A DNA stretch of 64,000 bases from Aurantiacibacter aquimixticola. Its GTDB lineage: Bacteria > Pseudomonadota > Alphaproteobacteria > Sphingomonadales > Sphingomonadaceae. How positions within the stretch are numbered: position 1 is the stretch's first letter; every line of letters begins with the position of its first letter. The stretch is taken from the NCBI RefSeq assembly GCF_003605475.1, contig NZ_RAHX01000001.1:1054001-1118000 (forward strand), read 5' to 3'. The notes under the pieces were generated by a model. That model did not search any database. It was not told the origin of the DNA and saw nothing but the letters and a program-made list of their open reading frames with translations. Shown here piece after piece: positions 1 to 64,000 of this stretch. Position numbers and translations under genes: made by a program.

Positions 1-237
1 GCGCGCGCCGGGTGGTTCGTCAACGATCTGCATCGCCACGCGGTCAGTTATCTCGGCTATCCGGTCCTGGCCGGTCTTGCGCGGTGGCATCCCATCGTGC
101 GCGCCGACGGTCACACGTCGATTGCGCGATCCTATCGCCCCGCCGAGTGGGATAGCCTGCTTGCAGAGGCCGAAATCACCCAGGCTTCCGTCGAACGCCA
201 CTTCCCGTTCCGGTTATGCGTTTCCCGCATCCGCTGA
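1..237 (+). CDS. C-terminal end of a class I methyltransferase (partial)
   Basis: The reading frame is open from base 1 and ends at TGA 235-237, giving 78 residues of the C-terminus only. The residues WFVNDLHRH followed by an R/D-rich tail resemble the end of SAM-dependent methyltransferases that sit beside FAD oxidoreductases in sphingomonad clusters, often with a type III polyketide synthase. The SAM-binding part lies outside the window, so the substrate cannot be read. The frame overlaps the start of the next gene by 22 bases, suggesting translational coupling. Family assignment is by recall of neighbourhood and tail similarity, so it is moderate. Confidence 0.6.
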   Translation, partial: ARAGWFVNDLHRHAVSYLGYPVLAGLARWHPIVRADGHTSIARSYRPAEWDSLLAEAEITQASVERHFPFRLCVSRIR

Positions 238-1316
238 TCCTCGGCGCAGGCCCGGCCGGATGCGCCGCCGCAATCACGCTCGGCGCCTATGGGCAGGATT
301 GCACGCTGCTGGACCGCAGCGAGCCGGTCGGCGATCCGCTATGCGGCGGCTTCCTGAGCTGGAGAACGGCGGAGCAGCTCGACATGCTCGGCGTGGATAT
401 CCGCAAGCTCGGCGCGCATCCCGTCGAAAAACTCTGGCTGTTCGATGGCGGCCGATCGAGCGAGGTGGCTCTTCCCCATCAGGCTTTCGGCCTCAGTCGC
501 CACGCGCTAGACACCGAGATGCGACGGATGGCCGTGGCGACGGGAGCGCAATTCGTCGTCGATACCGTGCGCGGGCTCGAAAACGGCACAGTGACCGGCG
601 CGCAGGCTGAGTACGAGGCGCCGACACTTTTCCTCGCCACCGGCAAGCATGATGTGCGTGGTGAAAGCCGCCCGCGGCACTCGCCCGACACCACCATCGG
701 TATTCGATTGCGTCTGCCCGCCTCGCCCGCTCGCAATCGCCTGCTGGATGGCGCCATCGAATTGCACCTCTTTCCGGGCGGGTATGTCGGCATCGTCGTG
801 CAGGAAGGCGGATCCGCCAATATCTGCCTCGCCGTGCGCAAATCCGCTCTCACCGAGGTCGGTGGATCGCCCAAGGCCTTGTTCGAGCGCCTTGCCGATG
901 GCAATTCCGCCCTGGCGGAGAGGCTCGGCGATGGCTGGCAGGGCGCGCAGCTCGATACGATCGGCGCGGTGCCCTATGGCTGGATATGTCGCGACACCAG
1001 CCCCGGCGTCTATCGCCTGGGCGATCAGGCGGCGGTGATCCCGTCGCTGGCGGGCGAAGGCAATTCCATCGCCATTGCCAGCGGAATGGCGGCGGCCAGC
1101 GCCTATATCGCGGGACGCAGCGCGCCGGAATACCAGCGCGATTTCGCCGCCCGCGCGCGGCGACCGGTGCGCCTCGCATCGGCTCTGTGGCATGCAGCGG
1201 AAACGCGGATAGGTGCGCGCGCTGCCATCGCGCTCTCCCACCTGTCGCCCGGCATCATCGCGTCTTTCGCGCAAGGTGCAAGGATTCCGCCCGCCCGCTC
1301 CCTTGCACAGGTGTAA
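216..1316 (+). CDS. NAD(P)/FAD-dependent oxidoreductase
   Basis: A 366-residue protein that opens with a Rossmann dinucleotide-binding motif, GAGPAGCAAA, near residues 10-19. A second FAD-contact region (YRLGDQAAVIPSLAGEG, about residue 265) resembles the GD motif of geranylgeranyl-reductase/PHBH-type flavoproteins. It probably reduces or hydroxylates a lipid or polyketide intermediate; the substrate is unknown. ATG 216 was chosen because it sits directly before the Rossmann fold. It overlaps the upstream methyltransferase gene, so the two are likely one operon. Cytoplasmic or membrane-associated; no signal peptide seen. Confidence 0.8.
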   Translation: MRFPHPLILGAGPAGCAAAITLGAYGQDCTLLDRSEPVGDPLCGGFLSWRTAEQLDMLGVDIRKLGAHPVEKLWLFDGGRSSEVALPHQAFGLSRHALDTEMRRMAVATGAQFVVDTVRGLENGTVTGAQAEYEAPTLFLATGKHDVRGESRPRHSPDTTIGIRLRLPASPARNRLLDGAIELHLFPGGYVGIVVQEGGSANICLAVRKSALTEVGGSPKALFERLADGNSALAERLGDGWQGAQLDTIGAVPYGWICRDTSPGVYRLGDQAAVIPSLAGEGNSIAIASGMAAASAYIAGRSAPEYQRDFAARARRPVRLASALWHAAETRIGARAAIALSHLSPGIIASFAQGARIPPARSLAQV

Positions 1317-1375
1317 GGCTCTGCTAGGACGCGCCCAACTCCATTCAAACCAGACGAAAGATACAGGGCAGCCCC

Positions 1376-2602
1376 ATGGCAAAAATTCAGGTCAAGAATC
1401 CGGTCGTCGAACTCGACGGCGACGAAATGACGAAGATCATCTGGCAGTGGATCCGCGAGCGGCTGATTCTGCCCTATCTCGATGTCGACCTGAAATATTA
1501 CGATCTCTCGATCGAAAAGCGTGACGAGACGGACGACCAGATCACCGTCGACGCCGCAAATGCCATCAAGGAACACGGCGTCGGCGTGAAGTGCGCCACG
1601 ATCACTCCCGATGAAGCGCGGGTCGAGGAATTCGACCTCAAGAGCATGTGGCGCTCGCCCAACGGCACGATCCGCAACATCCTCGGCGGTGTCGTCTTCC
1701 GTGAGCCGATCGTGATCGACAACGTCCCGCGCCTGGTGCCCGGCTGGACCGACCCCATCGTCGTCGGCCGCCATGCGTTCGGCGACCAGTACCGCGCCAC
1801 CGACACGCTTATTCCGGGCGCCGGCAAGCTGCGCCTCGTCTTCGAAGGCGCGGATGGCGAGAAGATCGATCTCGACGTGTTCGAATTCGAAAAGCCCGGC
1901 GTCGCCATGGCGATGTACAATCTTGACGAGAGCATTCGCGACTTTGCCCGTGCCAGCTTCAATTACGGCCTCGACCGCGGCTGGCCCGTCTACCTTTCCA
2001 CCAAGAATACCATCCTCAAGAAGTATGACGGCCGCTTCAAGGACCTGTTCCAGGAGATTTTCGACAGCGAATTCAAGGACAAGTTCGAACAAGCCAACAT
2101 CACCTACGAACACCGCCTGATCGACGACATGGTCGCGGCAGCGCTGAAGTGGAGCGGCAAGTTCGTCTGGGCCTGCAAGAATTACGATGGCGACGTGCAG
2201 TCGGATATCGTCGCGCAGGGCTTCGGCTCGCTCGGCCTGATGACCAGCGTGCTGATGACGCCCGACGGCAAGACGGTGGAAGCCGAAGCCGCCCACGGCA
2301 CCGTCACCCGCCACTTTCGCCAGCACGAGCAGGGCAAGGCGACGAGCACCAATCCGATCGCCAGCATCTTCGCGTGGACGCGCGGCCTTATGTATCGCGG
2401 GCGTTTCGACAACACGCCCGACGTGGTCGCTTTCGCCGAAACGCTCGAGCGGGTCTGCATCGAGTGCGTCGAGAACGGCAAAATGACGAAGGATCTCGCG
2501 CTTCTCATCGGCCCGCAGCAGAGCTGGATGACGACCGAGCAGTTCTTCGAAGCCATCGTCGAGGGTCTCGAAGCCGAAATGAGCAAGCAAGGCCTGGGCT
2601 GA
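1376..2602 (+). CDS. icd: NADP-dependent isocitrate dehydrogenase
   Basis: A 408-residue protein beginning [20 protein letters not shown], the characteristic start of the dimeric, eukaryote-like NADP-isocitrate dehydrogenase family (usual length about 400-415). It oxidatively decarboxylates isocitrate to 2-oxoglutarate in the TCA cycle, making NADPH. The substrate-binding segment [12 protein letters not shown] and the metal/cofactor stretch with [11 protein letters not shown] are visible. ATG 1376 follows a 59-base gap after the oxidoreductase and is probably separately transcribed. The next gene starts 21 bases after its stop. Confidence 0.95.
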
Positions 2603-2622
2603 CAAAGCCTGCCCCGCCTGCC

Positions 2623-4233
2623 ATGAGCAGCAAGGCCCGCCTCGATATCCGTCAGGCTGAGATCGGCGATGTTCGACGCATCGCCGCGCTCGCGAAGCGT
2701 ATCTACGAGGATTTCGTACCCTACACGCAGAGCGAGATCCGCGGGCAGATCAACAATTACCCCGAGGGCTGTTTCGTGGCCGTGCTGGACGACAAGCTCG
2801 TCGGCTACTGCGCCACCATGCGCATCGGCGGGGACAAGGCGCTGCGCCCGCATAGCTGGGACGAGATCACCGGCAATGGTTATGGCTCCCGCCACGATCC
2901 GAAGGGCGACTGGCTCTACGGTTACGAGATGTGCGTCGACCCCAAGGTCCGCGGCACGCGGATCGGGCGGCGTTTATACGAAGAACGTCGCTTCCTGGCC
3001 GAGCAGCTGGAGCTGAAAGGCATCGTTTTCGGCGGCCGCATGCCGAACCTCAAGAAGAGCTGGCGCCGGGTGGAGGGACCGAAGGATTATCTCGACCAGG
3101 TAATCGCCGGGAAGATCCACGATCCCGTCCTGCGCTTCCAGCTCGCCAACGGGTTCGAGCCGATCGGTATTCTCGAAAAATACCTCCCGGAAGACAAGAA
3201 AAGTCGCGGCAATGCCGTGCAGATGGTCTGGCGCAATCCGTGGGTGGACCAGGAAGCAAGCCCGCAGGCCCGCGTGCCGCGCGGGGTCGAGAATGTTCGC
3301 GTCGCCACCTGCCAGATGCAGGCCCGCGCCGTGTCCGACTTCGACGAATTCATGGGCCAGGTCCGCTATTTCGTCGATGTCGCCAGCGATTACGAAGCCG
3401 ACTTCATCCTCTTTCCCGAGCTCTTCACGCTGATGCTGCTGAGCGCGGAGGAAGAGGAACTGTCCCCGCTCGAAAGCATAGAATGCCTGTCCGAATACAC
3501 GCCGCGCATCCGCGAGGCGCTTTCGGAAATGGCGCTGAAATACAACATCAACATCATAGGTGGTTCGCACCCGACGCGCATGGAGGATGGCGACATCCAT
3601 AACGTCGCGATGGTGTGCCTGCGCGACGGATCGATCCACGAGCAGGAGAAGATCCACCCCACGCCCAACGAGGCCTATTGGTGGAACATTCGCGGCGGCG
3701 ATGCGGTGGACGTGATCCAGACCGATTGCGGCCCGATCGGTGTGCTCATCTGCTACGACAGCGAATTCCCCGAACTCGCCCGCCGCCTGGCCGATGAGGG
3801 CGCGCGGATCATCTTCGTGCCATTCTGCACCGACAGCCGCCAGGGCTATATGCGCGTGCGCTATTGCTCGGCGGCGCGCGCGATCGAGAACCAGGTCTAT
3901 GTCGTGATGAGCGGCAATGTCGGCAATCTGCCCAATGTCGCGAACATGGACATTCAGTATGCGCAAAGCTGCATCCTGACGCCGTGCGACTTCCCCTTCG
4001 CACGGGACGGCATTGCGGCCGAAGCCACCGAGAATGTCGAAACGCTGACGATCAGCGACGTGAACCTGGCGGATCTCGCCTGGGCGCGCGCAGAGGGCAC
4101 CGTGCGCAACCTCGCGGATCGTCGCTTCGATCTCTATCGCATCGAGTGGGAACAGCGCGGCGCCGATGGCGGCGAAGCGACCGAACCGAGTGGCCCGCCC
4201 CCGCTGCATCAGCACGGGCCGGGCGGCGGCTAG
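2623..4233 (+). CDS. GNAT acetyltransferase fused to a carbon-nitrogen hydrolase
   Basis: A 536-residue two-domain protein. Residues 1 to about 205 form a GNAT-type N-acetyltransferase (acetyl-CoA loop region VDPKVRGTRIGRRLYE). From about residue 225 a nitrilase-superfamily domain follows, with the expected Glu (FILFPELFT), Lys (EKIHPTPNE) and Cys (GVLICYDSEFPE) triad. Fusions of this kind are known as bifunctional GNAT/carbon-nitrogen hydrolase proteins; the reaction is not established. An open frame continues upstream inside icd, but ATG 2623 lies just after the icd stop and begins the acetyltransferase domain, so it is the likely start. The tail is Gly/Pro/His-rich. Confidence 0.88.
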   Translation: MSSKARLDIRQAEIGDVRRIAALAKRIYEDFVPYTQSEIRGQINNYPEGCFVAVLDDKLVGYCATMRIGGDKALRPHSWDEITGNGYGSRHDPKGDWLYGYEMCVDPKVRGTRIGRRLYEERRFLAEQLELKGIVFGGRMPNLKKSWRRVEGPKDYLDQVIAGKIHDPVLRFQLANGFEPIGILEKYLPEDKKSRGNAVQMVWRNPWVDQEASPQARVPRGVENVRVATCQMQARAVSDFDEFMGQVRYFVDVASDYEADFILFPELFTLMLLSAEEEELSPLESIECLSEYTPRIREALSEMALKYNINIIGGSHPTRMEDGDIHNVAMVCLRDGSIHEQEKIHPTPNEAYWWNIRGGDAVDVIQTDCGPIGVLICYDSEFPELARRLADEGARIIFVPFCTDSRQGYMRVRYCSAARAIENQVYVVMSGNVGNLPNVANMDIQYAQSCILTPCDFPFARDGIAAEATENVETLTISDVNLADLAWARAEGTVRNLADRRFDLYRIEWEQRGADGGEATEPSGPPPLHQHGPGGG

Positions 4234-4247
4234 CGGCTAGCGGCTAG
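4227..4247. repeat. Triple tandem CGGCTAG at a convergent gene junction
   Basis: Three direct copies of the heptamer CGGCTAG span the stop codon of the GNAT/hydrolase gene and reach the stop of the convergent small gene. Because the unit is 7 bases long and contains TAG, it places a stop codon in each of the three forward frames. It may be a slippage product; a function is not implied. Confidence 0.7.
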
Positions 4248-4480
4248 GCCGCGTCGCTTGCCTCGGCGTCGTTGGCGCTGGCTTCGGCGAGGCGTTGTTC
4301 GCGCTTTTCACGCTCGACTTTCTCGCGTTGCTCGGCGACGGAGCGTGCCTTTTCGGCGAGCCCGCGCCAGGTCTTTTCCGCCCGCAATTCGCGATCGCGA
4401 ACATTGTCGAGCTTGGCATTTTTCGCCGCGAGTGCCGCCGCATCGGCGCGTTCGCAGCAGGCTTCGTATGTATCGGCCAT
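4244..4480 (-). CDS. Small charged coiled-coil protein
   Basis: A 78-residue protein rich in Ala, Glu, Lys and Arg, with a long predicted helix (KTWRGLAEKARSVAEQREKVE) consistent with a coiled coil. No signal peptide or membrane segment is seen. A good ribosome-binding site (GGAGAG) lies six bases before ATG 4480. It follows the cold-shock gene, but a strong terminator separates them, so it may be read from its own promoter or by read-through. Function unknown; I recognise it only as the sort of conserved small protein found in this order. Confidence 0.6.
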   Translation of the reverse strand: MADTYEACCERADAAALAAKNAKLDNVRDRELRAEKTWRGLAEKARSVAEQREKVEREKREQRLAEASANDAEASDAA

Positions 4481-4501
4481 GATCTCTCCAGGCGGTGGGA
4501 C

Positions 4502-4536
4502 AAAAACGGGCGCGGAAACCGAAGTCTCCGCGCCCG
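4502..4536 (-). terminator. Rho-independent terminator of the cold-shock gene
   Basis: A 10-bp perfect stem (4507-4516 with 4527-4536, GC-rich) and a 10-base loop are followed, in the minus direction, by five U residues (AAAAA at 4502-4506 on the plus strand). It lies ten bases past the cold-shock stop codon. Confidence 0.85.
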
Positions 4537-4545
4537 CAATTCGTG

Positions 4546-4758
4546 TCAGTCGGCAGCCGAGAGATTGACGGCGCTTTCCTTGCCGTTGCGTCCCTGCTCG
4601 ACTTCGTAATTGAGGCGCTGCTCCTTATCGAGCGTCTGCATGCCCGCCGCCTGCACGGCGGAGATGTGCACGAAGCTGTCGGCAGAGCCGTCATCGGGCT
4701 GGATGAAGCCATAGCCCTTGTCGGCGTTGAAGAATTTTACTGTGCCTGTCTTAGACAT
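4546..4758 (-). CDS. Cold-shock domain protein (CspA family)
   Basis: A 70-residue single cold-shock domain. RNP1 (KGYGFIQPD) and RNP2 (FVHISAV) are both present, so it should bind single-stranded RNA/DNA as an RNA chaperone in the cytoplasm. The frame is open 11 codons further upstream, but MSKTGTVKFF is the family-typical start and has AAGGAA eight bases before it. Length is normal (65-75). The long leader region upstream (4759-5121) is compatible with the leader-based control usual for csp genes, though no specific element could be proven. Confidence 0.93.
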   Translation of the reverse strand: MSKTGTVKFFNADKGYGFIQPDDGSADSFVHISAVQAAGMQTLDKEQRLNYEVEQGRNGKESAVNLSAAD

Positions 4759-5121
4759 AAGGTGTTCCTTTCGAGAACGTATTGTCACCACCGGCGGAAT
4801 TGCCAGCGGGTTGTCGCGTCAAATCGTCCGAAGAAAGGAAGTCGTCGTCTGGTTTACGCCGGGGCCTGAAAGGCAATCGGCGGTCGGCAAATCTCGAAGT
4901 CCGTCGCAAATTTCGACGTCAGCGGGGGTTATATAGGGGGTAGTTAGTGGAATAGCGAGGGGAGAGTTTCGAGGACGATCGCTATCACCTTTTCGCTCCA
5001 ACGTGGAAAGTTTGCCAAGCAGGTCACGCGGGAACGCTCGACGCAGCGACCCTCGCGGCTGAATTGGAAAAGGGTCCGCGCGATTTAGATAACCTAAATT
5101 TCAGATCGCGTAATGGCGAAA
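4759..5121. other. Gap upstream of the cold-shock gene
   Basis: There are 363 bases without a credible gene. It should hold the promoter and leader of the cold-shock gene and the 3' region of the membrane-protein gene at 5122. It is AT-richer than its surroundings. A small inverted repeat (ATTTAG/CTAAAT, 5083-5099) is visible, but no U-tract follows. I see no riboswitch I can name. Confidence 0.5.
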
Positions 5122-5739
5122 TTAAGGTGCAAGTCTAGCTGCAATCTCGTCGTTCGAAACTTCTCTGAAATGGCAAGTCGCTACATCAACCTCAACGCCG
5201 ATAGCTTCGATATTAATACCGCCAAAGCCATTTTCCGCCCGATATGTCATAATCAAAGCGAATTTGCCTTCAGCGTCGACAGGTGATCGCACCGTTTCGA
5301 TATGCTCGAAGGATCTGGGATTACGTAGTCGAGTGCGAACAGCTCGTTCGAGGTCGTTATGAGATCCGTCCCATCCGCTGAGGCAGTGCTCACCGGACTC
5401 AATCGCGACTTTTTCTGCCGCCGCCACTTGCGCTTCATCTAATTGCTCGTCCAGCTTTTGAGCAGCATCTTTCGCGTCTCGCTGTGCAGCGGCAGCTTTG
5501 CCCTCTGGTGTCGCCGCGTAGGCATTGGCATTTACGACCAGCGCGACCATTCCGAAAATCAAGGAAGCCGACCAACGCCACCCTGCGTGCGTCATCAAAC
5601 CTCGACTCTTCAGGGCGCCCCACAAAGGTGGGAAAGTCAAAGCTCCGCTGCCGACAGATAGAACGAGTCCTAAAGACGAACCAACACTGATACCCATGAA
5701 TGCCATTAGCGCAGCAGCGCAGACGACCAGCCAACCCAT
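5122..5739 (-). CDS. Hypothetical membrane protein, AT-richer than neighbours
   Basis: A 205-residue protein with three hydrophobic segments in the first 80 residues (starting MGWLVVCAAALMAFMG), then an Ala/Lys/Asp-rich helix (about 85-115), then a soluble C-terminal region beginning CLSGWDGSH and containing SFEHIETV and YRAENGFGG. That C-terminal pattern recurs in small secreted or membrane proteins of unknown role. ATG 5739 is preferred over upstream TTG 5766 because GAGG precedes it with 7-base spacing. Base composition is lower in GC than the flanking genes, hinting at acquisition. Function unknown. Confidence 0.6.
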   Translation of the reverse strand: MGWLVVCAAALMAFMGISVGSSLGLVLSVGSGALTFPPLWGALKSRGLMTHAGWRWSASLIFGMVALVVNANAYAATPEGKAAAAQRDAKDAAQKLDEQLDEAQVAAAEKVAIESGEHCLSGWDGSHNDLERAVRTRLRNPRSFEHIETVRSPVDAEGKFALIMTYRAENGFGGINIEAIGVEVDVATCHFREVSNDEIAARLAP

Positions 5740-5798
5740 ATCATACCTCAGCCGTTTACTTACCAATGCAGTAGACTGAGCAGGTTAAGAAGCTGATA

Positions 5799-7268
5799 TC
5801 AGGCTGCGAAAATTGGTTTCTTCTGCTGGGTCACCAAGCTCACCCCCCAGATCGCCAACCACGCGGCGACGAAGCCCGGGATAATCTCGTAGACGCCCGG
5901 CCCGCCAAGGAAAGCGCCGTTCCAGCCGAGCGCGATCCACGCCATCACCACCGCCGCGCCCGTCACCAGCCCGGCCACGGCGCCAGCGCCAGTCATGCGC
6001 TTCCATGTCAGTGACAGGATAATGAGCGGGCCGAACGCCGCGCCGAAGCCGGCCCAGGCATTGGCGACCAGCGCCAGAACGCCGCTTTCCGGGTCGCTGG
6101 CGATGACGATGGCGGCCACCGCCACCAGCGCGACGCTCACGCGGCCCACGGTCACCAGTTCGCGCTCGCTCGCCTGCTTCTTCAGGAACAGGTGGTAGAA
6201 ATCCTCGGTCAGCGAGCTGGAGCTTACGAGCAACTGGCTCGAGATGGTCGACATGATCGCCGCCAGCAGCGCCGCCAGCAGGAAGCCGGTGACGAAGGGG
6301 TGGAACAGCGTGTTGGCGAGCAGGATGAAGATCGTCTCGGGATTGTCGAGCGCCAGACCGTTCGCCTCGACATAGGCCCGCCCCGCAAGGCCGACGCCCA
6401 GTGCGCCGACCAGCGCCACGAACATCCAGCTCAGCCCGATGGTGCGCGCCATTGGGATGCCGCCCTCGCGCACCGCCATGAAGCGAACGATGATATGCGG
6501 CTGGCCGAAATAGCCGAGGCCCCACGAGACGAGGCTGAGGAAGCCGATTACGGTGAGGCCATTGGTCCAGTTCAGGAAATCCGGATCGACATTGGCGAGT
6601 GCGCCGTCGAATGTCCCTGAGGGCTGGCCGAACAACACCACCAGCGGCATCAGCACCAGCGCGACCACCATGATGCAGCCCTGCACGAAGTCGGTCAGGC
6701 TGACGGCAAGGAAACCGCCGACCATGGTGTAGGCGAGCACCACCAGCGCGGTGAGCAGCACGCCCGCCATATACGGCGTCATGCCCATCATCTCGCCATC
6801 GAAGAAACTGCTTTCGAACAGCAGGCCGCCGCCGACCAGCCCTGCCGCCGAATAGACGGCGAAGAAGATCACGATGATGATGGCGGAGACGACCCGCAGT
6901 GCGGTCGCCCTGTCGGGAAAGCGATTGGCGAGGAATTGCGGGATGGTGAGCGCGTTGCCGTATTCGACAGTCTGTTTGCGCAGGCGCGGCGCGACGATGA
7001 ACCAGTTGGCGACCGCACCGACGAACAGACCGATACCGATCCACGCCTCTATCAGGCCCGAAGCGTAAAGCGCGCCCGGCAGGCCGAGCAACAGCCAGCC
7101 CGACATGTCGCTGGCCCCGGCGCTGAGCGCGGCGACCGCCGGGTGGAGATTGCGCCCGCCCAGCAAATATCCCTCGCTGTCCTCCGTCGATTTCCTCCAC
7201 GCGAAAAGGCCGATGGCGAGCATCAGGATGAAATAGGCGGCGAGCGCGATGATCGTGGCTGTCTGCAT
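5799..7268 (-). CDS. putP: Sodium/proline symporter (SSS family)
   Basis: A 489-residue membrane protein with about 13 hydrophobic helices. The N-terminal region contains the SSS-family stretch YLLGGRNLHPAVAALSAGAS followed by DMSGWLLLGLPGALYASG, which matches the sodium and proline site region of PutP very closely. It imports proline with sodium. ATG 7268 is chosen because the first helix begins directly after it; in-frame ATGs lie 9 and 18 bases upstream. No adjacent putA is present, so proline use as opposed to another amino acid is inferred from similarity alone. Confidence 0.88.
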   Translation of the reverse strand: MQTATIIALAAYFILMLAIGLFAWRKSTEDSEGYLLGGRNLHPAVAALSAGASDMSGWLLLGLPGALYASGLIEAWIGIGLFVGAVANWFIVAPRLRKQTVEYGNALTIPQFLANRFPDRATALRVVSAIIIVIFFAVYSAAGLVGGGLLFESSFFDGEMMGMTPYMAGVLLTALVVLAYTMVGGFLAVSLTDFVQGCIMVVALVLMPLVVLFGQPSGTFDGALANVDPDFLNWTNGLTVIGFLSLVSWGLGYFGQPHIIVRFMAVREGGIPMARTIGLSWMFVALVGALGVGLAGRAYVEANGLALDNPETIFILLANTLFHPFVTGFLLAALLAAIMSTISSQLLVSSSSLTEDFYHLFLKKQASERELVTVGRVSVALVAVAAIVIASDPESGVLALVANAWAGFGAAFGPLIILSLTWKRMTGAGAVAGLVTGAAVVMAWIALGWNGAFLGGPGVYEIIPGFVAAWLAIWGVSLVTQQKKPIFAA

Positions 7269-7412
7269 GGCGCGCATGCATACCAAGCGTGACCGCGATG
7301 GCTAGGGCGGCGCGTGTGGCTTTTCCCAAGGTGTGACACTTTCCTACAGGCGCGCGAGCGTGCTCGGAAGGCCGAATGGACATCGCCGTTTCACACTTGA
7401 AGATTCCTACGC

Positions 7413-7438
7413 CAGGACACTGTAACACCTGTCACACC
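7413..7438 (-). repeat. 26-bp dispersed motif, copy 1
   Basis: Read on the minus strand this is GGTGTGAC-AGGT-GTTACAGTGTCCTG. The core TGTGAC-AGGT-GTTACA is an imperfect inverted repeat. It differs from the copy at 13203 by one base and from the copy at 47067 by one base. A half-like sequence (GTGTGACA followed by TTTCCTACAGG) lies nearby at 7331-7350. It sits between the divergent symporter and antiporter genes. Confidence 0.8.
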
Positions 7439-7502
7439 CCCTCCCCCGAATCCGCGCAATCATGCGTTGCCGGGCGCCGCTCGCCTCTGGCATAGAGCGC
7501 CT

Positions 7503-9266
7503 ATGCATCACGCTGAGATCTCCCCCCTGATGATGGACGCGCTGGTGATCCTTGGCGCTGCCGGGATCGTCATCCCGCTCTTCGCGCGCTTCCGCGTCAC
7601 CCCGATCATCGGCTTCATCCTCGTCGGTCTGCTGGTGGGCCCCTACGGTCTCGGCCGGATGACCTTCGAGTATGAGTGGCTGAGCTACATCACCATCACC
7701 GACCCTGAGCGGCTGGAGCCCTTTGCCGAGTTCGGCATCGTGCTGCTGCTGTTCGCCATCGGGCTGGAGCTCAGCTTCAACAGGCTTTGGCAATTGCGCA
7801 AACTGGTGTTCGGCCTCGGCGCGCTGGAGCTGCTGGTGATCGGCGCGCTGCTTGCCGCCTTCCTCTCCATGCTGGGCCAGTTCTGGACCGGAGCGCTGGG
7901 TCTCGGCCTCGCCCTCGCCTTCTCCTCGACCGCGCTGGTGCTGCCGATCTCCGGCACCAACACGCCGGTGGGCCGCGCGGCGCTTTCCATGCTGCTGTTC
8001 GAGGACATCATGATCGTCCCGGTCATCTTCCTCCTCGGTGCGCTGGCCCCGAACACCGGTGGCGACGGCTGGAGCGGCCTGCTTGACACGCTGTGGAAAG
8101 GCGGGCTGGTGGTAGCGATCATGATGGTGGCCGGGCGCTTCCTGCTGCCCCGCCTCTTCGCCCAGGCCGCGCGCACCAAGAGCCCGGAGCTGTTCCTCGC
8201 CGCCAGCCTGCTCGTCGTCATCGGGGCGAGCCTCGCAACTGCCATCGTCGGCCTATCGCCAATCGTGGGTGCGCTCATTGCGGGCCTGCTGATTGCGGAA
8301 ACCGAGTATCACACCGAAGTCGAGGGTATCATGGAGCCCTTCAAGGGCCTTGCCCTCGGCGTGTTCCTGATCACCATCGGCATGGGCATCGATATCGAAA
8401 CCATCTGGGACAATCTCTGGATGATCGCCTCAGCCGTAATCGGCGTGCTGACATTGAAGGCTGTCGTCACGGGCGTCCTGCTGCGCCTGATGGGGGCGCG
8501 GCCCGCAACCGCGACAGAGACCGGCATCCTGATGGCCAGTCCGTCCGAAACGTCGCTCATCGTCCTGGCCGCAGCGGCGAGCGCCATGTTGATCCAGCCC
8601 GGCACGGCGCAGTTCTGGCAGATCGTCACTGCTATCGGCCTCACCGTCACGCCGCTGCTGGCGATGCTCGGCAAGCGAGTCGCCCGTTCCGTCGATCCTG
8701 CGCCGACGCTGGACGAGCTGGGCGGCGATGAGAATGCGCCGCGCGTGGTGATCGTCGGCCTGGGCCGGGTCGGCAGGCTGGTCGCGCAGATGCTGCAGAA
8801 GCATGACAGGGCCTATGTCGCGATCGATTCCGATCCCGACCTGATCGAGCAAGCCCGGCGGGAAGGCTATTATGCGGTGTTCGGCAATGCCTTGCGAGAA
8901 GACGCGCTCGACAAGCTGGGATTGGACCGCGCGCCCGCCGTCATCCTGACGATGGACGAGCATGTGCTCGCCCAGCGTATGGTCCGCAAACTGCGCGCCG
9001 CCCATCCCGAATTGCCGATCATCGCCCGCGCGCGCGACAGCTTCCATGCGGCGGAGCTCTATCGCAGCGGTGCGAGCACGGCGGTGCCGGAGACGCTGGA
9101 AAGTTCGCTACAGCTATCGGAAGCGGCGCTGGTCGATATCGGCGTGCCGATGGGCCCGGTGATCGCCTCGATCCACGAGAAACGGGACGAGTTCCGTGAT
9201 CAGATCCGCGAAGAGGGCGCGCTCGAACACAAGCCGAAATTGCGCACGAGCACAGCGGAAAGCTGA
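7503..9266 (+). CDS. CPA2 cation/proton antiporter with RCK domain (Kef/YbaL type)
   Basis: A 587-residue protein. The first 390 residues form about 12 membrane helices of the sodium/proton exchanger fold. Residues from about 410 form a TrkA-N (RCK) nucleotide-binding domain with the motif VVIVGLGRVGRLVAQ and an acidic IDSD at the end of the second strand. It likely exchanges potassium for protons and is gated by nucleotide. ATG 7503 directly precedes the first helix; an open frame 12 codons further up is less likely. It is divergent from putP, with the 26-bp motif between them. Confidence 0.9.
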   Translation: MHHAEISPLMMDALVILGAAGIVIPLFARFRVTPIIGFILVGLLVGPYGLGRMTFEYEWLSYITITDPERLEPFAEFGIVLLLFAIGLELSFNRLWQLRKLVFGLGALELLVIGALLAAFLSMLGQFWTGALGLGLALAFSSTALVLPISGTNTPVGRAALSMLLFEDIMIVPVIFLLGALAPNTGGDGWSGLLDTLWKGGLVVAIMMVAGRFLLPRLFAQAARTKSPELFLAASLLVVIGASLATAIVGLSPIVGALIAGLLIAETEYHTEVEGIMEPFKGLALGVFLITIGMGIDIETIWDNLWMIASAVIGVLTLKAVVTGVLLRLMGARPATATETGILMASPSETSLIVLAAAASAMLIQPGTAQFWQIVTAIGLTVTPLLAMLGKRVARSVDPAPTLDELGGDENAPRVVIVGLGRVGRLVAQMLQKHDRAYVAIDSDPDLIEQARREGYYAVFGNALREDALDKLGLDRAPAVILTMDEHVLAQRMVRKLRAAHPELPIIARARDSFHAAELYRSGASTAVPETLESSLQLSEAALVDIGVPMGPVIASIHEKRDEFRDQIREEGALEHKPKLRTSTAES

Positions 9267-9274
9267 CGCTTCTC

Positions 9275-9299
9275 GGAAACTTGCAGTGTCGCAAGCGTT
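9275..9299 (+). promoter_or_regulatory. Possible EcfG-type general-stress promoter
   Basis: GGAAA(C) at 9275-9280 and CGTT at 9296-9299 are separated by 16 bases. This approximates the alphaproteobacterial EcfG consensus GGAAC-N16/17-CGTT, and it lies 25 bases before a small gene with a strong Shine-Dalgarno sequence. The spacer also contains an inverted repeat (CTTGC/GCAAG), so a weak terminator for the antiporter gene is an alternative reading. Confidence 0.35.
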
Positions 9300-9323
9300 G
9301 GCAGGGTGAAGGAGATTTACCCG

Positions 9324-9491
9324 ATGAGCGACAAGATCGATCCCACCAAGCCGCTTCCCAATAGCGAGAAGTTCAAGCCGAAGAGCGTTGCCAGCGACGA
9401 TGCGCATGGCCGCCTCGAACGGAACATGAAGGATGTGCCGCGCGGCAGCGATGGCGACCGCCGCCGGGCTGCGTCCAACCGCGTCGGCTAA
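9324..9491 (+). CDS. Small hydrophilic protein, possible stress protein
   Basis: A 55-residue very hydrophilic protein starting MSDKIDPTKPLPNSEKFKPK, with many Lys, Asp and Arg and no hydrophobic core, suggesting it is largely disordered. GAAGGAG at 9308-9314 is well placed for ATG 9324; an in-frame ATG at 9306 overlaps that site and is unlikely. The EcfG-like promoter just upstream would make it a member of the general stress response, which is inference. It converges on alaS, 32 bases away. Function unknown. Confidence 0.6.
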   Translation: MSDKIDPTKPLPNSEKFKPKSVASDDAHGRLERNMKDVPRGSDGDRRRAASNRVG

Positions 9492-9523
9492 GCCGCCGTC
9501 ACTCGACTTACGAACGGCGCTCG

Positions 9524-12196
9524 TCAGGCATTCACGCTGGCGAGCGCTTTTCGTATAGCTGCAATGGCGTCGTCAGCCTTGTCGCCGTCCGGACCGCCGC
9601 CTTGCGCCATGTCGGGCCGACCGCCGCCGCCCTTGCCGCCGACCGCCTCGACACCCTTGCGCACCAGATCGACGGCGCTGAAGCGATCCTTCAGATCGTC
9701 CGTCACGCCAACGGCGACTGCCGCCTTGCCTTCATTGACCGCTACAATGGCAGCGACACCGGAGCCGAGGCGTGCCTTCGCACCATCCAGCAGACCGCGA
9801 AGCTCTTTCGGGTTCATGCCTTCGAGCACTTGGCCCGAGAACGCCACCCCGCCGACATCCTCAATCGCCTGCTCTCCGGATGCAGATGTCCCGCCTCCAA
9901 GGGCCAGTTGCTTCTTCGCGTCGGCGAGCTCGCGCTCGAGCCGTTTGCGCTCGTCCACCAATGCGGCGACGCGCGCTTCGACTTCGTCCGGAGAGGTCTT
10001 CAGCGTTGCGGCGACCGACTTGAGCGCCTCTTCCCGACGCACCACCCATTCGCGCGCGGCTTCGCCGGTAAGTGCCTCGATCCGCCGCACGCCAGACGAA
10101 ACGGCGCTCTCGCCGATGATGCGGAAAAGACCGATGTCGCCCGTGGCGCGAACATGCGTACCGCCGCAAAGCTCTACCGAATAAGTTCGGCCTTCCCTGC
10201 CGGATGTCGCAGACCCGATGGACAATACGCGCACCTCGTCGCCGTATTTCTCCCCGAACAGCGCCATCGCGCCCGCTTCGATCGCGTCGTCCGGGCTCAT
10301 TAACCGCGTCACGACCTCGTCATTCGAGCGTATCTCTGCGTTTACCTCGGCTTCGATAGAAGCGATTTCCGAAGGTGTGAGCGGCTTGGGGTGCGAGAAG
10401 TCGAAACGCAGGCGATCCTCCGCCACGAGCGACCCCTTCTGGGTGACATGGTCGCCGAGATGATTGCGCAACGCCGCGTGGACCAGATGCGTTGCCGAGT
10501 GGTTGGCCCGAATGGCATCGCGGCGCGCGGCGTCGATGGCCAGATGGACGGTGTCGCCGACGGCAATCCGCCCCGAAGCAATCGTCCCATGATGGGCGTG
10601 CAAGCGGCCTAGCGGCTTCGATGCGTCCGACACGGTCATTTCCAGGCGATTGTCACCGGTGATCACACCGATATCGCCCATCTGTCCGCCGCTTTCACCA
10701 TAGAAGGGCGTCTGATTGGTCAGCACGATGACATCCTGCCCGGCATCGGCCGACTGCACTTCCTTGCCATCGATGACCAGCGCGACGACGCGGCCCTCGC
10801 CCTCGGTCGCCGCATATCCGGTAAATTCGCTCGCGCCTTCGCGCTCGGCGATGTCGAACCACAATTCCTGATCCGCCGCGCCGCCGGAGCCTTTCCAGGC
10901 TGCCCGCGCCGCAGCCTTTTGCTGCTCCATCGCGGCATCGAACCCCTCGCGATCGACCCCGACATTGCGATCGCGCAGAGCATCTTCCGTCAGATCGTAA
11001 GGGAAACCGTAAGTATCGTAGAGCTTGAACGCGGTCTCGCCTGAGAGTTCGTCACCCTCGCCGAGATCGGCGCTCGCATCGTCGAGCAGGCGCAAGCCCT
11101 TTTCCAAGGTCTGCCGAAAGCGCGATTCCTCCCGCTCCAGCACTTCTGTGATGAGCGGCTGCGCGCGAGAGAGATCCGGATAGGCCTGTCCCATTTCGCC
11201 AACGAGCGTCGGCACGAGACGGTGCATCAACGGCTCCGACGCGCCCAGCAGATGCGCATGACGCATGGCCCGCCGCATGATCCGGCGCAGGACATATCCG
11301 CGCCCCTCATTCGACGGCAGAACGCCATCTGCGATGAGGAAACTTGTCGACCGCAGGTGATCGGCAATCACGCGATGGCTTGCGATGGTGCCGTCAGCGA
11401 TCGGCGCCCCGGCAAACTCCTCGCTGGCTTCGATCAGTGTCTTGAACATGTCCGTTTCGAACACGTTGTGGACCCCCTGCAATACGGTGGCCATGCGTTC
11501 GAGACCCATGCCGGTATCTATGCTCGGCCGCGGCAGGTCGCCGGTGATCTCGTCCGCTTCCTGCATGTGCTGCATGAAGACGAGGTTCCAGATCTCGACG
11601 AACCGGTCCCCATCCTCATCCGGCGATCCCGGCGGGCCACCAGGCACATCGGGTCCATGATCCCAGAAGATTTCCGAGCAAGGCCCGCATGGCCCATCCG
11701 ACCCCATCGCCCAGAAATTGTCCTTCGTCGCGATGCGGATGATCCGATCTTCGGGAAGGCCTGCAATCTTGCGCCACAGGTCGGAGGCTTCGTCATCCGT
11801 GTGATAGACGGTGACGATCAGGCGATCCTTGGCGAGGCCCATTTCCTTGGTAACCAGACCCCAAGCGAGCTCGATGGCGCGCTCCTTGAAGTAGTCGCCG
11901 AAGCTGAAATTGCCCAGCATTTCGAAGAAAGTCAGGTGCCGGGCCGTATAGCCGACATTGTCGAGATCGTTGTGCTTGCCGCCGGCGCGTACGCATTTCT
12001 GGCTGCTCGTGGCGCGCTGCGCGGGCGGTGTCTCGACGCCGGTAAACACGTTCTTGAACGGCACCATGCCCGCATTAACGAACATGAGGCTCGGATCGTT
12101 ATACGGAACGAGGGGCGCGGACGGCACCACCTCGTGGTCGGCGGCGTCGAAATAGCCGAGAAATGCACGGCGGATGTCGTTGGTCGAATGCATCAT
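9524..12196 (-). CDS. alaS: Alanyl-tRNA synthetase
   Basis: An 890-residue class II aminoacyl-tRNA synthetase that charges tRNA-Ala. The catalytic domain starts [20 protein letters not shown] and includes the expected [20 protein letters not shown] stretch. The editing domain carries the zinc ligands in NHSATHLVH (about residue 570) and CGGTHV. The C-Ala domain ends with a Gly-rich segment [16 protein letters not shown], usual for bacterial AlaRS. Length is typical (870-890). Two adjacent ATG codons (12196 and 12193) are both possible. Divergence from recA in orientation is absent: recA also lies on the minus strand upstream. Confidence 0.97.
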
Positions 12197-12264
12197 CGCG
12201 AGTTAGGCGCTGCGGCGCGTGGCGACAAGCGCATTGCGCCGTTCGCAGTGATGGAGATCGGCGA

Positions 12265-13083
12265 TCAGATTTTGCGGGCGGAGACGATCCATGCGGCGGC
12301 CGGAAGTGCCACAATACCGTCATAGCAATACCGTTCTGCCAGGTTGAGGGCACGATCGCGGAAGCGCGCATGGGCAGCGGCGTCCATCTGGGCGGCGGCC
12401 TTTGCAGCGGGACCGATGCGGGTGAAATAGCAGACCGCATCCTCGACCGCGTTCTCACCGGTGCCGACGATCATCGGGAAATCGAACGGCTCGAGGCGGA
12501 CATCGCCCCATCCACTTTGCGCCAGCATCCCGGACACGTAGCCTCGCTCCGCAAAGGCAAAGGGACCGGGCGCTCGCGGATCGCTGTCTTCGGGTGGCTC
12601 GGGCAGGAGGCGGCCCACCTCGGTAAAGAGGGGATTCTCATCCCTCGCACGGAAACAGGAGAACAGCAGTGCCGCGTGCGGGTGCGCCTCACTCGCAAGG
12701 TGGGTGAAGGCGTGTGTCGGGTCATCGAAGAACATGACACCGTGGCGCGAGATGAGGAGATCGGGCGGCAGGGACGCCTCGTGGTTCGCGGCATCGGCCC
12801 GTTCGAAGACGAGGTTGGCCAGGTTCGCGCTACGATCCCGCGCGGTGGCGATGAGATCGGGGGAGATGTCGACACCGGTCACCTGCGCGGCGGGATGCGA
12901 GCGCGCTATGGCAAGAGCAAGCTCTCCTGCTCCGCAGCCGATATCGAGCACGTTCGCGAACGCGAGAGGCCGCACTTCCGACAGCAGTCGTTCCGTCAGC
13001 TGGGTGAAGCTGCGATCGGTGCGTCGGTATTCGGCCGCCCAGCTTTCGCCGGCTCGGCCCTGCCATTCACTCGTATCGGTCAC
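12265..13083 (-). CDS. Class I SAM-dependent methyltransferase
   Basis: A 272-residue protein. The SAM-binding motif I is VLDIGCGAGELALAIA near residues 45-60, followed by the acidic residue in VTGVDIS and a motif II/III region with DLLISRHGVMFFDDP. This is the Methyltransf_11/25 type. The start is GTG 13083, with GGGGAG five bases upstream. The substrate cannot be deduced. It lies between recA and alaS, 68 bases before alaS, on the same strand. Confidence 0.88.
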   Translation of the reverse strand: MTDTSEWQGRAGESWAAEYRRTDRSFTQLTERLLSEVRPLAFANVLDIGCGAGELALAIARSHPAAQVTGVDISPDLIATARDRSANLANLVFERADAANHEASLPPDLLISRHGVMFFDDPTHAFTHLASEAHPHAALLFSCFRARDENPLFTEVGRLLPEPPEDSDPRAPGPFAFAERGYVSGMLAQSGWGDVRLEPFDFPMIVGTGENAVEDAVCYFTRIGPAAKAAAQMDAAAHARFRDRALNLAERYCYDGIVALPAAAWIVSARKI

Positions 13084-13202
13084 GTTACTCCCCTGCTCGT
13101 TTCGAGGGCGGGTAGCAGCACAGCGTTACCGAACCGGTAAAACGCGAAGAAGCCGGCGGTGAGGGCCATTTCTGGCCATCGTCGCCGGCTCCGGTTTCGC
13201 AA

Positions 13203-13228
13203 GGTGTGACAGGTGTTACACTGTCCTG
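13203..13228 (+). repeat. 26-bp dispersed motif, copy 2
   Basis: GGTGTGAC-AGGT-GTTACACTGTCCTG on the plus strand, one base different from copy 1. It is located in the 182-base gap between recA and the methyltransferase gene. The rest of this gap (13084-13265) holds no gene that I can see. Confidence 0.8.
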
Positions 13229-13265
13229 GAGCACAAAGTCCTGCCCCTACCCACCTTCTTGAGGA

Positions 13266-14333
13266 TCACTCGTCGGGCTCCGCGTCCGGGCCTTTCATCA
13301 TGTCCTCGGCGACCTCGTCGGTTTTGCCGCGGATCGCGGCTTCCAACTTGGCGCACATTTCGGGATTTTCTTTCAGGAAGGTCTTGGCGTTCTCACGGCC
13401 CTGGCCGATCCGCACGCTGTCATAGCTGAACCAGGAACCGGACTTCTCCACCAGCCCGGCCTTCACGCCGAGATCGAGGATTTCGCCGATCTTGGAGATG
13501 CCTTCGCCATACATGATGTCGAATTCGACCTGCTTGAAAGGCGGGGCCACCTTGTTCTTCACGACCTTCACGCGGGTGGAGTTGCCGACAACTTCGTCGC
13601 GATCCTTGATCTGGCCGGTGCGGCGGATGTCCAAGCGGACCGACGCGTAGAATTTCAACGCGTTGCCGCCCGTCGTGGTTTCGGGATTGCCGTACATCAC
13701 GCCGATCTTCATGCGCAGCTGGTTGATGAAGATCACCATGCATTTGGAGCGGTTGATCGACCCGGTCAGCTTGCGCAGGGACTGCGACATGAGACGCGCC
13801 TGCAGGCCGACATGGCTGTCGCCCATCTCGCCTTCGATTTCCGCGCGAGGGACCAGCGCGGCGACCGAATCGACCACCAGCACGTCCACCGCGTTGGAGC
13901 GGACCAGCGTATCGGTGATTTCGAGCGCCTGCTCACCCGTGTCGGGCTGCGAAATGATCAGCTCGTCGATGTCGACGCCGAGCTTTGTCGCATAGACCGG
14001 GTCCAGCGCATGTTCGGCATCGATGAAGGCAACGGTGCCGCCGGCCTTCTGCGCTTCGGCGAGGACGTGCAGCGCCAGCGTCGTCTTGCCCGAGCTTTCC
14101 GGGCCGTACACCTCGATCACGCGGCCTTTCGGAAGGCCGCCAATGCCGAGCGCGATATCAAGGCCGAGCGAGCCGGTGGAAATCGCTTCCACATTCATGG
14201 CTTCGCGGCTGCCCAGCTTCATGGCCGACCCCTTGCCGAAGGCACGATCGATCTGGGAGAGTGCGGCATCGAGTGCCTTTTGACGGTCCACGTTGGATTC
14301 CTTTTCCACCAATTTCAGATTTGCACTCGCCAT
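13266..14333 (-). CDS. recA: Recombinase RecA
   Basis: A 355-residue protein with the RecA Walker [10 protein letters not shown], the Walker B region [21 protein letters not shown], loop L1 and the L2 stretch [20 protein letters not shown]. It forms filaments on single-stranded DNA, catalyses strand exchange and triggers LexA self-cleavage. GGAGG lies seven bases before ATG 14333. The acidic C-terminal tail ([12 protein letters not shown]) is typical. An SOS box upstream indicates LexA control. Confidence 0.98.
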
Positions 14334-14410
14334 GACATGGCCTCCGTCAGCTTACTAGGGTCGCGTTCAACTCTTCAACTGACACGGCATGTACCCACTT
14401 TGTTCCGTAA

Positions 14411-14425
14411 GAACAAGTGCGGAAC
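14411..14425 (-). promoter_or_regulatory. SOS (LexA) box of recA
   Basis: Read on the minus strand the site is GTTC-CGCACTT-GTTC, a perfect match to the alphaproteobacterial LexA box GTTC-N7-GTTC, placed 78 bases before the recA start. A second GTTC/GAAC pair (14402-14414, GTTC-CGTAA-GAAC) overlaps its downstream edge. Confidence 0.88.
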
Positions 14426-14478
14426 AAAATTTTTGTTGGAAACGGTTCGATGCAAGGCCCGCGGCGGGTCGTCGCGGC

Positions 14479-16116
14479 CTATTCGATCTCCTGCGCTTCC
14501 CAGCGCAGGCTGCGAGAGGAATTGCCGCGTACGGTGAATTCCAGCACGCGCTCGCCATCCTTCAGGGTCTGCCGCACACCGCGCAGGTTCCATGCGCCCG
14601 GCGATCCCAACAGCAGCCGCACCCGCACCGATTCGGGATTGGCGTTCGTGACGACGGCTTCGATCTTCTCCCAGCCTCCGTCGATATCCTCATGATCGTC
14701 GCGCAACGCACAGGAGAGAAAGACCTGCGAGCTGTCCCCGAGATCGAAATCCACATCCCGGCCCACGGGATAATCGCGCAGGAAATCCTCCGCCACCAGC
14801 AGGTCACCGAAGGAACTCGGTTCGAACACGGCGATCGATCCGGCCGGCAACGCCATGCCGAGCCCACGCTCCTCTTCGTTCTCGGTTTCCAGCGTGACAT
14901 TCATGGGGACGAAGCGGTCGTCCGCATCCAAGGGCTCACACGGCGCCTCGTAGAAAAATTTGCCCTCAACATCGTCCTCGCGCAGGAAAGCGATCTGTTT
15001 CAGGCCCTGCGCGTTGACGTCGACCGGTACCGGCACACGGTAGAGCTTGAGATCCCCCAGTTGCTCTTCCTCGGCTATGACGGCGACCGGCGACACGGAC
15101 TCCATAGTCAATGGCGCAGCAACGCGGCTGCCGGTCACGACGATCATCCCGTCGGAAGCCATGGGCGGCGGCAGAGGCGGCGGTGGCCCGTACATCACCA
15201 CCGGCGAACCCGCAGCCGTGCTGCCGCGCGGCCAGCATGTCAGCCGCAATGGGCGCGCAAGCGGCGGGCTGGAAAGTCGGTCGAAATCGCTGACGATATT
15301 GAGCGTCCCCGCAACCGCCATCAACTCGGCATTCTCGAAGGTCTGGCCGTTATCGTTGAGGACGGTCAGCCAGCTTGTGAGGCCGAAGCGCACGTCGTCG
15401 GCATCGCGCCCCTCATCCAGCGTGGCGACGTAATTGGCTTCCCAGTCGAAGCCCCAGGAAAGGTACGAAAGCGTCACCTCATATGTGCCACCCGCCTCGC
15501 TGGCCGTGTCGATCGTGAAGACGGGCTGCGCGGAAAGGCCGCCAGGCACGCTGTCGAAAGTCAGCCGCTCGGGCAGGCCGGAACAGCGCACCGCTTCATA
15601 CCCTTGCGCGGTTTGCAGCACGAGCCCGCCATCGGCCCGGGTGCGCACGATGGCATCTTCGCTCGCCGCCTCGCCAGTGGCGGGATTGGTGCGGGTTATG
15701 GTGACGCGATTGCCGAGCGTGCCATCCACCAGCGATGCCGGGCTGAGCAGATCGGCATTGCGGTTCTTTTCGATCGTGCCGCCAGGCAGGCCGGTGACGA
15801 TGGCGCTGACCGCAACCATGCCTTCCGCCACGCCCTCGAAACGGATGGTCGAACGGCCGGGCGGCAGAGTGACGGTGCGAGTCTCCGATATCATGCCGAA
15901 GCCGCGGGGATTATCGCGGTCGATCTCACCGCCCAGCATGCGGCCCGGATCGCGATAGATGGTGACGGCGATATCGGTCGGCTCGGATGCGTCGACGACG
16001 GCGCGCTCCTGCGCGGTGGCGGGCGTCGTGACGCATGGCGCCGCCGCAAGGGCGAGCGCTAGAGCCAACCAGGGGCGGTCCGGACGCACCGCGCCTTCCC
16101 TACCACCGCGTCTCAT
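14479..16116 (-). CDS. DUF4139 family secreted protein with a TonB-box-like insert
   Basis: A roughly 545-residue protein with a signal peptide (LALALALAAAPCVTTPATAQ) and a DUF4139-type body: N-terminal segment with VTIYRD, central YLSWGFDWEANYVATLDEG, and a C-terminal beta domain. In the middle (15075-15147) lies MIVVTGSRVAAPLTMESVSPVAVI, which resembles the TonB box and early plug of TonB-dependent receptors, next to a Pro-rich run (GPPPPLPPP). ATG 16116 overlaps the upstream paralogue's stop by 17 bases; GTG 16089, just after a GGAAGG, is an alternative. Function unknown. Confidence 0.75.
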   Translation of the reverse strand: MRRGGREGAVRPDRPWLALALALAAAPCVTTPATAQERAVVDASEPTDIAVTIYRDPGRMLGGEIDRDNPRGFGMISETRTVTLPPGRSTIRFEGVAEGMVAVSAIVTGLPGGTIEKNRNADLLSPASLVDGTLGNRVTITRTNPATGEAASEDAIVRTRADGGLVLQTAQGYEAVRCSGLPERLTFDSVPGGLSAQPVFTIDTASEAGGTYEVTLSYLSWGFDWEANYVATLDEGRDADDVRFGLTSWLTVLNDNGQTFENAELMAVAGTLNIVSDFDRLSSPPLARPLRLTCWPRGSTAAGSPVVMYGPPPPLPPPMASDGMIVVTGSRVAAPLTMESVSPVAVIAEEEQLGDLKLYRVPVPVDVNAQGLKQIAFLREDDVEGKFFYEAPCEPLDADDRFVPMNVTLETENEEERGLGMALPAGSIAVFEPSSFGDLLVAEDFLRDYPVGRDVDFDLGDSSQVFLSCALRDDHEDIDGGWEKIEAVVTNANPESVRVRLLLGSPGAWNLRGVRQTLKDGERVLEFTVRGNSSRSLRWEAQEIE

Positions 16117-17590
16117 AAGTGACGCGGACCTCTCGCTCGCCATTGGCGGGCACGGTGACGCGGTAGAGACGCTCGCCGAAATTGATCTGCTCGCCTTCGA
16201 CGTCTTCGGAAACGACGCGGTAGTCGAGCCCCCACCAATAGCGATCGAGTCCTTCCTGCGTCAGCTCCACGACGACAGGCTCCGGCTTCGCATTGGTAAA
16301 GGTGTAGCGCATGGTGGTGCGGTAGAAGTCGACCGAGTAATCCTCACGGATCTCCCGCACCAATTCGTCGTCCTCGTATACGCGGTAACGACGGCTCTGG
16401 CGCCATTGCTGACCGGAAATGCGTTCGCGATTTTCGACTTCGGCCTGCACGAACACATCGAAGGCATCGCCGGTGCGCAGGCTCAGCGTGCTGCCCATCG
16501 GCGTGTGGCCGATGCCGTTTTCGCCGATGAATTGCGGATTGCCCTGCACGTCCCGCTGGTAAAAGCGCACCGTACCGGCGGGCAGCGCATCGCCGAGGCC
16601 GCCCTCGGCGCTCGAATTGAAGCTGATCGCGGTGCTTGCCGCGCGCGGCGCATCGTCGCTGTCGAAGCGAGCGACGTCGATCGTGTAGACCTTGCGCGCC
16701 GGAACGGCCTGCACGTCGAGGAAACTCACCTGCTTGGTCTGCGCATCGGCAATCGTCGTGCGCCCGTCGATGGGATAGAGGTAGAAATCGCCGAGCCGCT
16801 CCCGGTCCGCGGTTTGCGTGCCGACCTGCTGCAGATCGCGGCGCGGCGGCGCGTAGCCCTGGTTGCCGCTCGCCGGGTTCCCGGCGACCAGCAGCGTATC
16901 GGCATCGTGGAAGGTGGTGCCGGTGTTGTTGGTCAGCGTCACCCAGCCCTGCATGTCCACCGTACCGCGCGCTTCGTCGAACAGGGCGACATAGTCGGAC
17001 GACCAGCCGAGGCCGGGCGTGAGGTAGCGGATGGAAGCGGGGCGCGTGCCGCCGCGATTGCTGTTCAGCGTGACCGAGAGCGTGGGGCGCGCGCGCAGGT
17101 TGGGCGGCACCTCGTCGAATACCACACGCACCGGGAGGCCGTCATCGCGCAGAACTTCGATCCGGTCGCCGATCCGCACCACCACGCCGCCTGCGGTGGA
17201 GAGCACTTCCGCCTGCTCGCGCATTTCGAGCCCGGTCGCGGGATTGGTGCGGACGAGCGTGACGGTCTGGCCGATGGCCTTTTCCATCAGCTTTTGCGGG
17301 GTCAGCAGGTCGAAATCGAAATTCTGCTCGACGATGGCGGTGCCATCGGCATTGAAGCTGACGGTCTGCGGGCGGATCTGCGCGGAAACATCGGGGAATT
17401 CGATCCGCGTCTGCCCGCGCGGAATATTCAATTGCCGCACATCCTGCACCAGCGCCTGGTTGTTCTGGTATATGGTGACGGAGACATCGCCCTGCGCGGT
17501 CTCCTCCCCGCTTACCGGCGTCTGCTGCGCGGCGGCGGGCGATGCGACGGCAATGGCGAACAAGCTCGCGGCGAGAATACGTGATGTCAT
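16100..17590 (-). CDS. DUF4139 domain secreted protein
   Basis: A 496-residue protein with a clear signal peptide (MTSRILAASLFAIAVASPAAAQ). It has the DUF4139 family layout: an N-terminal segment with VTIYQNNQALVQDVRQ, the conserved YLTPGLGWSSDYVALFDE near the middle, and a beta-rich C-terminus ending VRVTYETRW. It is a diverged paralogue of the next gene (shared TNPATG, YL-W--DYVA, and similar layout), so the pair is a tandem duplication and probably one operon. It is likely periplasmic or outer-membrane associated. Biochemical role not established for the family. Confidence 0.82.
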   Translation of the reverse strand: MTSRILAASLFAIAVASPAAAQQTPVSGEETAQGDVSVTIYQNNQALVQDVRQLNIPRGQTRIEFPDVSAQIRPQTVSFNADGTAIVEQNFDFDLLTPQKLMEKAIGQTVTLVRTNPATGLEMREQAEVLSTAGGVVVRIGDRIEVLRDDGLPVRVVFDEVPPNLRARPTLSVTLNSNRGGTRPASIRYLTPGLGWSSDYVALFDEARGTVDMQGWVTLTNNTGTTFHDADTLLVAGNPASGNQGYAPPRRDLQQVGTQTADRERLGDFYLYPIDGRTTIADAQTKQVSFLDVQAVPARKVYTIDVARFDSDDAPRAASTAISFNSSAEGGLGDALPAGTVRFYQRDVQGNPQFIGENGIGHTPMGSTLSLRTGDAFDVFVQAEVENRERISGQQWRQSRRYRVYEDDELVREIREDYSVDFYRTTMRYTFTNAKPEPVVVELTQEGLDRYWWGLDYRVVSEDVEGEQINFGERLYRVTVPANGEREVRVTYETRW

Positions 17591-17663
17591 GTGGAGCCCC
17601 CTTACGATTTGGCCTTGAGCATCGCCCGGCGGCCTTTATCGGCGCTGAACGCGCATCCGGCCG

Positions 17664-20144
17664 TCAGCTGGCGCGTATCGCCTTGCGCAATACGCCGCCC
17701 ACCTTTTCGCCGATCTGCTTCACGCTGAAAGGCTTGGCGATGAAGTGCATGTGCTCGATATCGATTTCGCCGCGCAGCTGCTCCTCGGCGTAACCGGACA
17801 TGAAAAGGACCGGCAGGTTGGGCCGCGCCTTGCGGATTTCCTTCGCCATGGCCGGGCCGTCCATGCTCGGCATGACGACGTCGGTGACGACGATATCGAA
17901 CTCGTCGGGGTTTTTCCTGAAGGCGTCGAGGCCCTCGTCCCCGTCGCTGGCGGTGACGATGGAATAGCCCTGCCGCGCCAGCGCCCGCTCGGCCACGGCG
18001 CGAACCATGTCCTCGTCCTCCACCAGCAGGATGCATCCGCCACCGGAAAATTCGCGCGTGGTCTCCTCGACCGCAGCCTGCTTCGCCTCTTCCTCCGTCA
18101 CGTGATGGACCGGCAGGTAGATGGTGAAGCGCGCGCCCTTCACCTTGCCGTCCGGCCCCTTGGCATTGCTGGCGAAGATGAACCCGCCCGACTGCTTGAC
18201 GATGCCGTAGACGGTCGAGAGGCCGAGGCCGGTGCCCTTGCCCTGCTCCTTCGTGGTGAAGAACGGCTCGAACAGCTTGCCCATGATGTCGGGCGGGATG
18301 CCGCCGCCCGTGTCCTCGGCGATGAGCACGGTGTAATCGCCCGCCGGAATGATCTCGCTGCCCATGCGGCGGATATCCTTCGCCTCCACCCGTCGCGTGG
18401 CGAAGGCGAGCGTGCCCGTCGCTGTCTCTCCGCCGCCATCGCTCTGGATCGCATCGCGCGCGTTGACGGCGAGGTTGATGATGACCTGCTCCAGCTGGCG
18501 CGGATCGGCGCGAACCGCGCCAAGATCGCGGTCATGCCGCACCTTCAGCGTAATCTTCGCGCCGAGCAGCCGCTTCAGCAGCTGGCTGACTTCGGACAGG
18601 ATATCGGGCAGCTGGATCGTCTCTGGTTGCAAGGTCTGCTGGCGGCTGAAGGCGAGCAGCTGCCGCGTCAGGCTGGCGGCGCGATTGGAATTGGCCTTGA
18701 TCTGCTGGATGTCGTCGTAATCGCTGTCGCCCGGCGTGTGGCGCAGCAGCATGAGGTCGCAATAGCCGATGATGGCGGTCAGCACGTTGTTGAAATCATG
18801 CGCCACGCCGCCTGCAAGCTGGCCGACGGCCTGCATTTTGGTGGCCTGCGCCACTTGCCGCTTCAGCCGCGCTTCCTCGGTCGTGTCGGCCAGGCTGAGC
18901 AACACCGCCGCCTCACCCAACCCGCGCACGCCAGCCAAGCCCATGCTGACAGGATCGTCCGGCTCGCTGCGAAGGCGTATCGCGATGTCCCCGCTGGAGG
19001 CCGGCCCCTGCCCGTGCCGGCGCACTGCATCGGACATGGCGGATTTGTCGCGCGGAACAACGATATCGCTGGGATAGGGTGGCAGATCGTCCTTGCCGAT
19101 GCCTGCCGCGCGCCGGAAAGCCGGATTGGCAAACAGGAAATGTCCGTCCCGGTCGGTCGTAGCAAGACCCAGCGGCAACTGTTCGAGCAGTGCCTGCAAT
19201 TGCGCCGCCTGGCCCTTCGTTTCACCGACCGCACCGCCGATACCGATACCGGCGTCGATCAGCAGCATCAGCGAGGGCGCCTCGGCCGCGGCCCGTCCGG
19301 GCACGCTTTCGCGCGCGGCCTCCTCCGGATCGGCGAGCGGCACCTGCACCAGCGTCTGCGGACTACCCTTGCGCCCTTCGCGGGCGAAGAAGATCCGCTC
19401 CCGGTCGTCCGAACGCAGCAGCTGCACGAATTCCTGCCCCGCCATGCGCGCCGCTTCATCACCGAAGGCACGGCGCGCGAGTGCGGGGTTCGCCGCGCGG
19501 ATCGTGCCATCGGGTGAGACCAGCGCAACGGCAATGCCCGCCGCGCCGAGCACGCGTCCGAACAAGCCCGTCATATGCTTGCCGATGGCGGCGATCGGCT
19601 CCGTCCGGACGATCGGCCGGAAACGCCAGATCAGGTAATCGTCCGCCCTACCCGCGCGAACAGCGCTGGCGGACCAGCTGTGCTCTTCATCGGCGACGGT
19701 GACAGGCTCACCCTTGCCATCGCGCCAAGCGGCGTGGGCCAGCCGGGCCAGCAGGTCCGCGCTCGCCCCATCGACGGGAAGTCGGGGCGGGCCATTGCTC
19801 GATCCGAACCACAATTCAAAGGCGGCATTCGCGCAGACCAGCCGATTGGCACGATCCGTGATAGCCACGGCCAGGTCGGACTGCTCGATCGCGGCAACGG
19901 TAACGGCCCAGTCGGGCGCATCGGCTCCGGAAATCGTCGGCGCAGCGGCGGGGGACCGAGCGGCGATGAAGGCGATCAGGCCCAGCACTGTCAGCCCGCC
20001 GACAAAGGCGAAGGTGACGGTTGTGCTTTCGGCGGCATATTGCACCAGCGCGACGCTGGCGAGCACGGCTGCGGCGACAGCAAGCGCGTCGACCAGCTTT
20101 CGCGATGGCTCCGCTTCCGTCAATTTCAGCCGCGGCTGTTTCAT
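17664..20144 (-). CDS. cckA: Hybrid histidine kinase/phosphatase CckA
   Basis: An 826-residue protein. Two membrane segments lie within residues 20-65, PAS-like regions cover about 75-430, and a HisKA dimerisation helix carries the phospho-acceptor His449 in VAHDFNNVLTAIIGYCDLML, a hallmark of CckA. The HATPase_c domain follows (NLAVNARDAI and GTGLGLSTVYGI), then a receiver domain with phospho-acceptor Asp755 in VVTDVVMPSMDG. In alphaproteobacteria CckA feeds phosphate through ChpT to CtrA and CpdR to control the cell cycle. ATG 20144 overlaps the stop of the DUF2062 gene as ATGA, so the two are coupled. Confidence 0.93.
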   Translation of the reverse strand: MKQPRLKLTEAEPSRKLVDALAVAAAVLASVALVQYAAESTTVTFAFVGGLTVLGLIAFIAARSPAAAPTISGADAPDWAVTVAAIEQSDLAVAITDRANRLVCANAAFELWFGSSNGPPRLPVDGASADLLARLAHAAWRDGKGEPVTVADEEHSWSASAVRAGRADDYLIWRFRPIVRTEPIAAIGKHMTGLFGRVLGAAGIAVALVSPDGTIRAANPALARRAFGDEAARMAGQEFVQLLRSDDRERIFFAREGRKGSPQTLVQVPLADPEEAARESVPGRAAAEAPSLMLLIDAGIGIGGAVGETKGQAAQLQALLEQLPLGLATTDRDGHFLFANPAFRRAAGIGKDDLPPYPSDIVVPRDKSAMSDAVRRHGQGPASSGDIAIRLRSEPDDPVSMGLAGVRGLGEAAVLLSLADTTEEARLKRQVAQATKMQAVGQLAGGVAHDFNNVLTAIIGYCDLMLLRHTPGDSDYDDIQQIKANSNRAASLTRQLLAFSRQQTLQPETIQLPDILSEVSQLLKRLLGAKITLKVRHDRDLGAVRADPRQLEQVIINLAVNARDAIQSDGGGETATGTLAFATRRVEAKDIRRMGSEIIPAGDYTVLIAEDTGGGIPPDIMGKLFEPFFTTKEQGKGTGLGLSTVYGIVKQSGGFIFASNAKGPDGKVKGARFTIYLPVHHVTEEEAKQAAVEETTREFSGGGCILLVEDEDMVRAVAERALARQGYSIVTASDGDEGLDAFRKNPDEFDIVVTDVVMPSMDGPAMAKEIRKARPNLPVLFMSGYAEEQLRGEIDIEHMHFIAKPFSVKQIGEKVGGVLRKAIRAS

Positions 20145-20707
20145 TCGGCGGTACGTATCACCTGGCGGCGGCCCGGTCGCCTGCCCCAACGGCGCGCGAC
20201 CACGAATCTCCACAGGAAGCTGGAGACGAGATAGCCGAGCGCGGCCGTAACGACGCTCAGCACCACGAAGCCGAAAGCAGTGACGCCTGCGGTCTGCAGC
20301 CACCAGCCGAATTCTGTCCACCAGCCCTGTTCCAGCGCGGCCTTGGCGCTTCCCATCGTATCCGGATCGACTTTCAGCGTGAAGCGTCCCACGCGGTTCG
20401 CAACCACGAGCCAGAACGGCACGGTGAAGGGATTGGTGACGAAGGTTATGGCCGCGGCAACGGGCACATTCGCCCGCGCCGGAAGGGCGAGGAATGCGGC
20501 GAGGAAAATCTGTCCGAGCGGGATGATGAAGGCGGCAAACAGGCCAAGCGCGGCACCACGCGGAACGGAGCGGCGGGTAAAGCGCCAGAGCTCGGAACGA
20601 CCGAAGCGGTGGGCAATCGGCGCAAGCCAGCGATTGCGGGCCATTTCTTCCCGCTTGGGCATTTCCGGCATCCTTGCCGAGAGCCATCTGATCGCTGGTT
20701 TGAGCAT
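20141..20707 (-). CDS. DUF2062 domain membrane protein
   Basis: A 188-residue protein with a basic N-terminal region, then the DUF2062 signature region (GAALGLFAAFIIPLGQIFLA and ITFVTNPFTVPFWLVVANRVG), and a further membrane segment near the C-terminus (TAFGFVVLSVVTAALGYLVSS). ATG 20707 is chosen for GGGAGA just before it. Its last four bases overlap the cckA start, so it likely shares a transcript and may be co-expressed with the kinase. Role of the domain unknown. Confidence 0.85.
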   Translation of the reverse strand: MLKPAIRWLSARMPEMPKREEMARNRWLAPIAHRFGRSELWRFTRRSVPRGAALGLFAAFIIPLGQIFLAAFLALPARANVPVAAAITFVTNPFTVPFWLVVANRVGRFTLKVDPDTMGSAKAALEQGWWTEFGWWLQTAGVTAFGFVVLSVVTAALGYLVSSFLWRFVVARRWGRRPGRRQVIRTAE

Positions 20708-20806
20708 CGTCTCCCGCGCGCCATACACGCTAACTCTTACCGATACAGGTAGGATTAGGCGAAGGGATGACAACCGGCGCTGAATGTCTTTTTGTGCTGC
20801 TGCAGA

Positions 20807-21289
20807 TCAGCTCTTTTCGCGCATGAGGCGGGCCTTGTCGCGCTTCCAGTCCCGGTCCTTGATGCTGGCGCGCTTGTCGTGCGCCTGCTTGCCCTTGGCC
20901 AGCGCCAGCTCGACTTTCGCCCGGCCCCGGCCGTTGAAATAAATGCTGAGCGGCACCAACGTCATGCCCTTGCGTTCTACCGCACCGAACATCTTGTTGA
21001 TCTCACGCTCGTGCAGCAGCAGCTTGCGCGGGCGCTTGGGCTCGTGATTGTTGCGATTGCCGTGGCTGAATTCGGGGATGTTGGCATTGACCAGGAAAAC
21101 CTGCCCGCCTTTGACCTCGGCATAGCTTTCGGCAATCGACCCTTCGCCCGAACGCAGGCTCTTCACCTCGGTGCCCTGCAGGGCGAGACCGGCCTCGAAC
21201 GTCTCCTCGATATGATAATCGAACCGCGCCTTGCGGTTTTCGGCGACGATCTTCTGCTTGTCGAATGCGGCGGGTTTGGGTCGGGCCAT
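20807..21289 (-). CDS. smpB: SsrA-binding protein SmpB
   Basis: A 160-residue protein with the SmpB core [39 protein letters not shown] and KLLLHEREI, and the basic tail ([20 protein letters not shown]) that enters the ribosome. It binds tmRNA and delivers it to stalled ribosomes for trans-translation. The frame is open 13 codons further up, but [13 protein letters not shown] is the family-like start. The tmRNA gene itself is not seen in this window. Confidence 0.96.
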
Positions 21290-21331
21290 GGTGAGGCGGG
21301 CATGTAGGCGCTCGCGCCTCTCCTGCAAACC

Positions 21332-21763
21332 CTATCGCACCACGATCGATCCGGTCATGCCGAGCAGCGTGTGGCCGGTATGCGTGCAGTCCACGTCATA
21401 GCCGCCGCGAGACGGAATGAGCTGGATTTCGACCGTGTCCCCCGCCCCGACTTCGATCGCGCCATTGGCGACGATGGGCGCAGAGCTTTGCGCCACCTGG
21501 GCCGCCTGGAAGAAACCCGGCGCAGCAAAATTGTGCCCGCCATCGGAAACATTGGTGAACGCAAGGGTGACGGGCTGGCCGTCCTGCAGGCCGAGCGTCC
21601 TCGGCTCGAAGCTGAAGCTGTCCAGCCGCACTTCGACGCGCGGAGCGGATGCAAAGTCCGTGGCCGCAGGCGCGATGCGCGGATCGACATCGTACGTCGT
21701 GGCGCAGGAAGCCATCAGCAAAGCGGCAGGGATAAAAGCGAGGCGAAAAACGGCGTGGGTCAC
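21332..21763 (-). CDS. Cupredoxin-like lipoprotein
   Basis: A 143-residue protein with a lipoprotein signal (LIPAALLMASC-type lipobox, MASCATT). The C-terminal domain has type 1 copper ligands: His in GGHNFAAP, then C-x4-H-x4-M in DCTHTGHTLLGMTG. This is the plastocyanin/azurin-type arrangement, so it probably carries electrons or binds copper at the periplasmic face. ATG 21763 overlaps the stop of the DUF885 gene by four bases (ATGA), so the two are co-translated; a joint role is not obvious. Confidence 0.85.
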   Translation of the reverse strand: MTHAVFRLAFIPAALLMASCATTYDVDPRIAPAATDFASAPRVEVRLDSFSFEPRTLGLQDGQPVTLAFTNVSDGGHNFAAPGFFQAAQVAQSSAPIVANGAIEVGAGDTVEIQLIPSRGGYDVDCTHTGHTLLGMTGSIVVR

Positions 21764-23061
21764 ATCAGGTCCTCCGGAAGCGTCGGCGTGTTCAGTATGG
21801 AGATGAAACGCTGCCAGCGTGCTTCGGGATCCACGCCCGCAGCCTCGACCGCATTGCCGACGATTTCCTCACCCAGCCCGTAATTGATCACGTAGCTTCG
21901 ATAGGTGTCCATAAAGCGCAGGCTCTGCTCCGCGCGCTGACGGCTCTGCAGGCGGTAGCGCATCGAATTCTCGATCGCCTCCTCACGCGTCATCGTTCCG
22001 TCGAGATAGCCGGCGGCGATAGTATAGTAAGCGCCCGAAAGATCGCCCAGCGCCTCGCGCAGCTCGTAATAGGCCTGGATATCGCTTGCATCGATGCCCG
22101 CCAGCGGAGCGAGCACATCGCGTTCGTATACGAGCTGGCTGTCGCCCGGGAAAGCAAGCTTCACGCCATATTCGGCGCTCCCTTCGGAGATGATCGCGCG
22201 CGGGCTGTAGAGCGGCAGAAGCGTGTACTCGACCTGCCCCATCGCGTTCACCCGGTCACGCTCGATCAGCGTCGAATAGACGTGGTGGCCGGGATAGGCC
22301 TCGTGGCAGCCGACATCGACGGCGCGGTCCAGCCGCGTGGGCAGATCGGTGTTGATCTCGATCACCGACTGGTAATCGCCCTGGTAATAATTGAACCCGC
22401 CCCAAGGCTTGTCGGTGACGAGGCTGAGAGTGAAATCCTCGCTCTCGGGCAGCGGAATATGCGGCAGGGTGCGCGCGCGGCATTCGGCGACGGCGGCGTC
22501 GATCACGGCGCGCAAACGGTCGTTCGGGATGACGAAGCGATCCTGATAGTCATTGAGCCGCTCGTTCAGCGGGCCGTCGTTGGCATCGCCGGGCACTAAT
22601 TCCTCGATCCGCACAAGCACCGGCTCCAGCGTGGTCAGGTCGATCAGTTCGGGACGCACGCCGAAAAGGCCCTCGGCCTCGTCCTGGAACGGGATTTCCT
22701 CACCGCGCAGCATGCGCAGCCGCACCTTGGCGGAATCGAGCATGGCGCGCAGATACCGCACCCGCTCCGCCTCGACACTGCCCGGCTCGGCCTGCACCAG
22801 CCCCAGCGTCGCATCGAGCGCGGTAACGCGCGCCTGCAGCATGGGCAGCGTTGTCTCGTCGTCATTCGCCGCGGCGGCGGTCTTCAGCTCGTCCGGCCCG
22901 TAATAGGCATCGACATAGCCTGGATCCTTCTCCCCGATCGCCAGCTGCACGGCGAGATACTGCCGCGCCAGTTCATCGAGTGCTGGCGGCGGCGTGTTCG
23001 GCATGGTCGAGCACGCGGCGAGCGCGAGGGTGGCGGGCAATACGAAAGTGGAGAGCTTCAT
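21760..23061 (-). CDS. DUF885 family lipoprotein (predicted metallopeptidase-like)
   Basis: A 433-residue protein with a lipoprotein signal peptide (LPATLALAACS). The DUF885 signature is present as CHEAYPGHHVYS (about residue 265), with the HE-x3-HH arrangement that suggests a zinc site, and a downstream Glu in ISEGSAEYGV. It is therefore likely a periplasmic peptidase-like enzyme; substrate unknown. It is upstream of and coupled to the cupredoxin gene. The start ATG 23061 sits right before the hydrophobic leader. Confidence 0.85.
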   Translation of the reverse strand: MKLSTFVLPATLALAACSTMPNTPPPALDELARQYLAVQLAIGEKDPGYVDAYYGPDELKTAAAANDDETTLPMLQARVTALDATLGLVQAEPGSVEAERVRYLRAMLDSAKVRLRMLRGEEIPFQDEAEGLFGVRPELIDLTTLEPVLVRIEELVPGDANDGPLNERLNDYQDRFVIPNDRLRAVIDAAVAECRARTLPHIPLPESEDFTLSLVTDKPWGGFNYYQGDYQSVIEINTDLPTRLDRAVDVGCHEAYPGHHVYSTLIERDRVNAMGQVEYTLLPLYSPRAIISEGSAEYGVKLAFPGDSQLVYERDVLAPLAGIDASDIQAYYELREALGDLSGAYYTIAAGYLDGTMTREEAIENSMRYRLQSRQRAEQSLRFMDTYRSYVINYGLGEEIVGNAVEAAGVDPEARWQRFISILNTPTLPEDLM

Positions 23062-23083
23062 TCTTTGTCTTTCTTCGTGACCC

Positions 23084-23159
23084 CCCCGCGAAGGCGGGGA
23101 TCCAGATAACGGCAGCGAGCTGGCCGGACGGCTCAGCTGGCCCCCTGCCCGCGCAGGGG
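23084..23159. repeat. Two GC-rich hairpins of sphingomonad intergenic-repeat type
   Basis: The first hairpin is CCCCGC-GAAG-GCGGGG (23084-23099) and the second is CCCCTGC-CCGC-GCAGGGG (23142-23159), with a short direct repeat (AGCTGGCC) between them. Such elements are scattered between genes in this bacterial group. It may also act as terminator for dapA, but no U-tract follows. Confidence 0.6.
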
Positions 23160-23170
23160 CGACGCCGGAT

Positions 23171-24049
23171 TTACAAACCAGCCAGCTCCATCGCCTTGTC
23201 CACTACCTTTTTCGCGGCATCGGAGCATGGGGCTATCGGCAATCGTACATCCGGCGCGAACCAGTCGTGCAGCTTGCTCAGCGCATATTTTGCGGGCGCT
23301 GGCGAAGCATCGGCGAACATCGCCTTGTGCAGCGGGTAAAGCCTTTCGTTCAACTCCCGCGCCGTGGCGAAATCGCCCTCGCCCGCAGCCTTGTGGAAGT
23401 CCGCGCACAGTTTCGGCGCGACATTCGCGGTGACGGACACACAGCCTTTCTGTCCAAGCGCATAGCCCGCCAGCGCCAGCGGATCATCGCCCGAAATCTG
23501 GCAGAAATCCGGCCCCGCCCCCATGCGCTGCGTGACGACGCGGGAAAGATCGCCGCTCGCATCCTTTATCGACAGGATCTTCTCCGGAAAGCGGCGATGC
23601 AATTCCACTACGGTTTCGGGCAGGATATCGGTCACCGTCCGGCCGGGCACGTTGTAAAGCATGATCGGCAGCTCGGTCCGCTCCGCCAGATAGCTGAAAT
23701 GGGCGAGCAGCCCTTCCTGCGAGGGGCGATTGTAATAGGGCGCGACCAGCAGCAGCGCGTCCGCCCCGGCGATCTGCGCCTCCTTGGCGTGCCACAATGC
23801 AGTTTGCGTGTCGTTCGAACCTGCACCTGCGATCACCGGTACCCGGCCCGCGGCAACTTCGGCGCAGACGGCGATCACGCGGTGATGCTCGTCATTGTCC
23901 AACGTCGCGCTTTCCCCGGTCGTGCCGCAGGGCACCAGGCCGCTCGATCCGCTTTCGATCTGCCATTCGATGAAGCGGCGATAGGCGTCCTCGTCGAACG
24001 TCTCGTCGCGAAAGGGAGTCGCCAGGGCCGGTATGGAACCTGAGAACAT
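23171..24049 (-). CDS. dapA: 4-hydroxy-tetrahydrodipicolinate synthase
   Basis: A 292-residue TIM-barrel enzyme of the NAL/DapA family, condensing pyruvate with aspartate semialdehyde in lysine and peptidoglycan precursor synthesis. Signature elements are GTTGESATL, the Tyr in MLYNVPGRT and the Schiff-base Lys in KILSIKDASGDLSR. Length matches the family (about 290). It is divergent from the lytic transglycosylase gene, 104 bases away, so both cell-wall-related genes share a regulatory region. Confidence 0.95.
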   Translation of the reverse strand: MFSGSIPALATPFRDETFDEDAYRRFIEWQIESGSSGLVPCGTTGESATLDNDEHHRVIAVCAEVAAGRVPVIAGAGSNDTQTALWHAKEAQIAGADALLLVAPYYNRPSQEGLLAHFSYLAERTELPIMLYNVPGRTVTDILPETVVELHRRFPEKILSIKDASGDLSRVVTQRMGAGPDFCQISGDDPLALAGYALGQKGCVSVTANVAPKLCADFHKAAGEGDFATARELNERLYPLHKAMFADASPAPAKYALSKLHDWFAPDVRLPIAPCSDAAKKVVDKAMELAGL

Positions 24050-24153
24050 TGTGGGCGCTCCTGCGTTGTGTTTGTAAACGGGCGGGTTTCCCCTGCCCGC
24101 GCCCGCTCCCGGGACAACATTATTCAGCGCCTGATAAGGATGCCTTTGCCATT

Positions 24154-26094
24154 ATGTCCAGCATGGTTCGATTTCCCCTACTGACAGCTCTCGCCGTGAC
24201 CACCGCGCTGGTCGCCCCCCTCACCGTATCCGCACAGGATGCCCGCGAATGGGATCGCAACCGCGCAAACCTCGTCGCCGAAGGGCCGGGCCGCATGGCG
24301 CCGCTGATCGCGGAATGGGAACGGCTGTGGAACGACCGTTCGGCGCAACTTCCTTTCACGACCTATGCCCGCTTCATTACGGCCAATCCGGGCTTTCCTG
24401 ACGAGACGACGTTGCGTGCCCGAGCGGAGCGTCGCCTGCAGGAAGAATTCGTCGATCCGCAAACGCTGCTCGCCTTCTTCCGCGGCAGTGAGCCCGTCAC
24501 CAATCACGCCAAGGCACATTATGCTCTCGCACTGATCGGCGAGAACCCGCAGGCGGCGCAGCAATGGGCACTCGCCGCATGGCGCGGCGGAGAAATGAGC
24601 TCGACGGCCGAAGCGGCGCTGTTCGCCAATTACGGCGCCGGTTTCTCGCAGGCCGACCATGATGCGCGCATGGACGCGCTGCTCTGGCAACGGGATCGCG
24701 AGGGGGCGCTCCGTCAGCTCGACCGTACCTCGCCTGACAATCGCGCATTGTTCGCAACGCGGCTCGGTATCCTTCAGGGCCAAGATGGCGCAGCGCCGTC
24801 GCAGGACGCCTTTGCCGATCCGGGCTATCTCTACAATCGCAGTCGCGAATTGCGGCAGCAGGGCCGCGATGCCGAGTCTGCGCGCATGTTCATCAACGCG
24901 CCCGAGCTTGCCGCACTGCCGCTCGATCGCACGCGCTATATCGAGGAATTGCTCGCCGTCGCGCGTGCCGCCAATCGCCGCGACACGGTGCGCGTCGCCG
25001 CACGTGCGCTCGACGCCTTCGCGCCGGGCGAGGATATTTCCGCGATGGAGTACAAGCTGCGCGACGATTACACGTCGCTGATGTGGGCAGGCGGCACCAA
25101 TGCGCTCTGGCACCTCAATGACGGCGGTTCCGCAGCTCCGCTGTTCTACCAATACGGCGCAGCCGCGCGTTCCAGCCAGACCCGCTCCAAGGGCTTCTTC
25201 TGGGCAGGCGAGGCCTGCCGTCAGGCGGGCCGCGATGCCGAGGCGCGCGAGCATTACGAGATGGCCGCGCAATATCCGGACCGCTTCTACGGCATCATGG
25301 CGCTCGAGCGGCTCGGTCGCCCGATCCCGCAATATGCCGCCGCGCCCGATGGCTCGCCAACAGCGGAAGAGCGCCGCGAATTCCTCTCCTCCCCGCTGAC
25401 GCAGGCGGTGAGCGAAGTGGCGCGCGATGCCCCGTGGTCGACCGGCATCCGCTTCTACCGCGCCATGGCGGACGAGGCGGAGACGGTGGGCGAGCACCTG
25501 CTCGTGGCGGAGCTGGCCCGCGATATCGGGCGGCGCGACCTTGCTGTAAACCTGGCCGACGCCGCCGCGGCGGACGGACATTCCGGCTTCACCCGCATCG
25601 GCTATCCCACGCTCGATACGCCGCCCGGTGCCAACTGGACGCTGGTCCACGCGATCGCGCGGCAGGAAAGCCAGTTCGCGGAGAACGCCATCAGCCACGC
25701 AGGCGCTCGCGGCCTGATGCAATTCATGCCCGCCACCGCGCGCGAGGAAGCGCGCCGCGCCAACATGTCCTATTCCGCCAGCCGGCTGATGAGCGATCCG
25801 CAATATGCCATGCGCCTTGGCAGCAATCATATTGAGCGCCTGCTGCGCCAGTATGACGGCAGCTACCCGCTCGCCTTCGCGGCCTACAATGCCGGGCCTG
25901 GCAATGTGAACCGCTGGCTGCGCGAAAGGGGCGACCCGCGCCGTTCGGGCGACTGGCTGCGCTGGATCGAGGAAATCCCCTTCTTCGAGACCAAGAACTA
26001 CGTCCAGCGCGTGGTCGAGAACGCCGTGGTCTACGAACAGCTCCACCCAGACCGCGCCGGCCGCAGCCGCATGGCGAGCGACTTTTTGCGATAG
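24154..26094 (+). CDS. Soluble lytic murein transglycosylase
   Basis: A 646-residue periplasmic protein with a signal peptide (LLTALAVTTALVAPLTVSAQ), a long alpha-helical superhelix (about 40-470) and a C-terminal SLT domain. The catalytic Glu is in IARQESQFAENAISHAGA and the family motifs ARGLMQFMPATA and AFAAYNAGPGNV follow. It cleaves peptidoglycan between MurNAc and GlcNAc, forming the 1,6-anhydro product. ATG 24154 is preferred; ATG 24163 is also possible. It is divergent from dapA. Confidence 0.93.
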   Translation: MSSMVRFPLLTALAVTTALVAPLTVSAQDAREWDRNRANLVAEGPGRMAPLIAEWERLWNDRSAQLPFTTYARFITANPGFPDETTLRARAERRLQEEFVDPQTLLAFFRGSEPVTNHAKAHYALALIGENPQAAQQWALAAWRGGEMSSTAEAALFANYGAGFSQADHDARMDALLWQRDREGALRQLDRTSPDNRALFATRLGILQGQDGAAPSQDAFADPGYLYNRSRELRQQGRDAESARMFINAPELAALPLDRTRYIEELLAVARAANRRDTVRVAARALDAFAPGEDISAMEYKLRDDYTSLMWAGGTNALWHLNDGGSAAPLFYQYGAAARSSQTRSKGFFWAGEACRQAGRDAEAREHYEMAAQYPDRFYGIMALERLGRPIPQYAAAPDGSPTAEERREFLSSPLTQAVSEVARDAPWSTGIRFYRAMADEAETVGEHLLVAELARDIGRRDLAVNLADAAAADGHSGFTRIGYPTLDTPPGANWTLVHAIARQESQFAENAISHAGARGLMQFMPATAREEARRANMSYSASRLMSDPQYAMRLGSNHIERLLRQYDGSYPLAFAAYNAGPGNVNRWLRERGDPRRSGDWLRWIEEIPFFETKNYVQRVVENAVVYEQLHPDRAGRSRMASDFLR

Positions 26095-26116
26095 AACGTC
26101 GGTATAACTTTGGTTA

Positions 26117-26557
26117 TTGGCCTCGGTCGTGAGCCGACGATATCTGCATCTGCCACCGGATTCTCGACCTCCCGATTTTGATTCAGTACCTCGCCGCATT
26201 GTCGTAATTGCCGACTGCGAGGTCCACCGGGAGTGGATGAGCCATATAGCCACGTGGTTGGTCGACGCGGGCGCACTTTACGTTATCACATGGGGTATCG
26301 CCTGCGAGGACTGGCATGACGCCGTCGATTGGGCGCTGCTGAAAATTTTCGATTACGGTCCCATACCGGACGAAAAGCACATCATGACGACCTGGCATAG
26401 TAACGAACCCGTCGAAGAAGCTTTCTGGTTTGCAGGACACTCTGCCTTCCATCCAACAGAAGAGTTGGTCGAGACGCTGATCCTCGACGTATCTCCCGCT
26501 AATCGAGAGGCCGCAATCATGGAGAGTTACTCGAAAGCACAAGTCTGCGACGAGTAA
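26117..26557 (+). CDS. Hypothetical protein (possibly DUF7684-like), AT-richer
   Basis: A protein of about 146 residues without signal peptide or membrane segment. It has Trp-rich stretches: ADCEVHREWMSHIATWLVD, ITWGIACEDWHDAVDW and MTTWHSNEPVEEAFWFAGH. The pattern reminds me of the recently named DUF7684 family, but I cannot verify this. No ATG start is available at the right place; TTG 26117 or GTG 26129 must be used, and neither has a clear ribosome-binding site. Composition is AT-richer than its neighbours. Its stop overlaps the greB start by one base (TAATG). Confidence 0.5.
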   Translation: MASVVSRRYLHLPPDSRPPDFDSVPRRIVVIADCEVHREWMSHIATWLVDAGALYVITWGIACEDWHDAVDWALLKIFDYGPIPDEKHIMTTWHSNEPVEEAFWFAGHSAFHPTEELVETLILDVSPANREAAIMESYSKAQVCDE

Positions 26558-27048
26558 TGCCCGACATTACCAACCCCATCACTCCCGCCGGTCTTTCCGC
26601 GCTGAAAGCGCGTTACGATCACCTGCTCGGCACGGAGCGGCCGGAGATTACCGAGATCGTCAGCTGGGCGGCGGGGAACGGCGACCGCTCCGAGAACGGC
26701 GATTATCTCTACGGCCGCAAGCGGATGCGGGAGATCGACCGGGAGCTGGCCTTCCTGGCCAAGGTCATGAAGCATGCGAAGGTCGTCAATCCTGCGCAGC
26801 AGCCGGACAAGTCGCGCGCATTCTTCGGTGCAACCGTTACCATCGCCGACGAGGATGCCACACAGCGCACCTTCACCTTGGTCGGCGATCACGAGCAGGA
26901 TGCGGGCGAAGGCAGGCTCGGCTGGTCCAGCCCAATGGCCCGCGCGCTGCGCGGCGCGGAAATGGGTGACTTGCGCACCGTGCGCCTTCCGGGCGGCGAG
27001 AAGGAGTGGGAAGTCGTCGCCATACGCTACCCGGCAGGCACGGAATAA
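26557..27048 (+). CDS. greB: Transcription elongation factor GreB
   Basis: A 163-residue Gre factor with an N-terminal coiled coil whose tip carries the acidic residues in GDRSENGDYLYGRKRMREID, and a C-terminal FKBP-like domain. The wording around the tip (ENGDY-YGK/R-R-REID) matches GreB rather than GreA. It rescues backtracked RNA polymerase by stimulating transcript cleavage. It starts on the last base of the preceding gene's stop codon. Confidence 0.92.
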   Translation: MPDITNPITPAGLSALKARYDHLLGTERPEITEIVSWAAGNGDRSENGDYLYGRKRMREIDRELAFLAKVMKHAKVVNPAQQPDKSRAFFGATVTIADEDATQRTFTLVGDHEQDAGEGRLGWSSPMARALRGAEMGDLRTVRLPGGEKEWEVVAIRYPAGTE

Positions 27049-27097
27049 AATCCGGATAATCGTGTAAGAAACGCCCTCGCCCGCCGACTATCGAGGC

Positions 27098-27649
27098 ATG
27101 GCACGAGGACACACGACCCTGAATTCGCCCCCGCCATCGCAGGATGAGGCCTATCGCGAAGCCGCCGAAACCTATGGCGGCGCGATCGTCCGGCTGGCAC
27201 GCGGGTATGAGCGCGATGCCGATCTCGCCCGCGACCTGGTGCAGGACATTCACGCCGCGCTCTGGCGCAGCTTTGCCTATTTCGAGCGGCAGTGCTCGGT
27301 GCGCAGCTGGGTCTACCGGATCGCGCATAATGTCGCTGTGAGCCATGTGCAGGCGGCGCTTCGGCGCAAAAGCGGCGGCCTCGTCGAGCTGGACGAGATC
27401 GACACGCTTGCCGCGCCCGACAATCCCGAAGCCGATGTGGGCGAGGCGCAGGCCTCGCAGCGCCTCCTCTCCACCATCCACCGCCTCAAGCCCGCAGACC
27501 GGCAGGTGATGCTCCTTTACCTCGAAGACCTGACCGCCGCCGAAATCGGCGAGGTGACCGGCCTTTCGCCCGGAGCCGTCGCGACGCGGATCAGTCGCGT
27601 CAAAAGCCTGCTCGCGGAAAGCTTCCAATCCCCGGAGACCGAACGATGA
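27098..27649 (+). CDS. ECF-family RNA polymerase sigma factor
   Basis: A 183-residue protein with sigma region 2 (DADLARDLVQDIHAALWRSF and RSWVYRIAHNVAVSHV) and region 4 (LKPADRQVMLLYLEDLTAAE then a helix-turn-helix ending VATRISRVK). These are the two domains of ECF sigma-70 factors. ATG 27098 lies 49 bases after greB. Its last four bases overlap the next gene (ATGA), which encodes a membrane protein, so the second gene is the obvious candidate for its regulator, though it has no recognisable anti-sigma zinc motif. Confidence 0.92.
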   Translation: MARGHTTLNSPPPSQDEAYREAAETYGGAIVRLARGYERDADLARDLVQDIHAALWRSFAYFERQCSVRSWVYRIAHNVAVSHVQAALRRKSGGLVELDEIDTLAAPDNPEADVGEAQASQRLLSTIHRLKPADRQVMLLYLEDLTAAEIGEVTGLSPGAVATRISRVKSLLAESFQSPETER

Positions 27650-28227
27650 CCCCTCAGGAATTCGCGCGCCACAGCTGGCAGGATAGTGCGCCTGCGCCCA
27701 CCTTGCCCTCGCTCGACACGCTGCGCGCGCGCTCCGACGCCTTTCGCCGCAAGATCGTGCGCCGCAACTGGATCGAATATGCTGCTGGCATCTTCGTCAT
27801 CGTGATGTTCACGGCCATGGCGTTGCTGATCCCGGTCACGGCCCTTCGCGTCGGCGCGGCGATGGTGGTGGCGGGCACGCTGGTGCTGCTGTGGCAGCTT
27901 CACCGACGCGCCAGTCCGCTGACTTCGGCCGAGCATGGGGGCGCGCTGTCGCTGCTCGAATACGAACGGCGCGAATTGATCCGCCAGCGTGACGCGCTCG
28001 ACAGTGTCTTCACCTGGTATCTGCTGCCCCTTTTGCCGGGAATGCTGGTGGTGATGGCGACGCCGTGGCTGAGCATGCCGGTGGCCGAGTGGCAATTGCC
28101 GCCCGTCGGGGTGGCGATGCGGATCGGCGCGGCGCTGGCGGTGTTCGGCGCGGTCTATCTTGTGAACAAGCTGGCCGCGCGGCGATTGCAGGAGCGGATC
28201 GCGGAAATCGATATGCTGCGTGCGTAA
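27646..28227 (+). CDS. Membrane protein coupled to the ECF sigma gene
   Basis: A 193-residue protein with a cytoplasmic N-terminal part (about 1-40), two membrane helices (IEYAAGIFVIVMFTAMALLIP and the following VGAAMVVAGTLVLLW), a charged linker (YERRELIRQRDALDSVF) and two further helices. It overlaps the sigma gene by four bases. The topology and coupling suggest a membrane-bound modulator of the sigma factor, which is inference; no conserved anti-sigma motif such as H-x3-C-x2-C is present. Confidence 0.7.
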   Translation: MTPQEFARHSWQDSAPAPTLPSLDTLRARSDAFRRKIVRRNWIEYAAGIFVIVMFTAMALLIPVTALRVGAAMVVAGTLVLLWQLHRRASPLTSAEHGGALSLLEYERRELIRQRDALDSVFTWYLLPLLPGMLVVMATPWLSMPVAEWQLPPVGVAMRIGAALAVFGAVYLVNKLAARRLQERIAEIDMLRA

Positions 28228-28250
28228 ACAGCCTTTGTGATAAAAACGAA

Positions 28251-28278
28251 AAGGCCCGCGGCGCGAACCGCGGGCCTT
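28251..28278. terminator. Bidirectional Rho-independent terminator
   Basis: An 11-bp perfect stem (AAGGCCCGCGG with CCGCGGGCCTT) and a 6-base loop lie between two convergent genes. A T-run follows on the plus side (28283-28288) and A-rich sequence precedes it (28242-28250), so it can stop transcription from both directions. Confidence 0.9.
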
Positions 28279-28301
28279 CCCCTTTTTTGTAAGCCGCAGC
28301 C

Positions 28302-30062
28302 TTACTCGGCGGCTTCGATGTCGCCATCTTCGCCGCCATCGGCTTCGGCATCGTCGCCCAGATCCTGCGCGAACAGGCTTGGCGTCTCCTCCTCGTCCGA
28401 AAGCGCGGGCATCGCGTCGGCATGGCCATTGGCCGCCCCTTCCACCAGTGAGCCAAGCGAGGAGCCATTGAGGCCAAGCTCCTTCATCAGCCCGTCCAGC
28501 ACCGGAGCCTGGGCGCGGTAGGCCAGCGCTGCCGCCACCGCATCGTTGGCGAGGTTGCCCGACCCGCCGCCGACACTGGCGGCTCCATTGGTGGAGCCTG
28601 CCGGGCCGGCGCGCTGGGTAAGGCCATCCACCTGCACGATCTTGATCGAGTCGATGGCTTCCATCGGCTTCGCGCTTTCGCGGATGACTTCCGGCAGCAC
28701 CTTGAGCAGCGCGAGCTTCGTCTGCAGCGAGATCTGGTCCATCGAGAGGATGTTCGCAGCCTCGTTCACCGCACGCTGACCGGCTGCTTCCACTTCAAAG
28801 CGGACCCGGTCGGCCTCGGCGCGCAGCTTGGTAGCGTCGGCTTCACCCTCGGCCTCGCGGCGCTGGGCTTCGGCGCGGTTGGTCGCCGCATCGCGATCCG
28901 CCTCGGCATCGACGCGGATCTTGATCGCATCGCGCTCGGCCTGCTTGGACGCCTCGATCAGTTCGATCTTCTTCTGACGTTCGGCAATCTCGCTCTCGCG
29001 GGCCGTGGCGACGCGTTCCTCGGCTTCGACGGCCTTGGCGCGGGCCGCATCGGCTTCCGAGCGAGCCTGGCTTTCCTCACGCGACTTGTTCTGAACGGCG
29101 ATCTGCTGTTCCTGTCGGGCGATTTCGAGCGCGCGGACCTGATCGATGCGGGCTTCCTCCACCAGCCGGTCGGCCTCGATCTGCTGCGCGTCGACCTGCT
29201 TCTTCGCTTCGATCTTGGCGGCATCGGCCTCGCGCTGGCGTTCCGCCTGCTCGCGAGCGATTTCGGCCATCTGCGCGGCGCGGCGCACTTCGACTTCGCG
29301 TTCCTGCGACAGCCGAGCATATTCCTGGTCGCGTCCGATCTCGAAGCTCTTCGTGTCGGCTTCGAGGTTCTTCGTTTCCATCTGCACGCGCGTGTCCTGC
29401 TCGATATCGTTGCGCAGCTTCTTGCGCGCCTCGATCTGCTCGGTCAGCTTGGTCAGGCCTTCGGCGTCGAAGGCGTTGTTGGCATTGAAGTGCTCGATGC
29501 TCGTCTGGTCGAGGCCGGTCAGGGAGACCGATTCCAGCTCCAGCCCGTTCATGGCGAGATCGTTCGAGGAAACCTGCTGCACCTTCTGCACGAAGTCGGC
29601 GCGCTGCTCGTGCAGCTCGTTCATTGTCATCCCCGCCGCGACGGAGCGCAGGGCGTCGACGAACTTGCCTTCCACCAGATCCTTCAGCATTTCGGGCTGC
29701 ATCGTGCGCTGGCCAAGCGTCTGCGCGGCCATCGCGATGGCCTCTGCATCGGGCTTCACGCGGACGTAGAACTCCGCCTTTACGTCGATCCGCAAACGGT
29801 CGAGCGTGATCAGCGCTTCGGCATCGCGCCGCATAACGCTCAGCACCAGCGTGTTCATGTTCACGGGCATCGTCTCGTGCAAGACGGGCAGCACCAGCGC
29901 GCCGCCATTCATCACCACTTTCTCTCCGCCGACGCCGGTTCGCACGAATGCGACTTCTTTGGACGCCCTACGGTAGAGCTTGATGAGGAACATGAAGAAT
30001 ACGAGGATCAGGAAGATCCCACCGACCATCAGGATGAGGCCACCATCGAACAGACTATCCAT
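28302..30062 (-). CDS. yqiK: Flotillin-family membrane scaffold protein (YqiK type)
   Basis: A 586-residue protein with an N-terminal membrane helix (LILMVGGIFLILVFFMFLI), an SPFH/flotillin domain (about 35-210, RTGVGGEKVVMNGGALVLP), and a very long Glu/Ala/Arg-rich coiled coil (about 215-460). It ends in a low-complexity acidic tail. Flotillins organise membrane microdomains. AAGGAG precedes ATG 30062. It follows the YqiJ-like gene by 41 bases, the same pairing as yqiJ-yqiK in Escherichia coli. Confidence 0.88.
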   Translation of the reverse strand: MDSLFDGGLILMVGGIFLILVFFMFLIKLYRRASKEVAFVRTGVGGEKVVMNGGALVLPVLHETMPVNMNTLVLSVMRRDAEALITLDRLRIDVKAEFYVRVKPDAEAIAMAAQTLGQRTMQPEMLKDLVEGKFVDALRSVAAGMTMNELHEQRADFVQKVQQVSSNDLAMNGLELESVSLTGLDQTSIEHFNANNAFDAEGLTKLTEQIEARKKLRNDIEQDTRVQMETKNLEADTKSFEIGRDQEYARLSQEREVEVRRAAQMAEIAREQAERQREADAAKIEAKKQVDAQQIEADRLVEEARIDQVRALEIARQEQQIAVQNKSREESQARSEADAARAKAVEAEERVATARESEIAERQKKIELIEASKQAERDAIKIRVDAEADRDAATNRAEAQRREAEGEADATKLRAEADRVRFEVEAAGQRAVNEAANILSMDQISLQTKLALLKVLPEVIRESAKPMEAIDSIKIVQVDGLTQRAGPAGSTNGAASVGGGSGNLANDAVAAALAYRAQAPVLDGLMKELGLNGSSLGSLVEGAANGHADAMPALSDEEETPSLFAQDLGDDAEADGGEDGDIEAAE

Positions 30063-30103
30063 TTCTTCTCCTTGCTGTTGAACTTTTGATCCGGCGGCGC
30101 GCG

Positions 30104-30745
30104 TCAGCCCATGGGAGCCAGCTTGCGCTCTGCCAGCGGTACGCCGAAGAAGGTCTGCCCTTCGCGCCGTACCAGTAGAATATCGTCGCCAGCCGCGATC
30201 ACGCTGGCATCTTCATGCGGCTCCACCATGACATAATGGGCGTGGCCATGGTGATCGCGCACCTTGGCGCGGGCGGGCGAGCCGCGTTCCGCCTTGCCCT
30301 CGGTGACCTTGCCGCGCTTGCCGACCAGGCTTTCCAGGCCGACCGCCGTGGTCTCGTCCTGCGGCAGCAGGCGGCCGAGTGGGCGCACCAGCGTTGCCGT
30401 GACCGGCACGCTCGCCCCGCCGGCGATCAACGCCGCCAGCCATGCGTAAAGTGGCGATCCGGTCAGCCCTTCGGCCAGTCCCTGCACGCTGACGCCGATT
30501 CCGGCGAAAAGGAGCAGGAAGGTCATCAGCCAGACGAAGAAGGGTACGCGGCCTAGCCCCAGAAGCGTCGTCAGGGCACCGCCGATGCCGGCGCTTGTCG
30601 GGTCGGCGATCATGCCGTCGGCATCGACATCGATATCGGCGTCGAACTCGAAATCGCCGACACCGATGATCTGCAACAGGCCGAGCAACACCATCAGCCC
30701 CAGCGCAATGGCAAAGGGCAGATTATAGTCGGCAAACAGGCTCAT
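30104..30745 (-). CDS. YqiJ-like membrane protein with OB-fold
   Basis: A 213-residue protein with three membrane helices (LPFAIALGLMVLLGLLQIIG, VPFFVWLMTFLLLFAGIGV and LYAWLAALIAGGASVPVTATL) separated by an Asp-rich loop (FEFDADIDVDADG). A C-terminal beta domain (VGKRGKVTEG to ILLVRREGQTFFG) looks like the NfeD/OB-fold seen in partners of SPFH proteins. ATG 30745 has GGAGG/GAGGAGAG just upstream. It is the first gene of a two-gene unit with the flotillin. Confidence 0.8.
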   Translation of the reverse strand: MSLFADYNLPFAIALGLMVLLGLLQIIGVGDFEFDADIDVDADGMIADPTSAGIGGALTTLLGLGRVPFFVWLMTFLLLFAGIGVSVQGLAEGLTGSPLYAWLAALIAGGASVPVTATLVRPLGRLLPQDETTAVGLESLVGKRGKVTEGKAERGSPARAKVRDHHGHAHYVMVEPHEDASVIAAGDDILLVRREGQTFFGVPLAERKLAPMG

Positions 30746-30909
30746 CTCTCTCCTCACCTCCCGGCAGGGCCGAGGGCGCCTTTCATTTTCGCGGGTTTTC
30801 TAGGAGAACCCCCTCCGTCCCCATTCATATGGCATAAATTCACCGATTTTGCCAGAAAAACCGGACTCCGAATGTTGGATTTTTGCCTGTTTCCTACAGG
30901 CCTCTGCGC

Positions 30910-31413
30910 ATGTACTTCATCAACATGCTCCGCCCGGTACTCCCTTTGCTCCTGCTCGCTGTCGCCAGCCCGCTATGGGCACGCGATAGCCTCGGCGTGT
31001 TCGGCCAGTGGGGCGCATTTGCGGAGCCGGAACGGCAACGCTGCTACGCCATCGCCACGGCCGATGAGAGTCGCGCGAGGCGGGATTTTCAGCCCTATGC
31101 CAGCGTCGGCACATGGCCGCGCCGCAATGTTCGCTCGCAAGTGCATTTTCGCCTCAGCCGTGAATTGGCGGAGCGCGCCAACGTGCGGCTCGCCATAGGC
31201 GGTGCGCGGTTCGATCTGATAGCGGGCGAAGGCGATGCGTGGGCGACCAGCGCCAGCGAGGATGCGGCGATCGTCACCGCCATGCGCGCCGCGGGCCGCA
31301 TGAGCATTCGCGCAACCGACAATCGCGGGAACCGCTTTTCCGATTATTACAACCTGGACGGCGCGGCCACCGCCATCGATGCCGCCAATGTGGGCTGCAC
31401 CAGGCGCGAATAA
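30910..31413 (+). CDS. Secreted conserved hypothetical protein
   Basis: A roughly 167-residue protein with a signal peptide (MLRPVLPLLLLAVASPLWA). The mature part starts DSLGVFGQWGAFAEPERQRCYAIA and ends with YYNLDGAATAIDAANVGC; the two Cys could form a disulfide. This pattern is familiar to me as a conserved hypothetical of sphingomonads close to rlmN, but no function is known. ATG 30910 or 30925 could be the start. The next plus-strand gene is rlmN, with a minus-strand gene between. Confidence 0.72.
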   Translation: MYFINMLRPVLPLLLLAVASPLWARDSLGVFGQWGAFAEPERQRCYAIATADESRARRDFQPYASVGTWPRRNVRSQVHFRLSRELAERANVRLAIGGARFDLIAGEGDAWATSASEDAAIVTAMRAAGRMSIRATDNRGNRFSDYYNLDGAATAIDAANVGCTRRE

Positions 31414-31443
31414 AAAAGGGCCGAAGGATCGCTCCTCCGGCCC
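31412..31443 (-). terminator. Rho-independent terminator of the outer-membrane barrel gene
   Basis: On the minus strand the hairpin has a GCGA (GNRA) loop, a 4-bp inner stem, one mismatch and a 6-bp GGGCCG/CGGCCC outer stem, followed by six U residues (AAAAAA at 31412-31417 on the plus strand). It lies 27 bases past the stop at 31470 and may also serve the convergent gene. Confidence 0.85.
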
Positions 31444-31469
31444 CTGAACCGCGTGTATATGGCTGACGC

Positions 31470-32156
31470 TTAGAAGCGCAGGCCGACGCCCAACGCGACT
31501 TGGTGACGATCGAGATCGGCGTCGAAGCGGCCGCTCTCTCCGGTATCGTCATCGAAAAAGTCGTCTTCGCTGAAATCGAATTCGCCTTCGGAGTAGTTGG
31601 AATAACGATATTCGAGCTTCACGAAGCTGCGCTCGCTCAAGGCGTATTCGGCGCCGGCACCGACGCGGATACCGTCGAGATCGAGGTCGGTTTCCAGCTC
31701 GGTCTCGCCATCGTCGGCTTCGAAGTTGAAGCGAGCATTTGTGTATCCGCCTTTCACGTAAAGCAGCGTGCGGGGGTTGGCGAGGATGCCTGCGCGGGCA
31801 CCGATGTAGATGTCACGGCCGGTGTCCAGACGCGCGCCGAAGCCCAGATCTTCCAGATCGCCGTCCTCGACTTCGGTATCCGCAGTAGAAGTCGACAATT
31901 CGGCTTCCGCACCGAGCACGATACCACCGACGGCGAAATCATAACCGACCCCGACGCCGTACATGAAGCCATCGATCGACTCGTCGTCGTCATCGTCTAC
32001 GTCGTTATCGACATCGCTGCCGGCCTTCGTGAGATCGAAACCTGCCAGCGCCTCGACACGCGGACCGGTAAAGGCGGAATTGTCCTGCGCGGCGGCAGGC
32101 ACGGCGAGAGCCGCACCCGAAGCGCCGGCGAGAAGGAGCGTGAGGGTCTTTTTCAT
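31470..32156 (-). CDS. Outer-membrane beta-barrel protein with Asp-rich loops
   Basis: A 228-residue protein with a signal peptide (LLLAGASGAALAVPAAAQ), alternating beta strands and a C-terminal aromatic residue (VALGVGLRF), as in small eight-stranded porin-like barrels (OmpA/OmpW-like, opacity family). The extracellular-loop-like segments are strikingly acidic: a run of five Asp in DNDVDDDDDESIDG and others such as SEDDFFDDDTGE. These could bind cations, which is speculation. ATG 32156 is favoured for GGAAA upstream. Confidence 0.85.
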   Translation of the reverse strand: MKKTLTLLLAGASGAALAVPAAAQDNSAFTGPRVEALAGFDLTKAGSDVDNDVDDDDDESIDGFMYGVGVGYDFAVGGIVLGAEAELSTSTADTEVEDGDLEDLGFGARLDTGRDIYIGARAGILANPRTLLYVKGGYTNARFNFEADDGETELETDLDLDGIRVGAGAEYALSERSFVKLEYRYSNYSEGEFDFSEDDFFDDDTGESGRFDADLDRHQVALGVGLRF

Positions 32157-32412
32157 TGGTATTTCCATTCAATCTTTTCGCGCGATCGCTCGCGCTGGGG
32201 GGACTGCTGAAATGCTGCGATCGGGCAAGGGTTTCATTAACCTGAAGCAACGCCCCGACTGTTGCCATCGCGCAACAATAATACGCGGCAAAAAGTGTTT
32301 GTTGCGCGGCAGATCGAAAAAGGCGACGTAATTTTGCGGTCAATGGACCTGCCGCTCCCGCCCCTGGACTGGCTGGTCAAGTCGGTGATCTCATCCTATA
32401 TGCGCCGTTCCC

Positions 32413-33648
32413 ATGGCCGATACGACACTGATGAGCATTCCCGGGCAGGTGGACCCGGTTCCCGTCGCGCGTGACATCACGCCGCGCGAGGATGGACGCG
32501 TGGATTTGATCGGCCTGCCGAAGAAGCGGATCGCCGAACTGTTCGCCGAAGCGGGGCTCGATGCGAAGCAGGCGAAACTGCGCGCGAAGCAGGTGTTTCA
32601 CTGGCTGTATCATCGGGGCGTCACCGACTTCGAAGCGATGACCGACATCGCCAAGACCATGCGGCCCTGGCTCACCGAACGTTTCGTGATCGGTCGCCCG
32701 GAAGTGATCGAGGCCCAGCACTCGACCGACGGGACGCGCAAATGGCTGCTACGAACCGCCGATGGCCACGATTTCGAAATGGTCTTCATACCGGATGCGG
32801 ATCGCGGGACGCTGTGCGTATCCAGCCAGGTGGGGTGCACCCTCAATTGCCGTTTCTGCCACACCGGCACGATGCGCCTGGTGCGCAACCTGACGCCGGG
32901 TGAGATCGTCGGACAAGTCATGCTGGCGCGTGATGCGCTGGGCGAATGGCCCAAGGGCAAAATGGATTTCGCCGAGATCGAGGACGAAGCCGAATACACT
33001 GCCGACGGTCGCCTGCTCACAAACATCGTGATGATGGGCATGGGCGAACCGCTCTACAATTTCGATAATGTCAAAGGCGCGCTGCAGCTAGTGATGGATG
33101 GCGATGGCCTCGCCCTCTCAAAGCGCCGCATCACGCTCAGCACCAGCGGCGTGGTCCCGGCAATGGCGCGCTGCGGTGAGGAGATCGGCGTCAACCTGGC
33201 AGTCAGCCTGCACGCCGTCACAAAGGACATTCGCGACGAGATTGTCCCGATCAACAAGAAATACGGCATCGAGGAATTGCTGCAGGCCTGCGCCGACTAT
33301 CCGGGCGCCAGCAATGCCCGGCGGATCACGTTCGAATACGTGATGTTGAAAGACAAGAACGACACCGACGAGCATGCGCGAGAACTCGTCCGCCTGTTGA
33401 AGCAGTACAAGCTGCCGGCGAAGGTCAATCTGATTCCCTTCAACCCGTGGCCGGGCGCTGTTTACGAATGCTCCACGCCGGAGCGGATCCGGGCGTTTTC
33501 GAACATCGTGTTCGAAGGCGGCATCAGCGCGCCGGTGCGCACCCCTCGTGGGCGCGATATCGATGCGGCATGCGGGCAGCTGAAGACGGCAGCCGAGAAG
33601 AAGAGCCGCGCGCAGATGGATCGCGAAGCGGCCGAAGCGCAAGCGTAA
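32413..33648 (+). CDS. rlmN: 23S rRNA/tRNA adenosine-C2 methyltransferase RlmN
   Basis: A 411-residue radical-SAM enzyme. The cluster-binding Cys residues are in [11 protein letters not shown] (C-x3-C-x2-C), and the resolving and catalytic Cys lie near ECSTPERI and in VGCTLN/AACGQL. It methylates C2 of A2503 in 23S rRNA and of A37 in some tRNAs. Length is slightly longer than the E. coli protein because of an N-terminal extension. It is followed by a small inverted repeat at 33667-33683. Confidence 0.96.
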
Positions 33649-33666
33649 CGGCCGCAAAAAAACGTC

Positions 33667-33683
33667 AGACGGTGCGACCGTCT
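33667..33683 (+). terminator. Possible terminator hairpin after rlmN
   Basis: AGACGGT-GCG-ACCGTCT forms a perfect 7-bp stem 18 bases after the rlmN stop. Only a weak T-containing tail follows, so termination activity is uncertain. Confidence 0.4.
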
Positions 33684-33732
33684 CTTGTCTGGCTACGTAA
33701 CTCCCGTAGCATTTGTCATCAGGGGAGTTGTC

Positions 33733-34683
33733 ATGAAGAGCCTTTTTGCAGTTTCGTAGGCATTGTTGCTTGCAATTTCGCCGACATCCGTTGGCGCGCA
33801 GGACGATCTCGAGCGAGACAGCGTGGTTGTCGGCCCGGAGATGCCGGGCGCGTTTCTTCACCTGCCCGGTGGCGAAGGTCCACATCCCGTGATCATCGTT
33901 CTCGGCGGGAGCGAGGGCGGCGACTCCTCGGCCCGCACTTTTGCCGAGCGCTTCGGTGATCATGGATATGCCGTTCTCGGTCTGCCTTACTACTCGCCGC
34001 GTCCGGAAGGATCGGACGGACACATTCCCGGCTTGCCGCGTGCCTTCGCGAAAATCCCCGTCGATTATCTCGAACAGGCGAATGCATGGCTCGCCACTCG
34101 GCACGACATCCGCAGCGATGCCGTCGGCCTTTACGGCGTGTCCAAAGGCGCGGAGATGGCTCTGCTTGCAGGCACGCTGATCGACGGGTTTGCGGCAATC
34201 GCCGCGATCGTACCAAGCGATGTGGTGTGGGAAGGCTGGGGTGCAGGCGAAACCACCAGTTCGTTCAGCTGGCGCGGCAAGGCACTGCCCTTCGTCTCCT
34301 ACGAGGGAATGGGCCAAGAATTCGCCAACCCGACCGGACCGGAAGGGCGGCCGCGCCTGCGTTTGCCGCATGACAAGGGCCGCAACGCCAACCCTGATCG
34401 TGCGGTGCTCGCCCGCATCCCGGTCGAGCAGATCGACGAGCCGGTGCTCGTCGCAGGTGGCGATGCCGACCTGGTATGGAATTCCGGCGAAATGGCACAG
34501 GCGATTGCGGAGCGTCGCATCGCAGCCGGTTTGCCGACCGTGTCGCTCGTTTTCACCGATGCCGGACATTATCTCTCCGGCCACGGCAGCCGGGAGACAG
34601 GCAATCCTGCCAACCAGTTCGCGCAAGCAGAGATCTGGCCCGCCACCCTCGCCTTCTTTGCCGAGCATCTGAAAGAAGAATGA
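33733..34683 (+). pseudogene. Secreted dienelactone-hydrolase/acyl-CoA thioesterase-like protein with in-frame stop in signal peptide
   Basis: ATG 33733 follows a good AGGGGAG and encodes MKSLFAVS, then TAG (33757-33759), then ALLLAISPTSVGAQDD: together a textbook signal peptide interrupted by one amber codon. Downstream the frame is open and intact to 34683, encoding an alpha/beta hydrolase of BAAT/dienelactone hydrolase type (nucleophile Ser in GVSKGAEM, oxyanion region VIIVLGGSEGG, and C-terminal DAGHYLS). Translation could restart at TTG 33763, giving 306 residues with a crippled leader. Either a recent nonsense mutation, a sequencing error, or a restart. The next gene overlaps by four bases. 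Confidence 0.72.
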
Positions 34684-35273
34684 GCGATCCGGCCACACTC
34701 GCCTTTTACGAAAAGCAAGCACCCGGCCTCACGCTGAGCAGCGCGCAGGGGCCGAGCCCGGGTCTCGACGCCTTTCTCGACCGACTGAAGCCAGGCGCGG
34801 ATATTCTGGAGCTTGGCTGCGGCACCGGACGAGACGCGGCGCGCATGCTGGAGCGCGGCTTCAAAGTCGACGCGACCGACGGCGCCGCGGCAATGGTGCG
34901 CAAGGCGAATGAAAGGCACCGCGTAGGCGCACGGCAGATGCGGTTCGACGAACTGGCCGCCGATGCGAAATACGATGCTGTGTGGGCGCAGGCCTGTCTG
35001 CTGCATGTGGCCCGCGCCGGTCTTCCCGAAGTCCTCCGCCGCATCCATCGCGCTCTGCGACCCGGCGGCCAGCATTTCGCAACCTTCAAGCTCGGCAGCG
35101 GAGAAGGGCGCTGTCTGCTTGGCCGCCTGCACAACTTTCCGAGCGAAGACTGGCTGCTCGATCGCTACCACGACGCGGGTTTCGCCATCCAATCGAGCGA
35201 GGTCCATGACGGACAGGGAGCGGACGGCACGGTGCGCGACTGGGCCGCGATCGTCGCTTTCAAGCTCGATTGA
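34680..35273 (+). CDS. Class I SAM-dependent methyltransferase
   Basis: A 197-residue protein with motif I ILELGCGTGRDAARML (about 40-55), an acidic residue in VDATDG, and the central motif with DAVWAQACLLHVARAGLPEVL. This is the Methyltransf_25/11 type, related to small TehB- or tellurite-resistance-like methyltransferases; substrate unknown. ATG 34680 overlaps the hydrolase stop (ATGA), so it depends on translation of that gene, which has a stop in its leader. Confidence 0.88.
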   Translation: MSDPATLAFYEKQAPGLTLSSAQGPSPGLDAFLDRLKPGADILELGCGTGRDAARMLERGFKVDATDGAAAMVRKANERHRVGARQMRFDELAADAKYDAVWAQACLLHVARAGLPEVLRRIHRALRPGGQHFATFKLGSGEGRCLLGRLHNFPSEDWLLDRYHDAGFAIQSSEVHDGQGADGTVRDWAAIVAFKLD

Positions 35274-35402
35274 GCGCAGCGCCAAAACGCTTCATCCTTA
35301 AAATCCAATCCCAACAGGCCGTTCATCTGCGGTTGTCTGAGCCTGAACGATATCCCGACTCATCGACAGCAAGGGCCTGCCGATTGGGAAAGGTACAGAG
35401 CC

Positions 35403-35870
35403 ATGAAGAAGACACTACTTGCCATCGCCGCCGCCACCACGCTGGCCATCCCCGCCGCGCCTGCACTGGCGCAGGGCGGACCGCCGCCATGGGCTCCCGC
35501 ACATGGTTATCGCGACAATGATCGCGGTTACGACCGGTCCGACCGCTACGACCGTCAGGATCGCCGCCGCTACCGTCAGGATCGCCGCAGCGACAGGCGC
35601 TATCGCCAGCGCACTTATGACGATTACGGCCGCTATTACGAACCGCGCCGCGTGCGCCGGGGAGACCGTGTGTGGCAGGGCCGCGACGGACGTTACTACT
35701 GCGAACGCGAGAATGGCACGACGGGCCTGATCATCGGTGCTGCCGGTGGCGCACTGGTCGGCCGCGCCATCGATACGCGGGGCGATCGCACCGTAGGCAC
35801 GCTGCTCGGTGCAGCATTGGGTGCCGTGCTCGGCCGCGAAATCGACCGCGGTTCGGCACGCTGCCGCTAG
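35403..35870 (+). CDS. Secreted glycine-zipper protein with Arg/Asp/Tyr-rich region
   Basis: A 155-residue protein: signal peptide (AAATTLAIPAAPALA), then a low-complexity region rich in Arg, Asp and Tyr (repeats like YDRSDRYDRQDRRRYRQD, about 35-75), then a C-terminal glycine zipper (GLIIGAAGGALVGRAID and GTLLGAALGAVLGREID), which is the 2TM glycine-zipper domain of outer-membrane or periplasmic lipoprotein-like proteins. It is probably envelope-associated; role unknown. AAGG precedes ATG 35403 by about ten bases. Confidence 0.83.
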   Translation: MKKTLLAIAAATTLAIPAAPALAQGGPPPWAPAHGYRDNDRGYDRSDRYDRQDRRRYRQDRRSDRRYRQRTYDDYGRYYEPRRVRRGDRVWQGRDGRYYCERENGTTGLIIGAAGGALVGRAIDTRGDRTVGTLLGAALGAVLGREIDRGSARCR

Positions 35871-35989
35871 AAGTCCGCAATTGTGAATTGGGCGGTGGCG
35901 TCTCAGCTGCCGCCCTTTCTTTTGTACCACAGGCAGTCCACCCCGCTCGCCGATAGATTTCGCAGGCGTTCCCCGCTATCGCACCGGCG

Positions 35990-38047
35990 ATGAGCAAGAC
36001 CAGCCACGCTTTCTTCGACATGCACACGCACGGTTTCGTGCGCGTCGCCACCGCCACTCCGCGCACCCGCACCGCCGATGTCGGCTACAACCGCGACGGG
36101 ATTATCGAGCAGGCGAGAAAGGCGCATGCGCAGCATGTCGATCTGCTGCTTTATCCTGAGCTCTGCCTCTCCAGCTATGCGATGGACGATCTGCACATGC
36201 AGGGCGCGGTGCTCGATGCGGTGGAAGCTGAGATCGAGACTATCCGCAAGGCGAGCGCCGATCTGACGCCGGCCCTCGTCATCGGCGCCCCGCTGCGGCG
36301 CAATGGCCGCATCTACAACTGCGCGGTCGTCCTCTCGCATGGCGAAGTGCTCGGCGCCGTGCCCAAGAGCTATCTGCCCAATTACCGCGAATTTTATGAG
36401 AAGCGCTGGTTCGCCCGCGGTCAAAATTGCCGGAACCTGTGGATCCCGGTGAATGGCGAGGAAGTGCCTTTCGGCGTCGATTTGCTGTTCAGCGCGCAGA
36501 ACCTGCCCGGCTTCACCTTCGGCATCGAGATCTGCGAGGATTTCTGGAGCCCGCTGCAACCCGGCACGGAGGCTGCGTTGGCGGGCGCGACGATCCTGCT
36601 GAACCTTTCGGCCAGCAACATCACAATCGGCAAGTCGGATGAACGGCACCTGCTCTCCCGGGCCAGCTCCAGCCGCAATGTCTGCGCCTATGCCTATTCC
36701 GCCAGCGGTTTCGGTGAAAGCACGACGGATCTGTCCTGGGACGGACAAGGCATGATCTACGAGCTCGGCGATCTGCTGATCGAAAGCGTGCGCTTCGAGC
36801 TCGACCCCGAGCTTTGCGTCACCGATATCGACACGCGCCGCATTCTCAATGAGCGGATGCGGATGCAAACTTTCAACGATGCGGCGGAAGACGCCGGCAG
36901 GCCGGAAGACAGCTACCGGGTGATCGGTTTCGAGCACAGCTACGACGCTGCCGATATCGGACTGCAACGTCCGATCCGCCGCTTCCCGTTCGTCCCAAAC
37001 CGGATCGAGAAGCTGGACGAGGATTGCTACGAGGCGTTCAACATCCAAGTGGATGCGCTGATGCGGCGGATGCAGGCGACAGGCGCGAAGAGCCTCGTCA
37101 TCGGCATTTCCGGTGGGCTTGATTCCACCCATGCGCTGATCGTGGCGGCAAAGGCTTGCGATACGCTCGGCCTGCCGCGCTCTGTGATCCGCGCCTACAC
37201 CATGCCCGGCTTTGCGACTTCGGACGAAACAAAGGCGAATGCCTGGAAGCTGATGAAGGCGTTCGAGGTTACGGCGGAGGAGATCGATATCAAGCCTGCC
37301 GCGCGGCAGATGCTGAGCGATATGGACCATCCTTTCGCCAATGGCGAGCCGGTGCATGACGTGACGTTCGAGAATGTGCAGGCGGGCCTGCGGACGGATT
37401 ATCTCTTCCGGCTGGCAGGCCACCATGACGGGTTCGTGATCGGCACGGGCGATCTCAGCGAGCTGGCGCTCGGCTGGTGCACATACGGCGTCGGCGACCA
37501 GATGAGCCATTACGCGGTCAATGCCGGCGTGCCCAAGACGCTGATCCAGTACCTGATCCGTTGGGCGACGCGCACCGATCAGTTCTCGCCCGCCTGCGAT
37601 GATGCGCTGGAAGAAGTGCTGGGCACCGAGATATCGCCCGAACTCGTCCCTGCGGCGGAAGACGGCTCGATCCAGTCGACCGAGAGCATTATCGGCCCGT
37701 ACGAGCTCAATGATTTTTTCCTGCATCACGTGCTGCGATACGGTCAGAAGCCGAGCCATGTGGCGTTCCTGGCCTGGCATGCCTGGCGCGACGCGAAGAG
37801 CGGATCGTGGCCGCACGAGTTTCCGGAAAACGGCAAGAACGCATATGACCTCGCCACCATTCGCGGCTGGCTTGAGAAGTTCTGCAAACGCTTCTTCGAA
37901 TTCAGCCAGTTCAAGCGCAGCGCGCTTCCGAACGGTCCGAAGGTGAGCGCGGGCGGCGCATTGTCACCACGCGGCGACTGGCGCGCGCCCAGCGATGCGG
38001 TGGCCGATGTGTGGCTGGAGGAATTGCGCAAGAACGTTCCTGACTGA
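35990..38047 (+). CDS. nadE: Glutamine-dependent NAD+ synthetase
   Basis: A 685-residue two-domain enzyme. The N-terminal glutaminase domain (nitrilase fold, 1 to about 290) has Glu in [10 protein letters not shown], Lys in VPKSYLPNY and Cys in [10 protein letters not shown]. The C-terminal synthetase domain has the PP-loop [13 protein letters not shown] and [12 protein letters not shown]. It converts nicotinic acid adenine dinucleotide to NAD with glutamine as the nitrogen source. The length fits the long bacterial type (about 680). Confidence 0.96.
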
Positions 38048-38087
38048 CGCCCTTGTCAATACTTCGAGATGGCGTAGGTTGCCGCGC

Positions 38088-38846
38088 ATGACCCGTCCCA
38101 GCGTTCTTGTCACTGGCGGAGCCAAGCGGCTCGGCAAGGCGATGGTCGAGCGGTTTGCGCAAGGCGGGTGGCACACCGTCATTCATTGCAACACATCGCG
38201 CGACGCGGCGGACGACCTTGCGGCCACGTTGCCGAGCGCGGAGGTGGTCCAATGCAACCTGTCCGATCCCGAAGCGGGCGCGGCGATGGTTCGGCAACTT
38301 GCCGAGCGGCTCTCCGACTGGCGCTGCCTGGTCAATTCCGCCTCGATCTTCGCCGTCGACGAAGTAACCGCGCTCGATCCGGAAACGAACCGCAAGGCGA
38401 TGCAAGTGAACGCCGCCGCCCCTGCCCTTCTGGCGCAGACCTATCTCGCCCATGCAAAGAGCGGTGCCGGTCGGCGCGTGATCCAGTTCACCGACCAGAA
38501 GCTGCGCAATCTCAATCCGGACTTCTTCAGCTACACGATGAGCAAGGCTGCCGCCAGCATCGCCTCGCAAATGCTGGCAATGGCACATGATGGCAAGGAC
38601 CGGATCTACACGCTGGCCCCCGGCGCCATCCTGCCGAGCCACGACCAGAGCGAAGCCGAAGCCGAACGGTCGCATACGATGAACCTGCTGCAGCGACGAA
38701 CCGGGGCCGACGAGATTGCGGAAGCCGCGCTGTTCCTTGCGGAAGGGCCACTGGCGAGCGGCCAGAGCATCTATGTCGATTCCGGCCAGCATCTGCTGAA
38801 CCAGCCGAGAGACGTCATCTACATGGAACGGGAGGGACGCGCCTGA
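38088..38846 (+). CDS. Short-chain dehydrogenase/reductase (pteridine-reductase-like)
   Basis: A 252-residue SDR with the NAD(P) motif VTGGAKRLGKAM, the NSAS variant of the NNAG motif in LVNSASIFAVDEV, and the catalytic Tyr/Lys in SYTMSKAAA. The TGGAKRLG start and the NSAS variant are reminiscent of pteridine reductase/FolM-type enzymes. The next two genes follow without gaps and encode a cytochrome b and a molybdopterin oxidoreductase; a link through pterin chemistry is speculative. ATG 38088 was chosen because it begins the Rossmann fold. Confidence 0.85.
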   Translation: MTRPSVLVTGGAKRLGKAMVERFAQGGWHTVIHCNTSRDAADDLAATLPSAEVVQCNLSDPEAGAAMVRQLAERLSDWRCLVNSASIFAVDEVTALDPETNRKAMQVNAAAPALLAQTYLAHAKSGAGRRVIQFTDQKLRNLNPDFFSYTMSKAAASIASQMLAMAHDGKDRIYTLAPGAILPSHDQSEAEAERSHTMNLLQRRTGADEIAEAALFLAEGPLASGQSIYVDSGQHLLNQPRDVIYMEREGRA

Positions 38847-39577
38847 TGAGCGAAATCGCGATCGCAAACGAGGCCGTCGTTGAGCAATCGGTCCAGACAA
38901 GTGGCACCAAGCCGCGCAAGCGCCACGCCCTGTCCACCCGGATATGGCACTGGATCAACGCGGTCAGCATCATCATCCTTTTCATGAGCGGGCTGAACAT
39001 CTCCAACGCGCACCGCTATCTCTACTGGGGCGATTGGGGCTTTTCTCCCGAACAGGCATGGCTCGAAGTGCCACGCTTTCCGGGCTGGGCGACGATCCCG
39101 GGATATTACAGCCTGTCGGGCGCGCGCGACTGGCACGTGATCTTCTCGCTCGTCTTCGCCTTCAGCCTGTTGGCCTTCATCATCCTTGCGCTGCTGAACG
39201 GTCACATGAAGCGCGACATTTTCGCCCGCGCCCGCGAGTGGCGACCCGGCAACATCTGGGCCGACATCAAGCAACATCTGAAGCTCAATTTCGAGCATGG
39301 GGAAGGCAAGTACAACATCCTCCAGAAGATCTCCTATGCGGGTGTCATTCTCATCCTGATCCCGCTGATGATCTTCACCGGCATGGTGATGAGCCCCGGC
39401 ATGGAAGCCGCCTGGCCGTGGATGACGGAGCTGTTCGGCGGCAGACAGAGTGCTCGCTCGCTGCACTTCATTGCCGCATGGCTGCTATTCGCGTTCTTTG
39501 TGGTTCACATCGTGCTCGTCGTTCTCGCCGGACCGATCCACCAGCTGCGCGACATGACCACGGGAGGCCGCGAATGA
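38846..39577 (+). CDS. Cytochrome b561/b6-type membrane subunit
   Basis: A 243-residue membrane protein with four to five helices and His residues placed for di-haem b binding (TRIWHWINAVSI, ARDWHVIFSLVF, RSLHFIAAWLLFAFFVVHIVL). It begins on the last base of the SDR stop codon and its own end overlaps the molybdopterin oxidoreductase start. This suits a membrane electron-transfer partner, comparable in layout to the MsrQ/MsrP pair or to formate-dehydrogenase-type cytochromes. Confidence 0.87.
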   Translation: MSEIAIANEAVVEQSVQTSGTKPRKRHALSTRIWHWINAVSIIILFMSGLNISNAHRYLYWGDWGFSPEQAWLEVPRFPGWATIPGYYSLSGARDWHVIFSLVFAFSLLAFIILALLNGHMKRDIFARAREWRPGNIWADIKQHLKLNFEHGEGKYNILQKISYAGVILILIPLMIFTGMVMSPGMEAAWPWMTELFGGRQSARSLHFIAAWLLFAFFVVHIVLVVLAGPIHQLRDMTTGGRE

Positions 39578-40320
39578 TGCGCCGCCGAAACTTCCTCGTC
39601 GCTGCCGGAGCGACCTTTCTCACCGGATGCTCCAAGATCGGCGACACCGAGTGGTTCGCCAAACTGGTCGATGGCGCGGAAAACTGGCACCGCGGTCTGC
39701 ACCGTGCGCTCGGCGGTGGGCGCATCACGATGGCACCGGAATACGAGATTGCGGATATCTCCCCCTTCTTTCGCGGCAATGGCAGCCAGAGCGTCGACAC
39801 CGATGCATACCGCGCGTCCGAAGCCGCCGGGTTCGCCGACTGGCAGCTGACGGTGGACGGGTTGGTCGCCAATTCGCTGACGCTGTCGATGGACGACATC
39901 CGCGCCCTGCCCCAGCGTACGCAGATCACGCGGCACGACTGTGTCGAAGGATGGAGCGCGATCGGTCAGTGGACCGGTCCGCAGCTTTCGCAGATCTTGC
40001 TGGCCGCGCAGCCCACCGATGCCGCAAAGCTCGTGGTCTTTCACTGCGCCGACACGCTTGGCGGGTCGCAATATTACGAGAGCTGCGACATGGACGATGC
40101 GTATCATCCGCAGACCATTGTCGCTCATGCGCTCAATGGCGAGCCGTTGCCCGTCCGCAATGGCGCGCCGCTGCGGCTGCGGCTGGAGCGGCAGCTGGGC
40201 TACAAGCACGCGAAATATCTCACCCGGATCGAGCTCGTCGACAGTCTCGATGCAATTTACGGCGGCCTTGGCGGCTATTGGGAAGATCGCTCCGGCTATC
40301 AGTGGTATGCAGGCATCTAG
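39574..40320 (+). CDS. Molybdopterin-dependent oxidoreductase, sulfite-oxidase fold
   Basis: A 248-residue protein with a Tat-like twin-arginine leader (MMRRRNFLVAAGATFLTGCSK), which also ends in a lipobox-like Cys. The Moco domain has the conserved Cys ligand in TRHDCVEGWSAIGQWTG and family residues YYESCDMDDAYHPQT. It is of the YedY/MsrP class, and with the preceding cytochrome b it would form a periplasmic oxidoreductase fed from the quinone pool. Substrate unknown. Its stop codon shares CTAG with the stop of the convergent DUF1801 gene. Confidence 0.87.
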   Translation: MMRRRNFLVAAGATFLTGCSKIGDTEWFAKLVDGAENWHRGLHRALGGGRITMAPEYEIADISPFFRGNGSQSVDTDAYRASEAAGFADWQLTVDGLVANSLTLSMDDIRALPQRTQITRHDCVEGWSAIGQWTGPQLSQILLAAQPTDAAKLVVFHCADTLGGSQYYESCDMDDAYHPQTIVAHALNGEPLPVRNGAPLRLRLERQLGYKHAKYLTRIELVDSLDAIYGGLGGYWEDRSGYQWYAGI

Positions 40321-40760
40321 CCGTCAGGCGGATAGAGCCGGTTCATTGCGTCCCAGCTCAGCCGGATCATTTCCTCCAGCGCGTCTTCGTCGACACGCTC
40401 CAGCCGGGTGACGTAGAGGCAGCTCGCACCCTTGCTGTGCGGCCCCAGTTTCTCCCGCAGCGCGTCCATCCGCCTGCCCGTCGGCGCATCGCAATAGCCG
40501 CCCATCAGGTAGAGCGAGTGCTTCGCCTTTCGCGAGCTGAAGCCGGTACGCAGCCAGTGGACCTTGCGCCCGCTGTCATAGGTGGTGTGGTAATCGCCGT
40601 AGCCGATGATGCTCGCCCCCCACATCTGCGGCTCATCACCGGTCACCCGGCGAAATATCGCGTCGAGCGCCTTCGCACCTTCGCGCCGCGCCTCCGGCTC
40701 GACCTGCGCGATGAAACCGGACACGCTCGCATCTGTGGGCACTGTCACCGGATTGCTCAT
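40317..40760 (-). CDS. DUF1801 domain protein
   Basis: A 147-residue soluble protein matching the DUF1801 (YdhG-like) pattern: FIAQVEPEARREGAKALDAIF, then GASIIGYGDYHTTYDSGRK and the C-terminal LYVTRLERVDEDALEEMI. No enzyme activity is established. It is convergent with the molybdopterin oxidoreductase gene, their stop codons overlapping in CTAG. ATG 40760 was chosen over one 36 bases upstream, which would add an unrelated leader. Confidence 0.85.
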   Translation of the reverse strand: MSNPVTVPTDASVSGFIAQVEPEARREGAKALDAIFRRVTGDEPQMWGASIIGYGDYHTTYDSGRKVHWLRTGFSSRKAKHSLYLMGGYCDAPTGRRMDALREKLGPHSKGASCLYVTRLERVDEDALEEMIRLSWDAMNRLYPPDG

Positions 40761-40848
40761 GCCGATCACTATATCGCGCAATTGACTCGCCGCCAAACGC
40801 TGCGCAAACCGACCGCCTTTGCATTATCGATGAGGGGACAGGCGCCGC

Positions 40849-42150
40849 ATGTGGTTGCTCGACAAATTTCTGAAGACCGCGATCAAGCGCGGACGGCTCG
40901 TCATCACCGATCATGACGGTACGGTTCGCGAATACGGGCCCTCACCCAAAGAGATGGAGAATGGGCCGATCCGTGTCCGCCTGACGCACCCGAAGGCCGC
41001 CAATCACATCGCCCGCTATCCGCAGCTGGGCGCAGGCGAAGCCTTCATGTGGGGCTGGCTCGTCGTCGAGGAGCCGCACGATATTCGCGACCTGCTTCTC
41101 TACGTCACCGAGATCACGAAAACGCAGGGCGATGCGGTCATCAAGCCGAGCGGGCTCATTCGCAAGAATATCCAGAAGGCCATCTCCAAAGCCGACAGCG
41201 TCAATCTGAAAGGCAAGGCGCGCAAGAATGCCGAGCACACCTACAATCTGACGCGGCGGCTGTACGAGCTGTTCCTCGACGAGGACCGGCAGTACACCAT
41301 GGCCTATTACCGGGACACGGCGAACAGTCTCGAGAAGGCGCAGCTGGACAAGAAAGCGCATATCGCCGCCAAGCTTAACATCACGCCCGAGAACGGGCCG
41401 AACATGCGTATTCTCGACATCGGCTGTGGCTGGGGCGGCCTCGCGCTGTATCTCCACCGCACCTATGGCTGCGAAGTGCTCGGCGTGGCGCTGGCGCCGG
41501 ACCAGATCGCCTTTTGCAAGGAGCGGGCGAAGGAAGCCGGCGTGTCCGACAAGGTGAAGTTCGCGCTGATGGACTATCGCGACGTCAGCGGGAAGTTCGA
41601 CCGGATCACGTCGGTGGGCCTGCTGGAGCATGTCGGCACGCCGCATTATCCCGAATTTTACGAGCACACCAACCGGCTGCTGAAGCCTGACGGAGTCATG
41701 TTCAGCCATTGTTGCGGGCGCTCCGGCCCTCCCGGCTTCACCGACAAGTGGACGCGCAAATACATCTTCCCCGGCGGCTATATCCCGGCGCTCTCCGAAC
41801 TGGTCACGCAGAGCGAGAAATTCGGCTGGCAGGTGATGGACGTCGAAGCGATGCGCTTTCACTACAGCCACACGCTGGAAGAATGGTACAACCGCACCGT
41901 CATGCATCGGGATGAGATCGTCGAGATGTACGACGAGGTGTTCTACCGCATGTGGCTGTTCTACCTGGCCGGAGCGGAGCAGAGCTTCCGCAACGGTTCG
42001 ATGGTCAACTGGCAGATTCTCTACGTAAAGGATCGCGAGGCCATCCCGATGACGCGCGACTACATGTATGAGGAAAGCGAGCGCCTGCGCGGCCTGGAAG
42101 AACCGCCCTCATGGCATCTCGATCCCGCGCTGAAGGAGGCCGCCGAGTAA
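40849..42150 (+). CDS. Cyclopropane-fatty-acyl-phospholipid synthase family protein
   Basis: A 433-residue protein of the CFA/mycolic acid cyclopropane synthase family. The SAM motif MRILDIGCGWGGLALYLHR is followed by VTSVGLLEHVG and the conserved SHCCGRSGPPGFTDKWTRKYIFPGG, FHYSHTLEEWYNR. It would add a methylene or methyl group to membrane phospholipid acyl chains. The length is at the upper end for the family. ATG 40849 follows a gap of about 90 bases from the divergent DUF1801 gene. Confidence 0.92.
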   Translation: MWLLDKFLKTAIKRGRLVITDHDGTVREYGPSPKEMENGPIRVRLTHPKAANHIARYPQLGAGEAFMWGWLVVEEPHDIRDLLLYVTEITKTQGDAVIKPSGLIRKNIQKAISKADSVNLKGKARKNAEHTYNLTRRLYELFLDEDRQYTMAYYRDTANSLEKAQLDKKAHIAAKLNITPENGPNMRILDIGCGWGGLALYLHRTYGCEVLGVALAPDQIAFCKERAKEAGVSDKVKFALMDYRDVSGKFDRITSVGLLEHVGTPHYPEFYEHTNRLLKPDGVMFSHCCGRSGPPGFTDKWTRKYIFPGGYIPALSELVTQSEKFGWQVMDVEAMRFHYSHTLEEWYNRTVMHRDEIVEMYDEVFYRMWLFYLAGAEQSFRNGSMVNWQILYVKDREAIPMTRDYMYEESERLRGLEEPPSWHLDPALKEAAE

Positions 42151-42186
42151 GGCCATCTCGTCATCCGGCAGGATGAGGCTGATCGC

Positions 42187-43521
42187 ATGAATTCCCCCCG
42201 CCCTCTCACCCGCGCCAGCGTATTCGCACAGGCGTGGCCTATCATGCTTGGCCAGGCTTCGGTGCCGCTCGTGGGGATCGTCGATACGGCGGTGATAGGG
42301 CGTACCGGAGACGCCGTGGCGCTCGCGGGCGTTGCGCTGGGTGCAGTCGTCATCAATCTCGTCTTCTGGACGTTCGGCTTCCTGCGCATGGGGATGACCG
42401 GCTTGACCGCGCAGGCGAACGGCTCCGGCGATCCGCGCGAGGTGGAGGCGTTGCTGCTGCGCGCACTCGGCATCGGTTTCGCGCTCGGCCTCGCCATCCT
42501 CGCTCTCAGCGTGCCGATCGCCAATGCGGCTTTCGCCATCATGTCCGGCTCCGAAGCGGTAACGGGAGAGGCGGGCGGTTATGTGGAGGGCCGCTTCTAT
42601 GGCGCGCCCGCGGCGCTTGCAGTCTATGCCATGAATGGCTGGCTGCTGGGCCTTGGCCGGACGCGAGAGGCGCTGGTGCTGCAGATCGCGATGAACATCG
42701 CCAACATCGCGCTCGACATCTGGTTAGTCTGGGGCCTCGACATGGGCGCATATGGCGTCGGCCTCGGCACCGCCTGTGCGGAATGGATCGCGCTCGGTCT
42801 CGGCCTGCTGATCGTCGGGCGGGTGACGGGCGCAAACGTCTTTGCCCTCGCCCGTCGTGTGCCGCGCGCACTGCTGCTCGACCGGCAGCGGCTGCTGCGC
42901 CTCTTCGCCGTCAATCGCGATATCATGATCCGCACCATCGCGCTCCTCATCCTGTTCGCCTGGTTCGCCAATGCCGGGGCGCGGATCGGGGCAGATGCGC
43001 TGGCGGCCAACCATGTGCTGCTGCAGTTCGTGAATGTCGCCGCCTTCATTCTCGACGCCTTCGCCTTCACGGCAGAGGAGCGCGTCGGCCAGGCCTATGG
43101 CGCGCGTAACCGACAGCGCCTCCTGCGCGCGATCCGGCTGACCGGCGAGTTCGCGCTGGCCGCCGGCATTGTCTTCGCGCTCGCTTTCCTGCTGCTCGGC
43201 GGGCCGATCATCGATCTGCTGACCACCGACGCCGACGTGCGGGATATGGCCCGCACCTTCCTGCCGTTCGCAGCGCTCGTCCCGCTCATCGGCATGCCGA
43301 GCTGGATGCTGGATGGCATCTTCATCGGCACCACCAGAGGCCGCGCATTGCGCAATGCAGGCGTGGCGGCGACCATCCTCTATATCGCTCTCGACCTCGC
43401 CCTCAGGCCGTTCGACAATTGGGGCGTGTGGATCGCCATCACTGCCAGCTACCTCTTGCGCGCGGGCGGGCTTGCGCTTTACCTTCCGCGCCTGCTTAGG
43501 GATTTGGAGACCGGCAAATGA
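42187..43521 (+). CDS. MATE family efflux transporter (DinF-like)
   Basis: A 444-residue membrane protein with 12 predicted helices. The N-terminal stretch WPIMLGQASVPLVGIVDTAVIGRTG and the middle ALILFAWFANAGARIGADALAANHVL are typical of the DinF branch of MATE exporters. It probably uses a cation gradient to expel drugs or metabolites. It follows the CFA-synthase-like gene by 36 bases and overlaps the next gene by four bases (ATGA). Confidence 0.9.
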   Translation: MNSPRPLTRASVFAQAWPIMLGQASVPLVGIVDTAVIGRTGDAVALAGVALGAVVINLVFWTFGFLRMGMTGLTAQANGSGDPREVEALLLRALGIGFALGLAILALSVPIANAAFAIMSGSEAVTGEAGGYVEGRFYGAPAALAVYAMNGWLLGLGRTREALVLQIAMNIANIALDIWLVWGLDMGAYGVGLGTACAEWIALGLGLLIVGRVTGANVFALARRVPRALLLDRQRLLRLFAVNRDIMIRTIALLILFAWFANAGARIGADALAANHVLLQFVNVAAFILDAFAFTAEERVGQAYGARNRQRLLRAIRLTGEFALAAGIVFALAFLLLGGPIIDLLTTDADVRDMARTFLPFAALVPLIGMPSWMLDGIFIGTTRGRALRNAGVAATILYIALDLALRPFDNWGVWIAITASYLLRAGGLALYLPRLLRDLETGK

Positions 43522-44063
43522 CATCACCGCTGCTGCGCCGCTGGCTTGCCGCCCTGCTGATGACACTCGCCAGCTTCGGCATGGCGGCGCCTGCTCTCGC
43601 CGAGGTGCAGGTGCATTTTCATTCCTTCAATGGCAGCATTTTCGGCGGGCGCTACCCGCACACCTTCGTGGTGTTCGAGGGCACGCTGGACGACGGTACG
43701 CCAGTCAGCGAAAATTACGGTTTCTCCGCCCGCAACACGGCGGAGGCGATATCGTCCGGCCCCGCGCGGCACATGGTCATGACCGAGACGCAGAGCACCA
43801 TCGCCGACACCAATCGCCATTTCTCCGTCAATGTCAGCGACGCGCAATATCGCCGTCTGCGAGCCGAAGTCATTGCCTGGCGAGACTATCCCGGCGCGTT
43901 CTACGATCTGGATGAGAACAACTGCATCCATTTCGTGGCCCGCATGGCGCAACTGCTCGGCCTCGACGCGGACGTGCCGGATGAATATCTGCGCCGGCCG
44001 CGCGCATGGCTCAATTACGTCATACGCAGCAACCCGCAGCTTGGCGCGGCTGAGATCGGCTGA
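43518..44063 (+). CDS. Secreted protein with possible NlpC/P60-LRAT-like active site
   Basis: A 181-residue protein with a signal peptide (AALLMTLASFGMAAPALA). A His lies in RYPHTFVVFEG and a Cys in DLDENNCIHFVARMA. The order His then N-C-x-H-F is that of the circularly permuted papain-like/LRAT group (NCEHF in LRAT), so a thiol hydrolase or acyltransferase is possible. This is inference from short motifs. It is translationally coupled to the MATE exporter gene and is 60 bases before argG. Confidence 0.65.
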   Translation: MTSPLLRRWLAALLMTLASFGMAAPALAEVQVHFHSFNGSIFGGRYPHTFVVFEGTLDDGTPVSENYGFSARNTAEAISSGPARHMVMTETQSTIADTNRHFSVNVSDAQYRRLRAEVIAWRDYPGAFYDLDENNCIHFVARMAQLLGLDADVPDEYLRRPRAWLNYVIRSNPQLGAAEIG

Positions 44064-44123
44064 TTGCGCCGGTGACACCGCGCTGCTAGCCGCGCGTGTC
44101 CCACCAGCAGACAGGAAGCGCGC

Positions 44124-45338
44124 ATGTCCGATTTGAAAAGAGTGGTCCTCGCCTATTCTGGCGGCCTCGACACCAGCGTCATCGCCAAATGGCTGATGGT
44201 GGAACGGGGGCTGGAGGTCGTCACTTTCACCGCCGATCTGGGCCAGGGCGAAGAGATCGAGCCCGCGCGCGAGAAGGCCCGCGCGATGGGCATTCCGGAC
44301 GAGCACATCTTCATCGAGGACCTGCGCGAGGAATTCGTGCGCGACTTCGTCTTCCCCATGATGCGCGCCAATGCCCGTTACGAGGGCGATTACCTGCTCG
44401 GCACCAGCATTGCACGCCCGCTCATCTCGAAGCGCCTCGTCGAGATCGCGCATGAGACCGGCGCCGATGCCATCGCCCACGGCGCGACCGGCAAGGGCAA
44501 CGACCAGGTGCGTTTCGAGCTGTCGGCTTATGCGCTCGATCCTGACATCACCGTCATAGCTCCATGGCGCGAATGGGACCTGACGAGCCGCACGGCGCTG
44601 ATCGACTGGGCGGAGAAGCACCAGATCCAGGTGCCCAAGGACAAGCGCGGCGACAGCCCCTTTTCGACAGATGCGAACCTCCTGCACACCTCGTCCGAGG
44701 GCAAGGTGCTGGAGGACCCGTGGGAGGAGACACCGGACTATGTCTACTCGCGCACGGACCATCCGGAAGACGCGCCCGACACGCCCGAATATATCGAAAT
44801 CGCCTTCGAGCGCGGCGACGGCGTGGCGCTCAATGGCGAGGCGATGGCGCCTGCCGCCCTGCTTTCCGCACTCAACGATCTCGGCCGCAAGCACGGCATC
44901 GGCAGGCTCGATCTGGTCGAGAACCGCTTCGTCGGCATGAAGAGCCGCGGCATGTACGAAACGCCGGGCGGCGAGATCTACGCCCGCGCGCATCGCGGTG
45001 TGGAGCAGATCACGCTGGACCGCGGCGCTGCGCATCTGAAGGACGAGCTGATGCCGAAATATGCGGAGCTCATCTACAACGGCTTCTGGTTCAGCCCGGA
45101 GCGCGAGATGCTGCAGGCGGCGATCGACCTGAGCCAGGAGAAGGTGAGCGGCACCGTCCGGCTGAAGCTCTACAAGGGGCAGGCCATGGTCGTGGGTCGC
45201 AAGTCGCCGAACTCGCTCTATTCCGAGGCGCATGTTACCTTCGAAGACGATGCGGGCGCTTACGATCAGAAAGATGCGGCCGGCTTCATCAAGCTCAATG
45301 CCCTTCGCCTCCGTCTGCTGGCCAAACGCGACCGTTGA
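44124..45338 (+). CDS. argG: Argininosuccinate synthase
   Basis: A 404-residue enzyme joining citrulline and aspartate with ATP in arginine biosynthesis. The PP-loop [18 protein letters not shown] is at the N-terminus, and [14 protein letters not shown] and the family motif [12 protein letters not shown] follow. Length is typical (400-410). It is the last gene before the 830-base gap with the structured RNA. ATG 44124 has AGGAAG upstream. Confidence 0.97.
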
Positions 45339-45366
45339 CAGGCAATTTGCCGCAAACTTGCCGATA

Positions 45367-45440
45367 GTTTCGCGCGAAACGCCGAGACGTGGACTTATCC
45401 ACCTCTGTCCACTGGCATTTGCGCCATAAGTGGATAAGTC
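45367..45440. other. parS-like palindrome and inverted DnaA-box-like pair
   Basis: GTTTCGCGCGAAAC (45367-45380) is a perfect 14-bp palindrome that matches the parS core GTTTC-ACGT-GAAAC except in the central four bases. It is followed by GACTTATCCAC (45392-45402) and its exact inverse GTGGATAAGTC (45430-45440), each holding TTATCCAC, which is eight of nine bases of a DnaA box. Alternatives are a regulator-binding site or the promoter region of the RNA that follows. Confidence 0.45.
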
Positions 45441-45485
45441 GACGCTGGCGCCCTTGCCCGACTCGGTGCCCGCGCGCATTCTCAA

Positions 45486-45970
45486 ATCATCGAAGACGGA
45501 AAGTCTCCGCCACGAAGGATCGCCTGCCGATCTTGATACAGGAGAGACACGGAAGTGTTCGACGCGATGATCGCACTGTTCTCGGTGGAGGAAAGGAAGA
45601 TGGAAGGTCTTTTCGAAGACTGGACGCCAACCGGACCGTTGAAACCAGGACAGTCGTTCATCGGATAGGCCGGAGAAGAAATCCGGCGTCGAGGTTTGCA
45701 GAAGCACTCCGGTGCGGAAGCAACCGTTCGAGACGCCGTGAGGACGAGACCGGTCTCGGGCGGGTGGAAAGACGCGGCTGAGATCGCTTGCGATTTCGCC
45801 AGTCGGAAAGCCCGATCCGGCACCGGCGCGAGCGCCGGGCGACATATTCGGAAGGAAAACGACACTTCGGTGTCGTCGCCCTGAAGAAGACACGCCAGGC
45901 GCCAAGTATCCCTTCGGGGGTCCACACGCCGGTGAGAGTGGGGTCGGCAGCGATGCCGGCCCCATTTCTG
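45486..45970 (+). ncRNA. Candidate large structured non-coding RNA
   Basis: About 480 bases without a credible gene but with a chain of strong hairpins on the plus strand. A first domain is closed by ATCATCG (45486-45492) with CGATGAT (45565-45571) and encloses hairpins with GGAAA, CCTGC and GGAA loops. Then come GTCTT-TTCG-AAGAC (45607-45620), a 7-base-loop hairpin (45669-45687), a long compound hairpin (45685-45737), 45745-45758, a bulged 10-bp hairpin (45776-45800), 45823-45838, a 7-bp stem with UUCG loop (45859-45876), 45908-45921 (UUCG) and a terminator with a GCGA loop. I count 19 GGA against 6 TCC. Loops of stable type (GNRA, UUCG) fit the plus strand only. I do not recognise it as RNase P, tmRNA, SRP or 6S RNA. 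Confidence 0.7.
45940..45963 (+). terminator. Terminator ending the structured RNA
   Basis: GGGGTCGGCA and TGCCGGCCCC form a 10-bp stem (one G-U pair) capped by a GCGA tetraloop, followed by ATTTCTGTTGTGT. It is the last of the hairpins and marks the 3' end of the transcript. The sequence from 45971 to 46172 shows no further structure that I can support. Confidence 0.8.
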
Positions 45971-46172
45971 TTGTGTACCACAGGCGCAACCATCTCTCAC
46001 TCCGTCGACCGATTCGAAGCGCCGTTTGTCCGGTTCTAGGGTGTGTAGGACAGCCCGCTCCACGCGCTTCGCCGTATTACCGCCCCATTCTTCCGGTGAA
46101 GCGAGCCTCTTCGCCGACAGGCCGATCCTGCGGTTTGGAATGATTTACCAATGTCCGGTATCTGCGCCGCCC

Positions 46173-46757
46173 ATGGACGGGAACTCCACCAAACGCTTGA
46201 CGCCGCGCGCGGTCGCCGTGCTCGCAGCCATTGCGCTGCTGGGCAGCACGGGTGCGGGCTATGCCGAGCAGAGCCAGGAGCGCGTCGACCTCGCAGCCGA
46301 GACGACCGCCACCGAAGCCGCGCCCGCCGGACCGGTCTTCACGCCCAGCGACGAGGCCGAGTTCGCCGAGGCCTTCAACGCCTTCGACGAGCCGGTGGAG
46401 CCTGCCATCCCCGATCACGCCGTCGACATCACCACGATCGAGCCGGCCGCTCCGCCGCTCAGCACCTCTCTCGGTTCGGGCATCGCCAGCTACTACGGTC
46501 GCCGCTTCCACGGTCGCCGCACGGCCAATGGCGAGCGGTTCGACATGAACGCGATGACCGCCGCCCACAAGACGCTGCCCTTCGGCACCAGGGTGCGGGT
46601 GACCAATCCGCGCAGCGGCCAGTCCGTCGTGGTGCGCATCAACGATCGCGGACCGTTCACGCCGGGCCGCACGATCGACCTCAGCCGCGCCGCCGCGACC
46701 GAGATCGGCCTGATCCGCCGCGGCCACGGCAATGTGGAGCTCGAGCTGCTCGACTGA
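46173..46757 (+). CDS. rlpA: RlpA-like septal-ring lytic transglycosylase
   Basis: A 194-residue protein. A hydrophobic leader ([18 protein letters not shown]) is followed by a Glu/Ala/Pro-rich linker (about 30-90) and a C-terminal double-psi beta-barrel RlpA domain: [39 protein letters not shown] and [21 protein letters not shown]. It includes the catalytic Asp in NDRGPF. RlpA cleaves naked glycan strands at the septum. There is no SPOR domain. ATG 46173 is preferred; ATG 46140 is an alternative. Confidence 0.88.
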
Positions 46758-46765
46758 GCGGCCCG

Positions 46766-48025
46766 TCAGCGGCTCCCCGCCGACCCACTCCCTTCTAGCC
46801 CGGGCACCTCAGTGTCGCCCTCCTCCAGCTCCGCCAGCGTCAGCGTCCACCACGCGTCCTCCCCCGCCTCGAACGCCGCCATCTGCACCATTTCGAGATC
46901 GCCATCGGGATCGCCGCCCGGCTGCTCGTGCGGCTTGGGAGCGCCCGCGGGCCGCGCCGCATCCATCCGCTCCAGCCGGTTGCCCAGCCACATGCAGTCG
47001 TCCGAGGTGAGGTGCACCGCCTCGTCCTCCTCCGCATCCGTGCACAGGCCCCCGCAATCGGGGCAGGGTGTGACAGGTGTGACAGTGTCCTGAGGCAAAT
47101 CCGCATCCGCCCCTTCGCCCGCCCGTTTCCGCGCCTCGGCACGCGCCGCCTCGGCCTCGGCGAAGCCGCGCGGATCGGCGATGAGGTCGCGCGCGTCCTG
47201 CGCCTCCCGCAGCGCCTCGGCATCGACCCGCTCGGGCATCACGGCATCGGCATCCGCGCCATCGCGCAGCGCGTCGATCCAGTCGTCGAGCTGCGGCAGC
47301 GAGGCCGCGACGTCGAGCCGCTCGGCCGCCTTGTCGAGCCGCGCCAGATGCGCCAGCAGCAGCCGCGCATCGTAGCGCCGCCGCGACCCGACCTCCTCGC
47401 CATGGTAATAGACCGTCTCCTCCACCCCGTGGATCGCCCGCTCCGCCAGCTCGCTCTCCGCCACGGTGCGCGCCGCGACCAGCGCCGCGTCCCACGCGCG
47501 AGCGAACCCCGGATGCCGCCGCCGCGCGCGATAGGCCGTCTGCCGAGCGATCCCCGCCCGCTTGCAGGCGATGGAGACATTGCCGAGCGTCTGCATGGAG
47601 ACGAGAAAATCCGCCATCCGCGCCCCGGTAAGCGCTTCGGTGGAGCCGAAGGTGCGCGGAGCCGGAGCGGGTGTGGGATGCTCCTGCGGCTTGGAGCCTT
47701 CGCCGGTGGCATGCCCCACAGCGGCGCCGGTCGCAAGCTCCGGAGACCGAGGCGCAGCCGAGGCAAGGCCGACCGGCCGCCCGAGCTCTTGCGAGGAGCC
47801 AAGCGGACGGATGTCCGCGCCCGGCGCTTGAGGGACCGACAAATCATCGGGGTGGGCGTTTGCATTACCTCGCTCCGGATCGACCACAGGCACCTTCAGA
47901 TAATACCCATGCTCGTCGAGCACCCGCTGGAGCTTCTCCTCCGGCGTTTCCCCGGTAAGCGGATTGCGCCCATCGGGAATATCGCCGGGCATCGAGAAAC
48001 GGTCGAAACGGGTCTGGTCGGTCAT
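46766..48025 (-). CDS. Large HTH-containing hypothetical protein
   Basis: A 419-residue protein. The middle part (about residues 135-185) holds a helix-turn-helix-like segment, FLVSMQTLGNVSIACKRAGI then RQTAYRARRRHPGFARAWD, resembling the small-subunit terminase/resolvase type HTH. N-terminal and linker regions are low-complexity (Pro, Ala, Gly), and there is a Cys-x2-Cys (CPDCGG) with a further Cys, possibly a zinc knuckle. One copy of the 26-bp dispersed motif lies within this gene. ATG 48025 has AAAGGA eight bases upstream. Convergent with rlpA, eight bases apart. Function unknown, possibly DNA-binding. Confidence 0.65.
   Translation of the reverse strand: MTDQTRFDRFSMPGDIPDGRNPLTGETPEEKLQRVLDEHGYYLKVPVVDPERGNANAHPDDLSVPQAPGADIRPLGSSQELGRPVGLASAAPRSPELATGAAVGHATGEGSKPQEHPTPAPAPRTFGSTEALTGARMADFLVSMQTLGNVSIACKRAGIARQTAYRARRRHPGFARAWDAALVAARTVAESELAERAIHGVEETVYYHGEEVGSRRRYDARLLLAHLARLDKAAERLDVAASLPQLDDWIDALRDGADADAVMPERVDAEALREAQDARDLIADPRGFAEAEAARAEARKRAGEGADADLPQDTVTPVTPCPDCGGLCTDAEEDEAVHLTSDDCMWLGNRLERMDAARPAGAPKPHEQPGGDPDGDLEMVQMAAFEAGEDAWWTLTLAELEEGDTEVPGLEGSGSAGSR
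47067..47092 (+). repeat. 26-bp dispersed motif, copy 3, inside a coding sequence
   Basis: GGTGTGAC-AGGT-GTGACAGTGTCCTG, one base different from copy 1 in its 26 bases. Read on the minus strand it encodes QDTVTPVTP within the HTH protein, immediately before the CPDCGG segment. A repeat in a coding frame suggests that it is a mobile or recombining unit, or that it has a binding function strong enough to be kept. Confidence 0.8.
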
Positions 48026-48101
48026 GGCATGCATCCTTTGCGTTGGGTCCGAAAGAACCGCGCAGGGAGGCACATTTGCGGGGATGTAGGAAAGAACCGA
48101 T

Positions 48102-48131
48102 TTGACACATCCGCAACTCTGCGAAAACAAT
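48102..48131 (+). promoter_or_regulatory. Probable sigma-70 promoter of the NACHT gene
   Basis: TTGACA (48102-48107) is a perfect -35 box, and AACAAT (48126-48131) a 4/6 -10 box, with an 18-base spacer. It points to the NACHT gene 68 bases downstream and lies in the gap between the divergent HTH gene and the NACHT gene. Confidence 0.55.
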
Positions 48132-48198
48132 AGCGCCATACCTATTCATATCGTTTCGGGTTTCCAGACGCGGGCTCTTTCAATAATCAAGGATATAT

Positions 48199-50037
48199 AT
48201 GGCTCTCGGAGAAGCAGCAGCAGCAGCAGCAGCAGTTAAAGTCGTCGATGCGGCAGCCCCTAGACTTTTAACTCGCGTCGGCCGTCGCGTGTCAAAAAGT
48301 GTGGAGCGAACCAAGGTTCTCCTTACTAAAACATTTCAAAACCATTTAGAGGCCAGCAATTTCCGCGCGCGATGGGTAAAGACTATTGTCTCAAAAGACA
48401 AGCCAGTAGATTTGGAGAATATTTACGTCGGCCTTCTACTTGAAAACGAAGTCGACGGATTAATCGCAGACAGCGATATCGACCCAACGGAGAATCCAGG
48501 TTCTCGAGTAATCGTAAGTGGTACAGGAGGTGCTGGTAAAACAGTTTTGATGAAAAAGCTTCTTCTGGATGGATTTGAGAATAGGCAAGGTCTTATTCCG
48601 CTTTTTGTCGAATTAAGAAATCTGTCATTCGATGGAGAGATTCCTCTAGCAAAGCTGATATTCGAAAACTTGGCAGACGAGGGAGGTCCCGAAGGATACT
48701 CGCTATTCGAGACTGCGTTGGAAGAGGGTCTTTTCCCAATCTTCCTAGACGGCTTCGACGAGATAAACCCAAACTTGATCGACGGTGCAACAAAGCAGAT
48801 TTCTAAGTTTTCTAGAAAATATAAAAAATGCTCGATAATTATATCAACGCGCCCTGGCACTGGCATTCATTCGCTCACAGACTATTCGGTATATCATTTG
48901 CAACCACTCAGCAAAGAACAAGCATTAGAGCTCATCGAAAAGACACGCTTTGAGGCGGTCTCGAAGTCAAAGTTTTTGACGGCCCTAAAGGATGGACTAT
49001 ATGAAAAGCATCAATCGATGATGTCCATTCCGATATTGGTTGTCATGATGCTTCTTACGTTCAGAAGCTATGGCGAGATTCCAAGCCGAATGACCGTTTT
49101 TTACAGTCAGGCTTTTGACACGCTTTACTCAATCCATGATGCTGAGGGGAAAGAGTCATATAAGCGAGTGCACGATTCCGGCCTTCCTCCTGACCAATTC
49201 AGACTGGTCCTAAATGCATTTTGCTATTCGTCTCTTTGCGAGTATGAGATTGAATTTAATCGTGAGAGCCTAGAATTGTTTGTATCCAAAGGGATTCGAA
49301 TAGCTCGAGCAGAGTGCAGTACCAAAGAGTACATTTCCGACCTTATAAAAAATGTGTGCGTTCTCCAGCCAGACGGTCTGAGCTATCTTTTCGTTCATCG
49401 GTCGTTTCAGGAATACTTTGCTGCAACATTTGTAAGTAGATACTCAGGAAAAAAGCCTTTCGCAGCTTACGACCAGCTAATACGGATGACGGGACCAGAT
49501 CTGCACCAGATGCTCGTTGAGATTGATCGCCCCAAGCTCTATCGACAATGGCTACTTCCGAAGCTCGAGAAATATTACGAAACGCTGGATGCAATGAAAA
49601 GCAAATCGGCGATTGAGAAATTCAATTTGTTCGCTGCGAGTCTTGTTGTCAGGACATCGGACTACGCTATACCGTACGGAATGGCTAGAACTGACTTCAC
49701 AATAGAAGGGCTTACACTCGCCCATATGACTGACACTACTATTTCGCCAGCAACACTGATCCAAGGCGTGAAATTTTCTGATCAAGACCTGAAAAAAATA
49801 CAGGGAATTGCAAAGAAGACGCCTCCACGTAGTATTTCAAAAGGTGATGGGACTGGAGCTGTTGTGCAAATAGCGCGTCACTATATTCAGCTTTCTAAAA
49901 ACGAAGTTAGTATGATCGGGAGGAGCAATTTTGATGGCCTCTTTCGGGCATATCTGAGCGCCGTTGAGGATCAGCTATCGAAAATCCGAGAGATTGTCGC
50001 AAAGGATGTGATAGTTGAGGATTTGATTTTCGATTGA
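48199..50037 (+). CDS. NACHT-domain NTPase (candidate anti-phage defence protein)
   Basis: A 612-residue STAND-type ATPase. Walker A is GTGGAGKTVLM with Lys114; Walker B is FPIFLDGFDEI with Asp184, Asp187 and Glu188, matching the NACHT pattern. After the NTPase core comes a helical region with the motif FVHRSFQEYFAATF (His400), common in bacterial NACHT proteins, then a C-terminal region of about 180 residues with no repeats I recognise. The N-terminus has a (GCA)7-encoded Ala run and no identifiable effector domain. Bacterial NACHT proteins (bNACHT) protect against phage. GC content is far below that of all neighbours (23 of 60 bases in 48541-48600), so it was acquired. AAGGA precedes ATG 48199. 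Confidence 0.88.
   Translation: MALGEAAAAAAAVKVVDAAAPRLLTRVGRRVSKSVERTKVLLTKTFQNHLEASNFRARWVKTIVSKDKPVDLENIYVGLLLENEVDGLIADSDIDPTENPGSRVIVSGTGGAGKTVLMKKLLLDGFENRQGLIPLFVELRNLSFDGEIPLAKLIFENLADEGGPEGYSLFETALEEGLFPIFLDGFDEINPNLIDGATKQISKFSRKYKKCSIIISTRPGTGIHSLTDYSVYHLQPLSKEQALELIEKTRFEAVSKSKFLTALKDGLYEKHQSMMSIPILVVMMLLTFRSYGEIPSRMTVFYSQAFDTLYSIHDAEGKESYKRVHDSGLPPDQFRLVLNAFCYSSLCEYEIEFNRESLELFVSKGIRIARAECSTKEYISDLIKNVCVLQPDGLSYLFVHRSFQEYFAATFVSRYSGKKPFAAYDQLIRMTGPDLHQMLVEIDRPKLYRQWLLPKLEKYYETLDAMKSKSAIEKFNLFAASLVVRTSDYAIPYGMARTDFTIEGLTLAHMTDTTISPATLIQGVKFSDQDLKKIQGIAKKTPPRSISKGDGTGAVVQIARHYIQLSKNEVSMIGRSNFDGLFRAYLSAVEDQLSKIREIVAKDVIVEDLIFD
48214..48234 (+). repeat. (GCA)7 trinucleotide run in the NACHT gene
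   Basis: Seven perfect GCA triplets encode seven Ala residues at positions 6-12 of the NACHT protein. Changes in copy number would alter the N-terminal helix length without a frameshift. Confidence 0.85.
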
Positions 50038-50163
50038 TTCTCCAGATATGCTCATTTTTTACGACAAATGGGAAACTTGCTCGCAGAACAAATCAAAATC
50101 GAATTCACGGCTTTCGGAGCCTCCTCTAACCGAGTACTTTGGATCGGTTGCGTCTCATGTCTC

Positions 50164-50328
50164 TCAATCCGCCGCCTCACGCGCCTTCTCCGCCCTCTCC
50201 AGCATCGGTTGCAGATACTGGCCGGTGTAACTCGCAGGCACTGCAGCAACCGCCTCCGGCGTCCCCTCGGCAACAACCTCCCCGCCCCGCACGCCGCCAT
50301 CCGGCCCGAGGTCGAGCAGCCAGTCCGC
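50164..50328 (-). pseudogene. Diverged 3' fragment of uvrA
   Basis: On the minus strand this encodes [21 protein letters not shown] then [27 protein letters not shown], ending in its own TGA at 50164. It aligns with the last 50 or so residues of the intact UvrA just upstream ([31 protein letters not shown]) at about 80% identity. Its upstream end breaks at a palindromic repeat at 50329. It is therefore a remnant or second copy of the uvrA 3' end, lying between uvrA and the NACHT gene. The rest of the gap 50038-50163 shows nothing. Confidence 0.88.
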
Positions 50329-50347
50329 CCCCGGATCAAGTCCGGGG
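50329..50347. repeat. REP-like palindrome at the uvrA duplication junction
   Basis: CCCCGGA-TCAAG-TCCGGGG is a 7-bp perfect inverted repeat with a 5-base loop. Sequences of the form CCGGACTTGATCCGG are very common intergenic repeats in sphingomonads and related alphaproteobacteria. It marks precisely where the uvrA fragment ends and the native uvrA tail region begins. Confidence 0.75.
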
Positions 50348-50368
50348 CAGGCTAACCTCTGATTACAT

Positions 50369-53284
50369 TCACTCCGCAGCTTCTTTCGCCCTCTCCAACA
50401 TCGGTCGCAGATACTGGCCGGTGTAGCTTGCGGGGGTCGCGGCGACATCTTCGGGTGTGCCCTTGGCCACCACTTCGCCTCCCCTGACACCTCCATCCGG
50501 ACCGAGATCGAGAATGTAATCAGAGGTCTTGATCACATCCAGATTGTGCTCGATCACCACCACGCTATTCCCCTGGTCCACCAGCCGGTGCAGCACTTCG
50601 AGCAGTTTGCGCACATCCTCGAAATGCAGGCCGGTGGTGGGCTCGTCGAGGATGTAGAGCGTCTGGCCGGTGCTGCGTTTGGACAGTTCCTTGGCGAGTT
50701 TCACGCGCTGCGCCTCTCCGCCTGACAGGGTCGTCGCCTGTTGGCCGACCTTGACGTAGCCCAGCCCCACCTCGTTCAGCATGTGCATCTTGTCGCGGAT
50801 GGGGGGGACGGCCTTGAAGAAGCCTTCCGCGTCCTCGATCGTCATGTCCAGCACGTCGGCGATGGAGTGGCCCTTGAACTTCACTTCCAGCGTTTCGCGG
50901 TTATAGCGCTTGCCGCCGCATTCCTCGCAGGTGACGTAGACGTCGGGCAGGAAGTGCATCTCGATCTTGATCAGGCCGTCGCCCTGGCACGCCTCGCAGC
51001 GGCCGCCCTTCACATTGAAGCTGAAGCGGCCGGGCTTGTAGCCGCGCGCCTGGCTTTCGGGGAGGCCGGCGAACCAGTCGCGGATCTGGGTGAAGGCGCC
51101 GGTGTATGTTGCAGGGTTGCTACGGGGTGTGCGGCCGATGGGCGACTGGTCGATCTCGATCACCTTGTCGCAATATTCGAGGCCGGTGACCTTGTCGTGC
51201 GCGCCCGCCACCACGCGGGCATTGTTGAGCGTGCGCGCGGCGGCGGCGTAGAGCGTGTCGATGGTGAAGCTGGATTTGCCGGAGCCGGAGACGCCGGTGA
51301 CGCAGGTGAAGGTGCCGAGCGGGATGCTGGCGGTGACATTGGCGAGGTTGTTCGCCCGCGCGCCATGGACCGTCAGCTTGTGGCCATTGCCCTTGCGGCG
51401 CGTCTGCGGGACGGCGATCTCGCGCCGGCCGGTGAGGTAGTCGGCGGTGAGCGACTTCTTGCTGCGGAGCACCTGCTTCAGCGTGCCCTGCGCCACGACC
51501 TCGCCCCCGCGCACGCCCGCGCCGGGGCCGAGATCGACCACATGGTCCGCCTGGCGTATCGCGTCCTCGTCATGCTCGACGACGATGACGGTATTGCCGA
51601 GATCGCGCAGGCGTTTGAGCGTTTCGAGCAGCCGGTCGTTATCGCGCTGGTGGAGGCCGATGCTCGGCTCGTCCAGCACGTAGAGCACGCCCGATAGCCC
51701 GCTGCCGATCTGCGATGCGAGGCGGATGCGCTGGCTCTCCCCGCCTGAGAGGGTGCCGCTGGTGCGGTCGAGATTGAGGTAATCGAGCCCGACATTGTCG
51801 AGAAAGCCCAGCCGCTCGACGATTTCCTTGAGGATGGCCTTGGCGATCTGGTTCTGCGTGTCCGTCAGCTTCTCCGGCAACGCGGTGAACCACGCCAGCG
51901 CGTCGGATACGGAAAGCCGCGTGGGCATGGAGATGTCGGTGGAGTCAATCTTCACCGCCCGCGCCTTCTCGTTCAGCCGCGCGCCGCCGCATGTCTCGCA
52001 GGGCTGCGCGGTCTGGAACTTGGAAAGCTCCTCCTGCATCCACGCGCTTTCGGTCTGCGCCATGCGGCGGTTGAGATTGCCGATCACGCCTTCGAACGGC
52101 TTGCTGACCGTGTACTGCTTGCGCCCGTCCTTGAAGGTGAGCGGCACGCGCTTGCCCTTCGTGCCGTAGAGGATAACGTCCTGGTTCGCCTCGCCCAGCT
52201 GGTTCCACGGCGTGGTGAGGTCGAAGCCGAACTCCTTGGCGAGGCTGCCCAGCACCTGCATGTAATAAGGCGAAGGCGGATTGGACTTCGCCCACGGCAC
52301 CACCGCGCCCTTCTTCAGCGTCAGCTCTTCGTTGGGCACGACCAGCTGCGGGTCGAACAACTGCTTCTCCCCGATCCCGTCGCAGGTCGGGCAGGCCCCC
52401 TGGGGCGCGTTGAAGGAGAACAGGCGCGGCTCGACCTCTTCGATGGTGAAGCCGCTGACCGGACAAGCGAATTTCTCGGAGAAGACGATGCGGTTGGGCG
52501 GCAGGCCCGCGCCTTTCATCGCGCCGCCGCTGTCGGCGTCATCCTCGCGCCCCGGCACCATGCCATCGGCAAGGTCGACGAAGGCCAGCCCCTCGGCCAG
52601 CTTGAGCGCGGTTTCGAACGAGTCCGCCAGCCGCGTTTCCAGCCCCTGTTTCACCGCGAGGCGATCGACCACCACTTCGATGTCGTGCTTGAATTTCTTG
52701 TCGAGCGCGGGTGCCTCTTCGATCGCATACATCTCGCCATCGATCCGCACGCGGGTGAAGCCCGCCTTCTGCCACTCGGCCAGCTCCTTGCGATATTCGC
52801 CCTTGCGCCCGCGCACCACCGGCGCGAGCAGATAGAGCCGCGTGCCTTCGGGCAGTTCCATCACCCGGTCGACCATGTTGGAGACGGTCTGCGCCTCGAT
52901 CGGCAGGCCGGTCGCGGGCGAGTAGGGCACGCCCACCCGCGCCCAGAGCAGGCGCATGTAATCGTAGATCTCGGTGACGGTCGCCACGGTCGAGCGCGGA
53001 TTGCGGCTCGTCGTCTTCTGCTCGATGCTTATCGCGGGGGAAAGCCCGTCGATATGCTCGACATCGGGCTTCTGCATCATCTCGAGAAACTGGCGCGCAT
53101 AGGCGCTGAGGCTCTCTACATAACGCCGCTGTCCCTCGGCATAGATCGTATCGAAGGCGAGGCTGGATTTGCCCGAGCCCGAAAGCCCGGTGATGACGAT
53201 GAGCGCATCGCGCGGCAGGTCGATATCGACGCCCTTGAGATTGTGTTCGCGCGCGCCTTTGACGGAAATTTTCGTGAGAGCCAT
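50369..53284 (-). CDS. uvrA: Excinuclease ABC subunit UvrA
   Basis: A 971-residue nucleotide-excision-repair ATPase. Two ABC modules are visible: the first Walker A is [13 protein letters not shown] near residue 30, with the zinc module [13 protein letters not shown] and signature [13 protein letters not shown]; the second has [13 protein letters not shown], zinc ligands CEACQGDG and CEECGG, and [15 protein letters not shown] with Walker [14 protein letters not shown]. Length and order are normal. ATG 53284 ([16 protein letters not shown]) is the family start. It ends six bases inside the duplicated region described above. Confidence 0.97.
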
Positions 53285-53376
53285 GGCCGTGCAAGTGGGG
53301 GCTGGCGCGGGCTGAGTCCAGAGGGCTTCGTCCCGTCCGGATGGAACAGCTTGTCGAGTGATCAATTGTTTTGGAA

Positions 53377-54171
53377 ATGGGTACGATTCATGCCTCCGTG
53401 CTGGCGTTATCCGGTCTGGCGCTTGCAGCGTGTTCGAACGAACAGAGCGAACCCGTGCGTGCGGCCCAACAAGAATCCGGCGAAGTGAGGTCGGCAGACG
53501 ATACTGGCGATGCGCCGCAGCCGGAGGAAACTTCGCAGACAAGTGAAGGCACCACACCATTGCTCCGCGTGCCGACCGATTTCCGCGGCACATGGGCGCG
53601 CTCGCCGGGCGCGTGCGCCATGCGCGGTCACGACCGGTTCACGTTAACCGGTCAGGAAATTCGCTTCTTCGAGAGCGGCGGCGAAATTGGCGATATACGG
53701 CGGGACGGCAACGCGCTCGCGATCACCTATCCTCACGGCCGCCCCGACCGATCGCCGACGCCCCAAGCGGTTTATCTTGCACTGGAAGGCGATGGCGCGA
53801 TGCGCGTGCGGATCAGTGAGAACGAAAGCGTCACCTACCGCCGCTGTCCGGCTCGGACGACGGCCACCGTGCCCGAACGGTTTCGCGGCCTGTACGCGCT
53901 GGACCGCCAGGCTTGCGAGCAGGACTACACCTATGCCCGCGCTTTCCAGAATGTGACGGTCGAGGCGAACCGCGTGCGTTTTTTCGAGACGGGCGGCCCG
54001 GTGACCGATTTGAATATCGACGGCGACAGCATCGCCATCACCTTGCGCGAAATGGTAGGCGACGATGAAAGCGAGCGGGCGATCTATCTCGCGCTGGAGG
54101 AGGATGGCAGCGTGCGCTATCGGCCGAGCAACGATGCCGAGATTAGCCCGATGGTGCGCTGTCAGCGTTAA
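53377..54171 (+). CDS. Lipoprotein with two copies of an ~85-residue domain
   Basis: A 264-residue lipoprotein (lipobox LALAACS). After a Glu/Ser/Thr-rich linker, two homologous segments follow: [15 protein letters not shown] to YRRCP, and [15 protein letters not shown] to MVRCQ. Both contain FRG, a Cys about 12 residues on, RFFE-GG and YLALE-DG, so the protein arose by internal duplication. Each unit holds two Cys and may form a disulfide. Function unknown; likely anchored at the periplasmic side. An upstream TTG (53371) is the alternative start. Confidence 0.75.
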
Positions 54172-54702
54172 ATGACCCGCCGCCTGTTCGTCGCCCTCCC
54201 CTTGCCCGAACCCATCCGCGAGGCCCTCCTCGATACGATGGAAGGCATCTCCGGCGCGCGTTGGCAGGATGCGGACAATCTGCACATTACACTGCGTTTC
54301 GTGGGCGAAGTCGACCGGCACACAACCGCCGATCTGGAAACCGCGCTGGAGACAGTCCCCTTCGCGCCGTTCTCGATCGCGCTTTCGGGCGTCGGCCATT
54401 TCGAAGGGCACAAGCGCGCGCGGGCGATCTGGGCGGGAGTCACGCCGAACTCCGCTCTGGCCGATTTGCAGCACAGCGTGGAAATGGCCTGTCGCCGCGC
54501 GGGCCTTCGGGCGGAAAATCGAAAATTCGTCCCGCATGTGACGCTCGCACGCCTGAATAGCGGCAGCGGTCATATCGGTGAATGGCTCCACGAAAACGGC
54601 ACGCTCGCGCTTGGACCGTGGACCGCAGACTGTTTCGCTCTCTTCGAAAGCGACCTCACTCCGCAGGGCCCGATCTATACGCAGCTTACGGAATTTCGTT
54701 AG
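54172..54702 (+). CDS. thpR: RNA 2',3'-cyclic phosphodiesterase
   Basis: A 176-residue 2H phosphoesterase with both signature motifs, HITLRF (about residue 43) and HVTLAR (about residue 124), plus the RLFVALPLPE start. It hydrolyses 2',3'-cyclic phosphates on RNA to 2'-phosphates. It begins directly after the stop codon of the lipoprotein gene, so they may be co-transcribed. Length is normal for ThpR (LigT). Confidence 0.94.
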   Translation: MTRRLFVALPLPEPIREALLDTMEGISGARWQDADNLHITLRFVGEVDRHTTADLETALETVPFAPFSIALSGVGHFEGHKRARAIWAGVTPNSALADLQHSVEMACRRAGLRAENRKFVPHVTLARLNSGSGHIGEWLHENGTLALGPWTADCFALFESDLTPQGPIYTQLTEFR

Positions 54703-54881
54703 GGGCGCAGCCCACGCATCATTGTTGCGCTGTCAAGCACGATGCTCACGAGCCGCCCGACACATCGGACGAAGCGAGGACCGATCGCACGTCGCACCCG
54801 TTGATTGAGTGAATGCACATAGAAAGTCCGCGCGAAATCATTACGCAAAACACGCGCCGGACCCGACCAGACAGGACCATC

Positions 54882-55736
54882 ATGTCGAAACCGACAGCAA
54901 TGACCGTAATTCCATTGGACCCGAACGAAGGATCCAGCCATCCGCCTGCTCCGCCGAGCAATGCGAAGGCGCGCAAAACGGAGGAAGATCTCCGCCCCGC
55001 CTTGCGCTGGATGCGCGGCGAGATGGTTCGCGAGTTCGTCCGACGTCTTCGCCGCAAGTCGGACCGGAACGACCGCCGCCGCCAGAAGCGTAAATTGACG
55101 CTTGCGGCTTCGGCTGCCGTAATGGCGGCAAGTCCAGGTGCGGTCCAATACGGTGCTGCGGCGCCGGATTTCTCTACACAAATTGCACAGATGAAGGTCG
55201 ATGCGACGCAGACCCGCGTTCACGCCTCTGATCTCACATCCAGCGAAACGATGAAGGAGGCACTTGCCGAAGAGGAAGGCGTTCGCCTTACCGTGTATCG
55301 CGATGTCGCCGGTTATTCTACGGTCGGTGTCGGCCACCTCGTGCTCCCTGAAGACAATCTGCGTGTCGGCGACACGATCACATACGAGCAGGCACTCGAA
55401 TTTCTCGAGCAGGATCTCAAAAAGGCCGAGGCAGGCGTTCAGCGCCTTGTGGGCGATCTGCCGATCTATCAGCACGAATTCGATGCGCTTGTAGACCTTG
55501 TTTACAATGTCGGTGAGGGCAATGTCTCCGAGAGAGAAAGTCCAAAGTTGAATGCTGCGATTGCAAGTGCCGATTATGAAGGCATCGCGGAGGAGTTGCA
55601 TTATCACCATGCGGCAGGAGCCAAGGCTAATGGTCTGGTATACCGCTCGGAACGCAGGCAGGCGATTTTTATGGAAGCGGCGTATGACGATCCCCGGCCT
55701 GTCGAGATCGCCGTCGCCGGCAATTTGAGTACCTGA
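54882..55736 (+). CDS. Lysozyme (T4-like, GH24) with N-terminal extension
   Basis: A 284-residue protein. The C-terminal half is a GH24 lysozyme domain with the catalytic Glu in ALAEEEGVRLTVYRD, the Asp/Thr in VAGYSTVGVGHL, and the later FDALVDLVYNVG. An N-terminal basic region (RRLRRKSDRNDRRRQKRKL) precedes a hydrophobic stretch (LAASAAVMAASPGAV), possibly a signal anchor. GH24 enzymes cut peptidoglycan; this could be a phage-derived endolysin domesticated for cell-wall turnover. ATG 54882 has AGGA upstream; an in-frame ATG at 54813 is less likely. Confidence 0.87.
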   Translation: MSKPTAMTVIPLDPNEGSSHPPAPPSNAKARKTEEDLRPALRWMRGEMVREFVRRLRRKSDRNDRRRQKRKLTLAASAAVMAASPGAVQYGAAAPDFSTQIAQMKVDATQTRVHASDLTSSETMKEALAEEEGVRLTVYRDVAGYSTVGVGHLVLPEDNLRVGDTITYEQALEFLEQDLKKAEAGVQRLVGDLPIYQHEFDALVDLVYNVGEGNVSERESPKLNAAIASADYEGIAEELHYHHAAGAKANGLVYRSERRQAIFMEAAYDDPRPVEIAVAGNLST

Positions 55737-55777
55737 TCCTTCACGTCTGCGGCTTACGCCGCGATCGTCTGAGCTTT

Positions 55778-56461
55778 ATGACCACAAAGACACTCACGTC
55801 CTGTCGTCCCGTCAACGCCCTCGCGGCGCTGGCAGGATGCTTCGTGCTGTCCGCTTGCGGACTCATCACGCCGGGCCACCCTGCTGAGGAAATGCTGGGG
55901 GACGAGGCCGTGCCGACAAGCGAGCAGGTCATCGCGACCCTGCCGCAAGCGACGGCCACGCCGGACCAGGATTGCCTCGTGGTCGTGTGGGACGAACAGG
56001 CGACCCCCAACCGCGATTTCGACCGTGAGCACGACCTGGTCGAAGGCGGGGCGATCTCCTGCGCCACCGGCACCAGCGCCAGCGAATTCGAAGCGGCGCT
56101 CACCAACATCCGCGCAGCTGCGGCGGCTAACGATCGCGCTGCGCTCATCCGTGAATTGAACATACCCCTGCTCTACATCGATCGAGACGGTACGCCGCAG
56201 GCTCTGCCGGAAACGGCCGTGGTCGAGCGAGGCTTCGACGATATCTTCACGCCGGAGATGCTTCTCCTGATGCAGGATCTGAAGCTGGAGGACATGACTG
56301 TCGTGCCCGATCAGGGTGCATTCTTCCAGCTCGGCTCGATCTGGCTGGTCGCGTCGGAAAAGGGCGGCCGCCCCCGTCTCGTGACCGTCAATCGCCAGGC
56401 GCTGGACGAGGCGATCGCCAGTGCGCGGGAAACCGCGCTGGAAGAAGAGCCGCTTTCCTGA
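55778..56461 (+). CDS. Hypothetical lipoprotein
   Basis: A 227-residue protein with a lipoprotein signal (LAGCFVLSACGL). The mature part has a Cys in DQDCLVVVWDE, a Cys in GAISCATG, and an alpha/beta-like C-terminal region (VERGFDDIFTPEMLLLMQDLK). I do not recognise a family. It lies between the lysozyme and the M3 peptidase genes. Probably periplasmic, role unknown. Confidence 0.7.
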   Translation: MTTKTLTSCRPVNALAALAGCFVLSACGLITPGHPAEEMLGDEAVPTSEQVIATLPQATATPDQDCLVVVWDEQATPNRDFDREHDLVEGGAISCATGTSASEFEAALTNIRAAAAANDRAALIRELNIPLLYIDRDGTPQALPETAVVERGFDDIFTPEMLLLMQDLKLEDMTVVPDQGAFFQLGSIWLVASEKGGRPRLVTVNRQALDEAIASARETALEEEPLS

Positions 56462-56581
56462 ACGCTGCCCGTCGTTCAGCCGCTTGGCAGCTTCGCCTGT
56501 TACAGTTAGATATCCGTTTCATCGGCAACCACCCGTTCCGGGCGCGTTGCCGCAACGCATAGAATGAAAGAGGTTGCCCGA

Positions 56582-58792
56582 ATGAAATCGCGCCTGCTTG
56601 CCACCACCACGATCATCGCCCTTGCAGCTTCTGCCTGCACCACGACGATGGAGGATACCGACATGGCCACCGCCTCCGGATTGCCGCAGACCGTCGAGTA
56701 CGATCCCGAAATCCCCGCCGCGACGAGCATCTTCGCCGAAGCATCGCCGCTTTACATGCATGCCCCGCAATTCGACCGGGTGCAGGACAGCGAATGGCAG
56801 GGCATCATCGAGGAAGCGATCGCGATCCAGCTGGCCGAAGTCGAGGCGATCGCCAACAACCCCAATCCGGCGAACATGACCAATACGCTGGTCGCCATGG
56901 AGCGTTCGGGCCAGGTCTTCAGCCGCGCCTATTCCGCCTTCAGCCAGATCGTCGGCGCGAATATCAACGACACCATCGCCGCGGCGGACGAGGCGCTTGC
57001 CCCGCAGATCGCTGCGATGAACGACACGATCTATCTCAACCCGCAACTGTTCCAGCGCGTGAAGGCGATCTACGACAACCGCGCGGCGATGGCGATGACG
57101 CCCGAAGATGCGATGCTGCTTGAGGTGTATTACCAGAATTTCGTCCATCGCGGCGCGCTGCTGGGTGACGAGGCGCAGACCGAACTGCGCGATATCAACG
57201 AACGCCTGAGCTCGCTCAGCACGCAGATTTCCCAGCGCATCACGACCGGCCAGAACCAGGCCGCCATCGTGGTTGACACGCGCGAGGAGCTTAGCGGCCT
57301 CTCCGATGGCCAGATCACCTCTGCCGCACAGCTCGCCACCGAGCGCGGGCATGACGGCAAATACATGATCGGCGTCAGCAACACCTCGGGCGTTGCCATG
57401 CTGTCCCAGCTGCACGACCGCGACGTGCGCGAGCGGCTGTTGATGGCGAGCCTCAACCGCAACCAGAGCGGCGAAGCGGGAACGCTGGACGCCATTCGCG
57501 AGACCATCGCGCTGCGCAATCGCCGCGCCCAGCTGTTCGGCGAGCCGACGCATGCCAACTGGCAGATGTACGATCGCATGGTTTCGGACCCGCAGGCCGC
57601 GATCAAGTTCATGGCCGACATGGTCCCCGCCCTGCGCGCCACGCAGGACCGCGAAGCCGCCGTGCTGCAGGCCCGGCTGGAGCAGGACGGTCACGACTTC
57701 CAGCTCGCCGCATGGGACTGGCCGTATTACGCCGAGATCGTCCGGCAGGAGCGCTATTCCCTCGATAACGAGGAAATCAAACAGTATTTCGAAATCGACC
57801 GCGTGCTGGAAGACGGCATTTTCTACATGGCGGGCGAGCTTTACGGCCTCACCTTCGAGAAACGCAGCGACATCCCGGTCTATCACCCCGATGTCTCGGT
57901 CTACACCGTGTTCCACGATGGCAGCCCGATTGCGCTCTTCTACTTCGATCCGATGCAGCGGGACAGCAAGCGCGGCGGCGCCTGGATGAGCAATTTCGTC
58001 GAGCAGAGCCATCTGCTCGGCTTGCGTCCGGTCGTCACGAATACGCAGAACATCGCCCCGCCCGCGCCGGGTGAGCCGCGTCTGGCGACATGGGACGATG
58101 TGGAAACGATGTTCCACGAATTCGGCCACGCGCTGCACGGCATCTTCGCCGACCAGCAATATCCGTCGCTTTCCGGCACCAACACCGCGCGCGACTGGGT
58201 CGAATTCCCGAGCCAGTTCCACGAGAATTTCGCGGCTCTGCCCGAAGTGCTCCAGCGCTATGCCCGCCACCACGAAACCGGCGAAGTGATTCCGGACGAG
58301 CTGGTGCAGGCGATCAATCGCGCTGGCCGGTTCAACCAGGGCCACGGCTTTGGCGAGATCATCGCCGCATCGCTGCTCGACATGGAGTGGCATTCCATCG
58401 ACCCGAACCAGCCGGCACCGACCGATATCATGGGCTTCGAAGCCGCCGCGCTCGAGCGGATCGGCCTGCGGTCCGATCTTGTTCCGCCGCGCTATCGCAC
58501 GCCGTATTTCAGGCACATTTTCGAGCATGGCTATGATGCGGGCTATTACGCCTACACCTGGACGGAAATGCTCCACCACGATGCATACAGCTACGTGGAA
58601 GAAAATGGTGGCATGACCCGCGAGATGGGCGACCACATCGTTGCGACCTTCCTCGGCCAGGGCCATTCGAAGACCTACGAACAGATGTTCCGAGACTTTA
58701 CCGGCCGCGACCCGCGCGTTGAGCCATTGCTCGAAGCGCGCGGCCTGATCCCGGGAGAGACGCAGCCGGGCGGGGCGTCGGGCGTTCTGTAA
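56582..58792 (+). CDS. dcp: M3-family peptidyl-dipeptidase (Dcp)
   Basis: A 736-residue secreted metallopeptidase. A lipoprotein-like leader (LLATTTIIALAASACTT) precedes the M3 thimet-type body. The zinc motif HEFGHALHG is visible (about residue 515), followed by the distal Glu-containing stretch FVEFPSQFHENFA. The region FYFDPMQRDSKRGGAWM is characteristic of Dcp, which removes C-terminal dipeptides in the periplasm. ATG 56582 is preferred over 56564 because GAGG lies just before it. A strong terminator follows. Confidence 0.94.
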   Translation: MKSRLLATTTIIALAASACTTTMEDTDMATASGLPQTVEYDPEIPAATSIFAEASPLYMHAPQFDRVQDSEWQGIIEEAIAIQLAEVEAIANNPNPANMTNTLVAMERSGQVFSRAYSAFSQIVGANINDTIAAADEALAPQIAAMNDTIYLNPQLFQRVKAIYDNRAAMAMTPEDAMLLEVYYQNFVHRGALLGDEAQTELRDINERLSSLSTQISQRITTGQNQAAIVVDTREELSGLSDGQITSAAQLATERGHDGKYMIGVSNTSGVAMLSQLHDRDVRERLLMASLNRNQSGEAGTLDAIRETIALRNRRAQLFGEPTHANWQMYDRMVSDPQAAIKFMADMVPALRATQDREAAVLQARLEQDGHDFQLAAWDWPYYAEIVRQERYSLDNEEIKQYFEIDRVLEDGIFYMAGELYGLTFEKRSDIPVYHPDVSVYTVFHDGSPIALFYFDPMQRDSKRGGAWMSNFVEQSHLLGLRPVVTNTQNIAPPAPGEPRLATWDDVETMFHEFGHALHGIFADQQYPSLSGTNTARDWVEFPSQFHENFAALPEVLQRYARHHETGEVIPDELVQAINRAGRFNQGHGFGEIIAASLLDMEWHSIDPNQPAPTDIMGFEAAALERIGLRSDLVPPRYRTPYFRHIFEHGYDAGYYAYTWTEMLHHDAYSYVEENGGMTREMGDHIVATFLGQGHSKTYEQMFRDFTGRDPRVEPLLEARGLIPGETQPGGASGVL

Positions 58793-58812
58793 GTCTGAGC
58801 CTGATGATTATG

Positions 58813-58844
58813 GGGCCGTCGGAGCGATCCGGCGGCCCTTTTTT
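58813..58844 (+). terminator. Rho-independent terminator of dcp
   Basis: An 11-bp stem (GGGCCGTCGGA with TCCGGCGGCCC, one G-U pair), a GCGA tetraloop and six T residues (58839-58844). It also abuts the stop of the convergent small gene. Confidence 0.92.
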
Positions 58845-59143
58845 CATCGCCGGAGCTTGCCGCGCATTTCGAGCGATCTGCGATTTAGGGTCGGCAAATC
58901 CTCCGACCCGCCGAGCGCCGCCTCGCCCAGAGCTATGGCGCGCTCCAGCAATTCGTCGGATGCGTTGCGATAGGCGGGCGCGTCGATCGCTTCGCGCCAC
59001 GGTTGCCCGCAAGCATTGTCGAGCAGGATGCGCTGGAAGCAGTGATCGAAGCGCACCGGCCAGTGCCGTTCCGGCGCGGCGACCGGCATACGCTCACGCG
59101 TAAGGGCGAACCAGCGGGCTTGGAGGTCGTCTCGGTCGGTCAC
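58844..59143 (-). CDS. Small conserved protein at the end of the cobalamin operon
   Basis: A 99-residue soluble protein with the pattern DLQARWFALTRERMPVAAPER, HWPVRFDHCFQRILLDNACG and AYRNASDELLERAI. I know this as a conserved hypothetical, sometimes labelled GCN5-related, in sphingomonads. The start is taken as GTG 59143, which overlaps the ATPase stop as GTGA and aligns with the usual MTE/R start; ATG 59185 would add 14 residues. It is the last gene of the operon, and its role is unknown. Confidence 0.7.
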   Translation of the reverse strand: MTDRDDLQARWFALTRERMPVAAPERHWPVRFDHCFQRILLDNACGQPWREAIDAPAYRNASDELLERAIALGEAALGGSEDLPTLNRRSLEMRGKLRR

Positions 59144-59871
59144 CCAGAAATGACGAGCGCGCGGTGGCCGGGTTCCCCTGTCCATTCCGCATCGATGCCC
59201 CAGACGCGATTGACCACAGCTCTATCGAGGGCCTGCAACGGTTCCGCATCGGCGACCAGATGGCCCTCGTCGAGCACCAGCACGAGGTCCGCATGGTTCA
59301 TCGCCAGCGCCAGATCGTGCAACACCAGCACCACGCCGCGCCCGGCGTCGGCCTCCGTCCGCAGCACGCGCAGCATGGCGAGCTGATGCGCGAGATCGAG
59401 CGCGGCGAGCGGTTCGTCGGCGAGTATCCATTCCGGCTTTCCCGCAAGCACCCGCGCCAGCAAGGCCCGCGCCTTCTCTCCGCCGGAAAGCGTCGAAACC
59501 GGGCGCATCGCGAAGTCCTCCAGCGAGCAGGCAGCGATCGCGTGGGCGATGGCGTCTTCGCCTCGGTCGCGGTGGGGCAGGCGACCAAGCGCGACGAGAT
59601 TTCGCACCGAGACATCCCATGCGATCTCGGCACTCTGGGGTAGATATCCGATGCGTTGGGCGCGCGCTCTGGGCGTGAGATCGGCGAGCGGCAAATCGCC
59701 AAGCGACACCTCTCCGCCATCGGGTGCAAGCAATCCCGCCAAAACGGAGATCAGCGTCGATTTGCCTGCGCCGTTCGGTCCGCAGATCGCGGTGATCCCG
59801 CCACGAGGCAAAGCAACCGTGACGTCCCGCAAACGCCCGGTGACGGACAGGTCGGTTACGGCAAGCGTCAC
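59140..59871 (-). CDS. btuD: Cobalamin ABC transporter ATP-binding protein
   Basis: A 243-residue ABC ATPase with Walker A GPNGAGKSTL, Q-loop YLPQSAEIA, signature LSGGEKARALLARVL, Walker B WILADEPLAALD and a switch His in VLHDLALAM. It energises uptake through the permease encoded just upstream. The start is GTG 59871, overlapping the permease stop as GTGA. Iron-chelate uptake is an alternative to cobalamin by sequence alone, but the upstream cobalamin riboswitch decides in favour of B12. Confidence 0.9.
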   Translation of the reverse strand: MTLAVTDLSVTGRLRDVTVALPRGGITAICGPNGAGKSTLISVLAGLLAPDGGEVSLGDLPLADLTPRARAQRIGYLPQSAEIAWDVSVRNLVALGRLPHRDRGEDAIAHAIAACSLEDFAMRPVSTLSGGEKARALLARVLAGKPEWILADEPLAALDLAHQLAMLRVLRTEADAGRGVVLVLHDLALAMNHADLVLVLDEGHLVADAEPLQALDRAVVNRVWGIDAEWTGEPGHRALVISG

Positions 59872-60827
59872 GCCAGCCCCCTTCGCATCCGCAGCAGCAG
59901 CATCAGGAAGAACGGCGCGCCGATCAGGCTGAGCGCGATGCCGAGGCGCAGCTCCGTCACCAGCGGCAGCACACGGCAGACCATGTCTGCGACCAGCACC
60001 AGCAATGCCCCTGCCAGCGCGCTCGGCAGGATAAGGGTGGAGGGTCGGCGATCGGTCAGCGGGCGCACCAGATGCGGGACGATCAATCCGACGAAGCCGA
60101 TGATCCCCGCCACGGCGACGCCGCTGCCCACGGTGAGGCCGGTGCCCACCACCATCGCCCAGCGCAGCCGTGCGGGATCGACGCCGAGCGAGCGGGCGGC
60201 ATCTTCCCCCAAGGTCAGCGCGTCGAGCCCGCGCCCCGCCCACCACAGCACCGCGATCCCGGCGAGCGAGAGCGGCGCTGCCAGCATCACGTCCTGCCAG
60301 CTGCGATCGGTGAGTGCGCCCATCAGCCAGGTGACGATGCTGCTCATGGCAAAGGCATTCGGCGCCAGGCTGATGGCAAGGCTCGTCATCGCGCCCGCGA
60401 GGCTGGCGATCATCATACCCGCCAGCGTGAACAGCGCGATGCCATGGGCCGGACTGGTGGTGCGGCCGGCGATCAGCGCAAGCAATGCCATCGCTCCGCC
60501 CGCGCCGATCAGCGCGAAGGCAGGCAGCAACAGCGCGGTTGCCGCCCCGATATACAGCGCGATCACCGCGCCCAGGGCTGCGCCGGGAGCGATACCGAAG
60601 AGGCCGGGATCGGCAAGCGGGTTGCGCAGATATCCCTGCATCGCCGCACCCGCCGCGCCGAGGCCCGCTCCGACCACCACGGCAAGCACCGCACGCGGGA
60701 AGCGCAATTCTGCGAGGATAAGCGCGCTATTCGCCGTGTCTGCCCCCAGCCAGACGCGCCCGGCCAACAGCGAGAGCGGCAGAGCAAGCGCGAGGAGAAT
60801 CGCGAAGGTAAGCGTCGCGCGGTTCAT
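59868..60827 (-). CDS. btuC: Cobalamin ABC transporter permease
   Basis: A 319-residue FecCD/BtuC-type permease with about ten helices. The family stretches are RFPRAVLAVVVGAGLGAAGAAMQGYLRNPLADPGLFG, GTGLTVGSGVAVAGIIGFVGLIVPH and the C-terminal TELRLGIALSLIGAPFFLML. It transports cobalamin across the inner membrane. ATG 60827 overlaps the substrate-binding gene stop as ATGA and its own end overlaps the ATPase start. Confidence 0.92.
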   Translation of the reverse strand: MNRATLTFAILLALALPLSLLAGRVWLGADTANSALILAELRFPRAVLAVVVGAGLGAAGAAMQGYLRNPLADPGLFGIAPGAALGAVIALYIGAATALLLPAFALIGAGGAMALLALIAGRTTSPAHGIALFTLAGMMIASLAGAMTSLAISLAPNAFAMSSIVTWLMGALTDRSWQDVMLAAPLSLAGIAVLWWAGRGLDALTLGEDAARSLGVDPARLRWAMVVGTGLTVGSGVAVAGIIGFVGLIVPHLVRPLTDRRPSTLILPSALAGALLVLVADMVCRVLPLVTELRLGIALSLIGAPFFLMLLLRMRRGLA

Positions 60828-61666
60828 CGCCCCTCCGCTCGTGCGAGCGTCGTATCGTTCTCCATCGACCGCCGTATCTCTCGCAGCCGTGCCAGCGCGC
60901 GCGGGATCGTCGGCCCGCCGCAATAGAGCAGCGCGCTATCGAAGGTCTCGTATCGAATGTCGTCGAGGGTCTTCAACGCCGGATGGCTGAGCGCACGCTC
61001 GTCTCCGGCGGCGAGCACCAATTGCGGCGGATCGGCGAGCACCTGCTCGAGCGGGAGATACGCCCCCTGCCCCATGCCGCGCGCCGCGGAATGGCTGGCG
61101 AAACCCGCCTGTTCGAGCATGGCAAAGGCGAGCGAGCCCTCGCCCGCAACGATGCCGCCCTGTTGCCACAGCAGCGTCGGCACCGGCTCGCCATCGGCAG
61201 ACGCCGCATGCCACGCGCTTTCGATGCGCCCGGCCAGTGCCTCGCCGCGCTCCGCCTCTCCCGTCAGCTCGGCAAGCTGGCGGATTTGCGCGAGACTGTC
61301 TTCCAGCGATCCGGCGATGCCGAGCCGCTCCACACGCACATCGGCCCGCTCCAGCGCGCTCGCCGTGGCAGGCGACAGAAAGCTGTCCGCCACCACCACG
61401 TCCGGCGAGAGTGCGAGGATTTCCTCTACCGTGCCCCCGGTGCTGGCGTAACGCCGCGCATCCGACGGCTGCATCGAGCTTGCCGCCGGATCGTGGCTGT
61501 AATGGGAGATCGCGAGCAGCTGTCCCGGCGCGGCAATTTCGGCCAGGATCGCGTCGGCGCAGGGATTGAGGCTGACGATGGTGGGCCGGTGGCTTGCAGC
61601 GCGCTCTTCACCATCGCCGCCACACCCGGCCAGCGCCAAAAGCGCGAGGGCAGCCAGCCTTGTCAC
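60824..61666 (-). CDS. btuF: Cobalamin substrate-binding lipoprotein
   Basis: A 280-residue BtuF/FecB-type periplasmic binding protein with a lipobox (LALLALAGCG). It has the clam-shell layout of cluster A-II binding proteins: PTIVSLNPCADAILAEI, then LSPDVVVADSFL and a long central helix. It delivers cobalamin to the BtuC/BtuD transporter. GTG 61666 overlaps the receptor stop codon as GTGA. Confidence 0.88.
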   Translation of the reverse strand: MTRLAALALLALAGCGGDGEERAASHRPTIVSLNPCADAILAEIAAPGQLLAISHYSHDPAASSMQPSDARRYASTGGTVEEILALSPDVVVADSFLSPATASALERADVRVERLGIAGSLEDSLAQIRQLAELTGEAERGEALAGRIESAWHAASADGEPVPTLLWQQGGIVAGEGSLAFAMLEQAGFASHSAARGMGQGAYLPLEQVLADPPQLVLAAGDERALSHPALKTLDDIRYETFDSALLYCGGPTIPRALARLREIRRSMENDTTLARAEGR

Positions 61667-63549
61667 AGCCGCAGCCTTGCTCCGACGAAAGCGGCTCGCC
61701 CGCGCGTCGCATAGCCCGCGGCGGTCTGGTAATCCTCGTCCCAGACATTCTCGACCCGGCCGTATAGCTCGACCATATTGTTCAATTCATAGGCTGCGCG
61801 CAGGGTAAGGAGTTCGTAGCCGTCCAGCCGCACGGTGTTCGCCGCATTGTCGAAACTGTTCGACACCAGCCGCAAGTCCGCGCCCAGGGTGAGCGCGCCG
61901 ATGGCCTGCCAGTCGGCGGTCAGCGTGGCGGCATGGCGCGGGCGGCGCGGCAGCCGGTTGCCACTATCGCGATCCTCGGCTTCGGTGAAAGCGTAGACAG
62001 CGCCCAGCCGCAGCGAGTCGAGCGTAAAGACGCCCGCTTCCACCTCGACGCCAAGCGCGCGGGTGCGGGCGATATTGTCATAGGTGCCGAAGGGCCGGTC
62101 CTCGCAGATGGTATCCTCCACGCCGAAGCAGCCGACAAAGGCGATCTGGTCGTCCGTTTCGCGGTGGAACAGCGTGACGCCGCCATAAACCGCCTGCGCC
62201 CGGTCGCCATAGGCGATGCCGAGATCGAGGCTGGTGCTTTCCTCCGGCTCCAGCGCGGCATTGCCGAAATCGGATAGTAGCTGGAACAGGCTGGGAGCCT
62301 TGAAGCCCTCGCCGATACTGGCCCGCACGCGCCAATTGCTGGCGATTGCGTAGCTCGCATCCGCGCCGAAGCTCACTTCGCTGCCGAAATCGTCGTGATC
62401 GGTGAAACGCGCGCCCAGATGGCCGGAAATGCCGCGCCATTCGACGCCAGCCTGGGCATAGGTGCCGAAGATGCGGGTGGAGGCGCGCTCGGCAAACAGC
62501 GTTTCGTACGCGGTCCACTCGTTCTCCGCCCCGAAATTAAGCAGCAGCGGGCCGATGGGCCGCCACTCGCCATTCACCGCGATCCGGCCCGACCGGCCGT
62601 CGCTGGTAAATGTCGGATCGTCTCCGAAATCGCGATTGAAATTGTCGCGGCTGGTGTCGGCAAAGCTGTAGCTGCCCTGCACGAAAAGCGGTCCGCTGTC
62701 GTAGACCATGCCCGCCGAGCCGAAGGTCTGGCTGGTGTCCTGCACTTCGTCCGTATCGGCGAGCGAGAAATCGGGCGCGGGGAAACCGTCGAATTCGAGT
62801 TCCCCCTCCGCCTGACGCAGCCGCGCGAACACTTCCAGACGGTCGGAGAAATAGTATCGCGCATGGCCATCCAGCGCCCATTGCTCGAACCCGTCCGCCT
62901 CGGTGCCGGTTTCGGCAGCGGAGAAACCGTCGGTATTGGCGAAGCTGCCGGACAGGCCGAGAAAGCCGGTATCGGGGTCGGACAGGCCACCCGACGCCGT
63001 CGCCAGCACGCTGTCATTGGCGCCGTATTCCGCGCTCGCCAGCAAACCGCTTTCCGCGCGGGTGGATGCGACAAGCACGCCGCCGATCGCATCCGATCCC
63101 CAGATCGTGGAATTGGACCCGCGCAATATGTCGAGCTTGCCGAGATTGGCGGAAAGCAGATTGCCGAAATCGAAGCCGCCCGATGGCGATGCCGGATCGG
63201 CCACGCGCACGCCGTCTACGATCACGAGCAGCTGCTCCGCCTCCGCCCCACGAACGCGCACGCCGGTGAATGCACCCAGCCCGCCATTGCGGGAGAGCGA
63301 GAGCCCGGGAACGCGCTGGAGCACGCGGGTCAGGTCCGACCCCTGTACGTCCAGAATTTCGTTCTCGGTAATGACCGTTACGGCCTGGCCGGTGTCTTCG
63401 ACTTCGGTCCGCGTGCCGGTGGCGGTGACGGTGATGAACTCCTCACCGGTTCGCACGTCGGTAAGGATAATCGATGGCTCTTCGTCCTGCGCCGCGGCAG
63501 GCACGGCCAGCGCCGCGAGGGACACACCACAAATCAGATATTTAAGCAC
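61663..63549 (-). CDS. btuB: TonB-dependent cobalamin receptor (BtuB-like)
   Basis: A 628-residue outer-membrane receptor with a signal peptide (LICGVSLAALAVPAAAQ), a plug domain (VTATGTRTEVEDTGQAVTVI, VQGSDLTRVLQRVPGLS, RGAEAEQLLVIVDGVRV) and a 22-strand barrel ending in AFVGARLRL. The length fits BtuB. The start is GTG 63549, four bases after AGGAGG; ATG 63564 is an alternative. It is the first gene behind the cobalamin riboswitch and begins the chain of four-base overlaps. Confidence 0.9.
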   Translation of the reverse strand: MLKYLICGVSLAALAVPAAAQDEEPSIILTDVRTGEEFITVTATGTRTEVEDTGQAVTVITENEILDVQGSDLTRVLQRVPGLSLSRNGGLGAFTGVRVRGAEAEQLLVIVDGVRVADPASPSGGFDFGNLLSANLGKLDILRGSNSTIWGSDAIGGVLVASTRAESGLLASAEYGANDSVLATASGGLSDPDTGFLGLSGSFANTDGFSAAETGTEADGFEQWALDGHARYYFSDRLEVFARLRQAEGELEFDGFPAPDFSLADTDEVQDTSQTFGSAGMVYDSGPLFVQGSYSFADTSRDNFNRDFGDDPTFTSDGRSGRIAVNGEWRPIGPLLLNFGAENEWTAYETLFAERASTRIFGTYAQAGVEWRGISGHLGARFTDHDDFGSEVSFGADASYAIASNWRVRASIGEGFKAPSLFQLLSDFGNAALEPEESTSLDLGIAYGDRAQAVYGGVTLFHRETDDQIAFVGCFGVEDTICEDRPFGTYDNIARTRALGVEVEAGVFTLDSLRLGAVYAFTEAEDRDSGNRLPRRPRHAATLTADWQAIGALTLGADLRLVSNSFDNAANTVRLDGYELLTLRAAYELNNMVELYGRVENVWDEDYQTAAGYATRGRAAFVGARLRL

Positions 63550-63652
63550 AAAACCTCCTATCATAAACGAACATGCCGCTTATGACGGAGGGAGCGCGGG
63601 CATGCGCTCTCCCGCTCGCTATCGGTGCACCCCGCCCGGCAGCAAAAGCGAC

Positions 63653-63821
63653 CGTCACCCGGCAGGTCTCCTGGCTCCCGGATCGTCGGTCCGCTTCCGC
63701 CTTCCCGCCCCGAAGGGCAGTGGCATGAAGGAAGCATCCCTCCCCGGTCACAGTTGCGGGGGCAGCGGAGGTCTTGCACCCCCTTCCCTCTCAGCTTCGC
63801 CTTCGCGAAGAACCCGTGACG
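63653..63821 (-). ncRNA. Cobalamin riboswitch
   Basis: On the minus strand the hallmark elements appear in order: GGTGCAAG, GCTGCCCCCGCAACTGTGA, GCCACTG, GGGAAGGC and the B12 box AGCCAGGAGACCTGCC (plus positions 63662-63677). P1 is closed by CGTCAC (63821-63816) with GTGACG (63658-63653). It precedes the btuB start by about 100 bases and should reduce receptor and transporter expression when adenosylcobalamin is abundant. Confidence 0.95.
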
Positions 63822-64000
63822 ATGGCCGCGCTCTAGTCCCGGTGGTGAAATGGTGCAAGGTTAAGGCGCGCGCATTTTGCGTCCCGCAGTGGCACGCAGC
63901 GCGCGGCGAAGGTGCCTGTTAGTCTTTCGCCCTTATGATGCACGTCCGTGCATCAGCCGCCGATCATCCCCGCCGCACCCGCGCGCGATTTCCGCACGAA
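63822..64000. other. End of window, no gene assigned
   Basis: Upstream promoter region of the cobalamin operon. A plus-strand frame starts at ATG 63935 (or GTG 63948 in another frame) and runs off the window, but 50-65 bases are too few to support a gene. Confidence 0.4.

Follow-up and report, generated by a model that had tools for sequence, protein, structure and literature searches.

A probable gene for a large structured RNA between argG and rlpA in Aurantiacibacter aquimixticola and related sphingomonads

The window analyzed here is a stretch of 64,000 nucleotides of the Aurantiacibacter aquimixticola genome (contig NZ_RAHX01000001.1, positions 1,054,001 to 1,118,000 of the forward strand), in which argG and rlpA follow each other on the plus strand (Table 1). 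The open reading frame listed for rlpA begins with a TTG at 46026, and the conserved start is probably the ATG at 46173. Between the argG stop and this probable start lie 834 bases (45339–46172), in agreement with the gap of about 830 bases described in a first-pass annotation of the same DNA. There, the annotation had placed a large, heavily structured plus-strand RNA of unknown class, a proposal that is supported by covariation and by the lack of any Rfam match at threshold. We are highly confident that 45486–45970 is a real RNA gene, conserved and structured, judging from sequence-level support which comprises a kept position, a conserved promoter, a terminator-like end, a multi-domain fold with compensatory changes, a plus strand in which no coding signal was detected and the presence of a single copy in the 2.55-Mb genome of the organism. 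Its status as an RNA gene and its fold are well supported; its transcription, regulation and function are what we infer. The 5′ end, at about 45488, is predicted from the position of the promoter. Beyond rlpA, the window holds a 457-aa open reading frame on the minus strand (46769–48139) that no Pfam family matches at E 0.001, followed on the plus strand (48199–50037) by a gene for a 612-aa protein in which Pfam recognizes a NACHT ATPase domain, a domain often found in regulatory or defence proteins.

Table 1. Features of the argG–rlpA interval and of the RNA gene predicted within it (positions in the window), with the loci of similar build
Feature	Coordinates	Strand	Evidence or remark
argG, argininosuccinate synthase	44124..45338	+	Pfam Arginosuc_synth and Arginosuc_syn_C; upstream neighbour
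Three DnaA-box-like repeats	45395..45437	+	TTATCCACC 45395-45403, CTGTCCACT 45405-45413, inverted AGTGGATAA 45429-45437
Predicted core promoter	45454..45482	+	-35 TTGCCC 45454-45459, 17-bp spacer, -10-like CATTCT 45477-45482
Putative noncoding RNA, about 480 nt	45486..45970	+	Fold, homologues, covariation; 5′ end predicted from promoter
Long-range helix 45564-45572/45656-45666	45564..45666	+	9/9 pairs changed on both sides; 86% of cells paired
Enclosed helix	45581-45588/45642-45649	+	8/8 pairs changed on both sides; 81% of cells paired; significant pair 45588-45642
Compound hairpin domain, closed by 45668-45674/45749-45755	45668..45755	+	6/7 closing pairs changed on both sides
Covarying hairpin	45782..45794	+	45784-45792 is the strongest covarying pair
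Conserved 3′ domain	45814..45967	+	Hairpin 45824-45837 or alternative long-range pairing; stem enclosing 45906-45923; terminator
Terminator hairpin (14 bp, 45936-45967) and short U-tract	45936..45970	+	Stem formed in 104/104
rlpA (DPBB_1 domain)	46173..46757	+	Pfam; downstream neighbour
Look-alike loci			L265, L266, L270, L277, L278, L280-L282, L297, L300, L305, L308, L309, L311, L312

Relatives of the RNA were collected by several searches. Using 45480–45985 as query, blastn found matches in 68 of 199 family genomes, mostly restricted to the 3′ third. Thirty loci obtained with two extraction patterns (22 + 8) formed alignment A1; all 30, the locus described here included, display the order argG–RNA–rlpA on the same strand. 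Among 396 genomes of the order, 115 gave scores of 67–138 bits with a covariance model of the 3′ domain (R1, 45814–45967) built from 30 copies; the next score was 43.6 bits. The model reached at least 67 bits in 13 of the 14 genomes listed for the genus itself. The larger tally of 203 at E 0.001 takes in weak matches, while 115 counts only the rows at ≥67 bits; as some weak matches, for example those in G305 (38.9 bits) and G302 (36.7 bits), are real divergent copies, 115 is a lower bound. Across 289 genomes of the class, R1 exceeded 44 bits only in three family members, and eight genomes outside the family gave weak matches. When named genomes were scanned for the terminator motif, at least 119 stretches were returned, and among the matches listed 80 named titles belong to Erythrobacteraceae genera or carry higher-rank labels (Sphingomonadaceae, Sphingomonadales, Alphaproteobacteria); Qipengyuania flava and Erythrobacter ramosus are among the species in which the motif occurs. 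The viral contigs searched yielded nothing. The RNA family is thus far known from Erythrobacteraceae and some neighbours.

Among the matches listed, argG and rlpA flank the RNA in this order in 99 of 119 stretches, and 17 of the other 20 are short of room on one side. Two of the remainder (L079 and L187) keep the RNA motif and argG, although no rlpA was found in the stretch of at least 1 kb that follows, and one has rlpA and lacks argG despite sufficient room. On the other hand, in a genome of the same genus (G384, locus L222) argG is followed by rlpA, and neither the RNA nor the upstream element was found in the 600–720 nt examined. This is an apparent clean loss and, since argG and rlpA are there without it, the RNA is apparently dispensable at least in this genome.

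For the comparative analysis, 204 loci, which overlap between searches, were reduced to 135 distinct and then to 104 non-redundant full-length copies, 447–606 nt long (median 516). The 204 loci were picked by the exact terminator motif and 196 of them also by the upstream element at ≤5 substitutions, so that the sameness of terminator and upstream element is partly by construction; among the eight loci without the element, six are cut by the locus ends and the other two are L170 and L187. No coding signal was detected on the plus strand, whose longest stop-free frame has a median of 106.5 aa compared with 109.5 aa in shuffled sequences; on the minus strand the stop-free frames exceed the shuffles (157 vs 135 aa).

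No Rfam 15 family reaches its gathering score on the RNA, either in the window or in 14 divergent loci, so none of RNase P, tmRNA, SRP and 6S RNA, of which the first-pass annotation had seen no signature, scores at threshold here or in the relatives. In the interval 45100–46200, mir-4436, mir-4449 and skipping-rope appeared at lax E-values, and a scan at E up to 2 of nine related loci, drawn from eight genomes, yielded asX4; all these matches were sub-threshold and were discarded. The skipping-rope RNA (RF02924) aligned weakly to 45485–45572, with 17.1 bits (E 0.7) where the gathering score is 36.7, and did not appear in the nine related loci; being below threshold and absent from them, the match was taken as chance. 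Elsewhere in the window, a Cobalamin riboswitch on the minus strand (63643–63832, 121.7 bits) is the only Rfam match at gathering level.

The claim that the plus strand is heavily structured is borne out by the folding energy, which amounts to –215.5 kcal/mol compared with –190.5 on average for shuffled sequences (z –4.4; none of 100 shuffles as low); the minus strand gives z –2.3. Upon removal of the terminator, the mean z over 35 of the 104 sequences is –1.8 for the plus and –1.3 for the minus strand, the former lying below the latter in 21 of the 35. Because this terminator-free excess stability is modest, the case rests on covariation and not on energy. RNAalifold applied to the 104 copies produced a consensus fold of 112 pairs, and covariation was measured by a G-test with APC against 15 null alignments from a home-made tree-aware procedure (FastTree tree, Fitch reconstruction, substitutions reallocated to random columns). 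In this check, akin to one that the first-pass annotation had called for, eight pairs are significant at E<0.05 and seven of them belong to the consensus fold. The eighth, 45496–45556, lies outside it and is a plausible further pair; column pairs outside the fold appear from E ~0.07–0.2 upward, the first at 0.07.

The best-supported parts of the fold are two nested helices, the closing helix of the compound hairpin domain, the covarying hairpin (Table 1) and the hairpin 45906–45923. The tetraloops which had been read from the sequence (GGAA, UUCG twice and GCGA) are indeed where they had been placed, as is the AGAA/GGAA internal loop; the latter is part of the compound hairpin domain, which also contains the significant pair 45688–45734. 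The 7-bp stem that had been proposed to close a multi-branch domain fared differently. AUCAUCG at 45486–45492 is perfectly complementary to CGAUGAU at 45565–45571, but its pairs are kept in only 45–94 of the 104 copies, and this poor conservation led us to reject the stem as domain closer. Instead, 45564–45572 pairs with 45656–45666, and every one of these nine pairs is changed on both sides.

The 3′ domain is the part best conserved in sequence and would be the likely core of the RNA. In its alignment 96.2% of the cells are paired, compared with 35–49% when the partners are slid, and 62 cells carry double changes as against 18.6 in shuffles, none of 500 shuffles being as high. Four GC-rich strands (within 45822–45841, 45893–45902, and 45925–45933) can form two mutually exclusive pairings, both of which are largely kept, a possible conformational switch or else an ambiguity of the fold. 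Short stretches such as CCAAG (45902–45906) and CCAC (45922–45925) are conserved as well. At the very end, the stem of the terminator is formed in all 104 copies; however, the terminator had been described as canonical and its U-tract, CAUUUCUGUU, is weak. Divergent copies have other terminator stems, changed by compensating pairs (by eye). The tip of the hairpin, GGCNGCNATGCC, occurs four times in the window (positions 4009, 24862, 25228, and 45946) with 0.72 expected, and was rejected as a marker of the family; the weak R1 matches at L267 and L271, which by eye sit just after other genes, also count against it. This sequence, examined here at 45946, may be one that terminators of these genomes favour.

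Among the new clues to the RNA, the promoter is the most informative. Its predicted core is preceded by three repeats resembling the DnaA box, the consensus of which is TTATNCACA. In their commonest forms boxes 1 and 3 agree with eight of the nine consensus positions, position 9 being mostly C or T, not A. The whole upstream element, TTATCCAC-N4-GTCCAC-N16-AGTGGATAA, has one exact match in the window with none expected, and at ≤3 mismatches it is found in 47 of 149 family genomes compared with 1 in the backward control, a count in which some near-palindromic places were scored on both strands. Allowing ≤5 substitutions, the element lies 537–696 nt before the RNA end in 196 of the 204 terminator-motif loci. 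Of the 135 distinct copies, 125 have the TTG of the –35 at 16 bp after the element, six have it 11 bp nearer and one at 17 bp, while in three it is replaced by TGG; the six with the shorter distance may belong to a single clade and thus reflect one event. A stricter promoter pattern matched in 10 of 157 genomes and another in 7 of 196, both with zero control matches, and TCCACAG...CGACTC alone is not specific (24 of 196 genomes matched vs 17 in the backward control).

The predicted core promoter also contains a GANTC (CcrM) site, GACTC at 45460–45464. A GANTC occurs within 34 bp of the –35 TTG in 80 of the 104 copies, at a distance of 5–6 bp in 65, and is missing from the scanned 34-bp stretch in 24. 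Overall, 74 of 103 promoter cores carry the site with 11 expected from shuffles; in the RNA bodies it is rare (0.36 per kb). Throughout the window GANTC is depleted 5.6-fold (58 sites, where dinucleotide shuffles predict 325), as though every site that is left mattered. GcrA is encoded in all 13 genomes searched, the one studied here included, in a search whose control matched Caulobacter and, unexpectedly, Sulfolobus. In Agrobacterium, promoter GANTC sites are reported to affect the expression of replication genes (PMC11514494).

Divergent copies with the same promoter occur in other genomes, which blastn had missed or R1 had scored low. From 35 divergent candidates we used the 21 in which both ends could be parsed and dropped 14; these 21 and 40 of the 104 family sequences served as targets of profile comparisons after promoter and terminator had been trimmed off. 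The family profile recognized all four divergent copies linked to argG, with E-values from 1.7e-34 to 2e-12, as well as the two g96 copies (E 2.9e-6 and 0.006), which the divergent profile matched at E 1.8e-17 and 3.3e-9; shuffles gave at most 8.1 bits. On the contrary, in this trimmed comparison g76, g77, and g91 show no clear body similarity to the family. For instance, the g76 profile scored 6.5 bits on one g50 copy and 4.8 bits on one g91 copy with a best shuffle of 3.2, the others being at shuffle level. As judged from their bodies, these copies remain probable look-alikes which share promoter type and terminator style.

Similar frames of promoter and terminator, spanning ~350–730 nt where parsed, occur in other sphingomonad genera, and the bodies tested are without clear similarity. 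In several of these genera an TTATCCACA box and a CGACTC core are separated from a similar terminator by a body of ~350–730 nt. One might imagine a replication-coupled large sphingomonad RNA whose promoter, gated by DnaA and GANTC methylation, is kept more deeply than the RNA body, and whose gene shell persists while that body is rebuilt; we consider this doubtful. Were it true, the RNA would form part of a cell-cycle RNP and have no equivalent in the RNA classes known. At L291, L292, L294, and L296, in genomes from three other families of the order (f8, f5, and f6), a CGACTC core preceded by a DnaA-box-like TTATCCACAGG is also seen 48–162 nt upstream of uvrC (Pfam).

Large structured RNAs are few in bacteria, and several form unusual RNP or RNA-only assemblies (PMC12286853, PMC11706538). 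The RNA described here resembles OLE, GOLLD, ROOL, and raiA/ModT in being large, stand-alone or intergenic, and structured, with functions which in those cases are largely unknown or only recently approached (PMC12286853, PMC11706538). It differs from them in that it has been seen so far only in sphingomonads, changes its sequence fast outside the 3′ domain, and has DnaA-box-like repeats in its promoter. As to the Rfam search reported above, it covers OLE, GOLLD, ROOL, and raiA/ModT so far as Rfam holds them, and none reached threshold here. Similar in its proposed tie to the circuit of replication and cell cycle is another alphaproteobacterial noncoding RNA, the Caulobacter cell-cycle RNA CcnA, reported to act on the ctrA and gcrA leaders; however, CcnA is described as 182 nt long, located in the replication origin and presumably activated by CtrA, a description that sets it apart from an RNA of ~480 nt at argG (PMC8959179). 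The alphaproteobacterial stress sRNA GsrN has no apparent gene in Erythrobacter litoralis according to PMC5869019. A survey of novel RNAs in 50 bacterial genomes does not mention sphingo-, Erythrobacter, Novosphingobium or argG in its main text (PMC11109978), and the titles and abstract beginnings listed by searches of open-licence papers contain no description of an argG–rlpA RNA. As far as searched, the family is therefore undescribed.

Considering these results jointly, we lean towards a real RNA gene whose transcription is coupled to replication or the cell cycle and whose product acts in trans. A sigma70-type promoter would transcribe the RNA from about 45488 to the terminator, while DnaA, by way of the three box-like repeats, and CcrM methylation or GcrA, by way of the GANTC in the promoter core, would couple its synthesis to replication or the cell cycle; for this coupling, deduced from motifs, the arguments are evenly balanced. 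Because the shape is kept while most of the sequence is replaced, and because the RNA is independent of rlpA, action in trans by protein binding seems most likely: the RNA may be an RNP scaffold or a binder of a protein other than CsrA, and we slightly favour such a protein-binding mode over an antisense one. The exception of CsrA concerns the earlier suggestion of a sponge of the CsrB/RsmX type, which would titrate CsrA/RsmA through GGA motifs. Like the CsrB and RsmX/Y/Z sponges, the RNA is long, has many hairpins and is rich in GGA; of the counts that had prompted the suggestion, the 19 GGA in 45486–45856 stand, but TCC occurs 4 times there and reaches 6 only over the whole of 45486–45970. 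Over 104 relatives (49.8 kb), GGA outnumbers TCC 1972 to 477 and attains 1.26 times its dinucleotide expectation (z 14.2); nevertheless CGG (1.39), AAG (1.42), and GGT (1.49) surpass it in enrichment, and no concentration of GGA in loops is seen, its mean unpaired probability being 0.46 compared with 0.37 for all triplets, 0.65 for GAA and 0.61 for AAG. Moreover, those sponges use CsrA, and the csrA/rsmA search which had been proposed as a check detected PF02599 in none of 59 family genomes, the present one included, while the controls E. coli, B. subtilis, and T. maritima were positive. With CsrA not found and GGA neither specially enriched nor exposed, a sponge is hardly conceivable. The main rival to protein binding is instead antisense action in trans, in which the RNA would pair, like CcnA, with a few mRNA leaders (e.g., those of cell-cycle genes) through conserved unpaired stretches. 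Promoter signals resembling those of the cell cycle, the precedent of CcnA on the ctrA and gcrA leaders (PMC8959179) and conserved short stretches such as CCAAG and CCAC would fit this mode. However, long conserved single-stranded seeds are not evident outside the 3′ domain (by eye, in the alignment portions examined). Typical antisense sRNAs are, in addition, shorter and less structured than this RNA, and we hold the antisense mode to be possible, though on the unlikely side.

Given that among the matches listed the RNA lies on the same strand upstream of rlpA in 99 of 119 stretches and ends in a terminator-like hairpin, it could be a cis-acting leader, a riboswitch or an attenuator, whose terminator stops transcription before rlpA. 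Yet L079 and L187 keep the RNA with rlpA undetected in at least 1 kb downstream, G384 keeps argG and rlpA without the RNA, no complementary anti-terminator strand could be spotted by eye, and the usual leaders are much smaller; a role as rlpA leader is accordingly very improbable. Similarly, the DnaA-box-like element could be a site of chromosomal DnaA control, as datA and DARS are, which the promoter of the RNA merely adjoins. Three box-like repeats in a fixed geometry, at a single place in each of the matching genomes listed, would suit such a site. Against it stands the spacing to the –35, which measures 16 bp in 125 copies out of 135 and is shorter by 11 bp, about one helical turn, in six: a fixed distance with a helical-turn variant is as expected for a promoter-bound factor. 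We regard a control site that the promoter merely adjoins as improbable, although the two readings of the element can both hold.

Coming back to the protein-binding RNA with a replication-linked promoter that we favour, its gene is single-copy, syntenic and apparently dispensable in at least one species, and is therefore deletable and testable in marine relatives that are not pathogenic. A noncoding output of the replication cycle was not found for Sphingomonadales among the listed titles and abstract beginnings of open-licence papers. If DnaA and CcrM/GcrA truly read this promoter, the RNA would be such an output of the alphaproteobacterial replication cycle.
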